From Lenzites betulinus (taxonomy: Eukaryota > Basidiomycota > Agaricomycetes > Polyporales > Polyporaceae): 64,000 bases of DNA. A program made the position numbers and the translations under genes. This document shows positions 1-64,000 of the stretch, in pieces. The stretch spans positions 124,001 to 188,000 of the forward strand of contig JABYQU010000019.1 of NCBI GenBank assembly GCA_022264855.1, given 5' to 3'. Below the pieces are notes generated by a model, which saw only the letters and a list, made by a program, of their open reading frames with translations, ran no database searches and was not told the DNA's origin. Numbering within the stretch: the stretch's first letter is position 1; every line of letters begins with the position of its first letter.

Positions 1-2135
1 TCCTCCTTGATCTCGTCGATCATCTCCTCGAGCGCCGCCTTCTCCTCCAACCAGGCCTCGTTGACGTCTTCGGTGACATCGCCCAAGCCCAGCGCAGGGC
101 CCGCACTGACGCGTCGCCCGCCGCTCGCCCGCCGGGTGCTCGGAGGGTCCCACGCGGGCGTGGCAGAGGACGACGGCGCCCTGACGGACGCGGGGGACCC
201 CTCCACATCTTTCCCGTACTTGTCCTCGAACGCGCGCAAGCGCGCGACGAGCATCTCGTTCTCCTCTTGGAGGCGGCGGTTGAGGCCGTGGAGGTACGAG
301 TTCAGCTTACCGGCGTTGAAGCGGCCGACGCCGTGCCCGCGGTCGCCAAGGCCCATGACGGGGTCGAAAGAGGCATTCGCGCGCGCATGGGTCGTCAGGT
401 CGTGGGAGGATGCGGTCGACACGAAGGAGGCGCGGTCTACCGCGTCGTTGTACGGCGATTCTGAACCGGAGCCCGAGTCCGAAGGGGCGTTCCATGTCTT
501 GGTGAGGGGATGGGAGAGGCGGGCTCGCTTCACTGCGGCAGGGCGTGGGGTAACTCCGGCAAATGCTTTACGCAGGGTTACGCCCATGCCTGGAGTCGCT
601 TGAACAGCAGATTGCGGCTCTGGCGATTGCGATTGCGACTCGTCGTTGGGATTCCCCGGGTGAGGGGTCGGGTAACGAAGGCGAGGACGGGCAGTAGAGT
701 TGATGACGGAGAGAAGGAAGGAGCGCTTGTGCGCGTGAGGAGTGGCTGGGTCCTCGACATTCAGATGGTCATCTTGAGTCTCTTCGTGATCTTCCGGCTC
801 GTAGGCATATTGCTTGGGCGTCTCATCTGTATTAAAACGAACCTGTTGGGGTGTGGTCGTTGGTAGCTGGGGAGTCGTCGAAGCAGTAGGTGCACCAAAG
901 CGAGCCCTCGGACGGGGTTGAAAAGCTGGAGTAGGGGTGAAGAAGGCTGATCCCGGAGACGAGAAAGCTGCAGATAGAGGGGTCGGCGAACGCATGCCTC
1001 GAAGCCCATTGCCGGAACTCCCATTCAAGTCAGCAGACGGGGCTTCCTCAGACGAGAAAGTAGGCTCTCTCGAGTGTTGCGAATGGTGTTCGCTAACTTC
1101 ACTGGCTTGGTATTGATCGCTAGCTGTGCTAGCCCGCAATTCGCTTTGGGCGACGTCCGGAAGGAGTTCTGTATCGTGAAACGAATGCCGGGAACCTTCG
1201 CTATCACTCAAGAACGCGGACCCCAAGCTCCCATGAGTGATATCGTGTTCTTCTGCATGCGGCGGTATGGCGGGTGAAGCTGTTGCGGATCGAGGGAGAG
1301 GTACGGAAAGGGCGGCGAGCGGCGGGCCTGTATCATCCCTGCGCCAACCACTGGATCTCGTGCTGTGGGGAGTAGAGTTGGTGGTAGATGAGGTCGGGGA
1401 AGATGTAGTCCGCGTGAGCGATGGTGTCCTGGTGCGCGCAAGTGGACGGCGTAGAGAGATATTCCGCAGCTTATCAAACGGAGAAGCCTGGTGATCTGTA
1501 AGCTAAATTCTACGACCAATGGAGGAACCACGCACCTTGGGTTCTGAGTGTAGACTGACGGAAAAGTCGTATTCAGACTTCTTACGAGGAGTTTCACGGT
1601 CTCCCAGAACCGGCGAGTTGGAGCGACTGATGGACTGAAGGGCATCTGACAAGTCAAGGTCCGGCTCCATATTGTCATCCAGTGCGGGGGGAAGGTACGC
1701 TTCGGGCACAGAAGTATCTTCCGTTTCCTGGTCGCTGCTACGGATATCGATGTCTTCATGAGAGTCTCGGAAGTTGGGCAAGCTTGGCATTGCGCTATTG
1801 TCAAAACTATAATCTAACGGCGGTGCTGGGGCTGGCCCCCGTGACGCAGACATTGACGATTTCGCCGAGCGGGAAGCTAGGGAGTATGCAAAGCGGGCCG
1901 TGCTCGAGGTACTTGAGGGCGCACGCACAGTGGATGCTGCATTCGAGAAAGCAGCAGGCGTAGAATGTATGGGTGAGTTTATCTCCATGTCCTCGCCACT
2001 GCTCTGATCCATAACGGTCAGTGGGTCGGCGGAATCATCGAAGGCGGGTAGAGACGGCAAAGACGGCATGTCTCTTTCTTGGTCAGTCTGAATGCGTCGC
2101 CATACTCTTGACGGTGTTTCCAAAAGGTTTGCCAT
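1..2135 (-). CDS. Serine/proline-rich coiled-coil protein, 5' part only
   Basis: Partial gene reading off the left edge. It starts at ATG 2135 (MANLLETPSRVWRR, then MPSLPSLP). A 48-nt intron at 1488-1535 (GTGCGT...CACCAG, phase 0) joins exon 1 to an open frame from 1487 to base 1, giving about 695 residues. The first 550 or so are low-complexity Ser/Thr/Pro-rich, probably disordered. Near the edge the sequence becomes heptad-like (LNSYLHGLNRRLQEENEMLV, then EAWLEEKAALEEMIDEIKEE), so a long coiled coil probably follows outside the window. A disordered N-terminus before a coiled coil suits a spindle-pole or microtubule-organising protein, but I see no diagnostic motif and that role is a guess. 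The gene is solid; the function is not assigned. Confidence 0.65.
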
Positions 2136-3222
2136 TGCGGCTTATGTTTGCAGGTTGATCAGAGTGCGGGTGGCTCCTTAGAGCAAACCTGGTGGTCATT
2201 TAAGTCAGTAGGTGAATTCGACTAGATTTTTCGAATCGCATGACCACAAAGACAAATAAAGGCGTTCATATCACGGCATATTGATCCAACTAGAACGAAG
2301 CTCGTGCGCCGCTTTGTGAAGAAAGGATGTTGTGCAGAATCCAGCCGAATGAAGGGATGCCGAGGCGTTCGGGTTTCCCGCAAGAGATCTTCAGTCGTGT
2401 CTTAACCATACATGAGCTCGTTCGCAGAACCATTTTCGGACATATGCTTCTGAGAGTCCCATAGAGATTGCAGAACTCACTGTTCAGTTTAGTGAAATGT
2501 AGACCTATAGCCACAGATGTCTGAGATTTGACGTGCGGTGGGCGACGGTAGCGATTGGGGGGTGAGGAACGCAGGGTCAAGTTTTGATCAAAGAAGCAGT
2601 ATCGGCGGCAGCTGTACTCGTAGTAGGAAGATGACAGAAAAGCTCAGAGCATAGACTGGCGGATCGGCGGTCGCGGCTGGGGAGAGGGGGAGAGCGTCCA
2701 CGCAAGCGCCCACGACGCGGTTTCAACTCCACGTGATCGTCGCGTCGGTTTCAGCGCCTAATCAATGCGTATCGAGGCAATACGGTGCGGCCGTCCCCGC
2801 TTCGAGACATGGATGTCCACTGGCACCTTCAGTGGGTGGTTCACTAACTTGACCCTGTTTTGTAAGCCTGAAGCTTGAAGCGTGAAGGCTGGCCTCCTGT
2901 CGCTACTCGATAGGATCAAGAGTGTTACCCGTCAAGTACCACGCAGGGCCATGTTGAACGCTTTGACACCTGCAGATTCTTCAAGTTGCTTCACCGGGGG
3001 GGCCTCTACTAATCTTAAGCGCCGGCAGACTCCAGCACACAGGTAAGCAACGTCTTGTGAAGTCTAAGTACTGACAATCTGCAAGCTACAGATCCATATA
3101 CACCACGTTATCAGGGCCACGACAGCCAGGACACAGCTAATTTCGCACTATCTCGAGAGTTACCTGCGGCATGTTGAGTAAGTTGAGGGCGAACGCGGTC
3201 GTAGACGATTCAAATCAACATG
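2136..3222. other. Intergenic, no gene seen
   Basis: About 1.1 kb between the start of the coiled-coil gene and the 3' end of the broken BTB gene. The short open frames here (for example 2290-2580 minus) show no family motif or consistent splice structure. Presumably promoter and 3' sequence. Confidence 0.5.
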
Positions 3223-4241
3223 TTACGAGCTTACCCCAGATATTACCCTCTCCACCTCTTTTGCGAGTTGAGTGTGGAACTGACGGCTTTGTGCCAAAAC
3301 ATGCTGTCTGCACCGGGTGCAGGCACTCGCCTCCTCCACCATCTGGTCGGAGATACTCGCATTCTCCACAGTCTGCGAACACGGCTTTGCAGAGAGCTCC
3401 GTCGCCACTCGATCGAGATGTCGAACGAACCAAGAGAGTGCATGATAAATCGGGTGTGCAGGCGACGGCCGAGGGCCAAAGCGGAAACTCTTCTCAGTCG
3501 AGACGGTACATGGACAGTCACCGCGTGCCGAGCCGCCGATGCGAACAAACCAGATGAAGTTGCTCGATCCCTCGCTTCCGAGCCATGCCAGTTTGTTCAC
3601 AGTCTCCGAGCGCAGCACCACGGCGCATGTCCGCCGATACACCGCAAGGCGATGGTAGGCCGCTGCTGAGATATACTCCAGCTCCTTCGTGAACGCGTGA
3701 ACGCGCAGGGGTACTCGTACCGCAGAGTGAGTTTCGCCGCGGCCTGAGCAATGTTATCGAGGTCGAATTGGAGGGCGACCGCATATGCCTGTAATGGTGC
3801 TGCTTCAGCGAGAACGAGCAGCCGTTGGGCCAACATCCGCATAGCATAGTCCATTTGGTACTTCCTCGCAGCCTCCAACACCGGCTTGAGGTCGTCGATG
3901 GAAGCGAACTCGGGATCGGGGACGGGATAGCAGTACCGGAGCAGCGATTCGAGAGTGCCCGTTGATTCCGTCATGTGTACGATGGGCACATCCATATAGG
4001 TCGGGGGCTGTCCGCCAGCGTGTGGCTGAGAGAGGGAGAACATGTCCAAGAAGATTGGGGATGCCTCTCTTAGGATGGCGCGCCAAACGTGGAAATCGAC
4101 CTTGTCGTCGGAGCGTAGGACGAAATCGGCAGACGGGTTGTCGAACGGCGGGGGGCCTACGTTAATCCTTGTTGAATGCTCGCCAGTGACATCGTCGTTG
4201 GTAGGCGGTACGGGTACGGGTACGTCCACACTGACTGGCAC
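3223..4241 (-). pseudogene. BTB/POZ-domain protein, frameshifted copy
   Basis: The frame from 4241 down encodes a BTB domain (FDNPSADFVLRSDDKVDFHVWRAILREAS, then FLDMFSL), paralogous to the next gene. BTB domains mediate dimerisation and recruit cullin-3 or transcription partners; the partner here is unknown. Homology passes into another frame at 3689-3704, where GTGAACGC is repeated twice in tandem (plus-strand reading). Counting only one copy keeps the frame open (CAFTKELEYISAAAYHRLAVY) to the stop at 3223. Fungal introns are not 8 nt long, so this is an 8-bp duplication frameshift. There is also no in-frame ATG upstream of the BTB core: the frame opens after a stop near 4338 without one, although a 5' intron cannot be excluded. 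Most likely a decayed copy. Confidence 0.7.
3689..3704. repeat. 8-bp tandem duplication inside BTB frame
   Basis: Two adjacent copies of GTGAACGC on the plus strand (3689-3696 and 3697-3704). The insertion is exactly where the BTB reading frame is lost. Confidence 0.85.
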
Positions 4242-4949
4242 TGTTATAGCGGGTGAAGGATCATCAACATCGACGTTATGTAAGGTGAATAGGAGATGCT
4301 GCGCACTTGCTAGTGAGACAGCTGGTGACGATGGGAGTTAGAGCACGGATAGCCTGTCGTGTTCTTTATGCTCACAGAAGGCTGCTGCGGCGGTAGCCTG
4401 TCAGATCAGTCGAGAGATTCTCCGTGAAAACTTTATAGGTTTCCTGCTGCCAGTGACTTGCACCCTGCAGCCTGCTCTTATGTTCGAATGGGCCAGTCAG
4501 AGGCTCCACGCACATAGAGTCAAAAGCGTGTGTAAGTCATGCATTCTGCTACGAGGCCATACCACTTAAGGTCCCAGTTGCACGGAAGTCGCTGAAGGCG
4601 TGAGGGGATAGCGCCGGATTGCATGGTATTACGAACATCGACAAACATGTTCGTAGTACTTAGTTCGAGTAAATGAGTACACCAGTACCGGGACACCTTG
4701 GGAAGTCTCCACCAACGTTGAGATGACTTCGCAATCGCCCGCCCCCACGCTCGCGACCGCCACCACGCCCGCCCCCGCTCGCCCCCGCTATCACGCCCGC
4801 TTCCGCCGTCACGCCCCTCGCGCGCGCTCGTACCCGTTTCTAGGGATCAATGCCACTAGTGCATGCTGAAATAATAATTCATCTGACCCCACATCTGACC
4901 CCAGTCGAGCCTGAAATCCAGCACGACCTGCCAGGTTTGTTCGACGACA
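4242..4949. other. Intergenic with C-rich tract
   Basis: No gene seen. A TATA-like CTATAAAG on the minus strand near 4428-4435 may belong to the broken BTB copy. The stretch 4737-4845 is strongly C-rich with repeated CGCCCGCCCCC units, giving G-runs suitable for a quadruplex on the minus strand. Confidence 0.5.
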
Positions 4950-5871
4950 TCAGCACCGCCCCATGACCGGGGTCCCGTGAACGGCAGGCTTGCGCACCTT
5001 CGAAACGCTTTCCTCTATCGCCTGCTTCAGCCGAACGTTGAACTCTCGAGCGGATTTGACCACGTCCAAGCTCCTCTTGCCACAGCGCTTGCACCCATAG
5101 TCCTCGGGTGTGAGTGTATATTTCCTAGCATCACAGACTTGAATTTGGCCAATCATCCACATCAGGCGCTTGTGATTGTCCAAGTTGCTATGCTAATGAA
5201 TGGGTAGGATTGTCGGTTAAGTACGTGGACTAAACAACATCGACGATGAGCATACTTACGGGGCAGGTAGTCCGGACGGTGAAGGATTTCTTCTCCCGAG
5301 CAAACTCTTTCGCCGCCTTGTCAGCCGCGCGCGCACAGTCTTCCCTGTACATCACAAGCGCAGAGATGGACCCGAAGGAAATGTTCGCGAGTAGTGTATC
5401 CCTATACTCGCAAAGGGAAATATCTCGGAGCGAATGTTTGGCAGCGACCCTCGCGGGATCTTCCAAGTCGTATATGATGGCAAACATGTAAGCTTTCAGC
5501 GAGTTAAACTCAGCTAGCACAGCCCACTTGTCCGTGAGCACCGCAAGGAGGTCGTGCATTTGGTATTTATCAGCCGCCTTCAGGAGCGGCGCTACCTCCT
5601 CGAGGGTGGATAAAGTGGGGGGGACGGCGGGATAGCACATCCGCAGCAGGGGATCCATGACTTCGCTCGGCTCTGACACGGGGACGATCGCTGGAGAGCT
5701 GTCTTGAGGCCCTTGCTCCGAGCCAATGGGGGGTTGGGGGAGACTGAACATGGTGGCAAACATCGAAGAAGCTTCTTCGAGGATGGCTTTCCGGACGTGG
5801 AAGTCAACGTTGTCGGAGGTACGCAGGATGACATCGGCGGATGGCTCGTCGAAGGGATAAGGGGCCGTCAT
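4950..5871 (-). CDS. BTB/POZ-domain protein
   Basis: Two exons. Exon 1 runs from the first in-frame ATG (5871, MTAPYPFDEPSADVILR) to 5260, then a 67-nt intron 5193-5259 (GTAAGT...ATTAG, phase 0), then exon 2 5192-4950 ending MGRC-stop. The protein is about 284 aa. BTB core: NVDFHVRKAILEEASSMFATMFSL, then the helical LLRMCYPAVPPTLSTLEEVAPLLKAADKYQM. The C-terminus has Cys residues (CDARKY, YGCKRCGKRS) that may bind metal. The frame stays open upstream of 5871 to a stop near 6030 without an ATG, so a 5' exon is possible. Probably an adaptor for protein complexes or cullin-3 ligases; the partner is unknown. Its tandem neighbour is a broken paralogue. A TATA box lies at 6076-6083. Confidence 0.75.
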
Positions 5872-6075
5872 GGACGCAACGGGCTCCTCGCCCGATGCGC
5901 TCTCGGAAGAGACGAGGTGATTGGTGTCGGACACTGGGACTAGAGATGAGCAAGTCTCGAGATCGTGCACATCACGAGTATCCACGCACTGCTGATATGC
6001 TATGATGGCCGTTGGTTTGTTCAGTGCGTGTTAGAAGAGAGGCTAGCACCGTGGGGATGAATACGTGCGGTTGGT

Positions 6076-6083
6076 TTTATATA
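6076..6083 (-). promoter_or_regulatory. TATA box of BTB gene
   Basis: TATATAAA on the minus strand, about 205 bp before the chosen ATG and directly next to a 42-bp tandem duplication that lies just upstream. Confidence 0.45.
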
Positions 6084-6095
6084 GGCCCTGCAGAC

Positions 6096-6179
6096 GATGC
6101 TGCGGTAGTCGGGCGAGAGCGGAGGCGATTATACTTCGATGCTGCGGTAGTCGGGCGAGAGTGGAGGCGATTATAGTTG
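6096..6179. repeat. 42-bp tandem duplication upstream of BTB gene
   Basis: Two adjacent units (6096-6137 and 6138-6179) each start GATGCTGCGGTAGTCGGGCG and differ at only a few bases. They sit immediately upstream of the TATA box of the BTB gene, so they may duplicate a promoter element. Confidence 0.85.
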
Positions 6180-6364
6180 TGCGAACACGACGCTCACACA
6201 GTCTACTCAGTGCCCATGTACTTCCCAGGGAAAGAAGCATCAGCCATACTAGGCATTGGCAAACACGAACATTACGCAATGCTTCAAACACTTAAACGGC
6301 TTGTTAATATGGTAAATGAACAACAAACTAAAAGCACATTATACCAGCCTCAGGGGCATAAATA

Positions 6365-7713
6365 CTATAGCTTAGCTTTCACCGACACCTTTGCCGCGTT
6401 CTCCTGCAGGATCTTCGCTGCATCGTTGACCATGCCTTCCACGATATCCTTGGCGGGGAGAACCTCGTCAATCAGCGCTGCTACACGGCCGATGAGCCAC
6501 GCGCGCGCCTCCAAAGACCTCTCGGGATGTTCCTTGAGATCGTGCTCGTAAGGAAGTATGCCCTGGGACGTAAGTTCTTTGATCTCGGCTTGACGATTGT
6601 TGTTCCTGGGCGACAGAAATAACATTAGCGTGAGTTCCGAAAACCACGGATGGGAAGACCTACCAGTTGTCAACATACGGTGTCCTCCGTACGCGCAGGG
6701 GGCGGCCGGTGTAGATGAGAGTCGTTACGGCATCCTCGTAACCAGCGCTCAAAACTGCCTCCTTATGCGCTTTGGGCGCACTAGCCTCCTTGCTCGCGAC
6801 GAACCGCGTGCCGACCCACACTGCTTGTGCGCCCCACGAGAGGTTCGCAGCGAGTCCGCGTCCGTCGTACACCGCGCCGGCACCAATGACGTACACAGGC
6901 TCGCCCGTCAGAGGCGACTTGCGGCCCTTGCAGATATCGACGCATGCAGGTATGAGCAAGGACGCGGGGATATCGCCCGTATGGCCTCCGCCCTCGCCGG
7001 CCTGCGCACAAATAAGATCGCAGCCGACGTCCAGCGCTTTCGTGACGTGCTTCGGGTGGCCAACCATCTGTCCCATGCCCATGAGCACACGTCACTAGAA
7101 TGTATGTAGTATTTGTCTCGCTCACGTTCATAACGGGGATGCCCGCCTGGTGAAGCTTGTCCACAACCCATTTCGGGGGGACACCGACAGCGCAGACGAA
7201 CAGCGAGGCCTTCTCCTCGATGATGACGTCAATGAGATCAGGGAGTTGGCCCTTCGTGTAGTCGTACTGCGCGTGGGATTGGCGACACGGTCGAGGCAGA
7301 GGCAACCATACGACCACTCACGTTTGTCTTGCGAGCATTTCCGCCGACCTGCGGCAGGAGGAGATCGACACCAAAGGGGGCGCTCTTGTCCACAAGGTCC
7401 TCCTTCAAGGCAGCAATCTACGGCGGAAGGGGGTGTACGTTGAGTATCGTGCCGAGGCGTACGGTTTAGCTCGTCGGCGCTCACCTGTGCTCGCAGAATC
7501 TTAGGGGTGTATCCGACACCGCCGATCACACCGAGACCGCCAGCGTTGGTCACAGCGGCCGCAAGCTCCGGACCGGCAGCGACGTTCATGCCTATGGGGG
7601 CGCATCAGCCGCGCGCTCTGCTGGAGAGACAGGTGAGAGAAGAGCGCACCTGCAAGCAGAACAGGGTGCTTGATCTTGAAGAGCTTGGTGAGGGGGGTTG
7701 TAATGGTGGCCAT
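6365..7713 (-). CDS. Nitronate monooxygenase (2-nitropropane dioxygenase family)
   Basis: FMN-dependent enzyme that oxidises alkyl nitronates to carbonyl compounds and nitrite. Six exons: 7650-7713, 7485-7591, 7322-7417, 7126-7266, 6664-7067, 6365-6605; all five introns are 55-67 nt and phases fit, giving 350 aa. Start MATITTPLTKLFKIKHPVLLAG matches the family N-terminus. Motifs seen: GMNVAAGPELAAAVTNAGGLG (substrate/FMN barrel start), AQAGEGGGHTGDIP (the His-containing catalytic loop), GAGAVYDGRG and VWVGTRFVASKEA (FMN phosphate binding). Length is normal for class I fungal NMOs. No signal peptide, so probably cytosolic or peroxisomal; the C-terminus VKAKL is weakly like a peroxisomal signal but not canonical. 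No biosynthetic cluster surrounds it, so detoxification is the likeliest role. Confidence 0.93.
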
Positions 7714-8462
7714 GGCGAAGGAGAGGGGGTAAATGCGGGGTAGCGGGGACGGTGGGGATGGCAGGAGGGTGAGGGAAGCAGAGAGCTTTAAGGCGGGAGC
7801 AAGGGTCGGGATCGGCGGTACCCGTTCCTGCCGGCATGTGATATGAGATCTTGGATCGCGATTAGCGCTTGTGGGCGCCATGATGCTGCTCGGCCGATCG
7901 CGTTCCTTTGTTGGCGCGTGCATCTTGTGTCCATCAGTGTTCGTATGTCCTCACTTGCTGTATAACGCTCGGCCTGGTGCAAGCTCCACTGGTTGCGTGT
8001 TGTTGTCGTAGGACAGACAGGATGGCGCTGTCTGGCGCTGTCTGGCCGCGACAGTGACTGCGTAGTACTGCGTCTCCCATATCATTCCTGTGGCTGGACG
8101 TTTGAGGGTCACCAGACAGTGGCACTCCGGCTCAACCAACGCCGACTTCGCCAGGACCGGATCAAGTTTTCGCGCTACGACCCTGACTGTGGGCAACATC
8201 ATTGCTTCCAGCAGATCTTACTCAACCTCATCCCCGAAAGGCGGAGGTCTCAATGATGCATCCAAAGGAATCATGCTTGGCGCATCTTTTATGCCACAGC
8301 TACTCACGATGAGTCTCCTGTAAGAACTGAATACGACCACTCGAGAACTCCAAGTTGGTGGAAGATCGACATTCATATTCGAGTTGACGGAAAAGACTAG
8401 CTGTTATACACTACATAATGATACAAAGAAATAACAAATCAATGAGACCCAGGCTCCCAAGT
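7714..8462. other. Intergenic: NMO promoter side and H4 3' region
   Basis: About 750 bp holding no recognisable gene. The short frames at 7934-8323 lack motifs. Presumably the NMO promoter and the histone H4 3' untranslated region. Confidence 0.5.
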
Positions 8463-9226
<764 letters not shown>

Positions 9227-9754
9227 ATGGCCCGCACTAAGCAAACAGCCCGCAAGTCTACCGGTGGCAAGGCGCCCCGCAAGCAGCTCGCTGCAAAGTC
9301 CCAGGCGCGCAAGACCGCAGCCGTGAGTACCCACATACCTTCCACTTGCAGATTCGTGCTCACATAACTTGTTCTTAGGCGGCAACTGGTGGTGTGAAGA
9401 AGCCCCATCGCTTCCGGCCTGGTACCGTTGCGCTCCGCGAGATCCGTCGGTACCAGAAGTCGACCGAGCTCCTCATCCGCAAGCTGCCCTTCCAGCGGCT
9501 CGTTCGTGAAATCGCGCAAGACTTCAAGGTACGCCTCGATCTTCTTTTTGTTGGGTCGCAATCTAAACTGTTTTGCCTTGCAGACCGATCTGCGCTTCCA
9601 ATCCTCTGCCGTCATGGCGCTCCAGGAGGCGTCCGAGGCATACCTCGTTTCGCTCTTCGAAGACACGAACCTCGCGGCGATCCACGCCAAGCGCGTTACT
9701 ATCCAGCCTAAAGACCTCGCCCTCGCCCGGCGGTTGCGCGGCGAGCGTACATAA
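9227..9754 (+). CDS. Histone H3, variant with longer tail
   Basis: Core histone. Exons 9227-9322, 9379-9528 and 9584-9754 (introns 56 and 55 nt, phase 0) give 138 codons before the stop, against 136 for canonical H3. The start [20 protein letters not shown] and the fold ([50 protein letters not shown]) are canonical. The tail between residues 20 and 40 reads [16 protein letters not shown], two residues more than the usual form, with K27 displaced by one. It ends GERT. I found no alternative splice choice that removes the extra residues. It could be the ordinary H3 of this lineage or a variant. Confidence 0.95.
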
Positions 9755-10093
9755 AGGCGGCTGCGGGATGTGTCCGGACTCTTGGCGTCGTTGTACCTCT
9801 ATTGGGTGTATTTATATTGTTCATTAGTTAATGTTTCTCTTATCTCATTTGACTTGTCACTCGTCTCCGTGTGTGCTTGGCTTGGATTTGAGTGAAGATC
9901 AGCGCCCGAGGGGGATGGAGCGAGACAAGGAGATGTCATAACGAGCGTGAAACCGTGGTAATAGGCTGGAGTGAGTAGTGATACGACCTGCTGGCTGGGG
10001 TATAAGGAACGCTATGAGTACAAGGCTGATATCCAAGCGCAACACACTAAGATCGAGTAAGCTAGCAAGGTGAAGGCCCTCGACGGCGGTGGA
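9755..10093. other. Convergent intergenic region
   Basis: About 340 bp between the 3' ends of H3 (+) and the Sfh5-like gene (-). No gene seen; both 3' untranslated regions should lie here. Confidence 0.5.
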
Positions 10094-11436
10094 TCAGTCG
10101 AAACCGTCCGCTTCGCCGCCATAACGCTTCGGCAATTCCTTGACGTCGATGACCTGTGAGAGCTCTGGGCCAATGGCCTTCGGGCCGGTGCCGACGACGG
10201 TCATCTTCGCGAGGGTCGCCGCAGAGATGATCGGCTTGAAGAGCCAGAAGATCCATGTGAGGAGCATCGGCACGTTGATGAAGAACTTGCGCGACTGCGG
10301 ATGGAGTAAACTCTCGGTAAGCCGCCATACTGCTGGGTAAAACGTACGAGGAATTCCGGGTAGTGGTTTTGGAAGATATTTGTCGCCTCCTTGGCGGCGG
10401 CCTTCTGGCTCGCGTCCCGCTGGGTCAAACTCACACCCTCGTAGTCTAAGGCAAACAGAATGACGCGTGAGTACGCATACTCATATCCTAAATACAAGAG
10501 GCGTACCGTGAATCTGGACCATCTGGTCGATCGTCTCGAAGTCGAGCAACTTGATGCTCTCTTCCATGAACTGCACACGCCACCTGTACGACAGATCTCA
10601 TGTCAGCCTAACCTGTTCCGACTCGCCGGGTAAACACACACCTAATGAACTTCTGCACGTCCCCAAACGTAGCCTTCATGTCCTTCACCGCGCCATACAG
10701 ATTGTACGTGACCGGCCGGCCCTCCTTGTCCTTGCCAAACACCTTCCCCAGCCGCCCAAACACGTCCTGGTCGAACTCCTCCTTGAGCACCTCGTCGATC
10801 TTCAGCTCATCGCGCCACCGCAATGTCGCGCCAAGCATCTCCTCCGCCCGCGTGACGTCCAGGTCGCGGGCGCGCGCGAACTTCGCCAGGACGACCGACG
10901 CCTTCGCGTCCGGGACCGTCGAGAGCGTCACGCCCCAGAGCACGATCGACGTCGGCGCGGGGTCGGCGTCCGGGTACGCCTTCGTGAACACCTCAGGCAG
11001 TTTCGCCTATGTTGTACGCACCGGGGTCAGCGACGCCACCCTTCCGTAACACATCAGGCGTGAGGGAAGGAGGAAGAAGACGTACACGGAGCCCCTTGAC
11101 GGCCGTCCACTCTGCGTCGGTGAACTTGCGCGTGAGCGCGTTCTGCGGCTCCTCGACCTCTGTGGGCGTGGGTTCGGCCTCCTCTTCCGTGGTCTCCGTC
11201 GAGGGCGTGGCCGGTGTCTCCTCGATCGCCTTCGTCTCCTTGGGTTCCTCGGTCATAGCATCAGCGGCGGGTGCATCCGTTACAGCTGGTTCCGCTGCAG
11301 CTGGCTCTGCGGGGGCCACCACTACAGGTTCCGGCTCGCTCGTGGGCTGCGCCTCGATATGAGGCGCTGCCGCAGGTGCTGCCTCAATAGTTGCTGCCTC
11401 AGCCGGCGCCGGCTCGATAGTGGGCTCTGTCGACAT
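10094..11436 (-). CDS. SFH5: Sfh5-type CRAL-TRIO phosphatidylinositol transfer protein
   Basis: Sec14-like lipid carrier; yeast Sfh5 acts at the ER and plasma membrane and also binds haem. Exons 11086-11436, 10642-11006, 10507-10583, 10348-10445, 10094-10294 encode 363 aa with consistent phases. Residues 1-100 are an Ala/Pro/Glu-rich disordered extension. CRAL-TRIO N region: KFARARDLDVTRAEEMLGAT and LRWRDELKIDEVL; lipid-binding domain: GRPVTYNLYGAVKDM, VQFMEESIKLLDFETIDQMV, FFINVPMLLTWIFWLFKPII, and PKRYGGEADGFD at the end, the hallmark YGG of the family. The first intron (79 nt, GTACGT...ACATAG) is the least certain join. Sfh5 is favoured over other Sec14 homologues because of the N-terminal extension and ending. 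Confidence 0.87.
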
Positions 11437-12045
11437 GCGTGCAGGACGGGGTCGTGTCGCGGGTGAGAGCGTCGACGTGGAAGTGGTTCAAGAAGGGGTG
11501 CGGACACGCGGGCTTTCTAGGCGACGGTGTGAGACGACGGGGAAGGTTCTCGCCTCTCGTGAAGGGACTTGCCTGCGCGCCTGCGCGTATCTGATTAGAT
11601 TGCTGCGGCTCGCGCGTCCGTGCGTTCAACTGACAGTCTACAGACCCTTGAGGCCTTGAGGCCCGGACGGTGAGTACCATAGTACTCATCTACGACGTTA
11701 ATGCCTGAACAGTATCACAGTAGTGCTCGTCGTATTGTGCTCAGACTGCAGAATTCGAAGTGACCATGTAAATATCATGTTGAACGCGCATGATATCAGA
11801 TAAGATTGGCATTTCTTGGTAGCATACAAATCCGATCGTCGATCGATCGATCTCGGTTTGGATCGGGAATCCGACAAGCCGTCGCCCACCAAGTCGTTCT
11901 CCTCCTCTACCACTTACCACAGCACGACATTGGCCAACGGAACGAAAAAGCCACAAAGTACTGTCAAATCGTGCTCAGCATAGTATACAAGTTCCCGAAA
12001 GGCAAGAGAGCAGCACATTAATGAAACAGAAGCCTGTCCAACTGA
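11437..12045. other. Intergenic, contains a GATA-bearing dispersed repeat copy
   Basis: About 610 bp with no gene. Position 11791-11858 holds one copy of a repeated motif (TATCAGATAAGATT followed by GATCGATC runs) also found at 14034 and 43203. Confidence 0.5.
11791..11858 (+). repeat. Dispersed repeat copy 1 (GATA plus GATCGATC)
   Basis: TATCAGATAAGATT followed 35-45 bp later by CGATCGATCGATC. Shares this layout with copies at 14034 and 43203. Confidence 0.5.
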
Positions 12046-13461
12046 CTAGTAGTAGCGGCCGTACGACGGTTTAGCATACGCAAGACTGTCATCGAACACT
12101 GCAGGCGAGAAGGTAGAGAGCCCTTCGTGTCCACCTGCAGTCGCGCTGTCGAGGCCCAGGTAATTTGCTACCACCTCTTTGCTCCATCTCGCGGGGTCAA
12201 GCCCATCTGCGCCCGCGACATTCGGCTGGGAGGGCTGTGTCGCAGTTGCGGCCCATCCCAACTGGCCGTTTGTGAGCATGTTCGTGGGTCTCCACGTCTC
12301 CGCGGGAGTCTCGTATTCCGGAGACATCCCGGCCATGGCCCTGGCCCTCTGGTCGACCCAATGGTAAGTGTATGTGCCAGTTTCGGGAAATCGCTGGTGT
12401 GGGTACCGCCATGTCTCCTCTTGCATGACGGTACCTGCAGCAGGACATGGATATTCATTTCTGCGAAATTGTTGGCCGCCTTGGGAATCTCTGGCCACTG
12501 TGTGAATTCCACTTGATTGCAGTGTGATGGGGTGTGGCTGGATATAGGCGTCGTGGCCGTGTGCGTTGCTGCTGCCCAAGCAGGCCGAAATGGGGCCATC
12601 TTCGAGGTGCACAGAATGTGCCACTCTGCTGTTGTCCCGATTTTTAGTCTGATTGTGCTGTAACTCTGCACCCGGAATATCCCACGTAGGGTAGCTAGCG
12701 TCAGCTGGTGAATTGCCGGCAGGCCACGGTATGGAAGTGGTTGTGTTCTGCGCAGTGGGAACCTCTGGCGCCCCCCAAGTCACATAAGCAGCTGAGAAAG
12801 GCTCAAGAGGGTTCCCGTACACCGGTGGCGGCGCATGGGGGGCGGTGGAGAGTGGCTGGGTAGCCGTCGCAGCAATAAGATGCTGTACCATGGGGTAGGG
12901 GTCCGTGTAGTGTGGTCCTAGTACTGTGGATGCCAACCGGCCGCTGAGATGGATCTTCTTGATACTGCTCGTGGAGAATGCGTTGTGTTTGAGTTTTTGT
13001 GTCCGGTTGTGAGCCTTCCTGTGGGCTGTAAACTTTGATTGTGCACTCATGTTGCAGCCGTCGAGATTTAGAATGTGCTGCGGGGGCCTGGGACCAGTGT
13101 GTGTGTGACAGCGTCGGATAGTGCTCTATTTTTTAAGTCAGCAATAGTCGTGATATGCAGGTGAGCCAACTTGCTCACTTGGGTGGTGGCGGGCGGTGGC
13201 GCATTTGCGACCGCAGATGTCTCCTTCTCCCTGTCGGCCAGGAATCTGGCATCCCAGCAGCTATAGAACATGTCCACCTGTGGCGTGTTAATCACAAAGA
13301 GATGCTTATGACTGATTGATTGTAGTGACCTTGTCGGAGGGGCTCATGCAACCCTCAAGTATCACTGGAGCCCGAATTGTTCTGTTGTACAAAGCAGGTC
13401 TCTTATGCCGGCTTTGAGATGTTGTCTTCTTGGCAGCGCGGGCGTGTGGAGAGCGAGCCAT
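12046..13461 (-). CDS. Orphan protein A, paired paralogue of 19643-21189
   Basis: Three exons: 13330-13461, 13179-13277, 12046-13125 (introns 52 and 53 nt, phase 0), 436 aa. Start MARSPHARAAKKTTS is basic. Exon 2 holds VDMFYSCWDARF. Exon 3 begins Cys/His-rich (RRCHTHTG, LDGCN, FTAHRKAH), suggestive of a degenerate zinc-binding module, then a long Pro/Thr/Gln-rich tail with IPWPAGNSPADASYPTW. No signal peptide or membrane segment. I recognise no family. Exon lengths and motifs match the gene at 19643: both final exons are exactly 1080 nt and both second introns 53 nt, so they are paralogues. A TATAAAGG box lies on the minus strand near 13536-13545. The Cys/His pattern hints at nucleic-acid binding, but that is speculative. 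Confidence 0.72.
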
Positions 13462-14249
13462 AATCATCTTCAAGTCGATTTATGAGAATGGGCAGGAGTA
13501 GAGATGCAAGTTGGAGAGTGTGGACGCCACCCCTCCCTTTATAAGTCAGATCATGCCGTGACATGTGCAGCCCGTGACGCCCCATTACCAACGGTATGTT
13601 TGCTCGAAGAAGCCATCAACTTCGCACTAAGCCAGCTAGGGTCCCAGGAATTACGAGTCATCGAGTCGTGCTTCTTCGACGAACTACTAGAACTCGACCG
13701 CACTCGAGAAAACATCGCCCCGTTTTTACGGATGTATATCACACGAAAGGTTCTATCATATCAGAACCACCGCCTGCAGAAGCTCAGCTTCTCATGGGGC
13801 TCTCAGGGGCGCCGCACCGGGTGCGCTCGAACTGCGGGTAGCGCACCCACCGGGCACTTTCAACTCGGAGCAGCGGGACCCATGAGATCATGCTCCGCGT
13901 CGAGCCAAGGAGATAACTCCGCCGCCCTCAGCCTACCTTCGCAGCTAATTTTTGCCACAGATTGATTAAATCCTTGGGTCACCGCCGCTGCAAGGCCTCC
14001 CCACTTCGAGTCGACGCCACGGTTGTACTGTGCGTATTATCAGATAAGATTCACTATAGAAGGTTGTAACATGCTGATCGGGTGATCGATCTAAGTAATA
14101 GCTTTCCGACTCCCCGGGCCTGCGCCGAGTGCCTGAACGTTCAGGACAGGCTCTAACTGCTCTCTCGCCTCTCATCCGTCCTCTGTACCCATGCCGCCTG
14201 GCGAAGACTCGGTGTGCAAGCTCCTTTTATTTGCGTCCTCGGAATATCT
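13462..14249. other. Intergenic between orphan A and F-box gene
   Basis: About 790 bp. An open frame at 13504-13965 (+) lacks support. A dispersed GATA-containing repeat copy lies at 14034-14100. Likely divergent promoter sequence. Confidence 0.45.
14034..14100 (+). repeat. Dispersed repeat copy 2
   Basis: TATTATCAGATAAGATTCAC, later GTGATCGATCTAAG. Upstream of the F-box gene. Confidence 0.55.
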
Positions 14250-15414
14250 ATGTGCAATCCGGTGGTGAAAGCGCGCGCTGGAGGATTGGCCTCGGTAAGA
14301 CGGGATTTGGACTATATGCGCTTGCGTTGGACGCCACTCATTAATGTTCTACAGCAGCCTCTCCCCGTCGAGATGTTGGACGCCATTGTGGTCTACTTGC
14401 TAGTTTGCACTGGAGATCGTGCCTTCGCCTCTCTGGCGTCGTTCGCGCTCGTATCCCGGCAGTTTCGCGACATCGCTCTTCGACGCTACTACGCTTCTCT
14501 CTACGTTGGCTCCCCACGTCATTGGGCTAGACTGTGCAGTATCAAAGGCATATATACGTGGGTGAGGTATGCTCGTTTAACCTATCAAAGCCAGAAAGCG
14601 GAGGGCGGTATATGCGCTTACAACCGCATATATACAGGTCGCTCGATGCTTCGAGCACATCTTTCCGATACAGGATGGCCAGCCTTCCCAGGTTCACTAT
14701 GCTGAAGAATCTTGAACTTGACTTCTCTGGCGACGGACTTTCTACGCAAAACAATCGCGCCAAGACGCTCTTCAACAACATGTCTGCCGACCTCAGGAGC
14801 TTGAAACTTACCTATCTTCCGCGCATCGACGCCGTGCTACTCTCGCTCATCTCCGCTCGCTTCTCGTCTCTGGAGATTCTGGAGCTCTCCTGCACTGAAA
14901 GGCTGGATACGCTATGCTGCTGGCTCTGCTTCGAGGAATCTTCGACTTGCACGGTCCACTCGCCCATCCCAGACGCATTTGCGACCGTCCAATGCCTCTC
15001 TGTACGTCGGGACTATTTTATGGCAATGTGGCGCTGTAGCTGACCTACATGGCTTCGACCATCTGCTACCCTCAGAGCAAGTTCTGCAAAGCCCTGGAGC
15101 CTCTGAAATCGCTGCATACACTCTTCCTTGGTATTTTCTTGTCCGATGCCGACGTGCTGACTCGGCATCTGGACCGCTGTGCAACTATCGTCATCGCGTC
15201 TCCGCGAACGCCTAACTGCTATTCCACTCCTCCGTTCGGTCCCAACTTGTGTCTCCTTTGCTGTGCCGAGTACGCCGATACGGTGCAAGAGCGCGAACGG
15301 GTCGCGAAGACGCTTTTCCAGGCTGCATTGCCCTCCCTGCTCAACGTTGGATTCAGCTCCTGGTCTCCGCCAAAGCAGCGGCTTCTCAAGCAGGAAGACA
15401 CCGTGCGTGGGTGA
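14250..15414 (+). CDS. F-box-like protein
   Basis: Three exons 14250-14566, 14638-15001 and 15040-15414 (introns 71 and 38 nt) give 351 aa. The F-box-like segment is LPVEMLDAIVVYLL ... SFALVSRQFRDIALRRYY, which would bind Skp1 in an SCF ubiquitin ligase. The rest resembles the leucine-rich substrate part of mushroom F-box proteins: LKNLELDFSGDGLSTQ, ADLRSLKLTYLPRID, SSLEILELSCTERLD, a Cys-rich CCWLCFEESSTCTVHSPIPD, KSLHTLFLGIFLSDAD and TPPFGPNLCLLCCAEY. Splice choice at 14566/14638 is the one that keeps YTWVRSLD in frame. The second intron is short and the start codon could instead be the Met at residue 28. The substrate is unknown. Confidence 0.8.
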
Positions 15415-16899
15415 TACGGACCTGGGGCCTCCGACTGCTTTCTTGCTGCCCCGCCCTTCGTTTTGCGACGTCTCTTTGTGCTGCTATCAAGTTATGCGCT
15501 TCGTTTTCTCTCGTCGCGCTGTGCTGTGTACAGATGTGTGCGAATGTCATCATATATCGTCTCCGTCACGGCTCGTATCAAATTATTGCGCGTGGCAATG
15601 GTACAGTCAGAAAGGTGATATACGGATCCTATGGTTCTTCAATTGCGGTAGTGGTTGATGATTCCGTGATGCAATTTCGAGTGGTATGGGCCGCAGCATA
15701 CTGCGCGATCCTTCTTTATAACGCTTCTTTATAACGCGCGCAGGTGTTCCTGCGGCAAGAACCCGTGTCCAGACTCCACCATATTGCGGTCTGGCATATT
15801 GCGGTCTGGTGACCGTCATCTGAGCTGCTCTCACACGGCGTATATAAGAGGGCGGGCGGTATAGACATCATATCAAAGGACAGCGGACACTCCTTGACTC
15901 TGTCCCCATTAGACAGGTCGGCCACTCACCCGGGCTACGCTTAACCATGGCTGAGGTCCCAACGAAAGTCGCATCCATGGCCGACGTACCTCCAATATAC
16001 AGAGGCTGGAGGAACTGATAAAGAGGCTGGAGGGGGCGTTGAAGGCATGGGGATAGCCGCTGCTACCCGAGCATTATGTCGTGGCCCGATAGAGGGCTTG
16101 TGGCCAGAAACTTGCAATTCATATCGTAACGCCGAAATTACGTCAACTTCACGCTACAGCCGGAAGTGCGCTGGGCGCTGCACAGTAGGTTTGACAAGGA
16201 GGCTGTTGATAGTGAGCAGATGTAAGATGTTCTAAGAGACTGGATAGGGCACTGCGCTTACCGTCCAGGCTACCCTGGCCTTACCGCGATGGAGTCCATG
16301 CGGGAATGCAACGATATCTAGCCTTGCAACGGCCCGAAGACGGCAAAGCAAACCCAAACGCAGTCAGTGCGATGCTTTAGAGGTGCACGGGATGCGCTAT
16401 TGACGTGCGCGCCAGGCACGAAGGAAGATAGTCGTGAGTTCGTACGGCAGAAGGGCAGATGGCGTCTGGCTGGCTGTCGCTGGAAGTCGTGTATGACGTG
16501 CGCCAGCGAGGGTTGTGCGGTGCTATTTTCGCACTATCTTCGCGGTTCGTTGACCGATATTTCGAGCGCGATTTGGGTGAACGACTGCACCGTGCACTCA
16601 GCGCAGACTGAGGACGCAGTTGGGTGGATGATCTTGGCGGTGCACTGCCTGATCTGTATCAACGTAACAGCAACGGACCAAACAGCGCCAAACACGCAGG
16701 CGGGGAGAATGGCCGGAGAGGGAAAGCGCCCGCCGTCCGCCAATCTCGACATCCCGCTCTCTCTCCCTCGTCCACCTTCCGACGGCCAGCGGTCGACGCC
16801 CCTGCTATCTGTCCTCGTAATCTCCATGCGCTTATAGTCGACCCAAGGAGCCTATACATTCCGCTAATTCCCCCTCGTTCTCTTGCTACGCCCCACACC
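15415..16899. other. Intergenic 1.5 kb, no convincing gene
   Basis: Holds small tandem duplications (CTTCTTTATAACG twice near 15711; CATATTGCGGTCTGG twice near 15765-15795) and a TATATAAG at 15841 followed by a 23-codon ATG frame at 15946 (MAEVPTKVASMADVPP). None of this is supported as a gene. The 3' part should carry the promoter of the SLY41-like transporter. Confidence 0.4.
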
Positions 16900-18685
16900 A
16901 TGGTCGACAGTAGCTGGGCACACCAACAACGCCGCGACGGTGGATGGGCCGCGTTTGACAGTGAAAAACCTCGTTCTGCGAACTGGCTGGCCAGCTTGAT
17001 CGGTACCAAGGAGGCGTTGCCCTCCCACATCGACCAGAAGCCCTCGGCAGACGATGTCGCCCACCGTTTGAAAGGCATCAAGAGGTCTTTTCTCCGCCGA
17101 ATACCCTCCACGGAGTCGATATGGCCGTCACAGAGGGGCCTACGGCTCACTGGTCAAGGCAGGTCGTCGGTTGCCATCCCATCTGCCACAACTATGCGCT
17201 TCGTTCTCCTCTGCGCACTCTGGTACACAACCTCCGCCCTCTCCTCAAATACCGGAAAGTCGATTATGACCCTGTTCCGCTATCCGGTCACCCTCACCTT
17301 CATCCAGTTCGGCTTCGTCGCTGCATACTGTCTCCTCTTCATGAGCCCGCTCGTACGCTTCTCAAGGCTACGCTACCCTAACAAGGCTATCATCAAGAGC
17401 ACGTTCCCCATGGGCGTATTCCAGGTCGGAGGTCATATCTTCTCTAGTATGGCTATCTCGCGGATACCAGTGAGCACCGTCCACACCATCAAGGTCAGTT
17501 ATCCCTATCGAATTGTATACACTATCTCACGTGCTTGTTCAGGCGCTTTCGCCCCTGTTCACCGTCGCTGCATACGCGCTCATGTTTGGCGTCAGCTACT
17601 CCCCGAAGACATATATGTCGCTCCTCCCCCTCACACTTGGAGTCATGTTGGCGTGCAGCTTCGACATGTCGGCGTCCAACGCAATCGGACTTCTGTGCGC
17701 GTTCGGCTCCGCGATTGTGTTCGTCTCCCAGAATATCTTCTTCAAGAAGATCGTCCCGTCCGGCCCGGGTGCGCAGTCATCGCACAAGCTGGACAAGCTG
17801 AACCTGCTCTTCTACTCCTCGGGTATGGCCTTCCTGCTCATGATCCCGATCTGGGTCTACTACGACCTTCCTGCCCTCCTTGCTGCCCGCGCGGACCCGA
17901 CCCACGTCGCGCATCCCACCCATGGTCATGCCACGCCCCACTCTGTGATGTACTACTTCATCGCGAACGGGACCGTGCACTTTGCGCAGAACATTATTGC
18001 GTTCGTGATCCTCGCCTCCACCTCGCCCGTTACATACTCGATCGCGTCCCTCATCAAGCGCGTCGCGGTCATATGTATCGCGATCGTCTGGTTCGCGCAG
18101 CCGGTGCACCCAATCCAGGCCGTCGGTATCACCATGACCTTCGTCGGCCTCTACGTATATAACAACGCGAAGAGCGATGTGGAGAAGGGCGAGCACAAGA
18201 TGCGCAGGGTCGAGGCCGCGCGCGACTTCGCGCTCCCGACGACCAAGGCGGAACTGGAGAGCGATAGCGAGACAACGCTGGAGACGCAGCGGGCAAACGC
18301 CATCACCCCCGAGCCGCTCGGCGCCATGCCCGAGTACACGATGAGCTCCGCCTACGGCCGCCACGCACACGCGAACGCGAACGCACACGTCCACATCCCC
18401 CTGCCGTCGATCGTCACCGCGCCGCCGCCGCCGCCCTCGTACTCGCGCACGCACCCCGCCGCAAACCTGCACATCACGATCACCCCGCCGAGCGCGACGA
18501 AGGCGACGCACATCGCGTCGCCCATCGACTCGTACCCCTCGCCACCGCCCTCGCTCGATTCGCCGCCCTCGAGCGCCGCTGGCGTCCCGTGGAAGCTGCA
18601 GCGAAGACCGTCGATGGCGGCGGGCCACCCGCCACCACATCAACGGCCTGAAGCCGGTGCGCGGAGGGCGTCCGTCGTGGCGTAG
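16900..18685 (+). CDS. SLY41-like triose-phosphate/nucleotide-sugar transporter family protein
   Basis: Drug/metabolite transporter superfamily, TPT branch; yeast Sly41 sits in ER/Golgi membranes and suppresses loss of the Ypt1 GTPase. Exons 16900-17493 and 17543-18685 (49-nt intron, phase 0) give 578 aa. About ten hydrophobic segments are visible, including FVLLCALWYTTSALSSNTGK, VTLTFIQFGFVAAYCLLFM, SLLPLTLGVMLACSF and AVGITMTFVGLYVYNNAKS. The family signature STVHTIKALSPLFTVAAYALMF spans the intron. After residue 420 a long Pro/His/Ser-rich cytosolic tail (HAHANANAHVHIP) with no homology I can see extends the protein beyond the usual length. The substrate is not predictable from sequence. 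Confidence 0.88.
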
Positions 18686-19642
18686 AGCTGGCTGCCAGGA
18701 GCGTGGGGCCTTGTTGTTTATCAGGGGTATGTATGATGCAGACCAGGGAACGATATACCCCGCGCCGCGTACGCGTGCGCGTTCTTGGTTGGCTGAAGTT
18801 CTCGCACGCGATAGGCGAGCGAGAGCGGGAGAGGTGGAGGAGACGCGCTTGCTTAGATCTTACCTTACTACAATACTAGCGCGGACTGGCACCCACAGAG
18901 CCGAGTACTTATGATGCGTATGCGTGCCGTTTGGCACACATGCGCCTGGACGAAATTTGCACGATTCGGACGTACGGACTTCGAGTTGACGTTTTCGCTA
19001 GAGACTCGGAGCGGAGATGACCTTCTACTACGGCAGTCGGTACTTACGTACGCATGCGCTGTTCTTCTGAGGAACGCTACTTGTCTGTCGCACAAAATAA
19101 CCGCAATGGAATGTATATAACGACCACACCAGCGACCTGCCCTGGAGACGACAGCAACAAGTGCTACATGTGCGAAAGTAGCACGAGGTAGAGTTTCAAC
19201 GTTTCCATGTACCAGTGTCCACGCAGAACCCATCTTACAATAAGAGTACGGGTCTGGAGTCTCCGCTATTTGTGATCTGGTCGGTACTAGTCATGCCGTA
19301 CTAAGTCAGCTGCGGAGATCGGAACGCACCTTGATTACGAGGAAGTATTCAGGTTGGGCAACATAATACCGACTCATAACTAGAAGGCCGAATGTGTCCT
19401 TTGATCCGGAGTCTACCAAAGAAGTCGCTGTATGACGGCACTTGCCCGTTGTGGTATTTGAAGTTGCTGCTGAGACATCGGAGTTAGTATTCTATATACA
19501 AGCAAGTGTACGCCGAGTTCTTGCGTACGCGACGGCCTGACCGCTTCATGGAAGAACTACGCTTTCCTAGGACGCCCGAGCGGAAGATTCGTAAGCCGGA
19601 GGGAACGTCGCCGAGTACACATACCGTGTAGCGGGTCTGCAG
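18686..19642. other. Intergenic, nothing recognised
   Basis: About 960 bp. TCTATATAC near 19490 may be a TATA box for orphan B. No frames with motifs. Confidence 0.45.
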
Positions 19643-21189
19643 ATGGTTAAAGGGGGTAACAGAAATCGTTACCCTGTTCTGCTCTCAGCCTTGCAGACCG
19701 TCCCCCTTTTCTGTATGGTCTACACCCTCAATCAAAATCTCCGCGCTGGCGGAGGTCCGGATCCCCCGCAAGACCGCTACGAAGATGGTGAGGCGACGCC
19801 ACGATACGCCAGGACGAATAAGCCACGTAAGCCTAGCAAGGCTCCCGTGGGTCTCCTACAATGCATGGGGTCCCTGCAGAAAGTGAGTCAGAACTATCAT
19901 TGATGCATCGCATGTTCCAACAAGACATAGGTGCAACAACATTACTTTGTTTGGGACGCCACATCCAACGCCAGTAACGACACCACACTGGCGGATGTAG
20001 AGCGGAACTCCATAGCGAGCGCACACCATGGATTGGACACAGTACCCGTCATCCAGGTCAGAATTGTCACCAATCTGCTGCATAGAATTTCTGCTGACAA
20101 CTGCGGCAGGATGCTCATGAGTGTCACCAGACATATGCCCATCACTGCCAATATGTCGCGACGCCCGACTGCTGCGCAAGCCATGCTACTAGAGCACCCT
20201 CACACGTCGCGCCCATCGACATGCCTGTTAGGGGGAAGCACCAGGGCTCTCCCTCGGTCGACGGATCGAAGCCTCGCTGGTCGCCGTGCCATGAATGGGT
20301 ACACCAGATCTCGCAGGGTCCGGTGTACTCATCCGCACAAATTCGATACAATACCCTCCCACAACAGCTTATCCCGCACGGGCTGTGTTCAACGCCTTCC
20401 GTGCCGCCACCGCAGTACGACCACATCCGGCCTGCCATGGATCCGAACAGGGTGATACCCGGCGCGCAAGGAGACCTATTTCCTCCTATCCACAGCCACG
20501 GGCGGTGTCCCGGTCATTCTCACGAACCGGACACGTCCCCTCCCGTGCGCTGGCCAGCCGGCAATGCGCTCGGCGACATCGGCGCCCCAACTACGGCCTG
20601 GCAAACGTCGGGCGCACAGCTGGGGCACAGACAAGAAAACTTTACAGACAACAACGGAGCGGCACACGATGTGCCGCTCAGCATTGGCTGCAAGTCAACC
20701 GGCCTGTGCAGCAGTGATGCATACGCTCCGCTGGGGACCTCCCACGAGCAGCTTCTCGCTATCGCGCCGCATATGTGGGGCTATAGCATGGCGGCCGAGC
20801 ACGGGTGGGGCAATCTGGGACTCAGCGGCGAAGCATACCTAGCGTCGGCGCAGGAATGTGGGTACCCCCGACAAGGCTTCCAGCCCGCGGCGACCACCGC
20901 CTATCAGGACTACCAGGCGTTCTCCGCTGGGACAGAAGGCACGACACCGTACGTCGAGACGGGGTGGAGTACAGCTACGACAGAGCCTTGGCCGCCACGG
21001 GGAAACGTCGTGACAACACCTGGGGATGGACCGAATCAAACACCATGGGACACTGTGTGGCGTACCTGGTATCCGAGTGGTAGAGGTGCGGGAAGGAATA
21101 CCAACTGGGGGTATTCAAATTCGACTCATGGTCAGTGGGATGGCGTGGCGGCAGACCCTCAGTATACACAGTGCTGCTACACGGTTTGA
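19643..21189 (+). CDS. Orphan protein B, paired paralogue of 12046-13461
   Basis: Exons 19643-19882, 19931-20056, 20110-21189 (introns 48 and 53 nt, all phase 0), up to 481 aa. The start is uncertain: homology to orphan A only begins near KPRKPSKAPVGLLQCMGSLQ, and the Met at 19715 or a later one is possible. Exon 2 VQQHYFVWDATSN parallels VDMFYSCWDARF of orphan A. Exon 3 begins with DAHECHQTYAHHCQ and DCCASH, again Cys/His-rich, then shares WPAGN, SGAQLGHRQENF and DNNGAAHDVPL with its partner. The tail is rich in Gly, Trp, Pro and Thr. No known domain. The two paralogues point away from each other, 6.2 kb apart, and are strongly diverged, so the duplication is not recent. Confidence 0.7.
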
Positions 21190-22032
21190 TAGTACTACAA
21201 AGACAGTCATCGTCCTGAATCCTCCAGCAGTTGTAATAGTCACTTACTGCCTTTGTCGATGGACGAAAAGCGAGTTCAAGAATCAAAAGCAGGTTATATA
21301 TGTGCCGTGTCCTCTTCATCCGGCTAATGCATGTCAAGAGGTGAGTGCGAGCACTACAGAGGGAGTTGTATGTGGCAAGCAAACGGCGAGGTCCAAGGAT
21401 AGCCAACTCGGAATCCGACCGCCACCAGGCGCTGGCCCGAGTTATCTGATAAACAGCCAGCTACCCATCTAATCAGTTACAGTCATCTGGCGTCGACACG
21501 GCGGCATGCCTCGGCATGCCTTATGTTCCTCCTTCCCTGCCGTCCACCGTAGCCACTATATGGCCAGGCTGGTATGTGTCGGGAATCTTTTTGCATCGAG
21601 AAAGGCTGCGCCGCCTAGAAAGCGCCGCACCGTTAGGATAGAGCTGACAACGGCCACACCGTGGACGGAGTCACCTCTAGCTGATGTATTCCAGCAGGTT
21701 TGCAAGTTTGTGAGCCATTCAGATTTGAATGCAATTGCCACATTGACGCAATACATAGTTTCGTTCATGAATGTCGTTGTCTGTATGCACCCCTTTGCCC
21801 TTCAAAAATAATAGCTGATGATCTCATAGGAATTACTTCGAGAGAACTTGACTATCGACTCTACGCGAGCGCAGAATAAATAATAACGCTACAAGACAGT
21901 ATAGGCCAACGTGGCGGAAGCCCGCGGCACGCGAACACATATAGAACAAGCTTCAATCCGCATTAATTTCTGCATACCGGGTCAGCTCATCCCCTAATTC
22001 ATTGATTTGGGAAAGATAGGCTTACCGAATCC
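21190..22032. other. Intergenic, one unsupported frame
   Basis: An ATG frame at 21506-21811 (about 101 aa, ending MHPFALQK) is possible but has no motif, paralogue or splice evidence. Otherwise nothing seen. Confidence 0.4.
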
Positions 22033-22707
22033 TCAGTCTTCTTTGACCTCCTGCCTCAGAATCTGCCGCTTATGCTCCACCGCCTCTGGAACGACCTCCT
22101 GGTGTAGAAGCTGACGGCGACGCTCTTCAGCTACCTCCTGGTGTAGAAGCTGACGGCGACGCTCTTCAGCTACCTCCTGGTATAGGATCTGGCGACGACG
22201 GTCCGCTATTTCCGGCACGACCTCCTGGTGTAGAAGCTGACGGCGACGCTCCGCTGCTTCCGGCACGACGACCTCCTGGTGTAGAAGCTGACGACGACGT
22301 TCTTCCGTCTCCGGCACTACCTCCTGGTATAGGAGCTGACGACGACGTTCTTCAGCCTCCGGCACTACCTCCTGGTATAGGATCTGGCGGCGACGCTCCG
22401 CTGACTCTGGCACTACCTCCTGGTATAGGATCTGGCGGCGACGCTCCGCTGACTCTGGCACTACCTCCTGGTGAAGGAGTTGGCGACGAGTCGGATGCTC
22501 AACAATCTCCTGGCCCAGAATTTGGCGGGCGTGAATGCTGGCAGCGTCGCGATCCTGAAGAGCGGAGTCGCCCTGCGCGATGACGACGTGAGAAAAGCCG
22601 ACGCATAGGGTGCATTTGAAACGTACCTCAGAAGCGAGGGGGACTGGCGAGCCAACGACGAGCGCGACGAACGTCAAAACGACGAGAGCGGGGCTGAAAG
22701 TAAGCAT
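22033..22707 (-). CDS. Secreted tandem-repeat precursor with RRR (Kex2-type) separators
   Basis: Exons 22627-22707 and 22033-22572 (54-nt intron GTACGT...GCGCAG, phase 0), 206 aa. Residues 1-19 (MLTFSPALVVLTFVALVVG) are a clear signal peptide. From about residue 45 the protein is almost only repeats: eleven units of the form Q-[IL]-L-x-Q-E-[IV], most continuing VVPExxE and separated by RRR, once by HKR. Typical units are QILYQEVVPESAE and QLLHQEVVPEIAD; two are short (QLLHQEVAEE type). RR and KR are cleavage sites of the Golgi protease Kex2, so the protein should yield about ten similar 10-14-residue peptides with N-terminal Gln able to form pyroglutamate. This is the layout of fungal Kex2-processed repeat proteins (pheromones, repellents, ustiloxin-type RiPP precursors). 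No UstY or methyltransferase gene is nearby. The product and role are unknown. Confidence 0.85.
   Translation of the reverse strand: MLTFSPALVVLTFVALVVGSPVPLASEVRFKCTLCVGFSHVVIAQGDSALQDRDAASIHARQILGQEIVEHPTRRQLLHQEVVPESAERRRQILYQEVVPESAERRRQILYQEVVPEAEERRRQLLYQEVVPETEERRRQLLHQEVVVPEAAERRRQLLHQEVVPEIADRRRQILYQEVAEERRRQLLHQEVAEERRRQLLHQEVVPEAVEHKRQILRQEVKED
22075..22500. repeat. Coding tandem repeats, about 39-51 bp units
   Basis: The DNA of the precursor gene carries about ten imperfect direct repeats (48 bp typical, 39 and 51 bp variants) with shared CCTCCTGGTGTAGAAGCTGA or CCTCCTGGTATAGGATCTGG cores. The unit number is likely to vary between strains. Confidence 0.9.
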
Positions 22708-22800
22708 GATGCTTTACTGAGGATGGCAGAGTATGGGAGGGGGTTCAAACGACGGCTGAAAAACCTGAGGTGTTGGTTCTGTCCCCCACAGGAGCGTCCA

Positions 22801-22807
22801 TTATATA
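22801..22807 (-). promoter_or_regulatory. TATA box of repeat-precursor gene
   Basis: TATATAA on the minus strand, 94 bp upstream of ATG 22707, a typical fungal distance. Confidence 0.5.
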
Positions 22808-24900
22808 TACTGCTTCTACCTGAGGCCAGGTGGCTATTCTGACCGACAACGAAGGGATAACACAGATATCCAGTACGTTGTTTTTTGCACAGCCGCGGCC
22901 TGTAAAGGACTGCATCGAGATCCTATCGGCACCCCCAAGCCTGGTTTCACATCCGGGCCCCCCTCTTCGTGTACGTGCGCCGTAGGATAAAGGTGTAAAT
23001 CAGCTAACGCGCACCCTCCATCACTCCCAGCGCTCTTCTGAGTCCGTGCCAGGATCGCCGTCAAGCGGTACGAAGGAACGCACGTCACATCGTGGAAACT
23101 CGCTGTGATGACTGTTCGACTCTGGGCCAGATCCGTGAGAGCGGTCTGTCAGTGTACTGAGCCCATTCGCGGCTCGCCCTCGGTTCGGGTTTCGGACATT
23201 TGGTGGGTGTTGACACTGAATATGATTATCTACCCATTTTGATTCCGCTTACGCTCCCAGCCCACCCTTTCATCATCCAAACGCCAAGTTCAGCCTTTGA
23301 CATGCGAGTACGTCAGACACCCGGGAGGCTACTGTCTCAGCGTTCAACATTGGATATTGGACACTTATCGCTGTTAGACTGATGGCCATACATACACTGC
23401 GAGTCACCGGCGCAAGCGTCCAGGGTATATTTCACTACACGATCTGCATTGAAGGCACAAGGGGTAAATCTGGAACCTGAAGAGGAGTATCAATGTGGCT
23501 ACGATGCGCCATAACGATCTCTACCAACTTACAAGGACCTATTAGTGCCCGCCCGCCCGTCGATCGTGCTGCGCTTTCGCGACGCAAATCGGTGCCGCAT
23601 CTCCCTCGGCCACGCGGCGCGTTGATGCGACCATGCCTAATTAGCACTGCCTCAAAGTACAAGGACTTGAGATGGCCAAGGATGGCCAATGATTGCTCCA
23701 CCAGTGTTTTCCGGACTGTTTATCTTGCAAGGGTTCGCATCATAATGGTCTGGGTGCGGTTTTAGATGATGTACGCACATAATGTCATTCTGTACAGGTA
23801 CGCCGACGCGTGGGATGCAATTTGCGGATGTGTCTCCCGATAATGACTTGCTCCGACTGAGCATGGATGTTCAAGCATCCGTACACTTCGAATATCCGTA
23901 CACATCCCCAAAGGCTCGGAGGATATGTCCGCAGCATAGATCAGGACGACGACAAATCGAGAAGAGAACATAAAAATATACCTACAGACGATGCCCGGAG
24001 CTCATCCGAGTCGGGAATGCCAAGGCCGAACGTGCGCCTTACGGCCGACTGCGGCGGTCATGACGAAGCGGTACCTGGTTGACTGAAGAGTGAGACAGTC
24101 GATGGGCTGCTGCATGGCCATGCCACATGGCAGCCGCAGATCAGATTCCTACCCGCCCACTGTTAATCGTACCCGGCGCACTCCCGGCCCCCACTGTTCG
24201 TGTCATACTGTCAAGTAGGTATTGTTGCATCGCTCTCACCTCCACAGCATTGATCAGATGCGCCCCTACCGTGCGCCCAGCACTTCGAGGTCTCAATGAA
24301 GAGAGAGGCATTCGAGCTGATATCCGGTGCACGCTATGGCACTGAGAGCTAATAGTAGAACGTCGGAAAGCAGCGGAAAGCACGGCGAGAGTACGACATT
24401 CGTTCTGCCATGCCCTGCCCTGCTCCACGCGGCACTGCACTGCCCTGCTTTGCCCCACAACCGGCACCGCCTCCGATTCCGGGATGCCCATGATATTCAC
24501 TGCGTTAAGCACAAGATTGCACGACGTGATTTCACCGCGGGGACGTGAGGTTGCCTGAATAGCCACGCGGATATGCCAAGTAGTTGTTGAATAGCCCCGG
24601 GGGAACGGCAGGTTTCCTAAGGTGTGTAATTCATGAATAGTATGCGCATAGCCGCCAGTGTGATCCCAAATCCCCACGGGCTTATTCCGCATCCACCACT
24701 TGTCGAGTTGAGCGCCCACGAGCTCATGTACACGCACATCCACTGTAGTGTTATCCTGCATCCCCCCGCGTGCAACGTAGTACACAAACATAGGGAACCA
24801 CGAGGTGCTTGCCCTTGCGCTGTTCAAGAGGAATTTAAATTGGTGGCAGGTCCGCTTCCTTCAAAGAGCTCTCCCTCTCCCGACCCACCACGTCCTCACT
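22808..24900. other. Gene-poor 2.1 kb
   Basis: No gene I can support. The longest frame, 24141-24827 on the minus strand, has no ATG at its start and reads like noise. Around 24405-24460 there is a simple CCCTG/CACTG-rich patch. Confidence 0.45.
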
Positions 24901-25997
24901 ATGGCATCCAGACCTCACTCCTTCCTCCCATACAATATCAGGCCGCCTGCTAGTCATGTACGTCGCCCGCACGACCTCCTAGCCCGACCACGCGATCCAC
25001 GCGAGCCGACCTTGCCCGCTGAGCTGTTTACGGCGGCACTTCCTGAGAACGACTTCCTCGGACTCAAGTGCCTGAAGAACCAAGAGCCGATTCACAATTT
25101 AGTGGTGCGATTAGTCTCGCAGGAGATCCGTGTAAGTGAGATAACTGTCAATATATCCATATAGCTAACTAGTAGGGCGCTGTGGAGGGAATCTTCCAGG
25201 ACCCATCAACTTACAAGCTACATCTGGTGCTCAAGGCGTCTTCGACGGGATTCCTTCGGACATTGGTAGTACTCAGCACTGGTGGGTGTGCTTCGGTGGT
25301 CCGTCGAGATCCACACGCTAACTGCCCCTACTTATATGCTTTAGCAGCTCGCCGGTGCTCGGATTCTCGCTCTGCATGGCCTGTCAACATCGGCGGACAC
25401 ATATACCCCAATGGGTTTCGATGTGCGTGCAAAAACCTCTTCCGCAGCGCCCCTCGTACCAAGAGACTGCCTGCCGTCTGCAAGGCCACCACCTGCTATC
25501 CGACAGGTACGTCCATCGATAGGCGATGTAGTATATGTTCTCTCCTAACATGCACACATTGTATGTTCTCGTAGGTTGGCCCCTATTATATATTTACTGT
25601 ACTCCCCTCCTACTCTTCTGCTATCTGCTCATACCGACCAATACATATTTCATATCCACTGAACGATCTGTTCGACTGGCCCGTGTGCCAGTGTATGCGC
25701 GCAGCGCCCGATGAAAGGATAAGCGCTTCCGAGTCAGCGCTAGATGATAATATGAGCCAACATATATGTAGAGTATACAACAGTTGTTGCAACATTCTAG
25801 GTGTAATAAATAGCGGTAGTTGCAACTTCGGCGGTTTGAGGCCAAATAGGCGCCGTTCGGCACAGCCACTGACGCGCGAGACGCAGGCGCCTATCTGCAG
25901 TTGCAGTCACGGCGAGGTGGGCGTCTGTTGTAGTTGCAGCCACGAAAAGAATACGCAGCCAGCGGAATTGAACACCGGACCTGCTGCAAAAGCCTAA
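24901..25997 (+). CDS. Hypothetical protein ending inside a palindromic element
   Basis: Four exons fit with phase-0 introns and good sites: 24901-25131, 25176-25265, 25348-25506, 25575-25997, predicting 300 aa. Start MASRPHSFLPYNIRPPASH; internal PTLPAELFTAALPENDFLGL, GIFQDPSTYKLHLVLKASST, LAGARILALHGLSTSADTY and VGPYYIFTVLPSYSS. All three introns have CTAAC branch sites. From 25779 the frame enters the left arm of the 834-bp inverted-repeat element, which supplies the last 73 codons, so the original 3' end is probably lost. No family recognised. Splice consistency supports it; lack of homology makes it tentative. Confidence 0.4.
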
Positions 25998-26094
25998 GTA
26001 AGAGTCATACACATAAACCACTCAGCCACAGGGCTGTACAAATGTTAGGGCTGTCCACGGTACTAGTTCTGATACATTTTCCCAGCTACTAATG
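25779..26094 (+). repeat. Left arm of palindromic element
   Basis: Inverted copy of 26297-26612, differing at only a few positions. Reads through as coding in the hypothetical gene ahead of it, which is why its last 73 codons have no independent support. Confidence 0.85.
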
Positions 26095-26296
26095 ACACCC
26101 CCAGTTACTCTAAGTCCTCACGCAGCGCCAAGCTTCAGCAAGATGTCGGATTCCAGTGATAGAAATGGACCGCTGAGCCACAGAACTATACACCCTATAG
26201 GAGTATATATGGTACTAGTGTTCATCCATTCCTTTGGCTACTAACACCATTATAAGTCCTTATGCAGTACCAAGATCCGGTAAGGACTTGGAGTAC

Positions 26297-26612
26297 CATT
26301 AGTAGCTGGGGAAATGTATTAGAACTAGTACCGTGGACAACCCTAACATTTGTACAGCCCTGTGGCTGAGTGGTTTATGTGTATGACTCTTACTTAGGCT
26401 TTTGCAGCAGGTCCGGTGTTCAATTCCGCTGGCTGCGTATTCTTTTCGTGGCTGCAACTACAACAGACGCCCACCTCGCCGTGACTGCAACTGCAGATAG
26501 GCGCCTGCGTCTCGCGCGTCAGTGGCTGTGCCGAACGGCGCCTATTTGGCCTTAAACCGCCGAAGTTGCAACTACCGCTATTTATTACACCTAGAATGTT
26601 GCAACAACTGAT
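26297..26612 (-). repeat. Right arm of palindromic element
   Basis: Inverted copy of 25779-26094. On the plus strand it holds the better-preserved tRNA-like boxes described for the whole element. Confidence 0.85.
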
Positions 26613-29600
26613 GTATACAACTCCATATATCCGTGAATATCCACCATCGTAGCCACACGGAGATCTTGAATCGCCTGAACATATCCCGGATGGAACGTGG
26701 GATATACTGCCAAATCCCCTTGGCGCTGACTTGGAGTTTACATGAATCTGTCCTTTGGTGATCCTGCGTCCCATCCCGTGGGGATGGAGGATATCCTCCC
26801 GTGGTTATTGGGTAGGAAACGGGACGGATTTATCCATCCCCACACGATATTATGTCAGATATCCATTCCTGGCGATGTAAGTCATATTCATGATAACCAC
26901 GGCCATTGTACACAGGTGTCTACTTAGCCGTTCACGCAGTGATTATTCAGGTCAAACATGGCGAGGCCGATACCCGGGCGCTGTAGCACGATTCCACGAG
27001 CTGGTCCTCTCGGAACAGACATTGATAATAGCGTCAATATGTCAACCACGGATTTTTCACCTTCAAGCGTCATGAAGGGCGGGTGGGACAGCGGGGACGA
27101 AGCTGGATGGAGAGAGGAACGTCGCAGATTCCGCCTTGCTTGGCGGTTTGACAGGGCGCATCCTGGCGCATCGTGTAAGTATTGGTTTCTCGACGACATG
27201 ATTGCGTGCGCGTGGCGATTCGGGGCCCGCTGCGCCGCCATCAGGCGAAGCGACAATCTGCTGGTGAAGAAATCGGTGATCGTAAAGCTCACAAATCTTC
27301 AATGATGCAGACAAAATTGCTAATAGACGCACTTCGAGGGGGATCAATCATCTCTGAGTTCGTCGCACGCCATAGTGACACCGTACAGCTCGTCATCAAA
27401 GACCTTTGAAGATAGCTGTTAGTAGTAAGAGGAAAATCACTCATTGGAAGCTCCTTTGGCTGGTGCATGGTGGGCTTCTCTGGCCCCCGCGCATATGTGC
27501 CTAAAATGCATGTAAAGGTAATCAGTCATGTCGCAGGTGTTGCATCGACCGGGTCGCAATTTTCGTGACTTTAATGTGTCGGGTGGCTCCTGTGATACTT
27601 GTTCGCGTGGAGTCCTGGGCCTGGGCTTCGGTTTGCAGCTGGATGATTTATGATAACTTACTGCCTTCTAGCTGAAAGGGATGACGTATGCGTCATACAA
27701 TTTACGACTAGAGCTTCGACAGCCGGTAAGAGACGGCTATTCACCAACCGACTTAGATGCTGCCTACGAGACTACTCACAAGCACACAACCACCGAGCAA
27801 GCTTGAGATAGAACCGAGCCAGTCCTATATGCCGGTGGGACGTTAAATCTTGACACTAGAGTGGAGTTGAATTCATGTTCCGTTCGACACTGTGGCAGGG
27901 TTGTATCATGCAGCTGTATGTACAGTATAATATACCTGTGAATACAGACCTCAGCACGATAAATTCCTTGCTCGTCAGAGCAAGGCTCTCCTCGCTCACA
28001 GCCTGAGGACGAGATTTGTGCGCTACGTCATTCCTTATGTAACAAAATCCTAACCTTGGAAGCTTCAAGACGAGCAAGGGAACGCCACCGCAGGCGCCGT
28101 TCGAGTGTTGTAATGGGACACACAGTACGATCGTGGTACCGGCAAACTTGCACTGACGGTCCGATGACGGTCTGAATAGAGCCTGAATCCACTGAAGAGG
28201 CATGCTCGGAAGTTGCCGGAGCTCGGTTATGTTACTAGGCGCCCGTTGTACCTTCTTGCCAAACTCCTCTCCGACGACAACCATTGTCCATACTTACCAC
28301 TAAACAGCGGTGCCGGAGACGACACTGCCATCGTCGTCAAGAGAGCCGCACCGACGCCGATGTGTCTCAAATCGTCGTTCATTATGCTGCTGTCTCAGTG
28401 CGACGAGACTGGTATTCAATTGATCGTTAGACGCACAGACGCCTAACTCAGGACAGCTCCGAATACTCTCCGGGCGACTAAGATGAGGATCATTGAGTTG
28501 CTTGTGTCATGTAACTCAGTTGCAGCGATAGAGGACATTCAAGAGCATCTCAAAGGATAGCCCGTTACGACCTGAACGTACACATTGTCAAATTACACTG
28601 TCACTGTCACCTGCGCGCGCTCAACGACCCCATCAGGCGGAGAATCGCAGGACCGCGCCCGGCGGCCGCGGTACCACTCAGGCGCAAATATAGGCTTCCA
28701 CGTCTTCCTTTCAGACAGCCAGCAAGGAGAACGGCCCCCAACACGCGCGGGAAACTACTTCCCACCACAGGTCATCGCGGCAACCCGCCCCGAGCCCCGC
28801 GCCCAAACCCGCACTCGCCATGTCGCATACGGCCAAGCGCTCCAGAAGGCCTGGAGCACCCGCGCGCGGAGCGGCCGCGAGCTGTTCTCCAAGTGCACGC
28901 GGACTCCAACGGCCCCCTCTGGCCCCCGCCGCTCGAGAGTCACCGTGCCGAGCACGGGGGAAATAACATCGATTCCGCGAATGCGCCAAAAGCGTATGTG
29001 CGTTGCCCTAATACTCGCTCGCAGGCACAGGAAGACGAGGGGCCCAGAACTGATCTTTTGCAGAGTACGAGTCTGCCATCGTGGCGGCGGGGACCGAACG
29101 ATCTAAGCCCGTTCGCGGCGTTCGCGGCGTTCTCCGCATCGCCAACTGACTAACTGGCTGCTCGCGCGGAGACGGCAAATACGACTGGGGCAACTGCGGC
29201 CGCGAGGGCTCGCGGGGATGTCCGAATACTGGAAGAAGGTCCGTTCTTGCGCGGAGGGTTTCACTGTACATTTAGCATAGGTCATGCCCCGTGTACCCAG
29301 CGCTCGCTCTACCACTGGCACTCGCACCACGACTCCGCCGTGCGCGTGAAGGGCGGCATATCCACAGCCCGCCGGTCGAAGAACTACTACAGCCTCCCCC
29401 GGGCCCGCGCTCCCACGCGGGCGCACCAACGTGACCGCGGGGCCGCCACACCACCCACCCACTGGCACCAGGTCCAAGCCCCCGCCGCCGATCTCATAAT
29501 CCGCGCCAACCTGGAGTACCCACATAAACCATATACAACAGCGACCAGCGAGCACACAAGGCCGGCCGCGTCCCGGGATATTGGGCGTCGTCGCGGGCGT

Positions 29601-30674
29601 GGGCGTCGGCCCGGTGGCCCGGCGCGACGACGAGCGACAAGCGACGAGCCTGCACACGAAGATCCCGATGAAATGCCGCCGTTGTTCGCCCGCCCGGCGA
29701 GGAAGGCGATCGACTCGGAGGCGTGGCGCGGTCCCGTACGTACGTAGTACATATGGACATATGTACGTACACTCGCGGGTGACAGCGTCGGGCACTCCGG
29801 GGCTATATATGGCGACGGGGATGCAGGTACGCGCCGAGGAGGTCCAGACAGTGTTGCGGACGCGAGGCTGATTGACCACTGACGGGCACTTGCAGGGGCT
29901 GGCGTCAGCGAGTATCAACAGAGCGCTAGAGAACATATGTATATGGCATCGATGGAAAGACAGACACGTGCGAAATGACAGTGCAACAAGAGCGCGACAG
30001 CAGACCACAAGCGATACATACATCCCGGGACAAGACGACAGCGAGAACAGAGCGGAGAAAGCGGCTACTACATACAGAGACGGTGTCAGCAGGCTCACAC
30101 GCTGCGGCACGAGCTTGAGATACATATAGTATTAGGACGTGCGGATCCCGTCACCGACCACGGCCAAATGCCGCAAGGCCAGGCAGCTAACATACGACTG
30201 GGCGCGACGGGCACGGGGCCACGCCACGCCCGGATTGCGAAGACGCGCGCCGAACTCACATATAGCGTGCAAACCCTGTTCGGAAAGGGAGTCCAATCGC
30301 ACTATGCAGGTGGGCGGATGCACAGCGAGAGTCGCCCTATCGAAGAGACGTCCGGAAGGGTGTTTAGAGTTCCCCGGGGATCCAACGGCAACGCGGAGAG
30401 TCGAGGGGGGGCATGATGCGGGATCGAAGGGGCCCGAATAGGGTATGGTTTACGACAAGAACGACGACGAGAGGGGCGCATCCACCAGCAGAAGCGAGTT
30501 TCGAGGTTCATGAAACGTAGAGCCTCAGGGCTAGGTCGGAAGGGGTTCGGTGTTCTGCAAAGGACATCCCGAGTCGGACAGAGCGGGGGCGGGGGAAGTG
30601 GGGCCATCGGCGAATGCGTTTGTCTTGAGTCGTCGCGCCCTGCCCTCTGCTGCATCCTCCACCCTGGATCGGGA
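26613..30674. other. Gene-poor 4 kb with possible decayed fragments
   Basis: No gene is supported. Short helical-looking frames (MMQTKLLIDALRGGSIISEF at 27302; MRIIELLVSCNSVAAIEDIQ near 28482) could be remnants of an ARM/HEAT-type gene, with stops between them. From about 28.6 to 30.6 kb GC content is high, opening long frames on both strands; the 340-codon frame at 29103-30125 minus has no domain and is probably compositional. Confidence 0.4.
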
Positions 30675-32125
30675 TCACGTACGGTAGGATCCATCCGTCA
30701 ATTGCCGTCTGAACTGTCCCGACGCGCTATAGGAAGAGGGAAAGACAGCCGGCGGCATTGATGAATATTGCGTATACTCGATGGGAGATTGAGATCGAGG
30801 CAACGTTCTTGCGTCGTCACTGTCATCGTCGCTTGCCCTTCGAGGCGGTCGGCGGAACGTCGTCTTGTCACGAGAGTCAGCCCCCGACTTCCGCCGTCGT
30901 TTGCGCTCGGTTTCGCGGATGTTGACGCGGACATTGTGTAGCGAGAGCAGCTGTAAACCAAAGAAACCAATTAGCAATCTGGGATGCGTGATAGACAGTT
31001 GTTTTGGAGAGCTGTCACCGATTGACTGGGCGAAGACGACACAACTTACCCGCGTCAAGGGAGTGGAGGGAGCAAGCCCGGGGAACTCTTTAGTAGAGTA
31101 GATTTTGAACGGCCCACCGTAGCACTCGGCAAATATGGTAAACGGTGTTGGAGAGGTTATGTGTGAGGACACATGCAAAGCACGGTAGCGCAGGATGAAT
31201 GTGCCTTCAGCTTTGACTGCCAAGTCCTGGAGAAAGACGTTAAAGGTGTGCAACGAATATAATGACCAATACTTACCGAGTAAACGAACATCGCCGCTTG
31301 TTTGCTGTTATAGTCGACAAGCTCTGCCTGCGTGAATGTTACACCAGCGAGGAGATAGGTGCATTTAGAACCCTCGTAGATAGGATAGGAGCCCAGCCAG
31401 GCAACAATAGGGGAAACGTCGCCGGCGGAAGTCGACGCTAGTCCGCCTTCCTCCCTAGGCCTCCCGTATTGGTGCAGAAGCTGATGGCCGGGTTCTGTAG
31501 GGCGCCCCAGGAGGAATGGAAGCGTCATGGATGGCACGACCTCAGGAATATGCGCTTGAGGCGGCAGGTACGATCCAGAGAGGGCGGGGTTCACCCTCGG
31601 CGCAAGGGAGGGAGGTGGGGGGACAGTCGCTATCGGAGTTCCAGAGTGTTGTGCGGTGTACTTTTGATAGCACTCCTCGGGGACAGGAAAGAGGTCGACA
31701 TGACAAACAGCGCCCACTATCTGAGCGTTGGTGGTCGCGGTCAATGCGGGTAAAGACGTGAAGGCGGGCAAGCGGTACTGACCAGCGACTCGATGCTGAC
31801 GTCGGGTTCGGAAGGACTGCTTGGGTAGGAGGAGTTAGGGGCGCTGCGGAAGTGGCAATGCACAACGGGTGGGGGGTCGAGGGGGCGCTTGTCCTTGCGG
31901 GCATATCTTGAAAGTCAAGCGGGGGTGAGCAGATAAACATAGTGCCCGGAACGGGCGCTGCGTCGACGAAGGGGAGGGAGTTGCGGGAGCAGCAGCAGAT
32001 GCGTACTTGCGACCGACATCAGCCTTCTGGATCTCTTCCAAATGGACCAGCACGGCTGGGCGGTCGGAGGGCCCGGAGAAGCTGCGGGGAGGTCGAGGCT
32101 CTGGGAGAGTCGGCGCTCTGTACAT
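30675..32125 (-). CDS. Velvet-domain transcription regulator
   Basis: Velvet proteins are NF-kappaB-like fungal DNA-binding regulators of development and secondary metabolism. Exons 32007-32125, 31783-31906, 31277-31720, 31050-31226, 30675-30950 give 379 aa. N-terminal half of the domain: VLVHLEEIQKADVGRKYARK, then DKRPLDPPPVVHCHF. The domain is split by a Pro-rich insert, as in VosA/VelB. It resumes at CTYLLAGVTFTQAELVDYNS, QDLAVKAEGTFILRYRALHV, PFKIYSTKEFPGLAPSTPLT and LSLHNVRVNIRETERKRRRK, ending in a basic nuclear-localisation-like tract and a Ser-rich tail. The last codons run straight onto GTACGT, so a further 3' exon is possible. Subclass (VosA, VelB or VelC) cannot be settled by eye. 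TATA box at 32205-32213 on the minus strand. Confidence 0.9.
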
Positions 32126-33469
32126 TGTGGGAGGTTCGGTGTGGGAGGTCGTAGTCGTTGTGGGAAGACGAGGGGAGAATCTGGAGGGAGAGCGGCGGCT
32201 CGGGTATATATAACGACGGTGGTTAACGTTAAGGCAGACATGGTGGGCGATGGCGTTGGGTGTGGCCTCGTTTGGCGGGCGAGAGGGATGCGATCTGCGT
32301 CACTTCTTACTAAGTCAACCCCGTTCCGTGGCCTCGGGCCCACCGCCCCGGGTCCTGCACGCCCCATCGGGCACGTCACACACCTGGGCTCTGCAGGCCC
32401 TGTCACCTGTATGCTCTCCGTCTCCTCCACGTCGCGCGGCCTGCCATCCATGCAGAGAGAAGCCCACCGGGCGAAAAAGCCCCCGAGGAAGGTTTCATCA
32501 AGCCCGAACCTTCCCGGATCCTATCCGGCCTCTGTCTTTCGCAAAGTTTACGATAGTACTGCTTGCGTACAGTCCCGCAAGCCCCATTCACCGCGGTACA
32601 GGAATTCACGCGTCTGGTCGCCTATGCTGGCATTAATGTCGGCGCGTGATCGTCAGTATATCGAGGAGACGACGCACACCGCATCACCACGCTGCATGCG
32701 TGGGATACTCATTTTCTTCACGCTGTCGTTATGCCATCCGTGAACGGCAAAGGTTTCCGATTAATAGAAGACGTAGCAGTCCATTCGCGTCTAGAACGTT
32801 GCATCGAGGGGATAGGAGCGAGGCAAAGACGGAAGATGGCGATTGGACCCTCGGTTAGGTAACCCGCTAACTCGTCACGGCGGTCGCTCAGGTGTGACGC
32901 GTAACAACTGCCACTCCGTAGACTGTTCGAACGAGATTTGGAGAATTTGGCCAGAAGTGTACGCGACGGTAATAAGCACCGAGCGTCCAGGATGCTGCTA
33001 CGCGCATCCGCATTCGATAACCATTCGATATAAGTATAACAGGCCATGTACAGGAACCCCAGAGGGAGAAGCGCAGATGTACTAGTACTACAGGGAAGAG
33101 GCTGGGTGATCGCGCCGATCTCGTGGAGCCGTTGCAAGGGGATCCCGGCGTATGGCTCAGGGTGATACAGGAGTGGCGTCGCGGGGGATGCCGCTAGTGA
33201 TACAGTATGTTGCGGCGGAATCACCGCGCGTCGAATTGGAGGGGATGTGGTATGTGCTCGACGATGGTCCAGCCTTGTGCGGACGAAGAGCTAGGTGAAT
33301 TGGAGAGGAGGACGCATGCACGCGATGAGCCGCATTAATATTATAACGCGTCTTGCCGTGCGAGTTCGGGTGGTCGAGAGCGGAAGCTGCGAGAACGAAA
33401 GTGCCTCAGCTGCGGTCCACACACCCCAAGCTCATATAAATCCGCCCCGCACCTTGGCTCAGCATTCAA
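32126..33469. other. Intergenic 1.3 kb
   Basis: Velvet promoter (TATATA at 32205-32213, minus) and 3' region of the next gene. The frame at 32718-33224 minus starts with GTG and has no motif. Nothing else seen. Confidence 0.45.
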
Positions 33470-34528
33470 TCAGAAGCCACGTGCGGCAAGCAGCGAGAAA
33501 CGGCGCTTGCGGGAACTCCCGTCCCCCTGATCGTCCGCCGCCCCACCGTACCCATAGCGCGACGGCGACTCCGACAGCGGAGACAGCGGCGGGAGGCCCG
33601 CGACGAACGCTGCGTACGCCGGCGACTCGACCGCTGCGACCGCGGAGTCGTACACCCACCCAACGCCGCGCCCGCCGTTCTTCACGTTGCCGTCCTGCGG
33701 CCCCGACGCCGCGTCGTGCTCCGAACCAGCGTTGGGGTCGGCGAGGGCCATGCGGCGGCCAATGCAGCGCTTCTTCAGCGCCCGCACGTCTTCGTCGTGC
33801 TCCCGGAAGACGTCAGAGAGGTGGTCGACGCTCTGGAGAGACGGGGACGAGGGCAGCGTCGGCGCCGACGGCGACGCGAACGACCCGGCGGACATGAACG
33901 ACTCCCCGTCGCTCCCCCCATACGCCCCGAACCCGTCCGAGAGATCCCGGTCGAACGAGAACGAGTACTCGCGCGCGTACGGGTACGCGCCGGCGAGCGA
34001 GCCGTAGCGGCGGCGGCTACGTGAGGTGAGGGCGGGGGGCAGCGGCTGGAAGCGCGCCTGCGATGTGCGCACGACGTCGTCGACCATCGCGGCGAAGTCG
34101 CGGATCGTGTACAGCTTGTGGATCATGAGCCGGAAGGTGAACTGGAAGGCCTCCTCCGCTGCCGCGTCGTCGCCCGGCCCCCGCTTCGACGGCGACGGCG
34201 CCCCGAAGCCCTGGGCGAGCCCGGGCAGGAGGGCGACGGCGCGCTCGAGGCCCTCGACGGTGGGCTCGAATGTGTAGCCGTCGAGCGAGTCGAGCGAGAT
34301 GTCGCCGGGGCTGTCGGGGGAGGGGCGCGGAGGGGTGCGGAGGGGTGTCGTCGGGGCGCGGAGAGGTGTCGTCGGGGCGGGGGGCTGGGGGAGGACGGGC
34401 TTTGGGATGTTGAGCTCCTTTGCGAGCGCGTGGTAGTCGCCTGTGGCCAAACGGTCGAAGAAGTCGCGGAGGTCTGCGGTCCCCATCGGCGCGTTCTTCC
34501 GAGCAGGGGTAGTCGTAGTCATCGTCAT
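33470..34528 (-). CDS. Single-exon hypothetical protein
   Basis: An intronless frame of 352 codons from a real ATG (MTMTTTTPARKNAPMG). The N-terminus has an acidic helix DLRDFFDRLATGDYHALAKE, then a Pro/Thr tandem stretch (PTTPLRAPTTPLRTPP). A more folded middle follows: YTFEPTVEGLERAVALLPGL and AFQFTFRLMIHKLYTIRDFA. The C-terminal half is Ser/Gly-rich with DHLSDVFREHDEDVRALKKR and a basic end SRKRRFSLLAARGF. No domain recognised. Codon use is strongly GC-biased like its neighbours, and the well-formed N-terminal helices argue for a real gene. No signal peptide or membrane segment; possibly nuclear because of the basic end. Confidence 0.75.
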   Translation of the reverse strand: MTMTTTTPARKNAPMGTADLRDFFDRLATGDYHALAKELNIPKPVLPQPPAPTTPLRAPTTPLRTPPRPSPDSPGDISLDSLDGYTFEPTVEGLERAVALLPGLAQGFGAPSPSKRGPGDDAAAEEAFQFTFRLMIHKLYTIRDFAAMVDDVVRTSQARFQPLPPALTSRSRRRYGSLAGAYPYAREYSFSFDRDLSDGFGAYGGSDGESFMSAGSFASPSAPTLPSSPSLQSVDHLSDVFREHDEDVRALKKRCIGRRMALADPNAGSEHDAASGPQDGNVKNGGRGVGWVYDSAVAAVESPAYAAFVAGLPPLSPLSESPSRYGYGGAADDQGDGSSRKRRFSLLAARGF

Positions 34529-35549
34529 CGTGTCGTGTCACGGGTAGAGGAGTGGGGTATCGCTGTTTGTATGATGGTGGGAGAGGAGAAGGGGGGAATG
34601 AAGAAGCCAAGGCGAGAGGGCCTTGGTCGTGGTTGTGGTCAGAGCGCGGTTTTGTGGTCAATGCCAGAAGCGCCCGATGTTGCCGCGCTTTGTAGCCAGC
34701 CACAAGCGTGACTTCCCATTGTCCGGCCAAAGCGCGTGTACGCGGTTCAACTTTTTGACTTTCAACCACCATGTTCGCGTATGGCCTAGTGCGGGGGTGC
34801 TGCTTCCGGTTCGTAGTCCTCCCTCGATAATCCAGAGGACAGCCGCTGCTTGTCTCATGCTTGCTTGATTCGATGGGTTCCTCCTGGTTTTGCCACTGAT
34901 ATACGCCCCAATACAGACCAAGAAATAACGCGATCCCTCTAGATATAGATACCTATGAACAATTGTCTGTTATACGCGACTAGTGAGTATTACTTCGACC
35001 CACATTCGGTACGGGCATGTACGAAACTCACCTATCTGTCAAGATCATCGAGCACATTCTCACACGAGATGAATTCAAATCTATAGGAGAAGGACGATTA
35101 GCATGAACGTCAACCGTGGATCCTCTGCATAACCCAAGACCCGCGTTAACAAACCAAGCACTGTGGCACCCCACCTCAGGCCTCAGTGCCAGTGGCACAA
35201 CTGCCAGCATCAAAATGGGCCAAACCCAAATACACCAACCAGCACGCCGACGCGAGTGCTCGAACAGGGATGCATTGCCGGAATTCAGGCATTGAAATAG
35301 AGCTACAGCAGATGTCGCATCGCGCGTCGACGGGTACGTCTCCCAGAACGCTATTACAGGTGCCCCACGCCCCGCTCCGCGTAAACGCAAAGCGGGGCCT
35401 GGGGCGGGGGTCATTATTCGACTATATGCAAGAACGGGCGCGGCGCGGCGCCCGGGTCATGAGAGGGGCGTGCGGTCGATCTGGTTCACGCGGAAGCTGG
35501 ACCGGTCCTGCATCGAGTCTGTGCGCGGGGGACGCGTGAGCGCGCGGCG
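34529..35549. other. Intergenic 1 kb
   Basis: Promoter side of the hypothetical gene and 3' region of the eIF4E2-like gene. Short frames only, none with motifs. Confidence 0.5.
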
Positions 35550-36591
35550 TCAGTGAGACGCAGGGGTGAGCGCACCGTTGTTGGACTTGTACTCCATAAT
35601 GGTCGTCGGAGGAAGGTTGAGGGCCCGCCGGATGGTCTCCCTGAAATAGGGAGAAATATTAGAACCTGCTCGGAACCGAGGGGAGGGTATGCTGGGAGGT
35701 GCGCACTTAATCTTCTCCTTCGACTTTGGGTTGCCGTCACGGCGGTTCCACAAAGAGATGATGTCCTCGTTCTGGCGCACGCTGATCGTGCACCCACAGA
35801 TTTCAGGCCAGTCTCCTGACGGCACGCCATCCGACGAAGCCTCCGGCTGAGTGGATTCCCCGTCGTCGATGCCGTCAAACTGGTCGCCGATAACTGCGAG
35901 CACCAGGTCCTCCCAAAGGCGGTCCGCAACGCCCTTCCGGAGCCGGATGATCCATTTACCCCCTGACAGGTTTAGGGGGTCCTCCCATACCGGCCGACGG
36001 ATACCGGAGTGAAAGAGCAAATAATCGGTGGTGGGCAGGAGCGAGGATGGTGGATGCAGGTGCGTCCAGAGAGACCAGAACGACTCCACCTGCAAAAGGG
36101 AAGCAATGTATGTTCAGCCTCGGGCGAAGAGACGGAACAATGCGGAAGGACGGACGGAGCTGAACGCGGAGATTTTCTTGATACCCTCCTCATAGTTCGT
36201 GATTTTGTTCCCCGGTGCGCGTTGCTGGCGGAACCAGAAGACCCAACTGCCGGCGGAGATCAAGGACGGGAGGAGGCGGTGAGCACGGGGCTACGCGCGA
36301 CCACGACAGCATACGAACATACGTATTTCGGAGGGGGTGTACGGAAAGCGAGCCGTTGGCGGAGCCGTTCCCGGCGGCCTTGTCCTTCCCCTGGGACTTC
36401 TCGTCCCCGGCGGTGTTGGAGACGAAGGTGGAAAAGTGTTTGGAGGACGTCACGCGCGAGCGAGGCTGCGCGGGCGGGGCGGGCGGCACAGGGGCCTGCG
36501 TCGTCGCGGTCGTCGTCGTGGTAGACGCAGAGTTGACGGTGGAGTTGGCGAGGAAGCGGGACTGGGAGTGGTTGGAGAAGTAGCCAGCCAT
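35550..36591 (-). CDS. eIF4E2/4EHP-class mRNA cap-binding protein
   Basis: Binds the 7-methylguanosine cap; class II members usually compete with eIF4E and repress translation. Exons 36323-36591, 36156-36246, 35707-36089 and 35550-35640 (introns 66-76 nt) give 277 aa. After an 80-residue Thr/Ala/Ser-rich head come HPLRNTWVFWFRQQRAPGNK, SSVESFWSLWTHLHPPSSL, DYLLFHSGIRRPVWEDPLN, SGGKWIIRLRKGVADRLWED, CGCTISVRQNEDIISLWNRR and IRRALNLPPTTIMEYKSNN. The last motif with its LNLPPTTIMEYK is typical of 4EHP. An insert of about 18 residues (DDGESTQPEASSD) separates the core blocks. Start and splice sites are consistent. Divergent with KEI1 across 370 bp. Confidence 0.92.
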
Positions 36592-36961
36592 GGACCGCGC
36601 GGTTCACTTGGAATTGAGTTGTCTGAGCTGGGAGGGATATATCTCGGGTGCGGCGCGCGCAACACACGGGGCAGAGTACAATATAGCAATAAAAAGCGGT
36701 GGGTGGGCTGCAGCGGCGCGGAGGCGAATGTCGCGAGCGTGGACGGTGGAGACGGGTGGGGGAGCGTGAGAGGGACGGCCGTGCAAAGTCAAGGTGCAAA
36801 ACTCTGTCTCAAGTCGCGCGCGCGCGGAACTCTGCCGTCTCGAGTGCGTCTGATCGCCGCAGACCCTTCTTGACCGCGTCCCCTCTCCTCCTCCCCGCCG
36901 CCAGCTCGCACCTCGCCCCGCCGCTTTTCATGAACCCCTAATCTTCTCGGTCTCGTCACAC
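36592..36961. promoter_or_regulatory. Divergent promoter, eIF4E2-like / KEI1
   Basis: A 370-bp space between two divergent ATGs. Alternate AT and GC patches with a TATATCTC-like element near 36640. Likely bidirectional; no specific operator identified. Confidence 0.45.
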
Positions 36962-38146
36962 ATGAAGCTCACGCTCCGGCCAGAATGGCGCCTCAGGCCG
37001 CTTTCCACCTTTCTCGGCTTTCTCGATATCAAGACTGGCGTGACCATCGCCCTTCTTTTCGCCGTGCGTAGCGCAGAGTGACGTGTAGCGGCCCCAGCTC
37101 ATATAGTTTCATTCATGCATTCAGCTCCTAAACAAGGTAGCCGGCGTGTACGGTCTTGTCGCTGTCCTTACCGGCGCAGGCGGGTCAGCTGCGCAGCTGA
37201 GTCTGTACCTGTACTCGGTCCTGGGTCTGGTGGCCTTAACATGGGGGCTGAAAGCCACGGTTCATGTACGTAGCTTTTCCACTGTATTGCTCGTGCTCCG
37301 GCTAATGCACCTGTACAGGAGGACGCAAAACAGTCACTCTACTTCGCCCACCTTTTCTTTGCCGACCACATTCTTTCCACCGCCTGGCTCGTGTTTTTCG
37401 GTGTCATCTGGTGGTTCTACACCCCGCACGATGGCCGCGTTATTGCCAACTCGGATGCCCAGAAAGAAGTCATGGAGAGTGGGGCGGGCCATAACATGAC
37501 GGACGAGGCGCGTGCTGCGGCTGCTATGACTATCTGGAACGCAGAGAAGGGAATCGCGAGTGCCATGATCATAATTGGCTGGCTGACCAAGGTACGTCGC
37601 AGACTCTTGCATGTGTCACTGTTGAGTTAACCAGCCACCCAGATCTACTTCGCTGCGCTGCTCTACTCATACGCCATCCATCTCCGCAAAGGTTCATATC
37701 GCTCCCTGCCGCGCTCTCGGCCGAACCAGGCAAACGGTGCCGCAAACGGCGGCGCCTACGCGACCTCTGCTCTCCCGGACGGCGACGATGACGACGTCGA
37801 GGAGTTCTACCGTCTCCCAGTACGGGCGCCTGCGCAGCAACCTCCCGCAAACGGCACCGCGCACGGTGGCCACACGCCCACATCCTCGCATTCTAGCTTT
37901 GCGGACTTCGTGAGCGCTCCGGGTCGCACGCGGCGTGGAAAGCCAGGGCGGTCCAACCTCAGCATCAGCGTCAACGCGAAAGGTGGTGCAGAAGACAGGG
38001 ATGTGCTCTTCGATGAGGAAGCGGATGCGGCGGGCGCCGCGGACGGAAGGCCAGAGGACAGGGTTCCGTTGATGTCTGCCTCGCTGATGTCAGCCTCGGG
38101 GCCGTCGTCCTCGCATAGCAAGAGGGCGAGTAGGAGCCGAGAGTGA
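36962..38146 (+). CDS. KEI1: Inositol phosphorylceramide synthase regulatory subunit Kei1
   Basis: Golgi membrane partner of Aur1, needed to make inositol phosphorylceramide, the fungal complex sphingolipid. Exons 36962-37063, 37125-37265, 37319-37591 and 37643-38146 (introns 51-61 nt, all phase 0) give 339 aa. Start MKLTLRPEWRLRPLSTFLGF then LDIKTGVTIALLFALLNKVA (TM1), GLVAVLTGAGGSAAQLSLYL (TM2), SVLGLVALTWGLKATVHEDA (TM3), HILSTAWLVFFGVIWWFYTP (TM4) and a C-terminal TM IYFAALLYSYAIHLRKGSYR. The tail is cytosolic, Ser/Gly/Asp-rich. This matches the KEI1 family in topology and motif order. In yeast Kei1 is itself cleaved by Kex2, but I see no clear dibasic site in the equivalent place. Confidence 0.9.
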
Positions 38147-38919
38147 GGGCTTTCGTAGAGGTAATGTGGCGTTGTTCCCTCTGTGCGTCGTTGGCAAAGG
38201 TGAACAAATGGATGTGACGGGGCCGATACACATACACATATACCAAAGACTACCGTAATTGCATAAACACCTTGCAGCTCTCCCATCATCTTCTTTGCAG
38301 ACTTTAGCTCTTGCCCACAATTCGATCGCCCATGAGGCAAACACGGAGTCAAGGGGATTATAGGTCCCGACGCCGCGAGGTGCTACGGGCATGCGCCAGA
38401 ACACATCTGGAATATCATTCTATGTGGGCGCCGTTCCCATGTCGAGCTTCCTCGCGGGTACTTGGGCATCGCGAAGGTTCGAGCGACGCGTGTTCGAGCT
38501 CCGGTATCGCAATAAACGGAATGATGGTTGGCATTTACACGCAAATCAGAACGTTGCGGAGATGTGCAGGCCAGACAAACGCACATATATACAGATGAAA
38601 GCAGGAAAGAGCAAGAGAAGCATCGGCGCCTCCCAGAGTGCCGGGACGGACGAACGATGTTTGAGGATTTTCTGAGCGGCAATCGCTACAACGTGTTCTG
38701 CGATGTCCAGCTCGGACGCAGAGCAGCCCGCTCTTCTCCAACCTGCCGCCTCCTCTGCGCCGTATATAAATGACCTTGTCTCGCTGCCCCGGTCTAACCC
38801 CTGCCACGTCCTCCTGAAGTGCCCCGCCATCGTTCCGGCCAAACACCCACCAGCTGCGCCACCATCTGTGTCCACCCCGCACTGATTCTCATCGTATCCA
38901 TCCGGCTTCATGAACTTCG
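38147..38919. other. Intergenic 0.8 kb
   Basis: 3' region of KEI1 and promoter of the PPTase-like gene. CGTATATAAATG at 38760-38771 contains a TATAAA box about 155 bp upstream of the ATG. No gene seen. Confidence 0.5.
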
Positions 38920-40066
38920 ATGGACTCGCCTGTTCTAGTATGGATGCTCTTTGCAAACCGCGAGATGACGGACGAGGTGAGCCCATCTCTCATCCCATAC
39001 TTGAGATCGGGCTCATGCGAATCTGGCGCACCCATAGGAGTACGCAAAGTGCCACGCCGTACTGCGCGAATGTGTGCCGCACGCGCCCGTTCGTAACTCC
39101 CCTACCGAGCCGGAGACAATGCGTGAGTGCGCTTTCGTCTTGGCCCAAGGCTCCTGGGATGGCCGATAACGAACGCGCCGCCTTGCAATAGGGCAAATGG
39201 TGGCGTTCCTCCTCCCCCTCCTCATGATGCGCCATCGCCGCGTACCGCGCGCACGATGGCAGGACAAAATGACAACCCTCGGGAAACATTGGATTGAGCA
39301 GGCGCGTGCATACTCTCATACTTGCCCTTCCGAGCCTGGCTCAGACCGCCGTCGTTTCTCCTCCTAACGCCTTCTCCCACTACAGCAACACAACATAATA
39401 GAGGATAACCCCGTCACCGCTGCAAGTCGCCTACGCTCGATGATTGGATACCACACCGTGTACGACAACAATCTCATAGGGATGGTCATGACGCAAGGCC
39501 GGCGTGAGGATGTGGTGAACATCGGCATCGGGATCAAGCAGATTGTCTCGCCCCCCGGGATGTCTGCCATGGATTTCGCGATCTCGTTGCACCACAAGGC
39601 ACGTTGCGTCTGGTCCCAGGAACGTGCATGATACAAACTCACCATGGTCCGTCTTTAGCTAACCCCACTCGAGCAAGGCTTCATCGCAGCCGAGCAGGGA
39701 GAAGAGGTCGTCATGCGCCGCCTCTGTATCCTGCTCGCGCTCAAGCAGGCATACATCAAGGCCATCGGGCAGCCCATTGGCTTCGACTGGTCCCGCCTCG
39801 AGTTCAATCCCGCGGAGAAACACGCGATGGGCGACGGCCGGCCGCTGCTGGGATGGGAGTTCCGCATATGGACGTCCGAACTCGGATGGCCAATTCCGGG
39901 CAGCGACGGCCACGTCCAGCAGAAGTACCAGTGCGCGGTCGCGTTCTTCCGCCGTACGCAGCATACGCGGTTTCTTTGGCAGAAGGACGCTAAGGAGCTC
40001 GAGTCGTGGGTGCAGTTCGTCACCCTCGACCAGCTCGTCAATGTCGCGGACAAACTCACCGAGTAA
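38920..40066 (+). CDS. 4'-phosphopantetheinyl transferase-like protein, metal ligands lost
   Basis: Sfp/Lys5-type PPTases move phosphopantetheine from CoA to carrier proteins. Exons 38920-38976, 39038-39122, 39192-39305, 39402-39598, 39659-40066 give 286 aa. Family landmarks: MDSPVLVWMLFANREMTDEE, FLLPLLMMRHRRVP, TAASRLRSMIGYHTVYDNNL, LTPLEQGFIAA and the helix LCILLALKQAYIKAIG followed by GFDWSRLEFN. The normal G-[IV]-D-[IV] metal motif reads NIGIGIKQI (Asp to Gly) and the W..KE.Y.K helix reads LALKQAYIK (Trp lost, Glu to Gln). Two of the Mg ligands are therefore gone and catalysis is unlikely. The fourth intron needs a GC-AG donor; the third join (39305/39402) is the weakest. It may be a regulatory homologue or a decaying paralogue. 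Confidence 0.78.
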
Positions 40067-41136
40067 GCCGTGGTGGGTTCCCGGTCGTCGTCGCACTCGT
40101 GGAAGGAGGGGAAGTGCGAGCACCCACGATGCGACTGGACCTCCTACTCTTGACTTGAAGACCTTCCGGCCCCCATGCGAAACCCGGTCCATCAAACCTT
40201 CTGGATTCCCATGCTTGTTTAGATGGTTCCTTGCGCCTACCGACTTGTTCCGTTATACGTCTTCGTATCCTCGCTCTGCTTTGTCCCCGTACGCCGGGTA
40301 ACTGTCCGTGTTCAGCTGCTCCTGTCTCCCGATCTACCGTGATTTTTTTACCCATAGCTGTGTCTTGTTCCATCCATGTAACTTCTGCCACGTCTTTGCT
40401 TCCCTGCCAACGTGACCCTTGTACGATACCTATTACGTGTCTTGTTGTACCCGTCAGTTTGTGCCACGAGGATATCAGGTCTCCCGCGAATGAAATTATG
40501 TTGTATGTCCGTAGCTCTGATGTGTTGCTTGATGCGCGCGAGACGCGCCATCTAGCCCCTCTGGTGTACGTACATGATATGTACGTCGTCGTGAGCTGGC
40601 ATCTGCTAGTGCTCGCACCTACCGGACCGATCAGAGACTGCGGTCCGTTTGTTGCCCTCGGTGACCCTTTACACGTACGTCCATCTCACACCTCCGTGTT
40701 TCGCTCAATGATCGAAGGTTTGGTACGACCACAGGATGAGAAGGCTAGGCTGAATAGGAGAACTCGAAGGGTGGCGAGAGGGGCCCGGGGGGCGAAGGCG
40801 ATCCTTCACAGCCCGAAAAGGCAGGTGTGTCACAGCGGTGCAAGTGTGACCGGTCGAGACTGCGACATGTGATCTAGGCGCTCGCCCGGGGAAAGGGAGA
40901 CTTGACGTACTCGCTGATTCGCACCAGATTCGATGCACTCCAGTACCAGGCCCCGCGGGGTGTCCTTCTCCACACACTCTCTCTCCTACCACCACCTTCC
41001 CTGCCGAGCAGCAGCTCCGCAGAACACCTCTGCCAGCGACCTCCAGCCGTCCTGCAGCCGCGGTATGTCTCACCGTCGCTATCGATCAGACATTTGCTCA
41101 TCGCGTTCCCCACGGCGCCCCGCACGACAGGCCAAG
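40067..41136. other. Intergenic 1.1 kb with a 5' UTR intron candidate
   Basis: 3' region of the PPTase-like gene and upstream region of the next gene. GTATGT near 41064 and CGACAG at 41125-41130 would frame an intron in the 5' untranslated region just before ATG 41137. No gene seen. Confidence 0.45.
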
Positions 41137-42792
41137 ATGAGCGCCCTCACCTCTCCTGAGCTTAGCCCCATCCTCTCCGCCAACGGCCGTGGCCGAAGAC
41201 TGTCCTCCCGACGAGGCTCTGTCGCCGCCGCCGACCCCTGGGGAGAGCACAACGACGTGAACATGAACCCCGCGCGCTCCCTCACCAGCCGCCTCACTAT
41301 CGTGCGCGTGCCGCAGGTGGACGTCGAAGAGCCCCCGAGACGGCACAAACGGCACGGCAGCAATGCCTCATTGAACTCCAATGCGTCTGGGAAAAGCGAC
41401 GGCCCGGCTGGAAGGCTGAGTTTCGCATTCACCTCCTTCTCTTCGAGTGGTTCCGTGGGTTCACCCGCCGGTCGACCGGCCAGTCCGTCGGGCTCGCCGC
41501 GAATGCGGCCATCTTCCCCCAGTACCTCCCGATTTTCGAGCTCTCTCTCAACCCACAGCAAGCTGTCCCCGGAGCAGATCGTGGATATCGCGCGCAACTC
41601 CATGAACCCTCGTTCTCCGATGCCGTCCCCAATGGCGCGAATACGCAGCCAGCCGTCCCCTCGCCGGTGTCATTCACTCCACTCCCGGACTCCATCTATC
41701 TCCCCTTTATCGACCGCCCGGAGGAAGTCACGGCTCTTATCCAAGCGCTTCCCAACGCGCGGTTGTTCGCACTCCTCCAGCAGACGTTCCCCCGGACGCC
41801 CGTGCGCCGATGGGCTCCGAGTACGAGGCCTCGAACGCGTCGCCCGACCCCAAGGACTGGACGTTTGCGGACCTCGAATTCTGGCTGAAGAAGGTCGATC
41901 GGGATGTGGCCGACGACGTTGCCTGGATTCGCAAGACGCGCCGCTGCGTCATCTCGCACAGCGAGTTGATATGGGAGCGCGTCAAGGGCGCTCTGGGCGT
42001 CCCGCCCGAGCTCGATGTCGAGGAAGAGGGCCTGGAGCTCCCGCAGCCAGAGCCCCTAACCTCAGCAGCGCTGGATTCCGCAGTCTTCGAACCCGACTCT
42101 CCCGTCGTGCCGCATGCCACACCCGGGGAGTCCGTCGGCGAAGAAATTATGATTGAACCCATATTCGCGAATCAGACGCCGCCCACGGACCCCGCGGGTG
42201 GCCTCGGCTCTTCGCTTTCGGATCTTCGAGAGGAGGATGAGAATGAAAGCGGCGAGAAGGCGGGCGAGGAGGAGCAAGAGGTCCACGGGATCCGCTTCAC
42301 CACTTCTCCCAGCGTGTCTGGCTCAGTGTTGGACCAGCAGTTTTCGATGTCGCCTACGGTCGGCATCGGAAGCCCTGCGGGTCGACACCCGATCGTCATG
42401 CCCGGGTCCCAGGGCGAGAAGGACTTGGCGTACGACGTTCTCCGTGAGCGCGGGCCCGGCCACCCACTCTTCCCGAGCAACTTCGCGCAGCTCAGCCTGT
42501 CCCCCACTCTGCGTCAGAGGTGAGTTCAACTTTGATGCTTCCTCGCACCATCGAGTGTATGCTCATGGATCATCACAGTAAGCGCACTCTGAGCATGTCG
42601 TATCCACCGAAGCCCGCATACCTCAGCCCGCATTCCATCCGGGGCAGCGTTCACCGGACCGGGAGCATCGACGCTGGTGCAGGTCGCGCGGCCAGGATGG
42701 CGCGCCCCGAATGGGCGCGCAACTGGGATCCCAGCAAACATGAGTACGCGGTCACCACCGCGAGCAACGGAAGCGTCAGCGGCGCGGAATGA
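41137..42792 (+). CDS. Conserved-looking unknown protein with two frame breaks
   Basis: Start MSALTSPELSPILSANGRGR (ATG 41137), a Ser/Pro-rich head, then LSPEQIVDIARNSMNP. Homology-like sequence moves by one frame near 41605-41665 (VSFTPLPDSIYLPFIDRPEE, LIQALPNARLFALLQQTF) and again in a run of five C around 41790-41795 (DPKDWTFADLEFWLKKVDRD, CVISHSELIWERVKGALGVP). Each step is explained by one missing C in a C-run. A 69-nt phase-0 intron (GTGGAT...TACGCAG) could instead explain the first. The last exon 42579-42792 follows a normal 59-nt intron (42520-42578). The central part looks globular and helical. I recognise no domain. Either a pseudogene or two base-calling errors. Confidence 0.6.
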
Positions 42793-43608
42793 ACATGCTT
42801 CGAACTGTGAAGGCCTCCCGCGTCTAGTCTTCTCCGTGATTCATACTGTGAATAACTTCGTAGGCTGCTCGTGTTCATTGGTGCGGGTTGATCGGTGGTG
42901 ATGGTAGGAAACAAACAAAAAATGCGCAGTGTATACCGGACATTGTTGTGCGTTACCCTAGCTTGGCTGCTAATCTGCAGCAGCGGATGTTGTTGTCTGT
43001 ACAGAGTTGACAGGGCGCTGTCTGTGTATAATAGATTTTGGACTGAACCATACGAAGGCGTTGGCACTCGAGCACTTTGCAAATACTTTCCGTCTCTGAG
43101 TCTCTGATAGCATCCGTCTAAACCCAGTCCGCCAAAGCAACCTGGATTCTCTACCAATATATCAAGCTCCGAGGACGTGCAGCTTCTGACAGGAGGTGTG
43201 CTATTATCAGATAAGATCACTTGTAGTAAAGCTGATGTTGTACTGATCGATCGGTTCGAGATCTAGATTTATCATATCCGGGGGTAGCCGGGCGTGTCCT
43301 TGTCATACCTCCAATTGAGTGGTACGTTGCCAGTACGCATACACTGCTATTTTCTATACTTTGTTATAAGACCTCGTCACCGCCAGTCTCGCACAGTGAC
43401 TATGAGCACCCAACGACCGTCCGATGTATAACATATACGGGGATGCTAAAGGGCTGCATCAACGAGTCATTCTTCACGGCACTAACCCCTGTGGACTTTA
43501 TAATTAAGCTGAGATCGGCGAGCTTGGAGCTCCTGAGCTTTTGACTTCTTCCACCTTCCAAGGCGACACTGATATCCAGATTTCCTTGGAACTACCCAAA
43601 CAGCGGAT
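42793..43608. other. Intergenic with GATA-bearing repeat copy
   Basis: No gene. Position 43203-43268 carries the third copy of the TATTATCAGATAAGAT...GATCGATC repeat, about 340 bp upstream of the PQ-loop gene. Confidence 0.5.
43203..43268 (+). repeat. Dispersed repeat copy 3
   Basis: TATTATCAGATAAGATCAC, later CTGATCGATCGG. Closest to copy 2, sharing the first 16 bases exactly; upstream of the PQ-loop gene. Confidence 0.55.
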
Positions 43609-44806
43609 ATGCACGTCAACGCAGCGGCCGAGAACGCGTTGGGTACCATCGGTGAGCTGATCTTCAAAATCGGAGAGATGCCGCCGAAAACGAATGTATC
43701 ATAAAAAGCGGCACAGTATTGAACTGTCTGCATCGATTCTAGGTACTGTATGTTGGACTATCCAGCTCATCCCGCAAGTATGGAAAAGCTGGCGCACGAA
43801 GTCGACAGAAGGCCTTTCGGAATGGCTCATGTGGGTATCACTCGGCTTTGTCTGTAGTGATGAATGTATGGGCTCACCAGTATTCCTGCGACGACCTAGG
43901 CTGCTGTGGGGATTGTCAGGCACCACTATGGCCGTATATGCTATCACTAAGGATTTGAACGTGCCCCTTATCCTTCAACCACACTTGTTCTGCACTTTGT
44001 CGTACCTCTCATGGGCACAAGTACGTCGGCTGTCTTCACCCAGTAATATTCATCTCGGCGTACTGATGTTAGCTGTGTACATAGTGCCAATATTATGGCC
44101 GCAAGAGGTCAAAATGGACGGCTATCGCGATGTACGTTGGTGTCCTAGTCCTTTCAGGTGGGTTCGAGGTTGGAATGATCTACGCTATCAAGGTCAGTTT
44201 AAGTTCGCCTCCGGTTGATCCCTGGTTTGTGCTCACCGTAAGACCGAGTTTAGCCCTCCTACCACGGCGGTAACATACGACCGGTGCAGTTCTTTGGCAT
44301 ATTCAGCTCTGTGCTGATCTCGCTTGCTTTGTTGTATGTTGTACAACGACACACTGCACAATCCCTCACTGACACTCACCAAACTTTTTCAGGCCGCAAT
44401 ACTGGGAGATATACAAGTACAAGGAGGTCATCGGGATTTCCGTCCTCTTCATGCTCGTCGATATGCTTGGCGGCGTTTTCAGCGACCTTTCACTTGCCTT
44501 CAAGGAAGAATTTGACATCATCGCGGGTGTCACGTACTCTCTCGTGGTGGTAAGCCGATTTGTCCTTCCGTTGCAATACGATGAATGCTGATACTATGAG
44601 GATAGGCAATGGACGCCGTGGTTGTCGTGTGCGCATTCACTCTTAATCCTGTGGCGAAACGGCGCCGGAAACAGACAGCTATCGCGGAAAACACTGACGT
44701 CCGGGACAATACCATCGAGGGCGGCACGGGTGTAGAAAGACAGGGAGGCATAGCGCTGCGTGCTCGTGAGTCATCCGTGACGGCAGATGCTTCAGAGCGT
44801 GCATAG
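43609..44806 (+). CDS. PQ-loop repeat membrane protein
   Basis: Seven-helix PQ-loop transporter, the family of lysosomal/vacuolar amino-acid exporters (cystinosin, PQLC2/Ypq). Seven exons: 43609-43651, 43743-43830, 43900-44020, 44085-44192, 44254-44333, 44393-44549, 44606-44806; phases all fit, 265 aa. First PQ loop: GTVCWTIQLIPQVWKSWRTK with STEGLSEWLM; second: SVLISLALLPQYWEIYKYKE with VIGISVLFMLVDMLGG. Other helices: GLSGTTMAVYAITKDLNVPL, YVGVLVLSGGFEVGMIYAIK, FDIIAGVTYSLVVAMDAVVV. The short charged C-terminus follows NPVAKRRRK. Substrate cannot be predicted; by homology a vacuolar cationic amino-acid carrier is possible, but this subgroup is uncharacterised. Confidence 0.87.
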
Positions 44807-45395
44807 AGACAGATGTATGTGCATAACAACTGTACAACGTTCTACAGTGGTACAAAACTGTCTCGTCCTTTCAAAACACTCCACTCGTAGAAAAGAAAGT
44901 GGAATGATCTGCAGGACGTGCAACTTCCGAAGAACCTGCGAGCACTCTTGCCGTATAGTTTAACGTCCGGGCGGTAGAGGAAAGACCGCGCTGGACGTAG
45001 ATATTTACGGCGAAAAAAAGTCGGACAGCGGAGCCCTAGGTAGCAGAGCTCTATAGCGGCAAGGAGCATACTGCATATATACCACGGTGAATCCACACAA
45101 TTTTGGAACGAGAATCAAGAACCAGCTAGCGAGATGTGAGAAAGCCTTTGACGATTGCAACTTGGGAGTCGAGTCGAAGGCAGTAATATCGAATGGGCGG
45201 CGACATTTATATGCATGTGGCCGCTATTACGTAACTGGGTCTCACGGCTCAGAGGCTTCCTTGCGGCGCATGTCCGCGTCCCTAGCAGGGTCGAATGCCC
45301 CCTCTCAACATAAATTCCGTCCTCTTGTTCCAGCTTGGTTCTCTACCTCAAGCTCGCATATCTGGGCTATCTCAAAGTGCTGAAACGCCGTTTGA
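44807..45395. other. Intergenic 0.6 kb
   Basis: PQ-loop gene 3' end and Clr2 promoter. An ATG frame at 45295 is out of phase with Clr2 and could act as an upstream frame. Nothing else seen. Confidence 0.45.
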
Positions 45396-48244
45396 ATGTC
45401 TAGGAGACATGCGGGCGCACATACCCTTCCGGAGAATCCTGAATGGATCGAGTTTCCCCGCTCAGACGGGAACTATGCCCTCTTGCCCAAGAATACGGAA
45501 CAGGTGGTAGACGGAGATGGACACGTCAACTACATGCGGCCCGTGGGTCTAGAAGAAAGTCAGGCTATACTCTGGCGTGTCGCTGTGGGCTCTCAGCTAG
45601 CTGTCCGTATGGGTCTCCCAGGTAAGCCCATTGCGCACAACCGTTGATAGTGAGCTAATCTATGCATGAGTAAGCGGGACGAAATTACGTCCTAAAGACA
45701 TGGCCCGAGGGCTACCAGCTTTACGATCACAACAAGGGACCTCTGAAGGCTCCCCGGCACGATCCGTACTTGTGCGGTATGTCTTGTATACGTACACGTA
45801 CCTTGCGGTCAAACTCACTGGGCATAGGATCTGTCAGTGTCAACCGTTTTCGCTCTACAAACGAGTTCATCCCACATGCGCTATGGCTCATGCAAGACGC
45901 GACCATGAATCGTGGGAACTGCTCCTGCAAGTACTGTACGAAGCAGCCTCAACGCATCATCTCGGACACTATGGGTCTCAGTACCCACCCTGCTAGACGC
46001 TCTTCGTCTGTCGCTGGCGCCGTCCCCTCGAGCCGAAGGCCATCGCGCCCGCGCCGCGAGCTGAGGGAGCCTCGCGCCGTGGGCCGTGTCCCGCCAAAAC
46101 CATACGCGGCGGTGCGTCGTGCTCCAAAGCCCCCCAAAGTCATCCTCGGCCCAGAACAATACATCCTTCCGGAACGTGACCTTGATACGCGCGCTGCGCT
46201 CATTTCCGGAGAGGGCCAGCGCCCACGATGGTTCAGGAAGGGGGAGTTGCTCTGGTGCCATCTTGAACCGCCGATACGGGGCCTCACGCCCGATGAAGAC
46301 ATACAGTTCTGGCCTGCCCTTGTCGAGGACTTCCACGTCAAGACCCAACCTGTATTCGAGTCTCCGGACGGTATGCAAGCATACGGCGAGATAGACGTTG
46401 GGCACCTTTACAAGGAAGCGGCAGATGACAACCCGGCTCTGGGGGACGTATCTAACGGTACCCCTGCAGGCTCATCCCGGGCTACGGATCCCCCGCTCGA
46501 AGCCGAAGGGTCAGTGCCGTGGAAGGTACAGCAGTGGTACGTCTACAAGATGAAGCTCCTTGGCACCGCGCAGTACTGTCTCGTCACCGACCAGCAAGTA
46601 CTACCCTATCTTGCGTATGCCCCCTCCGACCTTCTTCTCGACCGCGTCCGCGACGAGCTCGCACAGTTCATGAACACGGTCCCCATAGACGCTATGGACC
46701 GCGACATCGAGCTCATCTCGATGTTTGACCCTATGGAGCCCGAACCACAGGGCGAGGACATTCACGCCTACTACGCAAAGTACCAGCGTGCTGCTGCGCC
46801 ATACACTCTGGCCATTCAGATCGCCGCGAACGTTGCCCAGTACTGGCTCCCTACCGACGAATGGGAGTGCAAGTTCATCATCCCTCCAGACTCTCCCTCA
46901 ATATCGTCCGCACATCCTCCTTCCGCCTCGCAGGCGCCTCCTCCTCCCTCCTCAGCCTCTCGGCCATCAACACCCTCACAACCGGCGACCCTTCACTCAC
47001 TCATCACTCAGTCACTCTCGCAAAATGCTATCTCACCTGCACTGAACGGCACCACTTCCAGCCACCCCGAGAGTATTAGTACGCAAGCGCGTCTGCCACG
47101 TGCGTCTGCCCCGGCCCCGCAGACGGTCATCCAGATGCGCTTCCAGGGTCTCTGGTGGGGCACGGAGCGCATCTGGACCGACGAGCTTGTCCGGCTCAAG
47201 ATCGCTCGGTGCCAGTTCGCACCGAAGGGCACAGACGTGATATTTCCCCCTGCTGGCCCATCGATGTCGACGTTGGAGAACATGAAAGATAATCCTGAGG
47301 CGTTGAATGCGGACCCGCAGCGTCTTGGCGCGAGCGAAAAGGGCCTCTTCCTCAGGCTCGAGGGGCTGTTTGTGGTGGACGTCATGAACGCGGAAGGAAC
47401 CGGTATGACGAGGGAGTGTAGGGCGAGCGGCATGGTGTACGAGCTAGCAGACGACGACTGGGAGGATGCGACGAACGCATCACCGCCCGCGGAGACGAAT
47501 GGTTCGGGCAAGGGTAAGGAGAAAGCTACGGAGGTGCCAGATTGTAGGTCGACATTGTCGATTTATCCCAACTTCTCTCTAACCCTTTACTCATGTGCAG
47601 CGAGCGACATGGCTACACAAAGTGATCGCGGCGCGCCAACGTTCATGTCACAACCTTCACCCCTCAAGCCTCCTCCTTTGCCAAACCCAGATCCCACAGT
47701 GCCTCTCGCGGATACTGCCAACGCGATGCTCACTCAGACGTCCCCGGAGGCCGCCGCGAGGGGAAACGAGAAGACCCCCAGCCTTGAAGACCAGCTTTCG
47801 CGTCCAGTGCTCACATCGCCATACCCGCTGCCCCCTGCCACGAAAGGATTCCGGTTCCGTCCGATCTTGCCACCTGGCCACGAAGCGATCGTCTCGCTTT
47901 CGCTCATCAGCGGACGATACTACCCGGGCCTGTTCCACCATCCGCTCATGGCGCCGACGGTCGCGCACGCCTTGTCGCTGACGTCCGAGGAAGTCGGACT
48001 ATACGATCATCGACATCTATGGGCCATGGAGGGCCTCCTTCCTGGGATTTATCAGTCTATGGATCCGAGACAGTGGCGCAAGTCTCGGACAGTAATGCTG
48101 CAGGAGGCGGCCAGCGAGGCGCGGGATCGCTTCAGTGAACGGTGGGAGGAGACCAAGATGGCGCGACTGCATCCGCCTGAGTCCCAGCCGGAGGGTGGTG
48201 ACGTCTCTATGGATGGCCCCGAGGCCTCGATGGAAGTCGACTAG
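45396..48244 (+). CDS. Clr2-like transcriptional silencing factor
   Basis: In fission yeast Clr2 is part of SHREC (Clr1-Clr2-Clr3-Mit1), which removes histone acetylation and silences heterochromatin. Exons 45396-45621, 45675-45776, 45828-47543, 47601-48244 (introns 51-57 nt) give 895 aa. N-terminal Clr2 module: WIEFPRSDGNYALLPKNTEQ, YVLKTWPEGYQLYDHNKGPL, APRHDPYLCG, RFRSTNEFIPHALWLMQDAT and MNRGNCSCKYCTKQPQR. A BAH-like region follows: FRKGELLWCHLEPPIRGLTP, IQFWPALVEDFHVKTQ, then IQMRFQGLWWGTERIWTDEL and KGLFLRLEGLFVVDVM. The last intron is 57 nt, a multiple of 3, so the frame reads through it. Nuclear protein, expected on chromatin. Low-complexity Pro/Ser linkers separate the domains. Confidence 0.9.
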
Positions 48245-48756
48245 GTGTGCTGCGGCGTTTGCGGCGAACAAAAGCCCGCAGCGGCGTTGTACTGACGTCG
48301 CCGTTGCAATGTACGGAGGCTTTGCGGGTTTGTTAGTTGCTGATTGTAGTGTGTTGCCGAGTAATATTGATAGAATTGATGCTCGGTTGTAATGTCTGTA
48401 GTCTCGATCAGTAATGCTTGTTATCATCGTGCGTTCCTGGCGTCCCGCTGGACTCAGCCAACTCAACCGTTGACCACTCCGACTACCGAAATCCTTTTGT
48501 CCTTGTCCTCCGAAGCGCTGCTGGTCGTCGACGAGCAGAGGATCCGTCGCGTCTTGTCCTTTAACTTGTTGCGTATACCCCATCTATATCCTGCGACACT
48601 AGTTTTCGACCCGGCGGATCCTCTGAGGCCTGAATCTCCTCCGTCTCGGATTCTCTGCCAACCTCACCCAACCTTCCCGTCCTTCACCGTGACCCGTACG
48701 ACCCTCTCGAGTCCTCCGTTTATCGCTCTCGTTGTTGCATTGTTCCGCTCCTTGTT
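48245..48756. other. Intergenic 0.5 kb
   Basis: Between Clr2 and the KAR9-like gene, same strand. Pyrimidine-rich just upstream of ATG 48757, as is common in fungal promoters. No gene. Confidence 0.5.
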
Positions 48757-51565
48757 ATGGTCTCTCTGGCCATCGCGCCCTCTCGGTCATCTAGCATATA
48801 TTCTTCTGCGTCCAAGAACAGTCTCAGCAATGTACCACCATCGCCCTCGCCCTCTGTGTCTGCCAGATCCGCCTCCAGCTCTTCGGATGACCATTTGAGT
48901 GGAGCTGACGATGGTATGCAATGCGTCTAGTTGGTCGCCCGAGCCTCTGGTTGACACGGCTCGGACAGAGGATGTCACCGTTACCGTCAACCGTGTATCT
49001 CTCATATCGAAAGGGAGTAGGAAGAGCCAAGAGTACGTCTAGAAATCTGCCACGCGCTGCATTGAGTGTTCATCCAGTCTAGGGATCTACGCCTCCTCGC
49101 CATCTCAACTCATATGACGGAACTTTCATATGCTATCTCGGATATCCAGACGCGCATATTCGGTAAGGACCTCGCCTATCCCGCTCGAACCTGTCCTTGA
49201 CCGCGTGCGCCATATCAGAAATTCAGGAATTACGGCACAAATCTCAGTCCTCCAAGGATTCCAGCAATGCCTCTAGCGTCATCGACCAGTCCTTGGACAC
49301 TCTCGACGAACGAATTGAGTCTGTCTCGAAGGGTATCAAAAGTATTAACGAGTCTATGCAGCCACTTTTGACCCGTTCGGAGAAGACTCCTACTGCTACA
49401 GCCTTCGGATCCGACGCAGAGGCTGGCGTCTTGCGCAAGCATGCGGACCTCATGGTCGAGTGGGATTCGATACAGAAAGAATCGCAAGTGTTGAGGGAAG
49501 AGTTGAAGGAGGACAAGTGGCTGACTGTGTTCCGGACCGTAACGGAGCAAGCAGATGGGATGATGTCCAGCCTGGAGAAGGCCGTCAATCGATGTCAGGT
49601 ATGCATTCGCCCGGCTACCAACCTTGCTTGTCTTCGTTCAGAGACTGAGGGCGCAACAGGATTTCCTCTGGCAAGTGCAGAAAAGAGGGCTGGACGATTC
49701 CCTCACAGCATCGAATTCCTCTTCTTCCGGCCGTTCCGACAAACCTCTTACGTTCGAGGGTTTCACCACTATCGTGGACTCCTACGAGGCTAAGAAGAAG
49801 TGAGTATTCACGCCGATTGCAGAGCGGACCGCGCGTTAACTTGTGTACAGGCATTATATGCCCGCTACCACCAAGGTGTTATCGATCATTGACAAGGGTG
49901 TACAAGATCGTGTCACAAAGAACGGCGAGTGTCTACGCCGGCACGCCGAATGTACACAACGCTGGCGTAACCTCCGGGAGCGTATATCAAGAACGGACAC
50001 CGACATGGAGAACCTCCGGCGACTATTCTTGCAGGGGGAATCTGCACTAAGCGAAGGCGGCTCGAGCCAATCCGGACAAACCAACATGTCCAAGGGCGGA
50101 TACCTGGCAACCCCACCCAGCGGCGGAAAGTTGAAGGATCGCTCTCCTAGCGCCGCCAACACGCTCTCCAGGTCTATATCGCCATTCCGCAAGTTTGCTC
50201 GTAAGCTCAAGGCCGCGGGGTCCGGGGCCAGGTCTCCACTACCTGGCAAGGCCACGCCGGTCCCGACGAAGAGTCCTGCTCCAACCCGTACGCCTTCATC
50301 AGAGCCGCCGCGTACCCTCCGCCACAGGTCCTCCATGTTCACCTTCTTCAACGGTGGGCAACCCCCTACGCCGACCACTCCTGAACGGCCTGCACACAAG
50401 TATAGCAACAGCCTTACTCCGGATTCATCGCCAGCGTCCAAGCGGATTGACGCAAATACCACGCTCAAGTCAAGACCCGGGTGGAACAGTTCAACACGCG
50501 TCGAAGCAGAAGAGCGTGCGGCAACTATCAAGCGGTCTCCACGGAGGCCATCCGTGTCAGGCCAGCGTTCTTCCTATGACGATATACCACCTGTTCCATC
50601 ATTGTACAATCGAAGCGTATCGCGCAGTTCTATGGCCTCCTCCCGCCCATGGTCCCCCGTAACTTCCTCCGTCTCGACCGCGCAGTCATCCACCACCCCT
50701 TTCTCTCTATACCGGCCCCCTTCCCGCGCCAACACCCCTGGCCCCATATCCGCCCTCACGAATGTCTCCCCGCGCACCCGCCCAAAGACGCCCAGCCACA
50801 TCCCCGCGCCGTCCAAGAGCCACTTCCGCTCGATGTCCGCCGCAGGCGACGTGAGCCCCACCTCCCTCATGCAGCGCGCGCTCTCGCCCACGCAGTCCAT
50901 CAACGGCACGCCCGCGCGCCCCCCGAGCCGCTCCATGATCCCCATCCCGAGCGTGCACGTCTCCTCCGCGTCGCGCCCGGGCACCGCGATGTCCTACCGC
51001 CCCGACAGCGCGATGTCCTTCCACGGCAGGCAGACACCCGATCACGCGCCCCGCATGACGCCCCGCCCCGCCGGGCTGCTCACGCGCCTCCCGCCCTCGA
51101 GCTTCCGCGACGGCGCGTCGCCGCGCACGCCGGGCTCGCGCCCCAGCTCGCGCGCGGGCGCCGCAACCCCCACACGGGACGACGGCAACGGCCCGCTGCA
51201 CTACTACACGCCGGCGAGCGCGCGCGACCCGCTCGATATGGAGGTCGCAGCGATCGTGAACGGGATCGCGCACGGGCTGCTCGTTGAGCGCGTGGACCCC
51301 CCATTGCGGAACACGCCGAAGGAGGGCGAGGAGATCCGCGCGCAGTACGCGTTTTCGAACATGCTCGGGCGCAAGGTCGTGACGTGCAAGCTGACGACGA
51401 TGGCGCGCTCGGGCGGGCGGGGCACGCACAAGAAGGTGATGTGCCGCGTCGGCGGAGGTGAGTCTGTTATTTTCGGGGGCGGGGCGTGTCGCTCACGCGT
51501 GGTATTGTACAGGGTGGCAGGACCTTCAGCTCTATGTCATGACCCGCCAGTCCGCGATGATGTGA
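48757..51565 (+). CDS. KAR9-like protein with C-terminal GAR (Gas2) microtubule-binding domain
   Basis: Kar9 links actin cables to microtubule plus ends and orients the spindle; in dikaryons that would affect nuclear pairing. Exons 48757-48913, 48969-49032, 49083-49162, 49219-49598, 49642-49799, 49851-51457, 51513-51565 give 832 aa. N-terminal helical part: LAISTHMTELSYAISDIQTR, SLDTLDERIESVSKGIKSIN, DKWLTVFRTVTEQADGMMSS, TVDSYEAKKK-like end, then YMPATTKVLSIIDKGVQDRV. A 350-residue Ser/Pro-rich basic linker follows. The C-terminus is a GAR domain: ARDPLDMEVAAIVNGIAHGL, VTCKLTTMARSGGRGTHKKV, CRVGGGWQDLQLYVMTRQ. The acceptor at 49642 could instead be 49660 (six residues fewer). The KAR9 label is from recalled family features; the GAR domain is firm. 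Confidence 0.83.
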
Positions 51566-51806
51566 GCGGCGGGCAGACGACGATCCGATCTGGGAAGAGG
51601 GGGGTGTTCGGACGAGACGAGACGCAGACGGTAATCGACGGGTACTCTACTAGCTACGATTCGCGCATTAATCCTTGGCGTATGTCCGTCTCTCACGTTC
51701 TTTTATGCAACAACATGCATGCCACCCACATCAGGCGTGCACAGTCTCATTTCGTGATTCAGAATCACAGTTCGGAACCGGATATAGTTCGGATTCTGCC
51801 CGTCGA

Positions 51807-54800
51807 TCAGGTCGTGGGGAGCTTGAGGCACGTCGTGCGCAGGCCGTCCCCGGCCCACTTCGCGACCTCGACGAGCAGCTCGCGCTTCTTGTCCGCGCCC
51901 GCGGTCGAGCGCAGTTCATAGAGCGTCGCTGAGAATGCGTGTCAGCGGCGATACCGGGTTCGCTCGGAGGATCTGCACTCACAGAGGTTAAACAGGAACG
52001 GCTCGGCCGAGACGATCGTCGCCGGGGACGCGTGCAGCGCATCCTCTAGGAGCTGGATTGCCTGTTCCAAGCGCCCACATCAGCATCGCGCCCCCCATGC
52101 ACACAAACCACGCACCTCGCGCAACCGCCCCTGGTTAAGCAGCACGACCGCCCAATTGTTCACCGCCGCAAAGTTCTCCGGGTCCGCGCTCACGAGCCGC
52201 TCCAATTCAGTGGCCGCACGCGCCCAGTCGCCCTCCGCGGCGGCCCACAACGCTGCGTTCATGCCCTTCTGCGTCGCGTCTGCTCCCGGGTCTGCGGCGA
52301 CAGCCGCGAAGTGCGGCGCGGCCATCGCGACGTACCCGCCCTGTAGGTAGATACGCGCGACGGCGGAACGGAGCGCGGATGTGCCGGGCTGGGTGCAGAG
52401 CGGCTCGAGGAGGCGTGCGGCGGCGGCGTAGTCCTGTTGTGCGGGGAGGGGAGGGTGGTTAGTGTCGCGTGTGCGGAAAGGGAGTGACGAGGCATACCCG
52501 CATCTCGATGAGCTGGGACGCGATGATCAGACAAACGCGCGCGCCACGCTCCGCCCACATCGCCTGGGCCGCCCTGTCCGTCCCCGCCTTGCGCGCCCTC
52601 TCGCGGCAGCGACGAAGCAGCGCGGCGAGCGCGTCGAGGTGCCCGACGTGGTCGCCCGCCCAGTATCGCAGGCGCGCGTGCAGCACCTCGAGCTCGAACG
52701 GGAGCACGCGCTCGAGGAGGTACGCGCGGTGCGCGGGCGGCTCGAGCGCGTTAAGCACCGCGAAGAGGTGCGTGCATTCGGCCGCGGTCTGGTTGAACAG
52801 GCGCATGCGAGCGAGCGCGGACAGGCGCAGGTACCACAGCTGCGCGGCGCAACGTGAGACTGCGGATACTGGGCAGGGCAAGGCGCGGGGCTTACGGAGA
52901 GGATGTACGGGACTTCTTCAGGGTCGGCTTCGACGATGCGGTCTCGCGCCTGCCGCGCGATTGCTCGCCAGCTATTCGTCATCTAACGCATGGCATTCAC
53001 ATCGTGGTCAACTCATGTTTTCCTGCACTTATCGGCACGGACCACTCACAATCATCGGATGCAGCTCACCCCCCGCACGGGAGTAGTCCCCGGTCAGGTC
53101 GCGCGGCGGACGCTTCTCAGGCGGTATATATTTCGACAACAGCGTACTCAGCGCGTCTGTCTAATAAAGGTATACGACGCATAATTTATCAAGCTCTTAG
53201 ACAGCCACCACGTCAGCGAGGAGAAGACGGGATAGCGTACGTTCGGGATCGGGAGGAACATCGTCGGCAGCGTCAGCCCCGGGAGGTAGAACTCCGGCGC
53301 CTCCTCCTCATCCTCGTCCTCGTCGTCGCTCGCTGCCGGGAGGGGCGTCGGCGGGACCGACTTGTTCACGTTGGGTGAGCGCGGTATGGGCGTGGACGGC
53401 TCCACTGCGGCGAGGGTGACCTCTTCGACAGCGGGCGTGGCGGACGGCGAGATCGTGTCCTCTGGCAGCGCCGACACGGACACCTCGTCCGAGGAGCCTT
53501 CCGGCTCCCGGAGGAACGGGTCGGGAACCTCGGGCTCGCCGACCGGTGCGGGCGGGCTGAGCAGCGGCTCTGCGCGCGGGAGCTCCATCGACGCGGTCAG
53601 CTGTGAGTCCAAGGTAGACGTGCGGGGCTCAAGGCCCTCGGATTCTGGGAGCTGCGGAGGCTCCATGGGGAGGATGTTGGGGGAGGCGGTGACGGAAGGA
53701 GGGAGCGGTGCTGAGAGATAGAGCGCCGGAGTGAAGTCTCCGGGAAGATCTACCGAGACGGCGGTAGGGAGGAGGAGATGGGTAGAGAGGTCTGCAGGAG
53801 GGTCGCAGGAGATTGAGAACTCGTGTAGGACAAGCGACTCGAGAGGAGCTGTCAAGGACTCGATCGAAGCCAACGAATTAGAGAGGGACCTCTCTCTCGG
53901 AATGTCCAAAGGACTATCTTCCTCGAAGACAGATGCGTCAATGGACGCGGTCGGGAACTCGGTAAGGGGCGAGCAAGAATATAAGTTCTTGACGATGCGC
54001 CTATCCTCCCGGTAGATTTCGGCTTGTGGGCCCCAAAGCAGGAGTGTGTCGTCTCGCTCGACGCAGAGCTCGCTCTCGGAGTCTTCTGGAAGGGGAACGT
54101 AGAGCGCTGCTTCGTCGGCTACAACGGCAGGGTGCACAGACGCGGACGGCTCTGGCTCTGCGCTCGAGGACTCGACGAATGCTGACGATTCGGAGACTGT
54201 CCTCCCTGTTGGGACACAATCTTCCTCGAGGACAGATGCGTCAATGGGAGCAGTCAGAGACTCAGGTGGAGGCAAGCGAGAATATAAACTCTCGACGCTG
54301 CGCGTGTCCTCCCGGATGACGTTGCCAACGGCGGCTTCTGAGCCCCAAAGCAAGAACGATTCGACGCAGAGCTCACTCTCGGAGTCTTCTGGAAGGGGAA
54401 CGTACAGGGCCGGTTCGTCGGCTGCACTCTCTGCGATCTCCGGGAGCGGCGCTGTGGAGGGTTCGTCGCCTGCACAGGCTTCAAGACCCCCGGGGGATGT
54501 GTAGGAGAACGAACCTGAGGAGTCTGAGGCTTGCGCACGGTGGCCCTGTCCGCTAAACGAAGACCCAGAGCTGTAGTTCGAGGTCGCGTCCGACGAGTCC
54601 GAGCAATCAGCGGAGTGCTTGCCAAGCCCTCCTGCGGTGACGCTGCGCGTGAGGGTGTCGACACTTGCGGGTGGGTGTGGTGCGACAGAGACGGAGATGG
54701 GGATAGGGAGAGAGTCGGGAGATGGATGGAGGAGGAGGGAGTGGTGGTCGTCTTCAACGAGTAGGGGGGAGGGGTGGGAAAGGACGCCTTGGTGGCGGTG

Positions 54801-54974
54801 GCCGCGAAGGAAGGTGTTGCTGATACGGCGCTTAATGCCCGATACGATCCGCTTAACGCCGGTGCCCTTGGGCGGGCTGGTGGTGGTGAGGTTCGCGTTC
54901 GCCGTAGCCGTCGAGGATATTGAGGGCGAACGCTTTGGCGGCGCGGCATGTTTCTGAGGGAGCGGAAGGTGCAT
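51807..54974 (-). CDS. TRAPPC12-like protein with long repetitive N-terminal extension
   Basis: TRAPPC12 is a TPR subunit of the TRAPPIII tethering complex in ER-Golgi and autophagy traffic. Exons 53241-54974, 53050-53160, 52896-52982, 52498-52839, 52116-52433, 51983-52061, 51807-51928; phases fit, 930 aa. Residues 1-560 are Ser/Pro/Glu-rich and disordered and contain an internal duplication of about 80-90 residues (ALYVPLPEDSESELCVE twice). The conserved part begins APEFYLPGLTLPTMFLPIPN, then STLLSKYIPPEKRPPRDLTG, YLRLSALARMRLFNQTAAEC, RAYLLERVLPFELEVLHARL, GARVCLIIASQLIEMRDYAA and TPR repeats LWAAAEGDWARAATELERLV and NFAAVNNWAVVLLNQGRLRE. Convergent with the KAR9-like gene, 240 bp apart. 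Confidence 0.88.
53925..54433 (-). repeat. Internal coding duplication in TRAPPC12-like gene
   Basis: Two consecutive modules (about 54216-54433 and 53925-54130) encode ALYVPLPEDSESELCVE, LLWG, R-x-V-x-x-LYS and a final IDASV[LF]EED. The DNA is also clearly similar, for example CTCTCGGAGTCTTCTGGAAG in both. Confidence 0.85.
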
Positions 54975-56046
54975 GGTGTTCGAAAATATGTGGGTGTGGA
55001 ATGGAGAGTCCGGCAGACTTTATAGATATCAGTGGATGAGTTCCGCACGCCGCGGGCATGGCAGCGGTGCGGCCGCGAACGATCTGGGCGCATGCATCTT
55101 GCAGTGTGCACATCGGACATGCACTTGAACGCCACCCTTTTCCCCGGCACACGCCTTCGGCGTCCCTGCATCGTACCGCGACCGCTCCACGCCTCCTCCG
55201 GATGGCACATTTAGATCATCCGTGCCTGCCGCTGCACAAGCATGTCACTCATCGTAGTCGCTGTCGCTGTCGCATGCGTCGGGCAGTACACAGTCTATTT
55301 CCCCGCGCGACACCCCGCACGCATCCCGATGCGAGCGTGGGTCCCGCCGGGTCGATGCTGCACGGGTGTCATTATATGGGCGTCGAAGCCCGGTCTAGGC
55401 GCCTAGACCGCGTCCGAGGCTGCTCGACGCCTCCCCCTCCTCCTTATCCGCAGAAATCAGCCGTTTTCCCTCAATTATACGATGACATCAGTGCTGCGAG
55501 CCGACTGCCCGGAAGTCTGAAGGATCCCGGGGCGAGTCGGTATGTGGTGTCCCTTCACCGTCGGCGCGACAGGACAAACTCAGTCTGGGCGTGCGCCGCC
55601 ATCTTCTGACAATCATCGTGATTCCCCCAGCGGTTTGAACTCTGTTGGTCCAGTTCCATGCATTGTGTAGCGGGTAGATTAAACTTTCTGCGACATAGCT
55701 CGGGTGTGGGAACCTCCGGCGGCGTCGTACCTGGAGGCACGCGAATAGAGCAGAGGAGAGTTCAGCGTCCTAGCTCGCGCGCGAGACGTATCTGTCATTG
55801 AATGGCAGTTCAGACTAAACCACCGGACCCACAAGAGTACCGGTTCCGGGGGTCCATGCACTCCGTACATACCACTAGCACTAGTAATGGCAAGTGCACT
55901 TACAGATCATGAATGTTGGACATTGATACAATAGTACGTTCTCCAGCGGGTCTTCTCCGCCATCCGGGGAGGCGGCCTTGAGGGGCATAATCGTAGCTAT
56001 GCATAGTACAAGCAGCAAGCTCGGTAGACGAGCGAAATACTAGATC
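54975..56046. other. Intergenic 1.1 kb
   Basis: Promoter of the TRAPPC12-like gene and 3' region of RED. The frame at 55058-55609 has no motif. Near 55392-55408 there is a short palindrome GGTCTAGGCGCCTAGACC. Confidence 0.45.
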
Positions 56047-57766
56047 TCATGCTTTCGCTTTCTTGTCCGTGTAGGCCTTCAATCTATGGGTTCGCACCTC
56101 AGCATGAGATTTGCTTCGTATCGCACTGGAACAATGACTGACCTCTGGTAATCCCGCTCGACCTTCGCCTTCAAGTTCGACTCCTTCTCCTTCTCCCCGC
56201 CGCCTCCACCATCCTTTGCGCCTCCTCCTCCTCCGCCCCCTCCCGCTTTTTTCTTCTCCTTCCGCGCGCGCCGTTTCTCCGCCTTCTCCGTCTCGTCGTT
56301 CATCGCCAGCAGATCCTTGATAGACGGCAGGGCGGATGATGCGAGCGGCTGCAGCCGCATCGGCCGCTCCTCGTCCTCCTCGTCCATCTCCCCGTCCTCC
56401 ACAGCGACTGCGGGTGACTTCCCCCGTCCCCCAGCGCGCCTCCCCGGAGAAGCCGAGCCGGACGGGGACCCGTTCGACCGCGTCGGCGGTGGCGACACCC
56501 GGGGCGCCGCAAGTTCTCTTTCGTCGTCCGAGGTTGTGAGCCATTTGCGCGGGCGTGCCTCGGGCACCTCGCCCTCTTCTGGCGGTGCACCCGCCGCACC
56601 CGCGCCTGCGCCGCCGTCCGAGTCCGAGTCGTCCCCAAGGTCCACCCCGGTGTACTCCCCCGCGTCCGCGAATATGTCGAAGTCCTCGTCTACGGGCTCC
56701 GGCTCGGGCGCGGGCGCGGGTTTCGCAGGGGCTTCCGTCGTGGCAGGTGCCGATGTCGATGGACCTGCCTCGTCAGCGCCGTCTTCGCGAGGTGGTGATT
56801 CCTGCACGATCCCAACTGCAGTCGACACGACTTTGCGCTTCTTCCGCCGCTCGCCATTCTCCTCCGGCTCCCCCGCCTTCACCTTCTTCTTCCGCTTCGC
56901 CTTCTCCCCCTTCTCCGGCGCACCACCTCCCACAGGCTTAAACCCGATCGGCCGAAACTTGCCCGCCTTCTTCGCCGCCTCCAGCGCCCGCGCGTCCTCC
57001 TCCGCCTGCGCCTTCGCCTTGTCCGCATCCACCGCATCCATCACAGCACCCTCCCCTGGCGCACGCTTGCTCTTCAGATCCCGCAGGATCTCCGCGCGCG
57101 TGCGCCGCACAGGCGGCGGCGCGGCGCGGTACGCGGCCTCGAGCGACACGTCGTCCGTCGCGGCGCTCTCGGCGGCTGCGCGCGCGCGCGCCTGCTCGAG
57201 GAGCGCGAAGTCGAGTCCCTTGACGAGCACGGTGTGCGCGGAGTCGCCGCCGAGGTGTTTGCGTTGCTCTTCGACCTGTGGGGTGGGGCGGAATGGTCAG
57301 TTCGATGAGGTGGGCGGACGGATGGAGGAGTTGCGGGGAAGGGAATGACGGGAAGAGAGGGAGGGAGAGGGAGGGATGACTTACAGCGTCGCGGTCCTCG
57401 TTGTCCGCGTTGCGTTTCTCGAACTCGTCCGCGAGAGCCTCCACCTAGCACATACCGCACATTAAGCTCGCAATTCCACCAATGTGCCCGGCATCCACCG
57501 GCTCTCAGCACACGCACCTGCGCATAGTCGTTCGCGGTGCCGAGCCTGCGCTCCGTCGCGCGGTCGCGGTACGACTCGCCCTTCGCGCCCTTCTTTACCT
57601 GGCGCGGCTTGAACGCGGGCTGGGACGCGTCGACCGTTTTCGTCTTCTTGCCCTTGGCCCCCGCGCCCGCCGTCGCTGCTGTGAGCAGCGAGCCGCGGAC
57701 GTGTGCGGTGGAGGACGAGGCCGCTTTGGGGTTGGATAGGAGGTTGCGGAAGGATTCTTGGTCCAT
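56047..57766 (-). CDS. RED/IK-like spliceosomal protein
   Basis: RED (IK cytokine) is a spliceosomal B-complex protein working with SMU1. Exons 57518-57766, 57385-57444, 56143-57275, 56047-56083 (introns 59-109 nt) give 492 aa. N-terminal RED domain: MDQESFRNLLSNPKA, KGESYRDRATERRLGTANDY, VEALADEFEKRNADNEDRDA, EEQRKHLGGDSAHTVLVKGL and DFALLEQARARAA. The rest is disordered: Lys/Glu-rich RKKKVKAGEPEE and GERRKKRKV (likely nuclear signals), an acidic DEDFDIFADAGEYTG, and a C-terminal RRARKEKKKAGGGG tract. The last 12 codons (RLKAYTDKKAKA) come from a small exon joined at phase 2. Family hits rest on the N-terminal block, which is diagnostic. Confidence 0.9.
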
Positions 57767-58695
57767 GGGTAGGGATGGGGGTGCACCGGGCACAGTGCTT
57801 GCGATATTACTAGTACAAGTACTGAGTAACTTACAAAGTACCGTAAAGTGCACGGTGTGGGCGTACTGTGAGGAGGACCCCGGAGTGCGCATCTCAAGGT
57901 CAAGGGTTCGGGGTCCTGTCTGGACAGGCACGTGAGCGCGACTCGGACCTGCACCAGTCGCGACGTCTCCGAAATGTTGTAGTTGCAGCTACTCTCTTCC
58001 GCCCTCCACTGCACAGCTGCATGTCTGACAGCCAGTGCTGAATGAATACGGCGATTTTTATCAAGTAGCATGTTCACCAACTGAAAAACTAGGTCAGCAT
58101 GCCGTTGAATAACAGCCCTTCATCTCCAGACAAATGGTCCGACTCGACTCGGCAAGGCTGAAACACAAGGCAACCAAGCTTCAACCTGAGTTAGCAAGAT
58201 TTATTTCAGCTTTCCTTCCTGCGAAAACTTCCTGCCTTACTGTGCGCCGTACAGGTCAATGCACTAGGAGACAGTAACTGTAATAGATCCCGGAACGGCG
58301 TCTCTCCGTGTCATGGGACCCTTCTTTGTGTTCACGGCGACAGCTCTACTAGGGTCCGTCTCTCTCAGCTTTGCTAGCCAGTCTACCGATCCCGGGTCTC
58401 GCTCTCCCAGATCTGCCTCTGGACCTAAAAATTTGACCAAGCCTCCCCTTGCGCAACGTCGTTACACTGCAGCCTGAGAGGGCGTCGGTCGAGGAGAAAA
58501 CCATATCGCTATTCACCACACTGAAACAACGCTGTGCACGGCAGCGTTCAATCGCGCTCTCTGCGTCTTGCATCCGCCCTTTCCCCTCATCGCCCGTTCC
58601 ATCGTATTCAGTAAACCTTTTTGCGCACCTTAGGGGCTCGTGGGTACGTGCGCCGAGTCGAGTAGTCGGGATTACCAGCTCACCGCTCTCTGTCA
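57767..58695. other. Intergenic 0.9 kb
   Basis: RED promoter on the left, HET-like gene leader on the right. No gene seen. Confidence 0.5.
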
Positions 58696-61094
58696 ATGCC
58701 GACGCTCGACAGGTCGATGCCTCGCTTCCTGAACACTTGGACGGGCGAATTTGTGTGGGAGAACGAGCCAAGCAAGGCCCGGTACGCCATCCTCTCCCAC
58801 ACTTGGAAACATCCAAAAGATGGCGGCGAGCAAACGTATGCCGATATCCTGCGGCTCTAAGCAGACGCTCTCTACTCTTAGGCGGATACCTCGACTTCCG
58901 ATTCGCCTTTGCCGAAATCAGAGGATGCTTCCACGACAGCATCCCATTATCATCAGGCTCTGGCAACGCTCGTGTACCCTCTCCTTTCTTCTCTCACCCC
59001 AACCTCTCGAAGAAGATTGCAATGGCCTGTAAAGTCGCGAGGGAGGCCGGATATGAGATCCTTTGGATCGACGCATGCTGCATCGACAAATCGAGCAGCG
59101 CAGAGCTAGCGGAGGCAATCAATTCCATGTACGAGTGGTATAGGCTCTCGGACATGTGCTATGCTCTCCTCGTAGACGTCCCCGATAGCAAGGACCCTAC
59201 TAGTGACATGAGTCGCTTTACGTTCTGGCGTTCTCGATGGCACCGACGGGGATGGACGCTGCAGGAACTCATCGCACCGAAACGAGTTGTCTTTCTGACG
59301 AAGACATGGCGCTTCCTAGGCACGAAAATGGCCCTTGCGAAGGAACTTCAGATGTGCACTGGGGTTGACTGTGATATTCTCACTGGGCACGCTGCCGTCG
59401 ACTCGGTCAGCGTCTCGCGGAGAATGTCGTGGGCGGCGAGTCGGGAAACAACCCGCGTCGAAGATCAGGCGTATAGTCTGCTGGGCATCTTTGGTGTGCA
59501 TATGGCGCCAATCTACGGCGAGGGCGTAAACGCTTTCTTCCGCTTGCAGGAGGAGATCCTGAGGAAAGTCCCTGACCAGACTATCTTTGCCTGGAGTTAT
59601 CGCAAATCGTGGCCCGCTCTCCTAGCCCCATCGCCCGAGATATTTGGAAACTCTCGTTACCTTCGTACGATATCACCCGCCGACTTCGCATCCCGCCTTG
59701 GAATCAATATCGAGGACGTTCCCCCGCTGCACGCCGTCGTCACGCCACAGGGTGTTCACATGAAGCTTCTGTGTCTGGACCTTCACAGGTTTCCGGACGC
59801 CGTCGATGCCATCGCCGATCTATGGGAGCCTTTTCCCCCGACCTACACTTGCATTGACTGTATGCGGTTACCTCGTGCGCACCTACTCGCCTTCCTCCGC
59901 TGCCAAAACGGCAACGATGACCTCCTCGCACTGCCACTCTGTCATCCGCGGCCAGGTGTCGAAACGGGCCTGTATGTCGCTCCTCAGGTGTACTGCCCCC
60001 ACATTCACCTGCAGATTAATCTACAACGCGTTGTCAATGTAACACAGGAGAATGTCGACCAGCTTCTGGAGCGTTGGTCGGTTTCGGCGGTCGACGTGTC
60101 TATCCTCCACCATCAGTGGCCTCTTGACTCGTATACACCGCCAAGACACAGAATCAAACGGCCGGGGCATCTACTATTTTGGCCAGAGGACACTTACGTC
60201 ACCAGCGCTGTGGACTTCGAGCTCAGTCCTGACTCTGCTAAAGATCTAAAGCAGCTTGGCTTCTATATGTCTCCCTTGCAGTGTTCGCAGTCGCATCGGG
60301 CGATTGATTTGTCGTTTATGCTCTATTCTCAATCCATATATCGCCCATGGACGACTGACCTTCCGCGGCAGAAGGTCGCGATCAATATTGCGCTCATGCA
60401 AGCTGACCCCCGCCTGGCCATCCTGGACGCGCACTTCTCTGCGACAAACTTCACATTTGGCTCGCCAGGAGAGGCCACTGCGGACACTCCGGATTCGGGT
60501 TTCGACATCCCTCCATCATTCCTGCTAGACACAGTGTCGGGTGCGCGGATCCCTGAGGGCAAATTCATGACCGCGTGTAATCTGTGTCTCGAACCTCTGC
60601 ATGGCTTGGCCTGCGCTGACTTCACCGTCTACGCTGGGTCTGCTGCGTCGACAGAAGCAAAGGATGGGGCGACGTGCATACGGCGGCTCAAGGTTTACTT
60701 GGAGCACCCCGCGGAACCTCGAAAGGGTCTCCGCATCGCCGTTGAGCTTTCAGACGTCAACCTCATATACACAAAAAAGCCCGACGATCCCATTCGTACT
60801 GCAACACCACTGCGGTCCAAGATAGGCCCATCCAGTCGTTCAGAGATAACGAACGGCGAGCCCACCGTTCAGCAACTCTCGGTAAGCATCTGCCTAGCCA
60901 GACCGTATCGTGACTCGTGCAGCTGTGTCGAGTATGGAAGTTCACACCTACACACTCTACAGGACACGGTGGAGATGCTCCGCAATGAAAACAGTGAGCT
61001 CAAGCAGCAGCTGTCGTCTCAGAATACCCAGTTGGCCGCCGTGCTTGAGCGACTTGCGAATCTTGAAAGATTGGCCCATGCTAGTACGTCCTAA
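58696..61094 (+). pseudogene. HET-domain protein, interrupted by two in-frame stops
   Basis: HET domains trigger heterokaryon-incompatibility cell death in fungi. Exon 1 starts MPTLDRSMPRFLNTWTGEFV and holds KARYAILSHTWKHP and GGEQTYADILRL, then TAA (58858-58860) and TAG (58879-58881) seven codons on. The same frame continues ADTSTSDSPLPKSED to an intron (about 58970-59012), then IAMACKVAREAGYEILWIDA, CCIDKSSSAELAEAINSMYE, SRWHRRGWTLQELIAPKRVV, RRMSWAASRETTRVEDQAYS and LLGIFGVHMAPIYGEG, all classic HET motifs. An 81-nt intron (60882-60962) precedes a coiled-coil end (EMLRNENSELKQQLSSQNTQ). A GTATGC...CTTAG intron would remove the stops but shifts frame. A pseudogene is the simplest reading; unusual splicing is the alternative. 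Confidence 0.75.
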
Positions 61095-61622
61095 GGTGCG
61101 TCGTGATGCCATTGCTGTGTGCGTGAGAAGTCATATTCTTAGACCGTCCCGTTTCTCTAGTAGAACAAAAAGCACCGGACCTCACGCAAATACGAGCTTC
61201 CTCCTATGTTCTTCGATATGTGATATGCCGATTGCAGCGTTAGATTGAGGCCCTTGAGGCCCCGGGCGTCTGACTGTTTGACAGCATGGTGAATCCCTGG
61301 CCACCCTGCTAGCGATATTGGACTGTTTTGAGGACTATACCAAGGCATTTCGAGAAGTCGCACTCCGAGTCTTGTATTATGACTCCCCATCTTCAAGCCG
61401 GGTTGGACACGCACTCTCGTACTACGCACCCCTTCGCTACTCGTGCATTTACGAACGCACACCACTCAACGCACACAGCCCAACCTGGATAAGAGCAACC
61501 CTGTTGAGGCACCGGATTATCTTGGCATGCAACGTGAGTATCACCACCATGATTCTCCCGCACCGTGTATCTGGCCTTCCATCTGCATTCGTTGTAGTAC
61601 AAGAGTTAACCCATGCATACAG
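61095..61622. other. Intergenic 0.5 kb, may hold an upstream exon
   Basis: Frames around 61443-61530 (NPVEAPDYLGMQ) could be an N-terminal exon of the DUF6535-like gene, with GTGAGT directly after, but the phase does not match the next exon. Left unassigned. Confidence 0.35.
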
Positions 61623-62475
61623 ATGGCCTACAAGGATGGCAGGAAGGATCTGTTTTCCGCAGAGGAGACAGTGGCGAAGGCTTGGTCGACAGTGAGCCAA
61701 ATGGCGAAGGCACACAGCGACGAGATGATAGCACGATGGACTACTGAGATCGATACCTATCTGTTCTTCGTAAGGGTTTATTCATTGACCGACACTTGCA
61801 CTCGCCTTACTCACCTACTACATATCTGCTAGGGCGCGCTGTTCTCGTCGACTTTGGCGGCATTCAATACGACGACTTACTTGCTTCTAAAGCCCACCCC
61901 TCCGACAGACCCCCGTCCTCCTCGTCCTGCAACAAATCTCCGCCCAGCTGCAAGATATGGCCGTCAATGCAACCCAAAGAAGCCTTTCCGCCGCCACGTC
62001 CATTCCGCAGCGCGTTACGCACTCTTCCGTGTGGCTGAATACGCTGTGGTTCTCGAGCCTTATCCTGAACCATGCCTCAGCCTACATCTCCATCACGGTC
62101 AAGCAATGGCTGAGCGCATATCAGAGCTATTTGTCTGGGAACTCCCGAGATCGTCTTCGTCATAACGCAGCGACTAAAGGTGTTTATGTAGTACTGCTAA
62201 AAGTAGCTGTTCGCACCGAGTGTTCTCGACCAGAGGGCCCCGTCATCAACATTGTTGCATATCTCGAAGCCGTACAAGAGTTCGTTGAATATGCCGCCGC
62301 TATACAGTGGTACGGCTACATCAACACACACGCCGGTGACCACCCGCACCGATACCCGGTGAGCGATGTAATTTACGTACCGTCAAACTTCTTGGAGTCG
62401 TATTCCACCTATGGCAGCTGTTGTGAACGTTCTTTCGAACTGACGACGCGAGACCTCGGCTGCCAATGTTACTAG
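61623..62475 (+). pseudogene. DUF6535-type membrane protein, frameshifted
   Basis: DUF6535 proteins are membrane proteins of unknown role expanded in mushrooms. Exon 61623-61769 gives MAYKDGRKDLFSAEETVAKA and HSDEMIARWTTEIDTYLFF; a 63-nt intron (61770-61832) leads to GALFSSTLAAFNTTTYLLLK. In a run of five C (61910-61914) the frame is lost; with four C it would continue VLLVLQQISAQLQDMAVNAT, then VWLNTLWFSSLILNHASAYI and SITVKQWLSAYQS. Downstream of NSRD the family pattern disappears although the frame stays open to 62475, so the C-terminus is missing too. Either a base-calling error plus truncation, or a true pseudogene. Confidence 0.6.
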
Positions 62476-64000
62476 GGTTGCGGACATTCATCCACATGCG
62501 CTTAAACGAGGCAGCTTGCACAAAATACCTCTTGGAAATATATTACGCTGTGCAAGGCACCCCGAGTTCCTGGTTCTATGACTACGGGGACCACCCGCAC
62601 ATGGAGTGGCACCGATACGGGGCCTTGTTACCTTCCCCATTCGCCCACAAGAAGGTCTGGCCATTCGTAGGCCCGGGCAAGAAGGTCTGGGAGAGCGTTC
62701 GCGCAGCGTATAATCTACATGAATGTATCAGCCGCTAAACCATCGACGTCTCCCCGCAGGAGTCGTGGGAAGAGGACTGAGAGGAGACAGCGGTGAAAGA
62801 CTTGCAGCTGCCTCCCTACTCGAGTAGTGGTACGTTCTACATGTTGCTGCGAACGAGGTCTCTTCTAACGAAATCACCACCTACGAACCTACGATCCCGC
62901 TCGCCTTTCGACAGCACTTACTGCCGCGGGTCTAGCTTAAAGGACTGTCAGGTCCCAAGCGGTGGTCGGGGAGAATTGTCCCCCTTGGCCGGTAGGATCG
63001 AAGTGTACGCCGCGTTTGTCACATTAATGAAACCCCCCCATCCGGAATTCTTCTCCCAGCTCCTCCTATACCATTCCCAATAAGAAACGCCCCGTCGAAG
63101 ATTTGGTTGTATGCGTCTACAGTATTTAGGTCACATTCAGTGCACAAAAATCCCGCACCCTGCCTGCTCGCGCGTCCGCATTCGTGCCTGTCGTGTCAGC
63201 ACACCGCCGCTGTCGACGTCGTTGTCTACGGGCACACGATTCTGATATGTTGCTGCGCTAAAGAGTTTTCTGAGTTCCACCGTATGCCAGCGTATGCCCT
63301 ATAGACCAGCTACCGCACTCTCTCGAACCACACTCCTCACACACGCCGCGATCCCAAGCGAGCGATCCGTATTCAAATATACATTCTTCTTCTACTGAGA
63401 CTGCCTACGGCCGCTTCTTCTTTGTATGTACGTACGAAATGCGATGAACGCCGCGCACCGCGCTGCACGCGCCCGCACACGCGGCCGGCGGGGGCGGGTG
63501 AGCGTGAGCGTGCGTGGGGGCCGAGAACGGGGTGGGGTGGATGGGGTAAGATGAGATGATACAGACAGACACGGCCGCTGCCGACACTAGACGCAACAGT
63601 TCACCAGGGACGGACGGGAGACGGGACGACGACGACGACGGATGCGAGCGAGAAAGACGTGCGGGGAATCATGTGGGATGCGGGACGGGGCGGCTAGAGT
63701 ATACGTAAAGTCTGAGGTCCGACGGGCGCAGGACGCGGGGAGGCGGGTGTGGGCGGGCGGGGGATTAGTACGGGCGTGAGTTATAGCTGGGACGCGCCCG
63801 GCAAGCCGGGTGCCGCGCGGAAGGAGTGTGGCGGCAGAGCAGCACGTATATATATATGTGTATGAAGTAGCGGGCGGGTGCGGTGAGGAGGTCGGGCTTG
63901 TGGGGGGACAAGGGATGACGTGGGGCGTGGTAATGAACGGTGTGGGAGGGGGATGTGTCCGTCTTTGACTCTCGGTATCTGGGGTCGTCTGTCTCGGCTC
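62476..64000. other. Right end, no gene recognised
   Basis: Short frames only (62466-62738, 62793-63083, 63107-63304), none with motifs. GDHPH occurs twice, at about 62337 and 62589, in different frames' contexts. From about 63430 the sequence is G-rich and low-complexity on the plus strand with (TATATA) near 63848; probably untranslated or promoter sequence of a gene beyond the window. Confidence 0.4.

Follow-up and report, generated by a model that had tools for sequence, protein, structure and literature searches.

A putative Kex2-processed repeat precursor of acidic, glutamine-first peptides in the polypore Lenzites betulinus

Kex2-processed repeat proteins (KEPs) have been found in large numbers, the accessible text of one survey giving 7878 in 1345 of 1461 fungal strains, 2560 of them without homologues, and an average of 5.30 per basidiomycete strain (PMC7329392). 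According to the available part of a study on Coprinopsis cinerea, little is known of what mushroom KEP peptides do. In that fungus, KEP cores with N-terminal Gln were recovered as linear pyroglutamate (pyroGlu) peptides, six KEP deletions were without apparent phenotype in pure culture, synthetic peptides had no antibacterial activity, and the authors favoured a role in biotic interaction (PMC9769878). KEP 497993 from that fungus (pyro-QVPVDEPA and pyro-QIPAELPTKSINGNIEPY) resembles the Lenzites betulinus gene reported here in its agaricomycete origin, its Kex2 sites and its Gln-first cores. However, linear pyroGlu products were found for KEP 497993 whereas those of L. betulinus are predicted, the core sequences differ, and the accessible portion of the source gives KEP 497993 at least 13 homologues elsewhere, compared with none found for the L. 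betulinus gene (PMC9769878). Ascomycete alpha-pheromone precursors combine a signal peptide, putative in the L. betulinus gene, with repeated short cores between dibasic sites as found in that gene, but the Ste13 XA/XP dipeptide that follows their basic site is absent from the L. betulinus KEP, in which QI or QL comes after 10 of 10 runs. Dikaritin precursors (ustiloxin, phomopsin, asperipin-2a) share the KEP layout and have Tyr in some cores; by contrast, the UstYa (DUF3328) gene typical of their surroundings was not found beside the L. betulinus precursor, nor was any tailoring domain nearby. Rep1 of Ustilago maydis is likewise a basidiomycete Kex2-cut repeat protein, although its peptides, as described in the available text, are 37 residues long and control hyphal wall properties (PMC6339444), compared with 10-14 acidic residues in L. 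betulinus. Finally, Umemura KEP type #7 (G-1/P-2) is given in the accessible part of the survey as 64 KEPs from 49 genera including Trametes, Ganoderma and Polyporus; the L. betulinus gene is likened to it by description (polypore, no UstYa gene nearby, high Tyr) rather than by profile (PMC7329392).

The precursor lies within a stretch of 64,000 nucleotides that was analysed as a whole (the window). A preliminary description had placed its frame at 22033..22707; the frame is real and these coordinates hold, the coding strand, left unstated there, being the minus strand, on which all features of the gene given below are located. The open frame has 224 codons plus a stop. Its N-terminus, starting MLTFSPALVVLTFVALVVGS, is strongly hydrophobic, and the best 12-residue hydropathy value (3.18) is the highest of the 109 ATG-initiated frames in the window that are 100 codons or longer; hydropathy thus points to a putative signal peptide at residues 1-20 (22648..22707). 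From a donor GTACGT at CDS nucleotide 82, in-frame acceptors are reached at distances of 54, 72 and 117 nt. The branch-site pattern CT[AG]A[CT] was absent from all three candidate introns in a scripted scan, and a CTCAC noticed by eye in the 54-nt candidate, which ends in GCGCAG, is a possible branch site. Judged by splice consensus, the 54-nt version (GTACGT...GCGCAG, 22573..22626) is preferred among the three, and its in-frame removal would leave a protein of 206 amino acids. The neighbouring triose-phosphate transporter (TPT) gene offered no usable guide to intron style. A TATATA sequence 102 nt upstream of the ATG (22804..22809) matches the consensus of a TATA box. A second copy of the precursor was not found in the genome (one protein match, one DNA match), and all nine genome-wide pattern matches for the repeat fell inside the gene itself.

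The repeat array consists of eleven Q[IL]LxQE units, whose first residues are numbers 62, 76, 92, 108, 124, 140, 157, 173, 186, 199 and 215. Units 1-6 read, in order, QILGQEIVEHPT, QLLHQEVVPESAE, QILYQEVVPESAE, QILYQEVVPEAEE, QLLYQEVVPETEE and QLLHQEVVVPEAAE, and units 7-11 read QLLHQEVVPEIAD, QILYQEVAEE, QLLHQEVAEE, QLLHQEVVPEAVEH and QILRQEVKED. Unit 1 (QILGQEIVEHPT-RR, 22483..22524) is degenerate and preceded by a single Arg (HAR), units 2-10 (22066..22482) form nine cores of 10-14 residues between RR, RRR or KR sites, and unit 11 (22036..22065) is C-terminal. The number of eleven units in the preliminary description was borne out, while the separators, given there as RRR or KR, turned out to be one RR (after unit 1), eight RRR (after units 2-9) and one KR (within HKR, after unit 10), and unit 1 to follow a lone Arg. 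Each of the ten junctions is therefore RR, RRR or KR, where KEPs are recognised by KR, RR or KK, and nine of the eleven units (2-10) have a di- or tribasic site at either end. The threshold for a KEP is at least three similar repeats in the accessible text of PMC6339444, compared with eleven units here.

Gln stands directly after all ten di- or tribasic runs, as counted from the runs and not from the Q-initial unit pattern, and the residues just ahead of the runs are variable. Position 4 of the unit is His in five units, Tyr in four, and Gly and Arg in one each. Within units 2-10, all three units with Ile at position 2 have Tyr at position 4, and five of the six with Leu have His. The two peptide classes proposed earlier, with Tyr and with His, are accordingly present at the level of sequence. 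The cores of units 2-10 have a net charge of -3 or -4, proline occurs in seven of these nine, and their variable C-terminal tails include SAE, AEE, TEE, IAD and AVEH.

The motif [KR]RQ[IL]L occurs 10 times in the precursor, whereas, when the residues beyond position 27 were shuffled 20,000 times, it appeared either not at all (19,836 shuffles) or once (164). The main repeat array has a Tandem Repeats Finder score of 361. The repeats are under purifying selection at the protein level, silent change clearly outrunning amino-acid change. With a codon alignment of units 2-10, in which the extra Val codon of unit 6 was omitted and units 8 and 9 were gapped, pN/pS between units was 0.23 when every column was counted. 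Core codons 1-10 gave 0.13, which fell to 0.07 once position 4 was dropped, and the tail and the three basic codons gave 0.32 each. Unit 10, with its HKR, accounts for every amino-acid replacement in the basic codons; the eight RRR sites differ at third codon positions only. Third codon positions make up 12 of the 20 variable columns (hypergeometric p 0.0013) and seven of nine in the core (p 0.0017), p values that are rough because the repeats are related and the columns not fully independent.

We consider it probable that the locus is a KEP gene from which L. betulinus releases linear acidic peptides of 10-14 residues, probably pyroGlu-capped, for extracellular signalling or interaction. The precursor would enter the secretory pathway via the putative signal peptide, a Golgi kexin would cleave after the RR, RRR or KR runs, a Kex1-type carboxypeptidase would trim the trailing Arg or Lys, and the new N-terminal Gln would become pyroglutamate, either by glutaminyl cyclase or spontaneously. 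In this manner some nine peptides, linear, acidic and conforming to pyroGlu-[IL]-L-[YH]-Q-E-V-V-P-E-x-x-E, would be secreted, their near-invariant N-terminal half possibly being the active part and their variable C-terminal tail tolerant. Predicted monoisotopic masses are 1486.719 for pyroGlu-ILYQEVVPESAE, 1460.715 for pyroGlu-LLHQEVVPESAE and 1203.566 for pyroGlu-ILYQEVAEE. We infer secretion, Kex2 cleavage, carboxypeptidase trimming and pyroglutamate formation from the layout and from other mushrooms; the proposal in the preliminary description of a Kex2-cut secreted precursor with Gln capable of forming pyroGlu is supported by the anatomy, by the purifying selection and by the candidate kexin and glutaminyl cyclase genes of the genome. 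A lineage-specific extracellular signal or interaction peptide would be the most likely role, in line with the biotic interactions favoured for the C. cinerea KEPs, although our certainty on the role is low.

The search for processing machinery recovered a kexin catalytic fragment as a single genome match, whose best PDB match is a kexin (E 1.1e-68) that we take to be yeast Kex2. Positions 1-56 of the 86 of the P domain follow the catalytic fragment in the same gene, so that the Kex2 expected in the genome of a KEP producer is represented by a catalytic fragment and a partial P domain. Because three Kex2 genes are reported for C. cinerea in the accessible text of PMC9769878, kexin paralogues of L. 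betulinus may have been missed by the search. A fragment of a QPCT-type glutaminyl cyclase, also a single genome match, matched glutaminyl-peptide cyclotransferases at E 5.2e-34, with PDB comparison among the M28 loci covering one locus (L008). Dipeptidyl peptidase IV had one genome match with two in-frame stops, which are probably introns. S10 serine carboxypeptidases gave 45 exon matches, and the three loci compared were all nearer to carboxypeptidase Y than to Kex1. The KEP gene (146033-146707), the glutaminyl cyclase (238073-238744) and the kexin (310673-311916) are located on one contig, C20, which makes up 1.6% of the assembly. With distances of about 91 kb (cyclase) and about 164 kb (kexin) from the KEP gene they are not a cluster, and their sharing of a contig, seen post hoc among six families searched, may be chance.

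Instead of being cut, the array could persist within a secreted rod or wall protein, helical and patterned in charge, where the RRR runs are structural; we regard this as rather unlikely. AlphaFold2, given the single unspliced sequence and no alignment, modelled one helix at residues 149-223, in the C-terminal third, where pLDDT averaged over 10 residues is 79-98 from residue 151 onwards, and acidic residues alternating with RRR suit salt-bridged helices. However, the model is poor overall (mean pLDDT 63.3, pTM 0.30), and single-sequence structure models favour helices for charged repeats. The proline in seven of the nine cores of units 2-10 also argues against an uncut rod, as does the arrangement of Gln after every one of the ten basic runs with variable residues before them, an asymmetry expected of a cleavage site.

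Unlikely, too, is a Lenzites-specific signalling family of recent origin, in which one precursor would supply two selected pyroGlu classes (I-Y and L-H) to a receptor in the fungus itself or in competing fungi. That the peptides form a surface coat or an amphipathic repellent in the manner of Rep1 would agree with the precursor design shared with Rep1 and with the hydrophobic runs (ILY, VV) in the core, but the 37 residues of Rep1 peptides given in the accessible text of PMC6339444, set against 10-14 residues with a net charge of -3 or -4 in units 2-10, make this very unlikely.

Genome-wide, UstYa gave 10 exon matches, distributed over contigs C23 (3), C31 (5) and C61 (2), and at the sensitivity of the search none was found on the KEP gene's own 591-kb contig. 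The earlier statement that no UstY gene lies in the window can thus be extended, at that sensitivity, to the whole contig, and a cyclic RiPP is less likely because of it. A six-frame Pfam scan of 7501-37300 (about 14.5 kb on each side, E up to 0.01), which exons too short to score may escape, found no oxidase, methyltransferase, P450 or UstYa domain. The families it did find were core histone, CRAL/TRIO, TPT transporter (with related weaker families), Velvet factor, eIF4E and Kei1. The Velvet-factor domain fragment is at 31050-31235 of the window (minus strand), about 8 kb from the KEP gene; Velvet proteins are regulators of fungal development and secondary metabolism. No repeat precursor was found near the ten UstYa matches: a scan of 30 loci plus the window for frames with at least three dibasic sites and a shared 4-mer, which misses intron-split or few-repeat genes, returned the KEP gene only, in the window and in one locus (L001).

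UstYa-type enzymes encoded elsewhere could nevertheless cross-link or cyclise the cores through Tyr, making the product a dikaritin-like RiPP formed in trans, and both the 10 UstYa exon matches on three other contigs and the Tyr in four of the eleven units would allow for this. We hold it to be highly improbable, as the KEP contig has no UstYa match, no tailoring domain was found within about 14.5 kb on either side, and His replaces Tyr in five of the eleven units. In the accessible part of the survey, moreover, a UstYa-type gene is nearby in 103 of 1680 basidiomycete KEPs (6.1%) (PMC7329392).

A search of a protein set with the KEP precursor returned nothing at E up to 0.01, the 7992 candidates sharing most words being scored, and the spliced form (residues 20-118) returned nothing at E up to 10 among 2159 candidates; candidates need exact 5-residue words in common, and distant relatives can escape. 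The same protein set covers L. betulinus and several Trametes. The TPT fragment of the window (17474-18682) has 99% identity over 95% of its length to an L. betulinus protein in the set, with Trametes gibbosa second (89%), while the searches turned up no KEP protein there, even for L. betulinus. With another L. betulinus protein present in the set and this one not found, the KEP gene looks unannotated. Looking for the same repeat layout in related polypores, as had been suggested earlier, was done on predicted proteins and found none there. Prokaryote contigs gave 116 pattern matches and viral contigs nine, with 0 confirmed in either; a phage search with the KEP precursor gave nothing, and a PDB search gave two Nup133 chains only (E 0.38), taken as chance. 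A literature search on KEX2-processed peptides in Trametes and Polyporales, outside supplementary tables, found no study of the gene.

That the frame is open by chance within a non-coding tandem repeat, or that the plus strand is the true coding strand, hardly seems credible: the plus strand is likewise open for 178 codons (22047-22580) and no annotation was found for the KEP frame, but the plus-strand frame is without Met, the coordinates put each third codon position of the minus frame at a second position of the plus frame, where the silent changes would all land, pN/pS is well under 1, and the hydrophobic N-terminus ranks first of 109.

The KEP gene is an orphan of an already known class, KEPs, of which thousands are published and many have no homologues. 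Its apparent lack of a current annotation hints that counts of orphan KEP genes are too low. With a single genome match, a strong repeat and exact predicted masses, the L. betulinus KEP represents a clean testable case, helped by the kexin and the glutaminyl cyclase, each of which had one genome match. Elsewhere in the window, on the plus strand, a long open stretch at 45674-48241 has a match to the Clr2 transcription-silencing domain, and an 885-codon open stretch at 58437-61091 has a HET (heterokaryon incompatibility) domain match.
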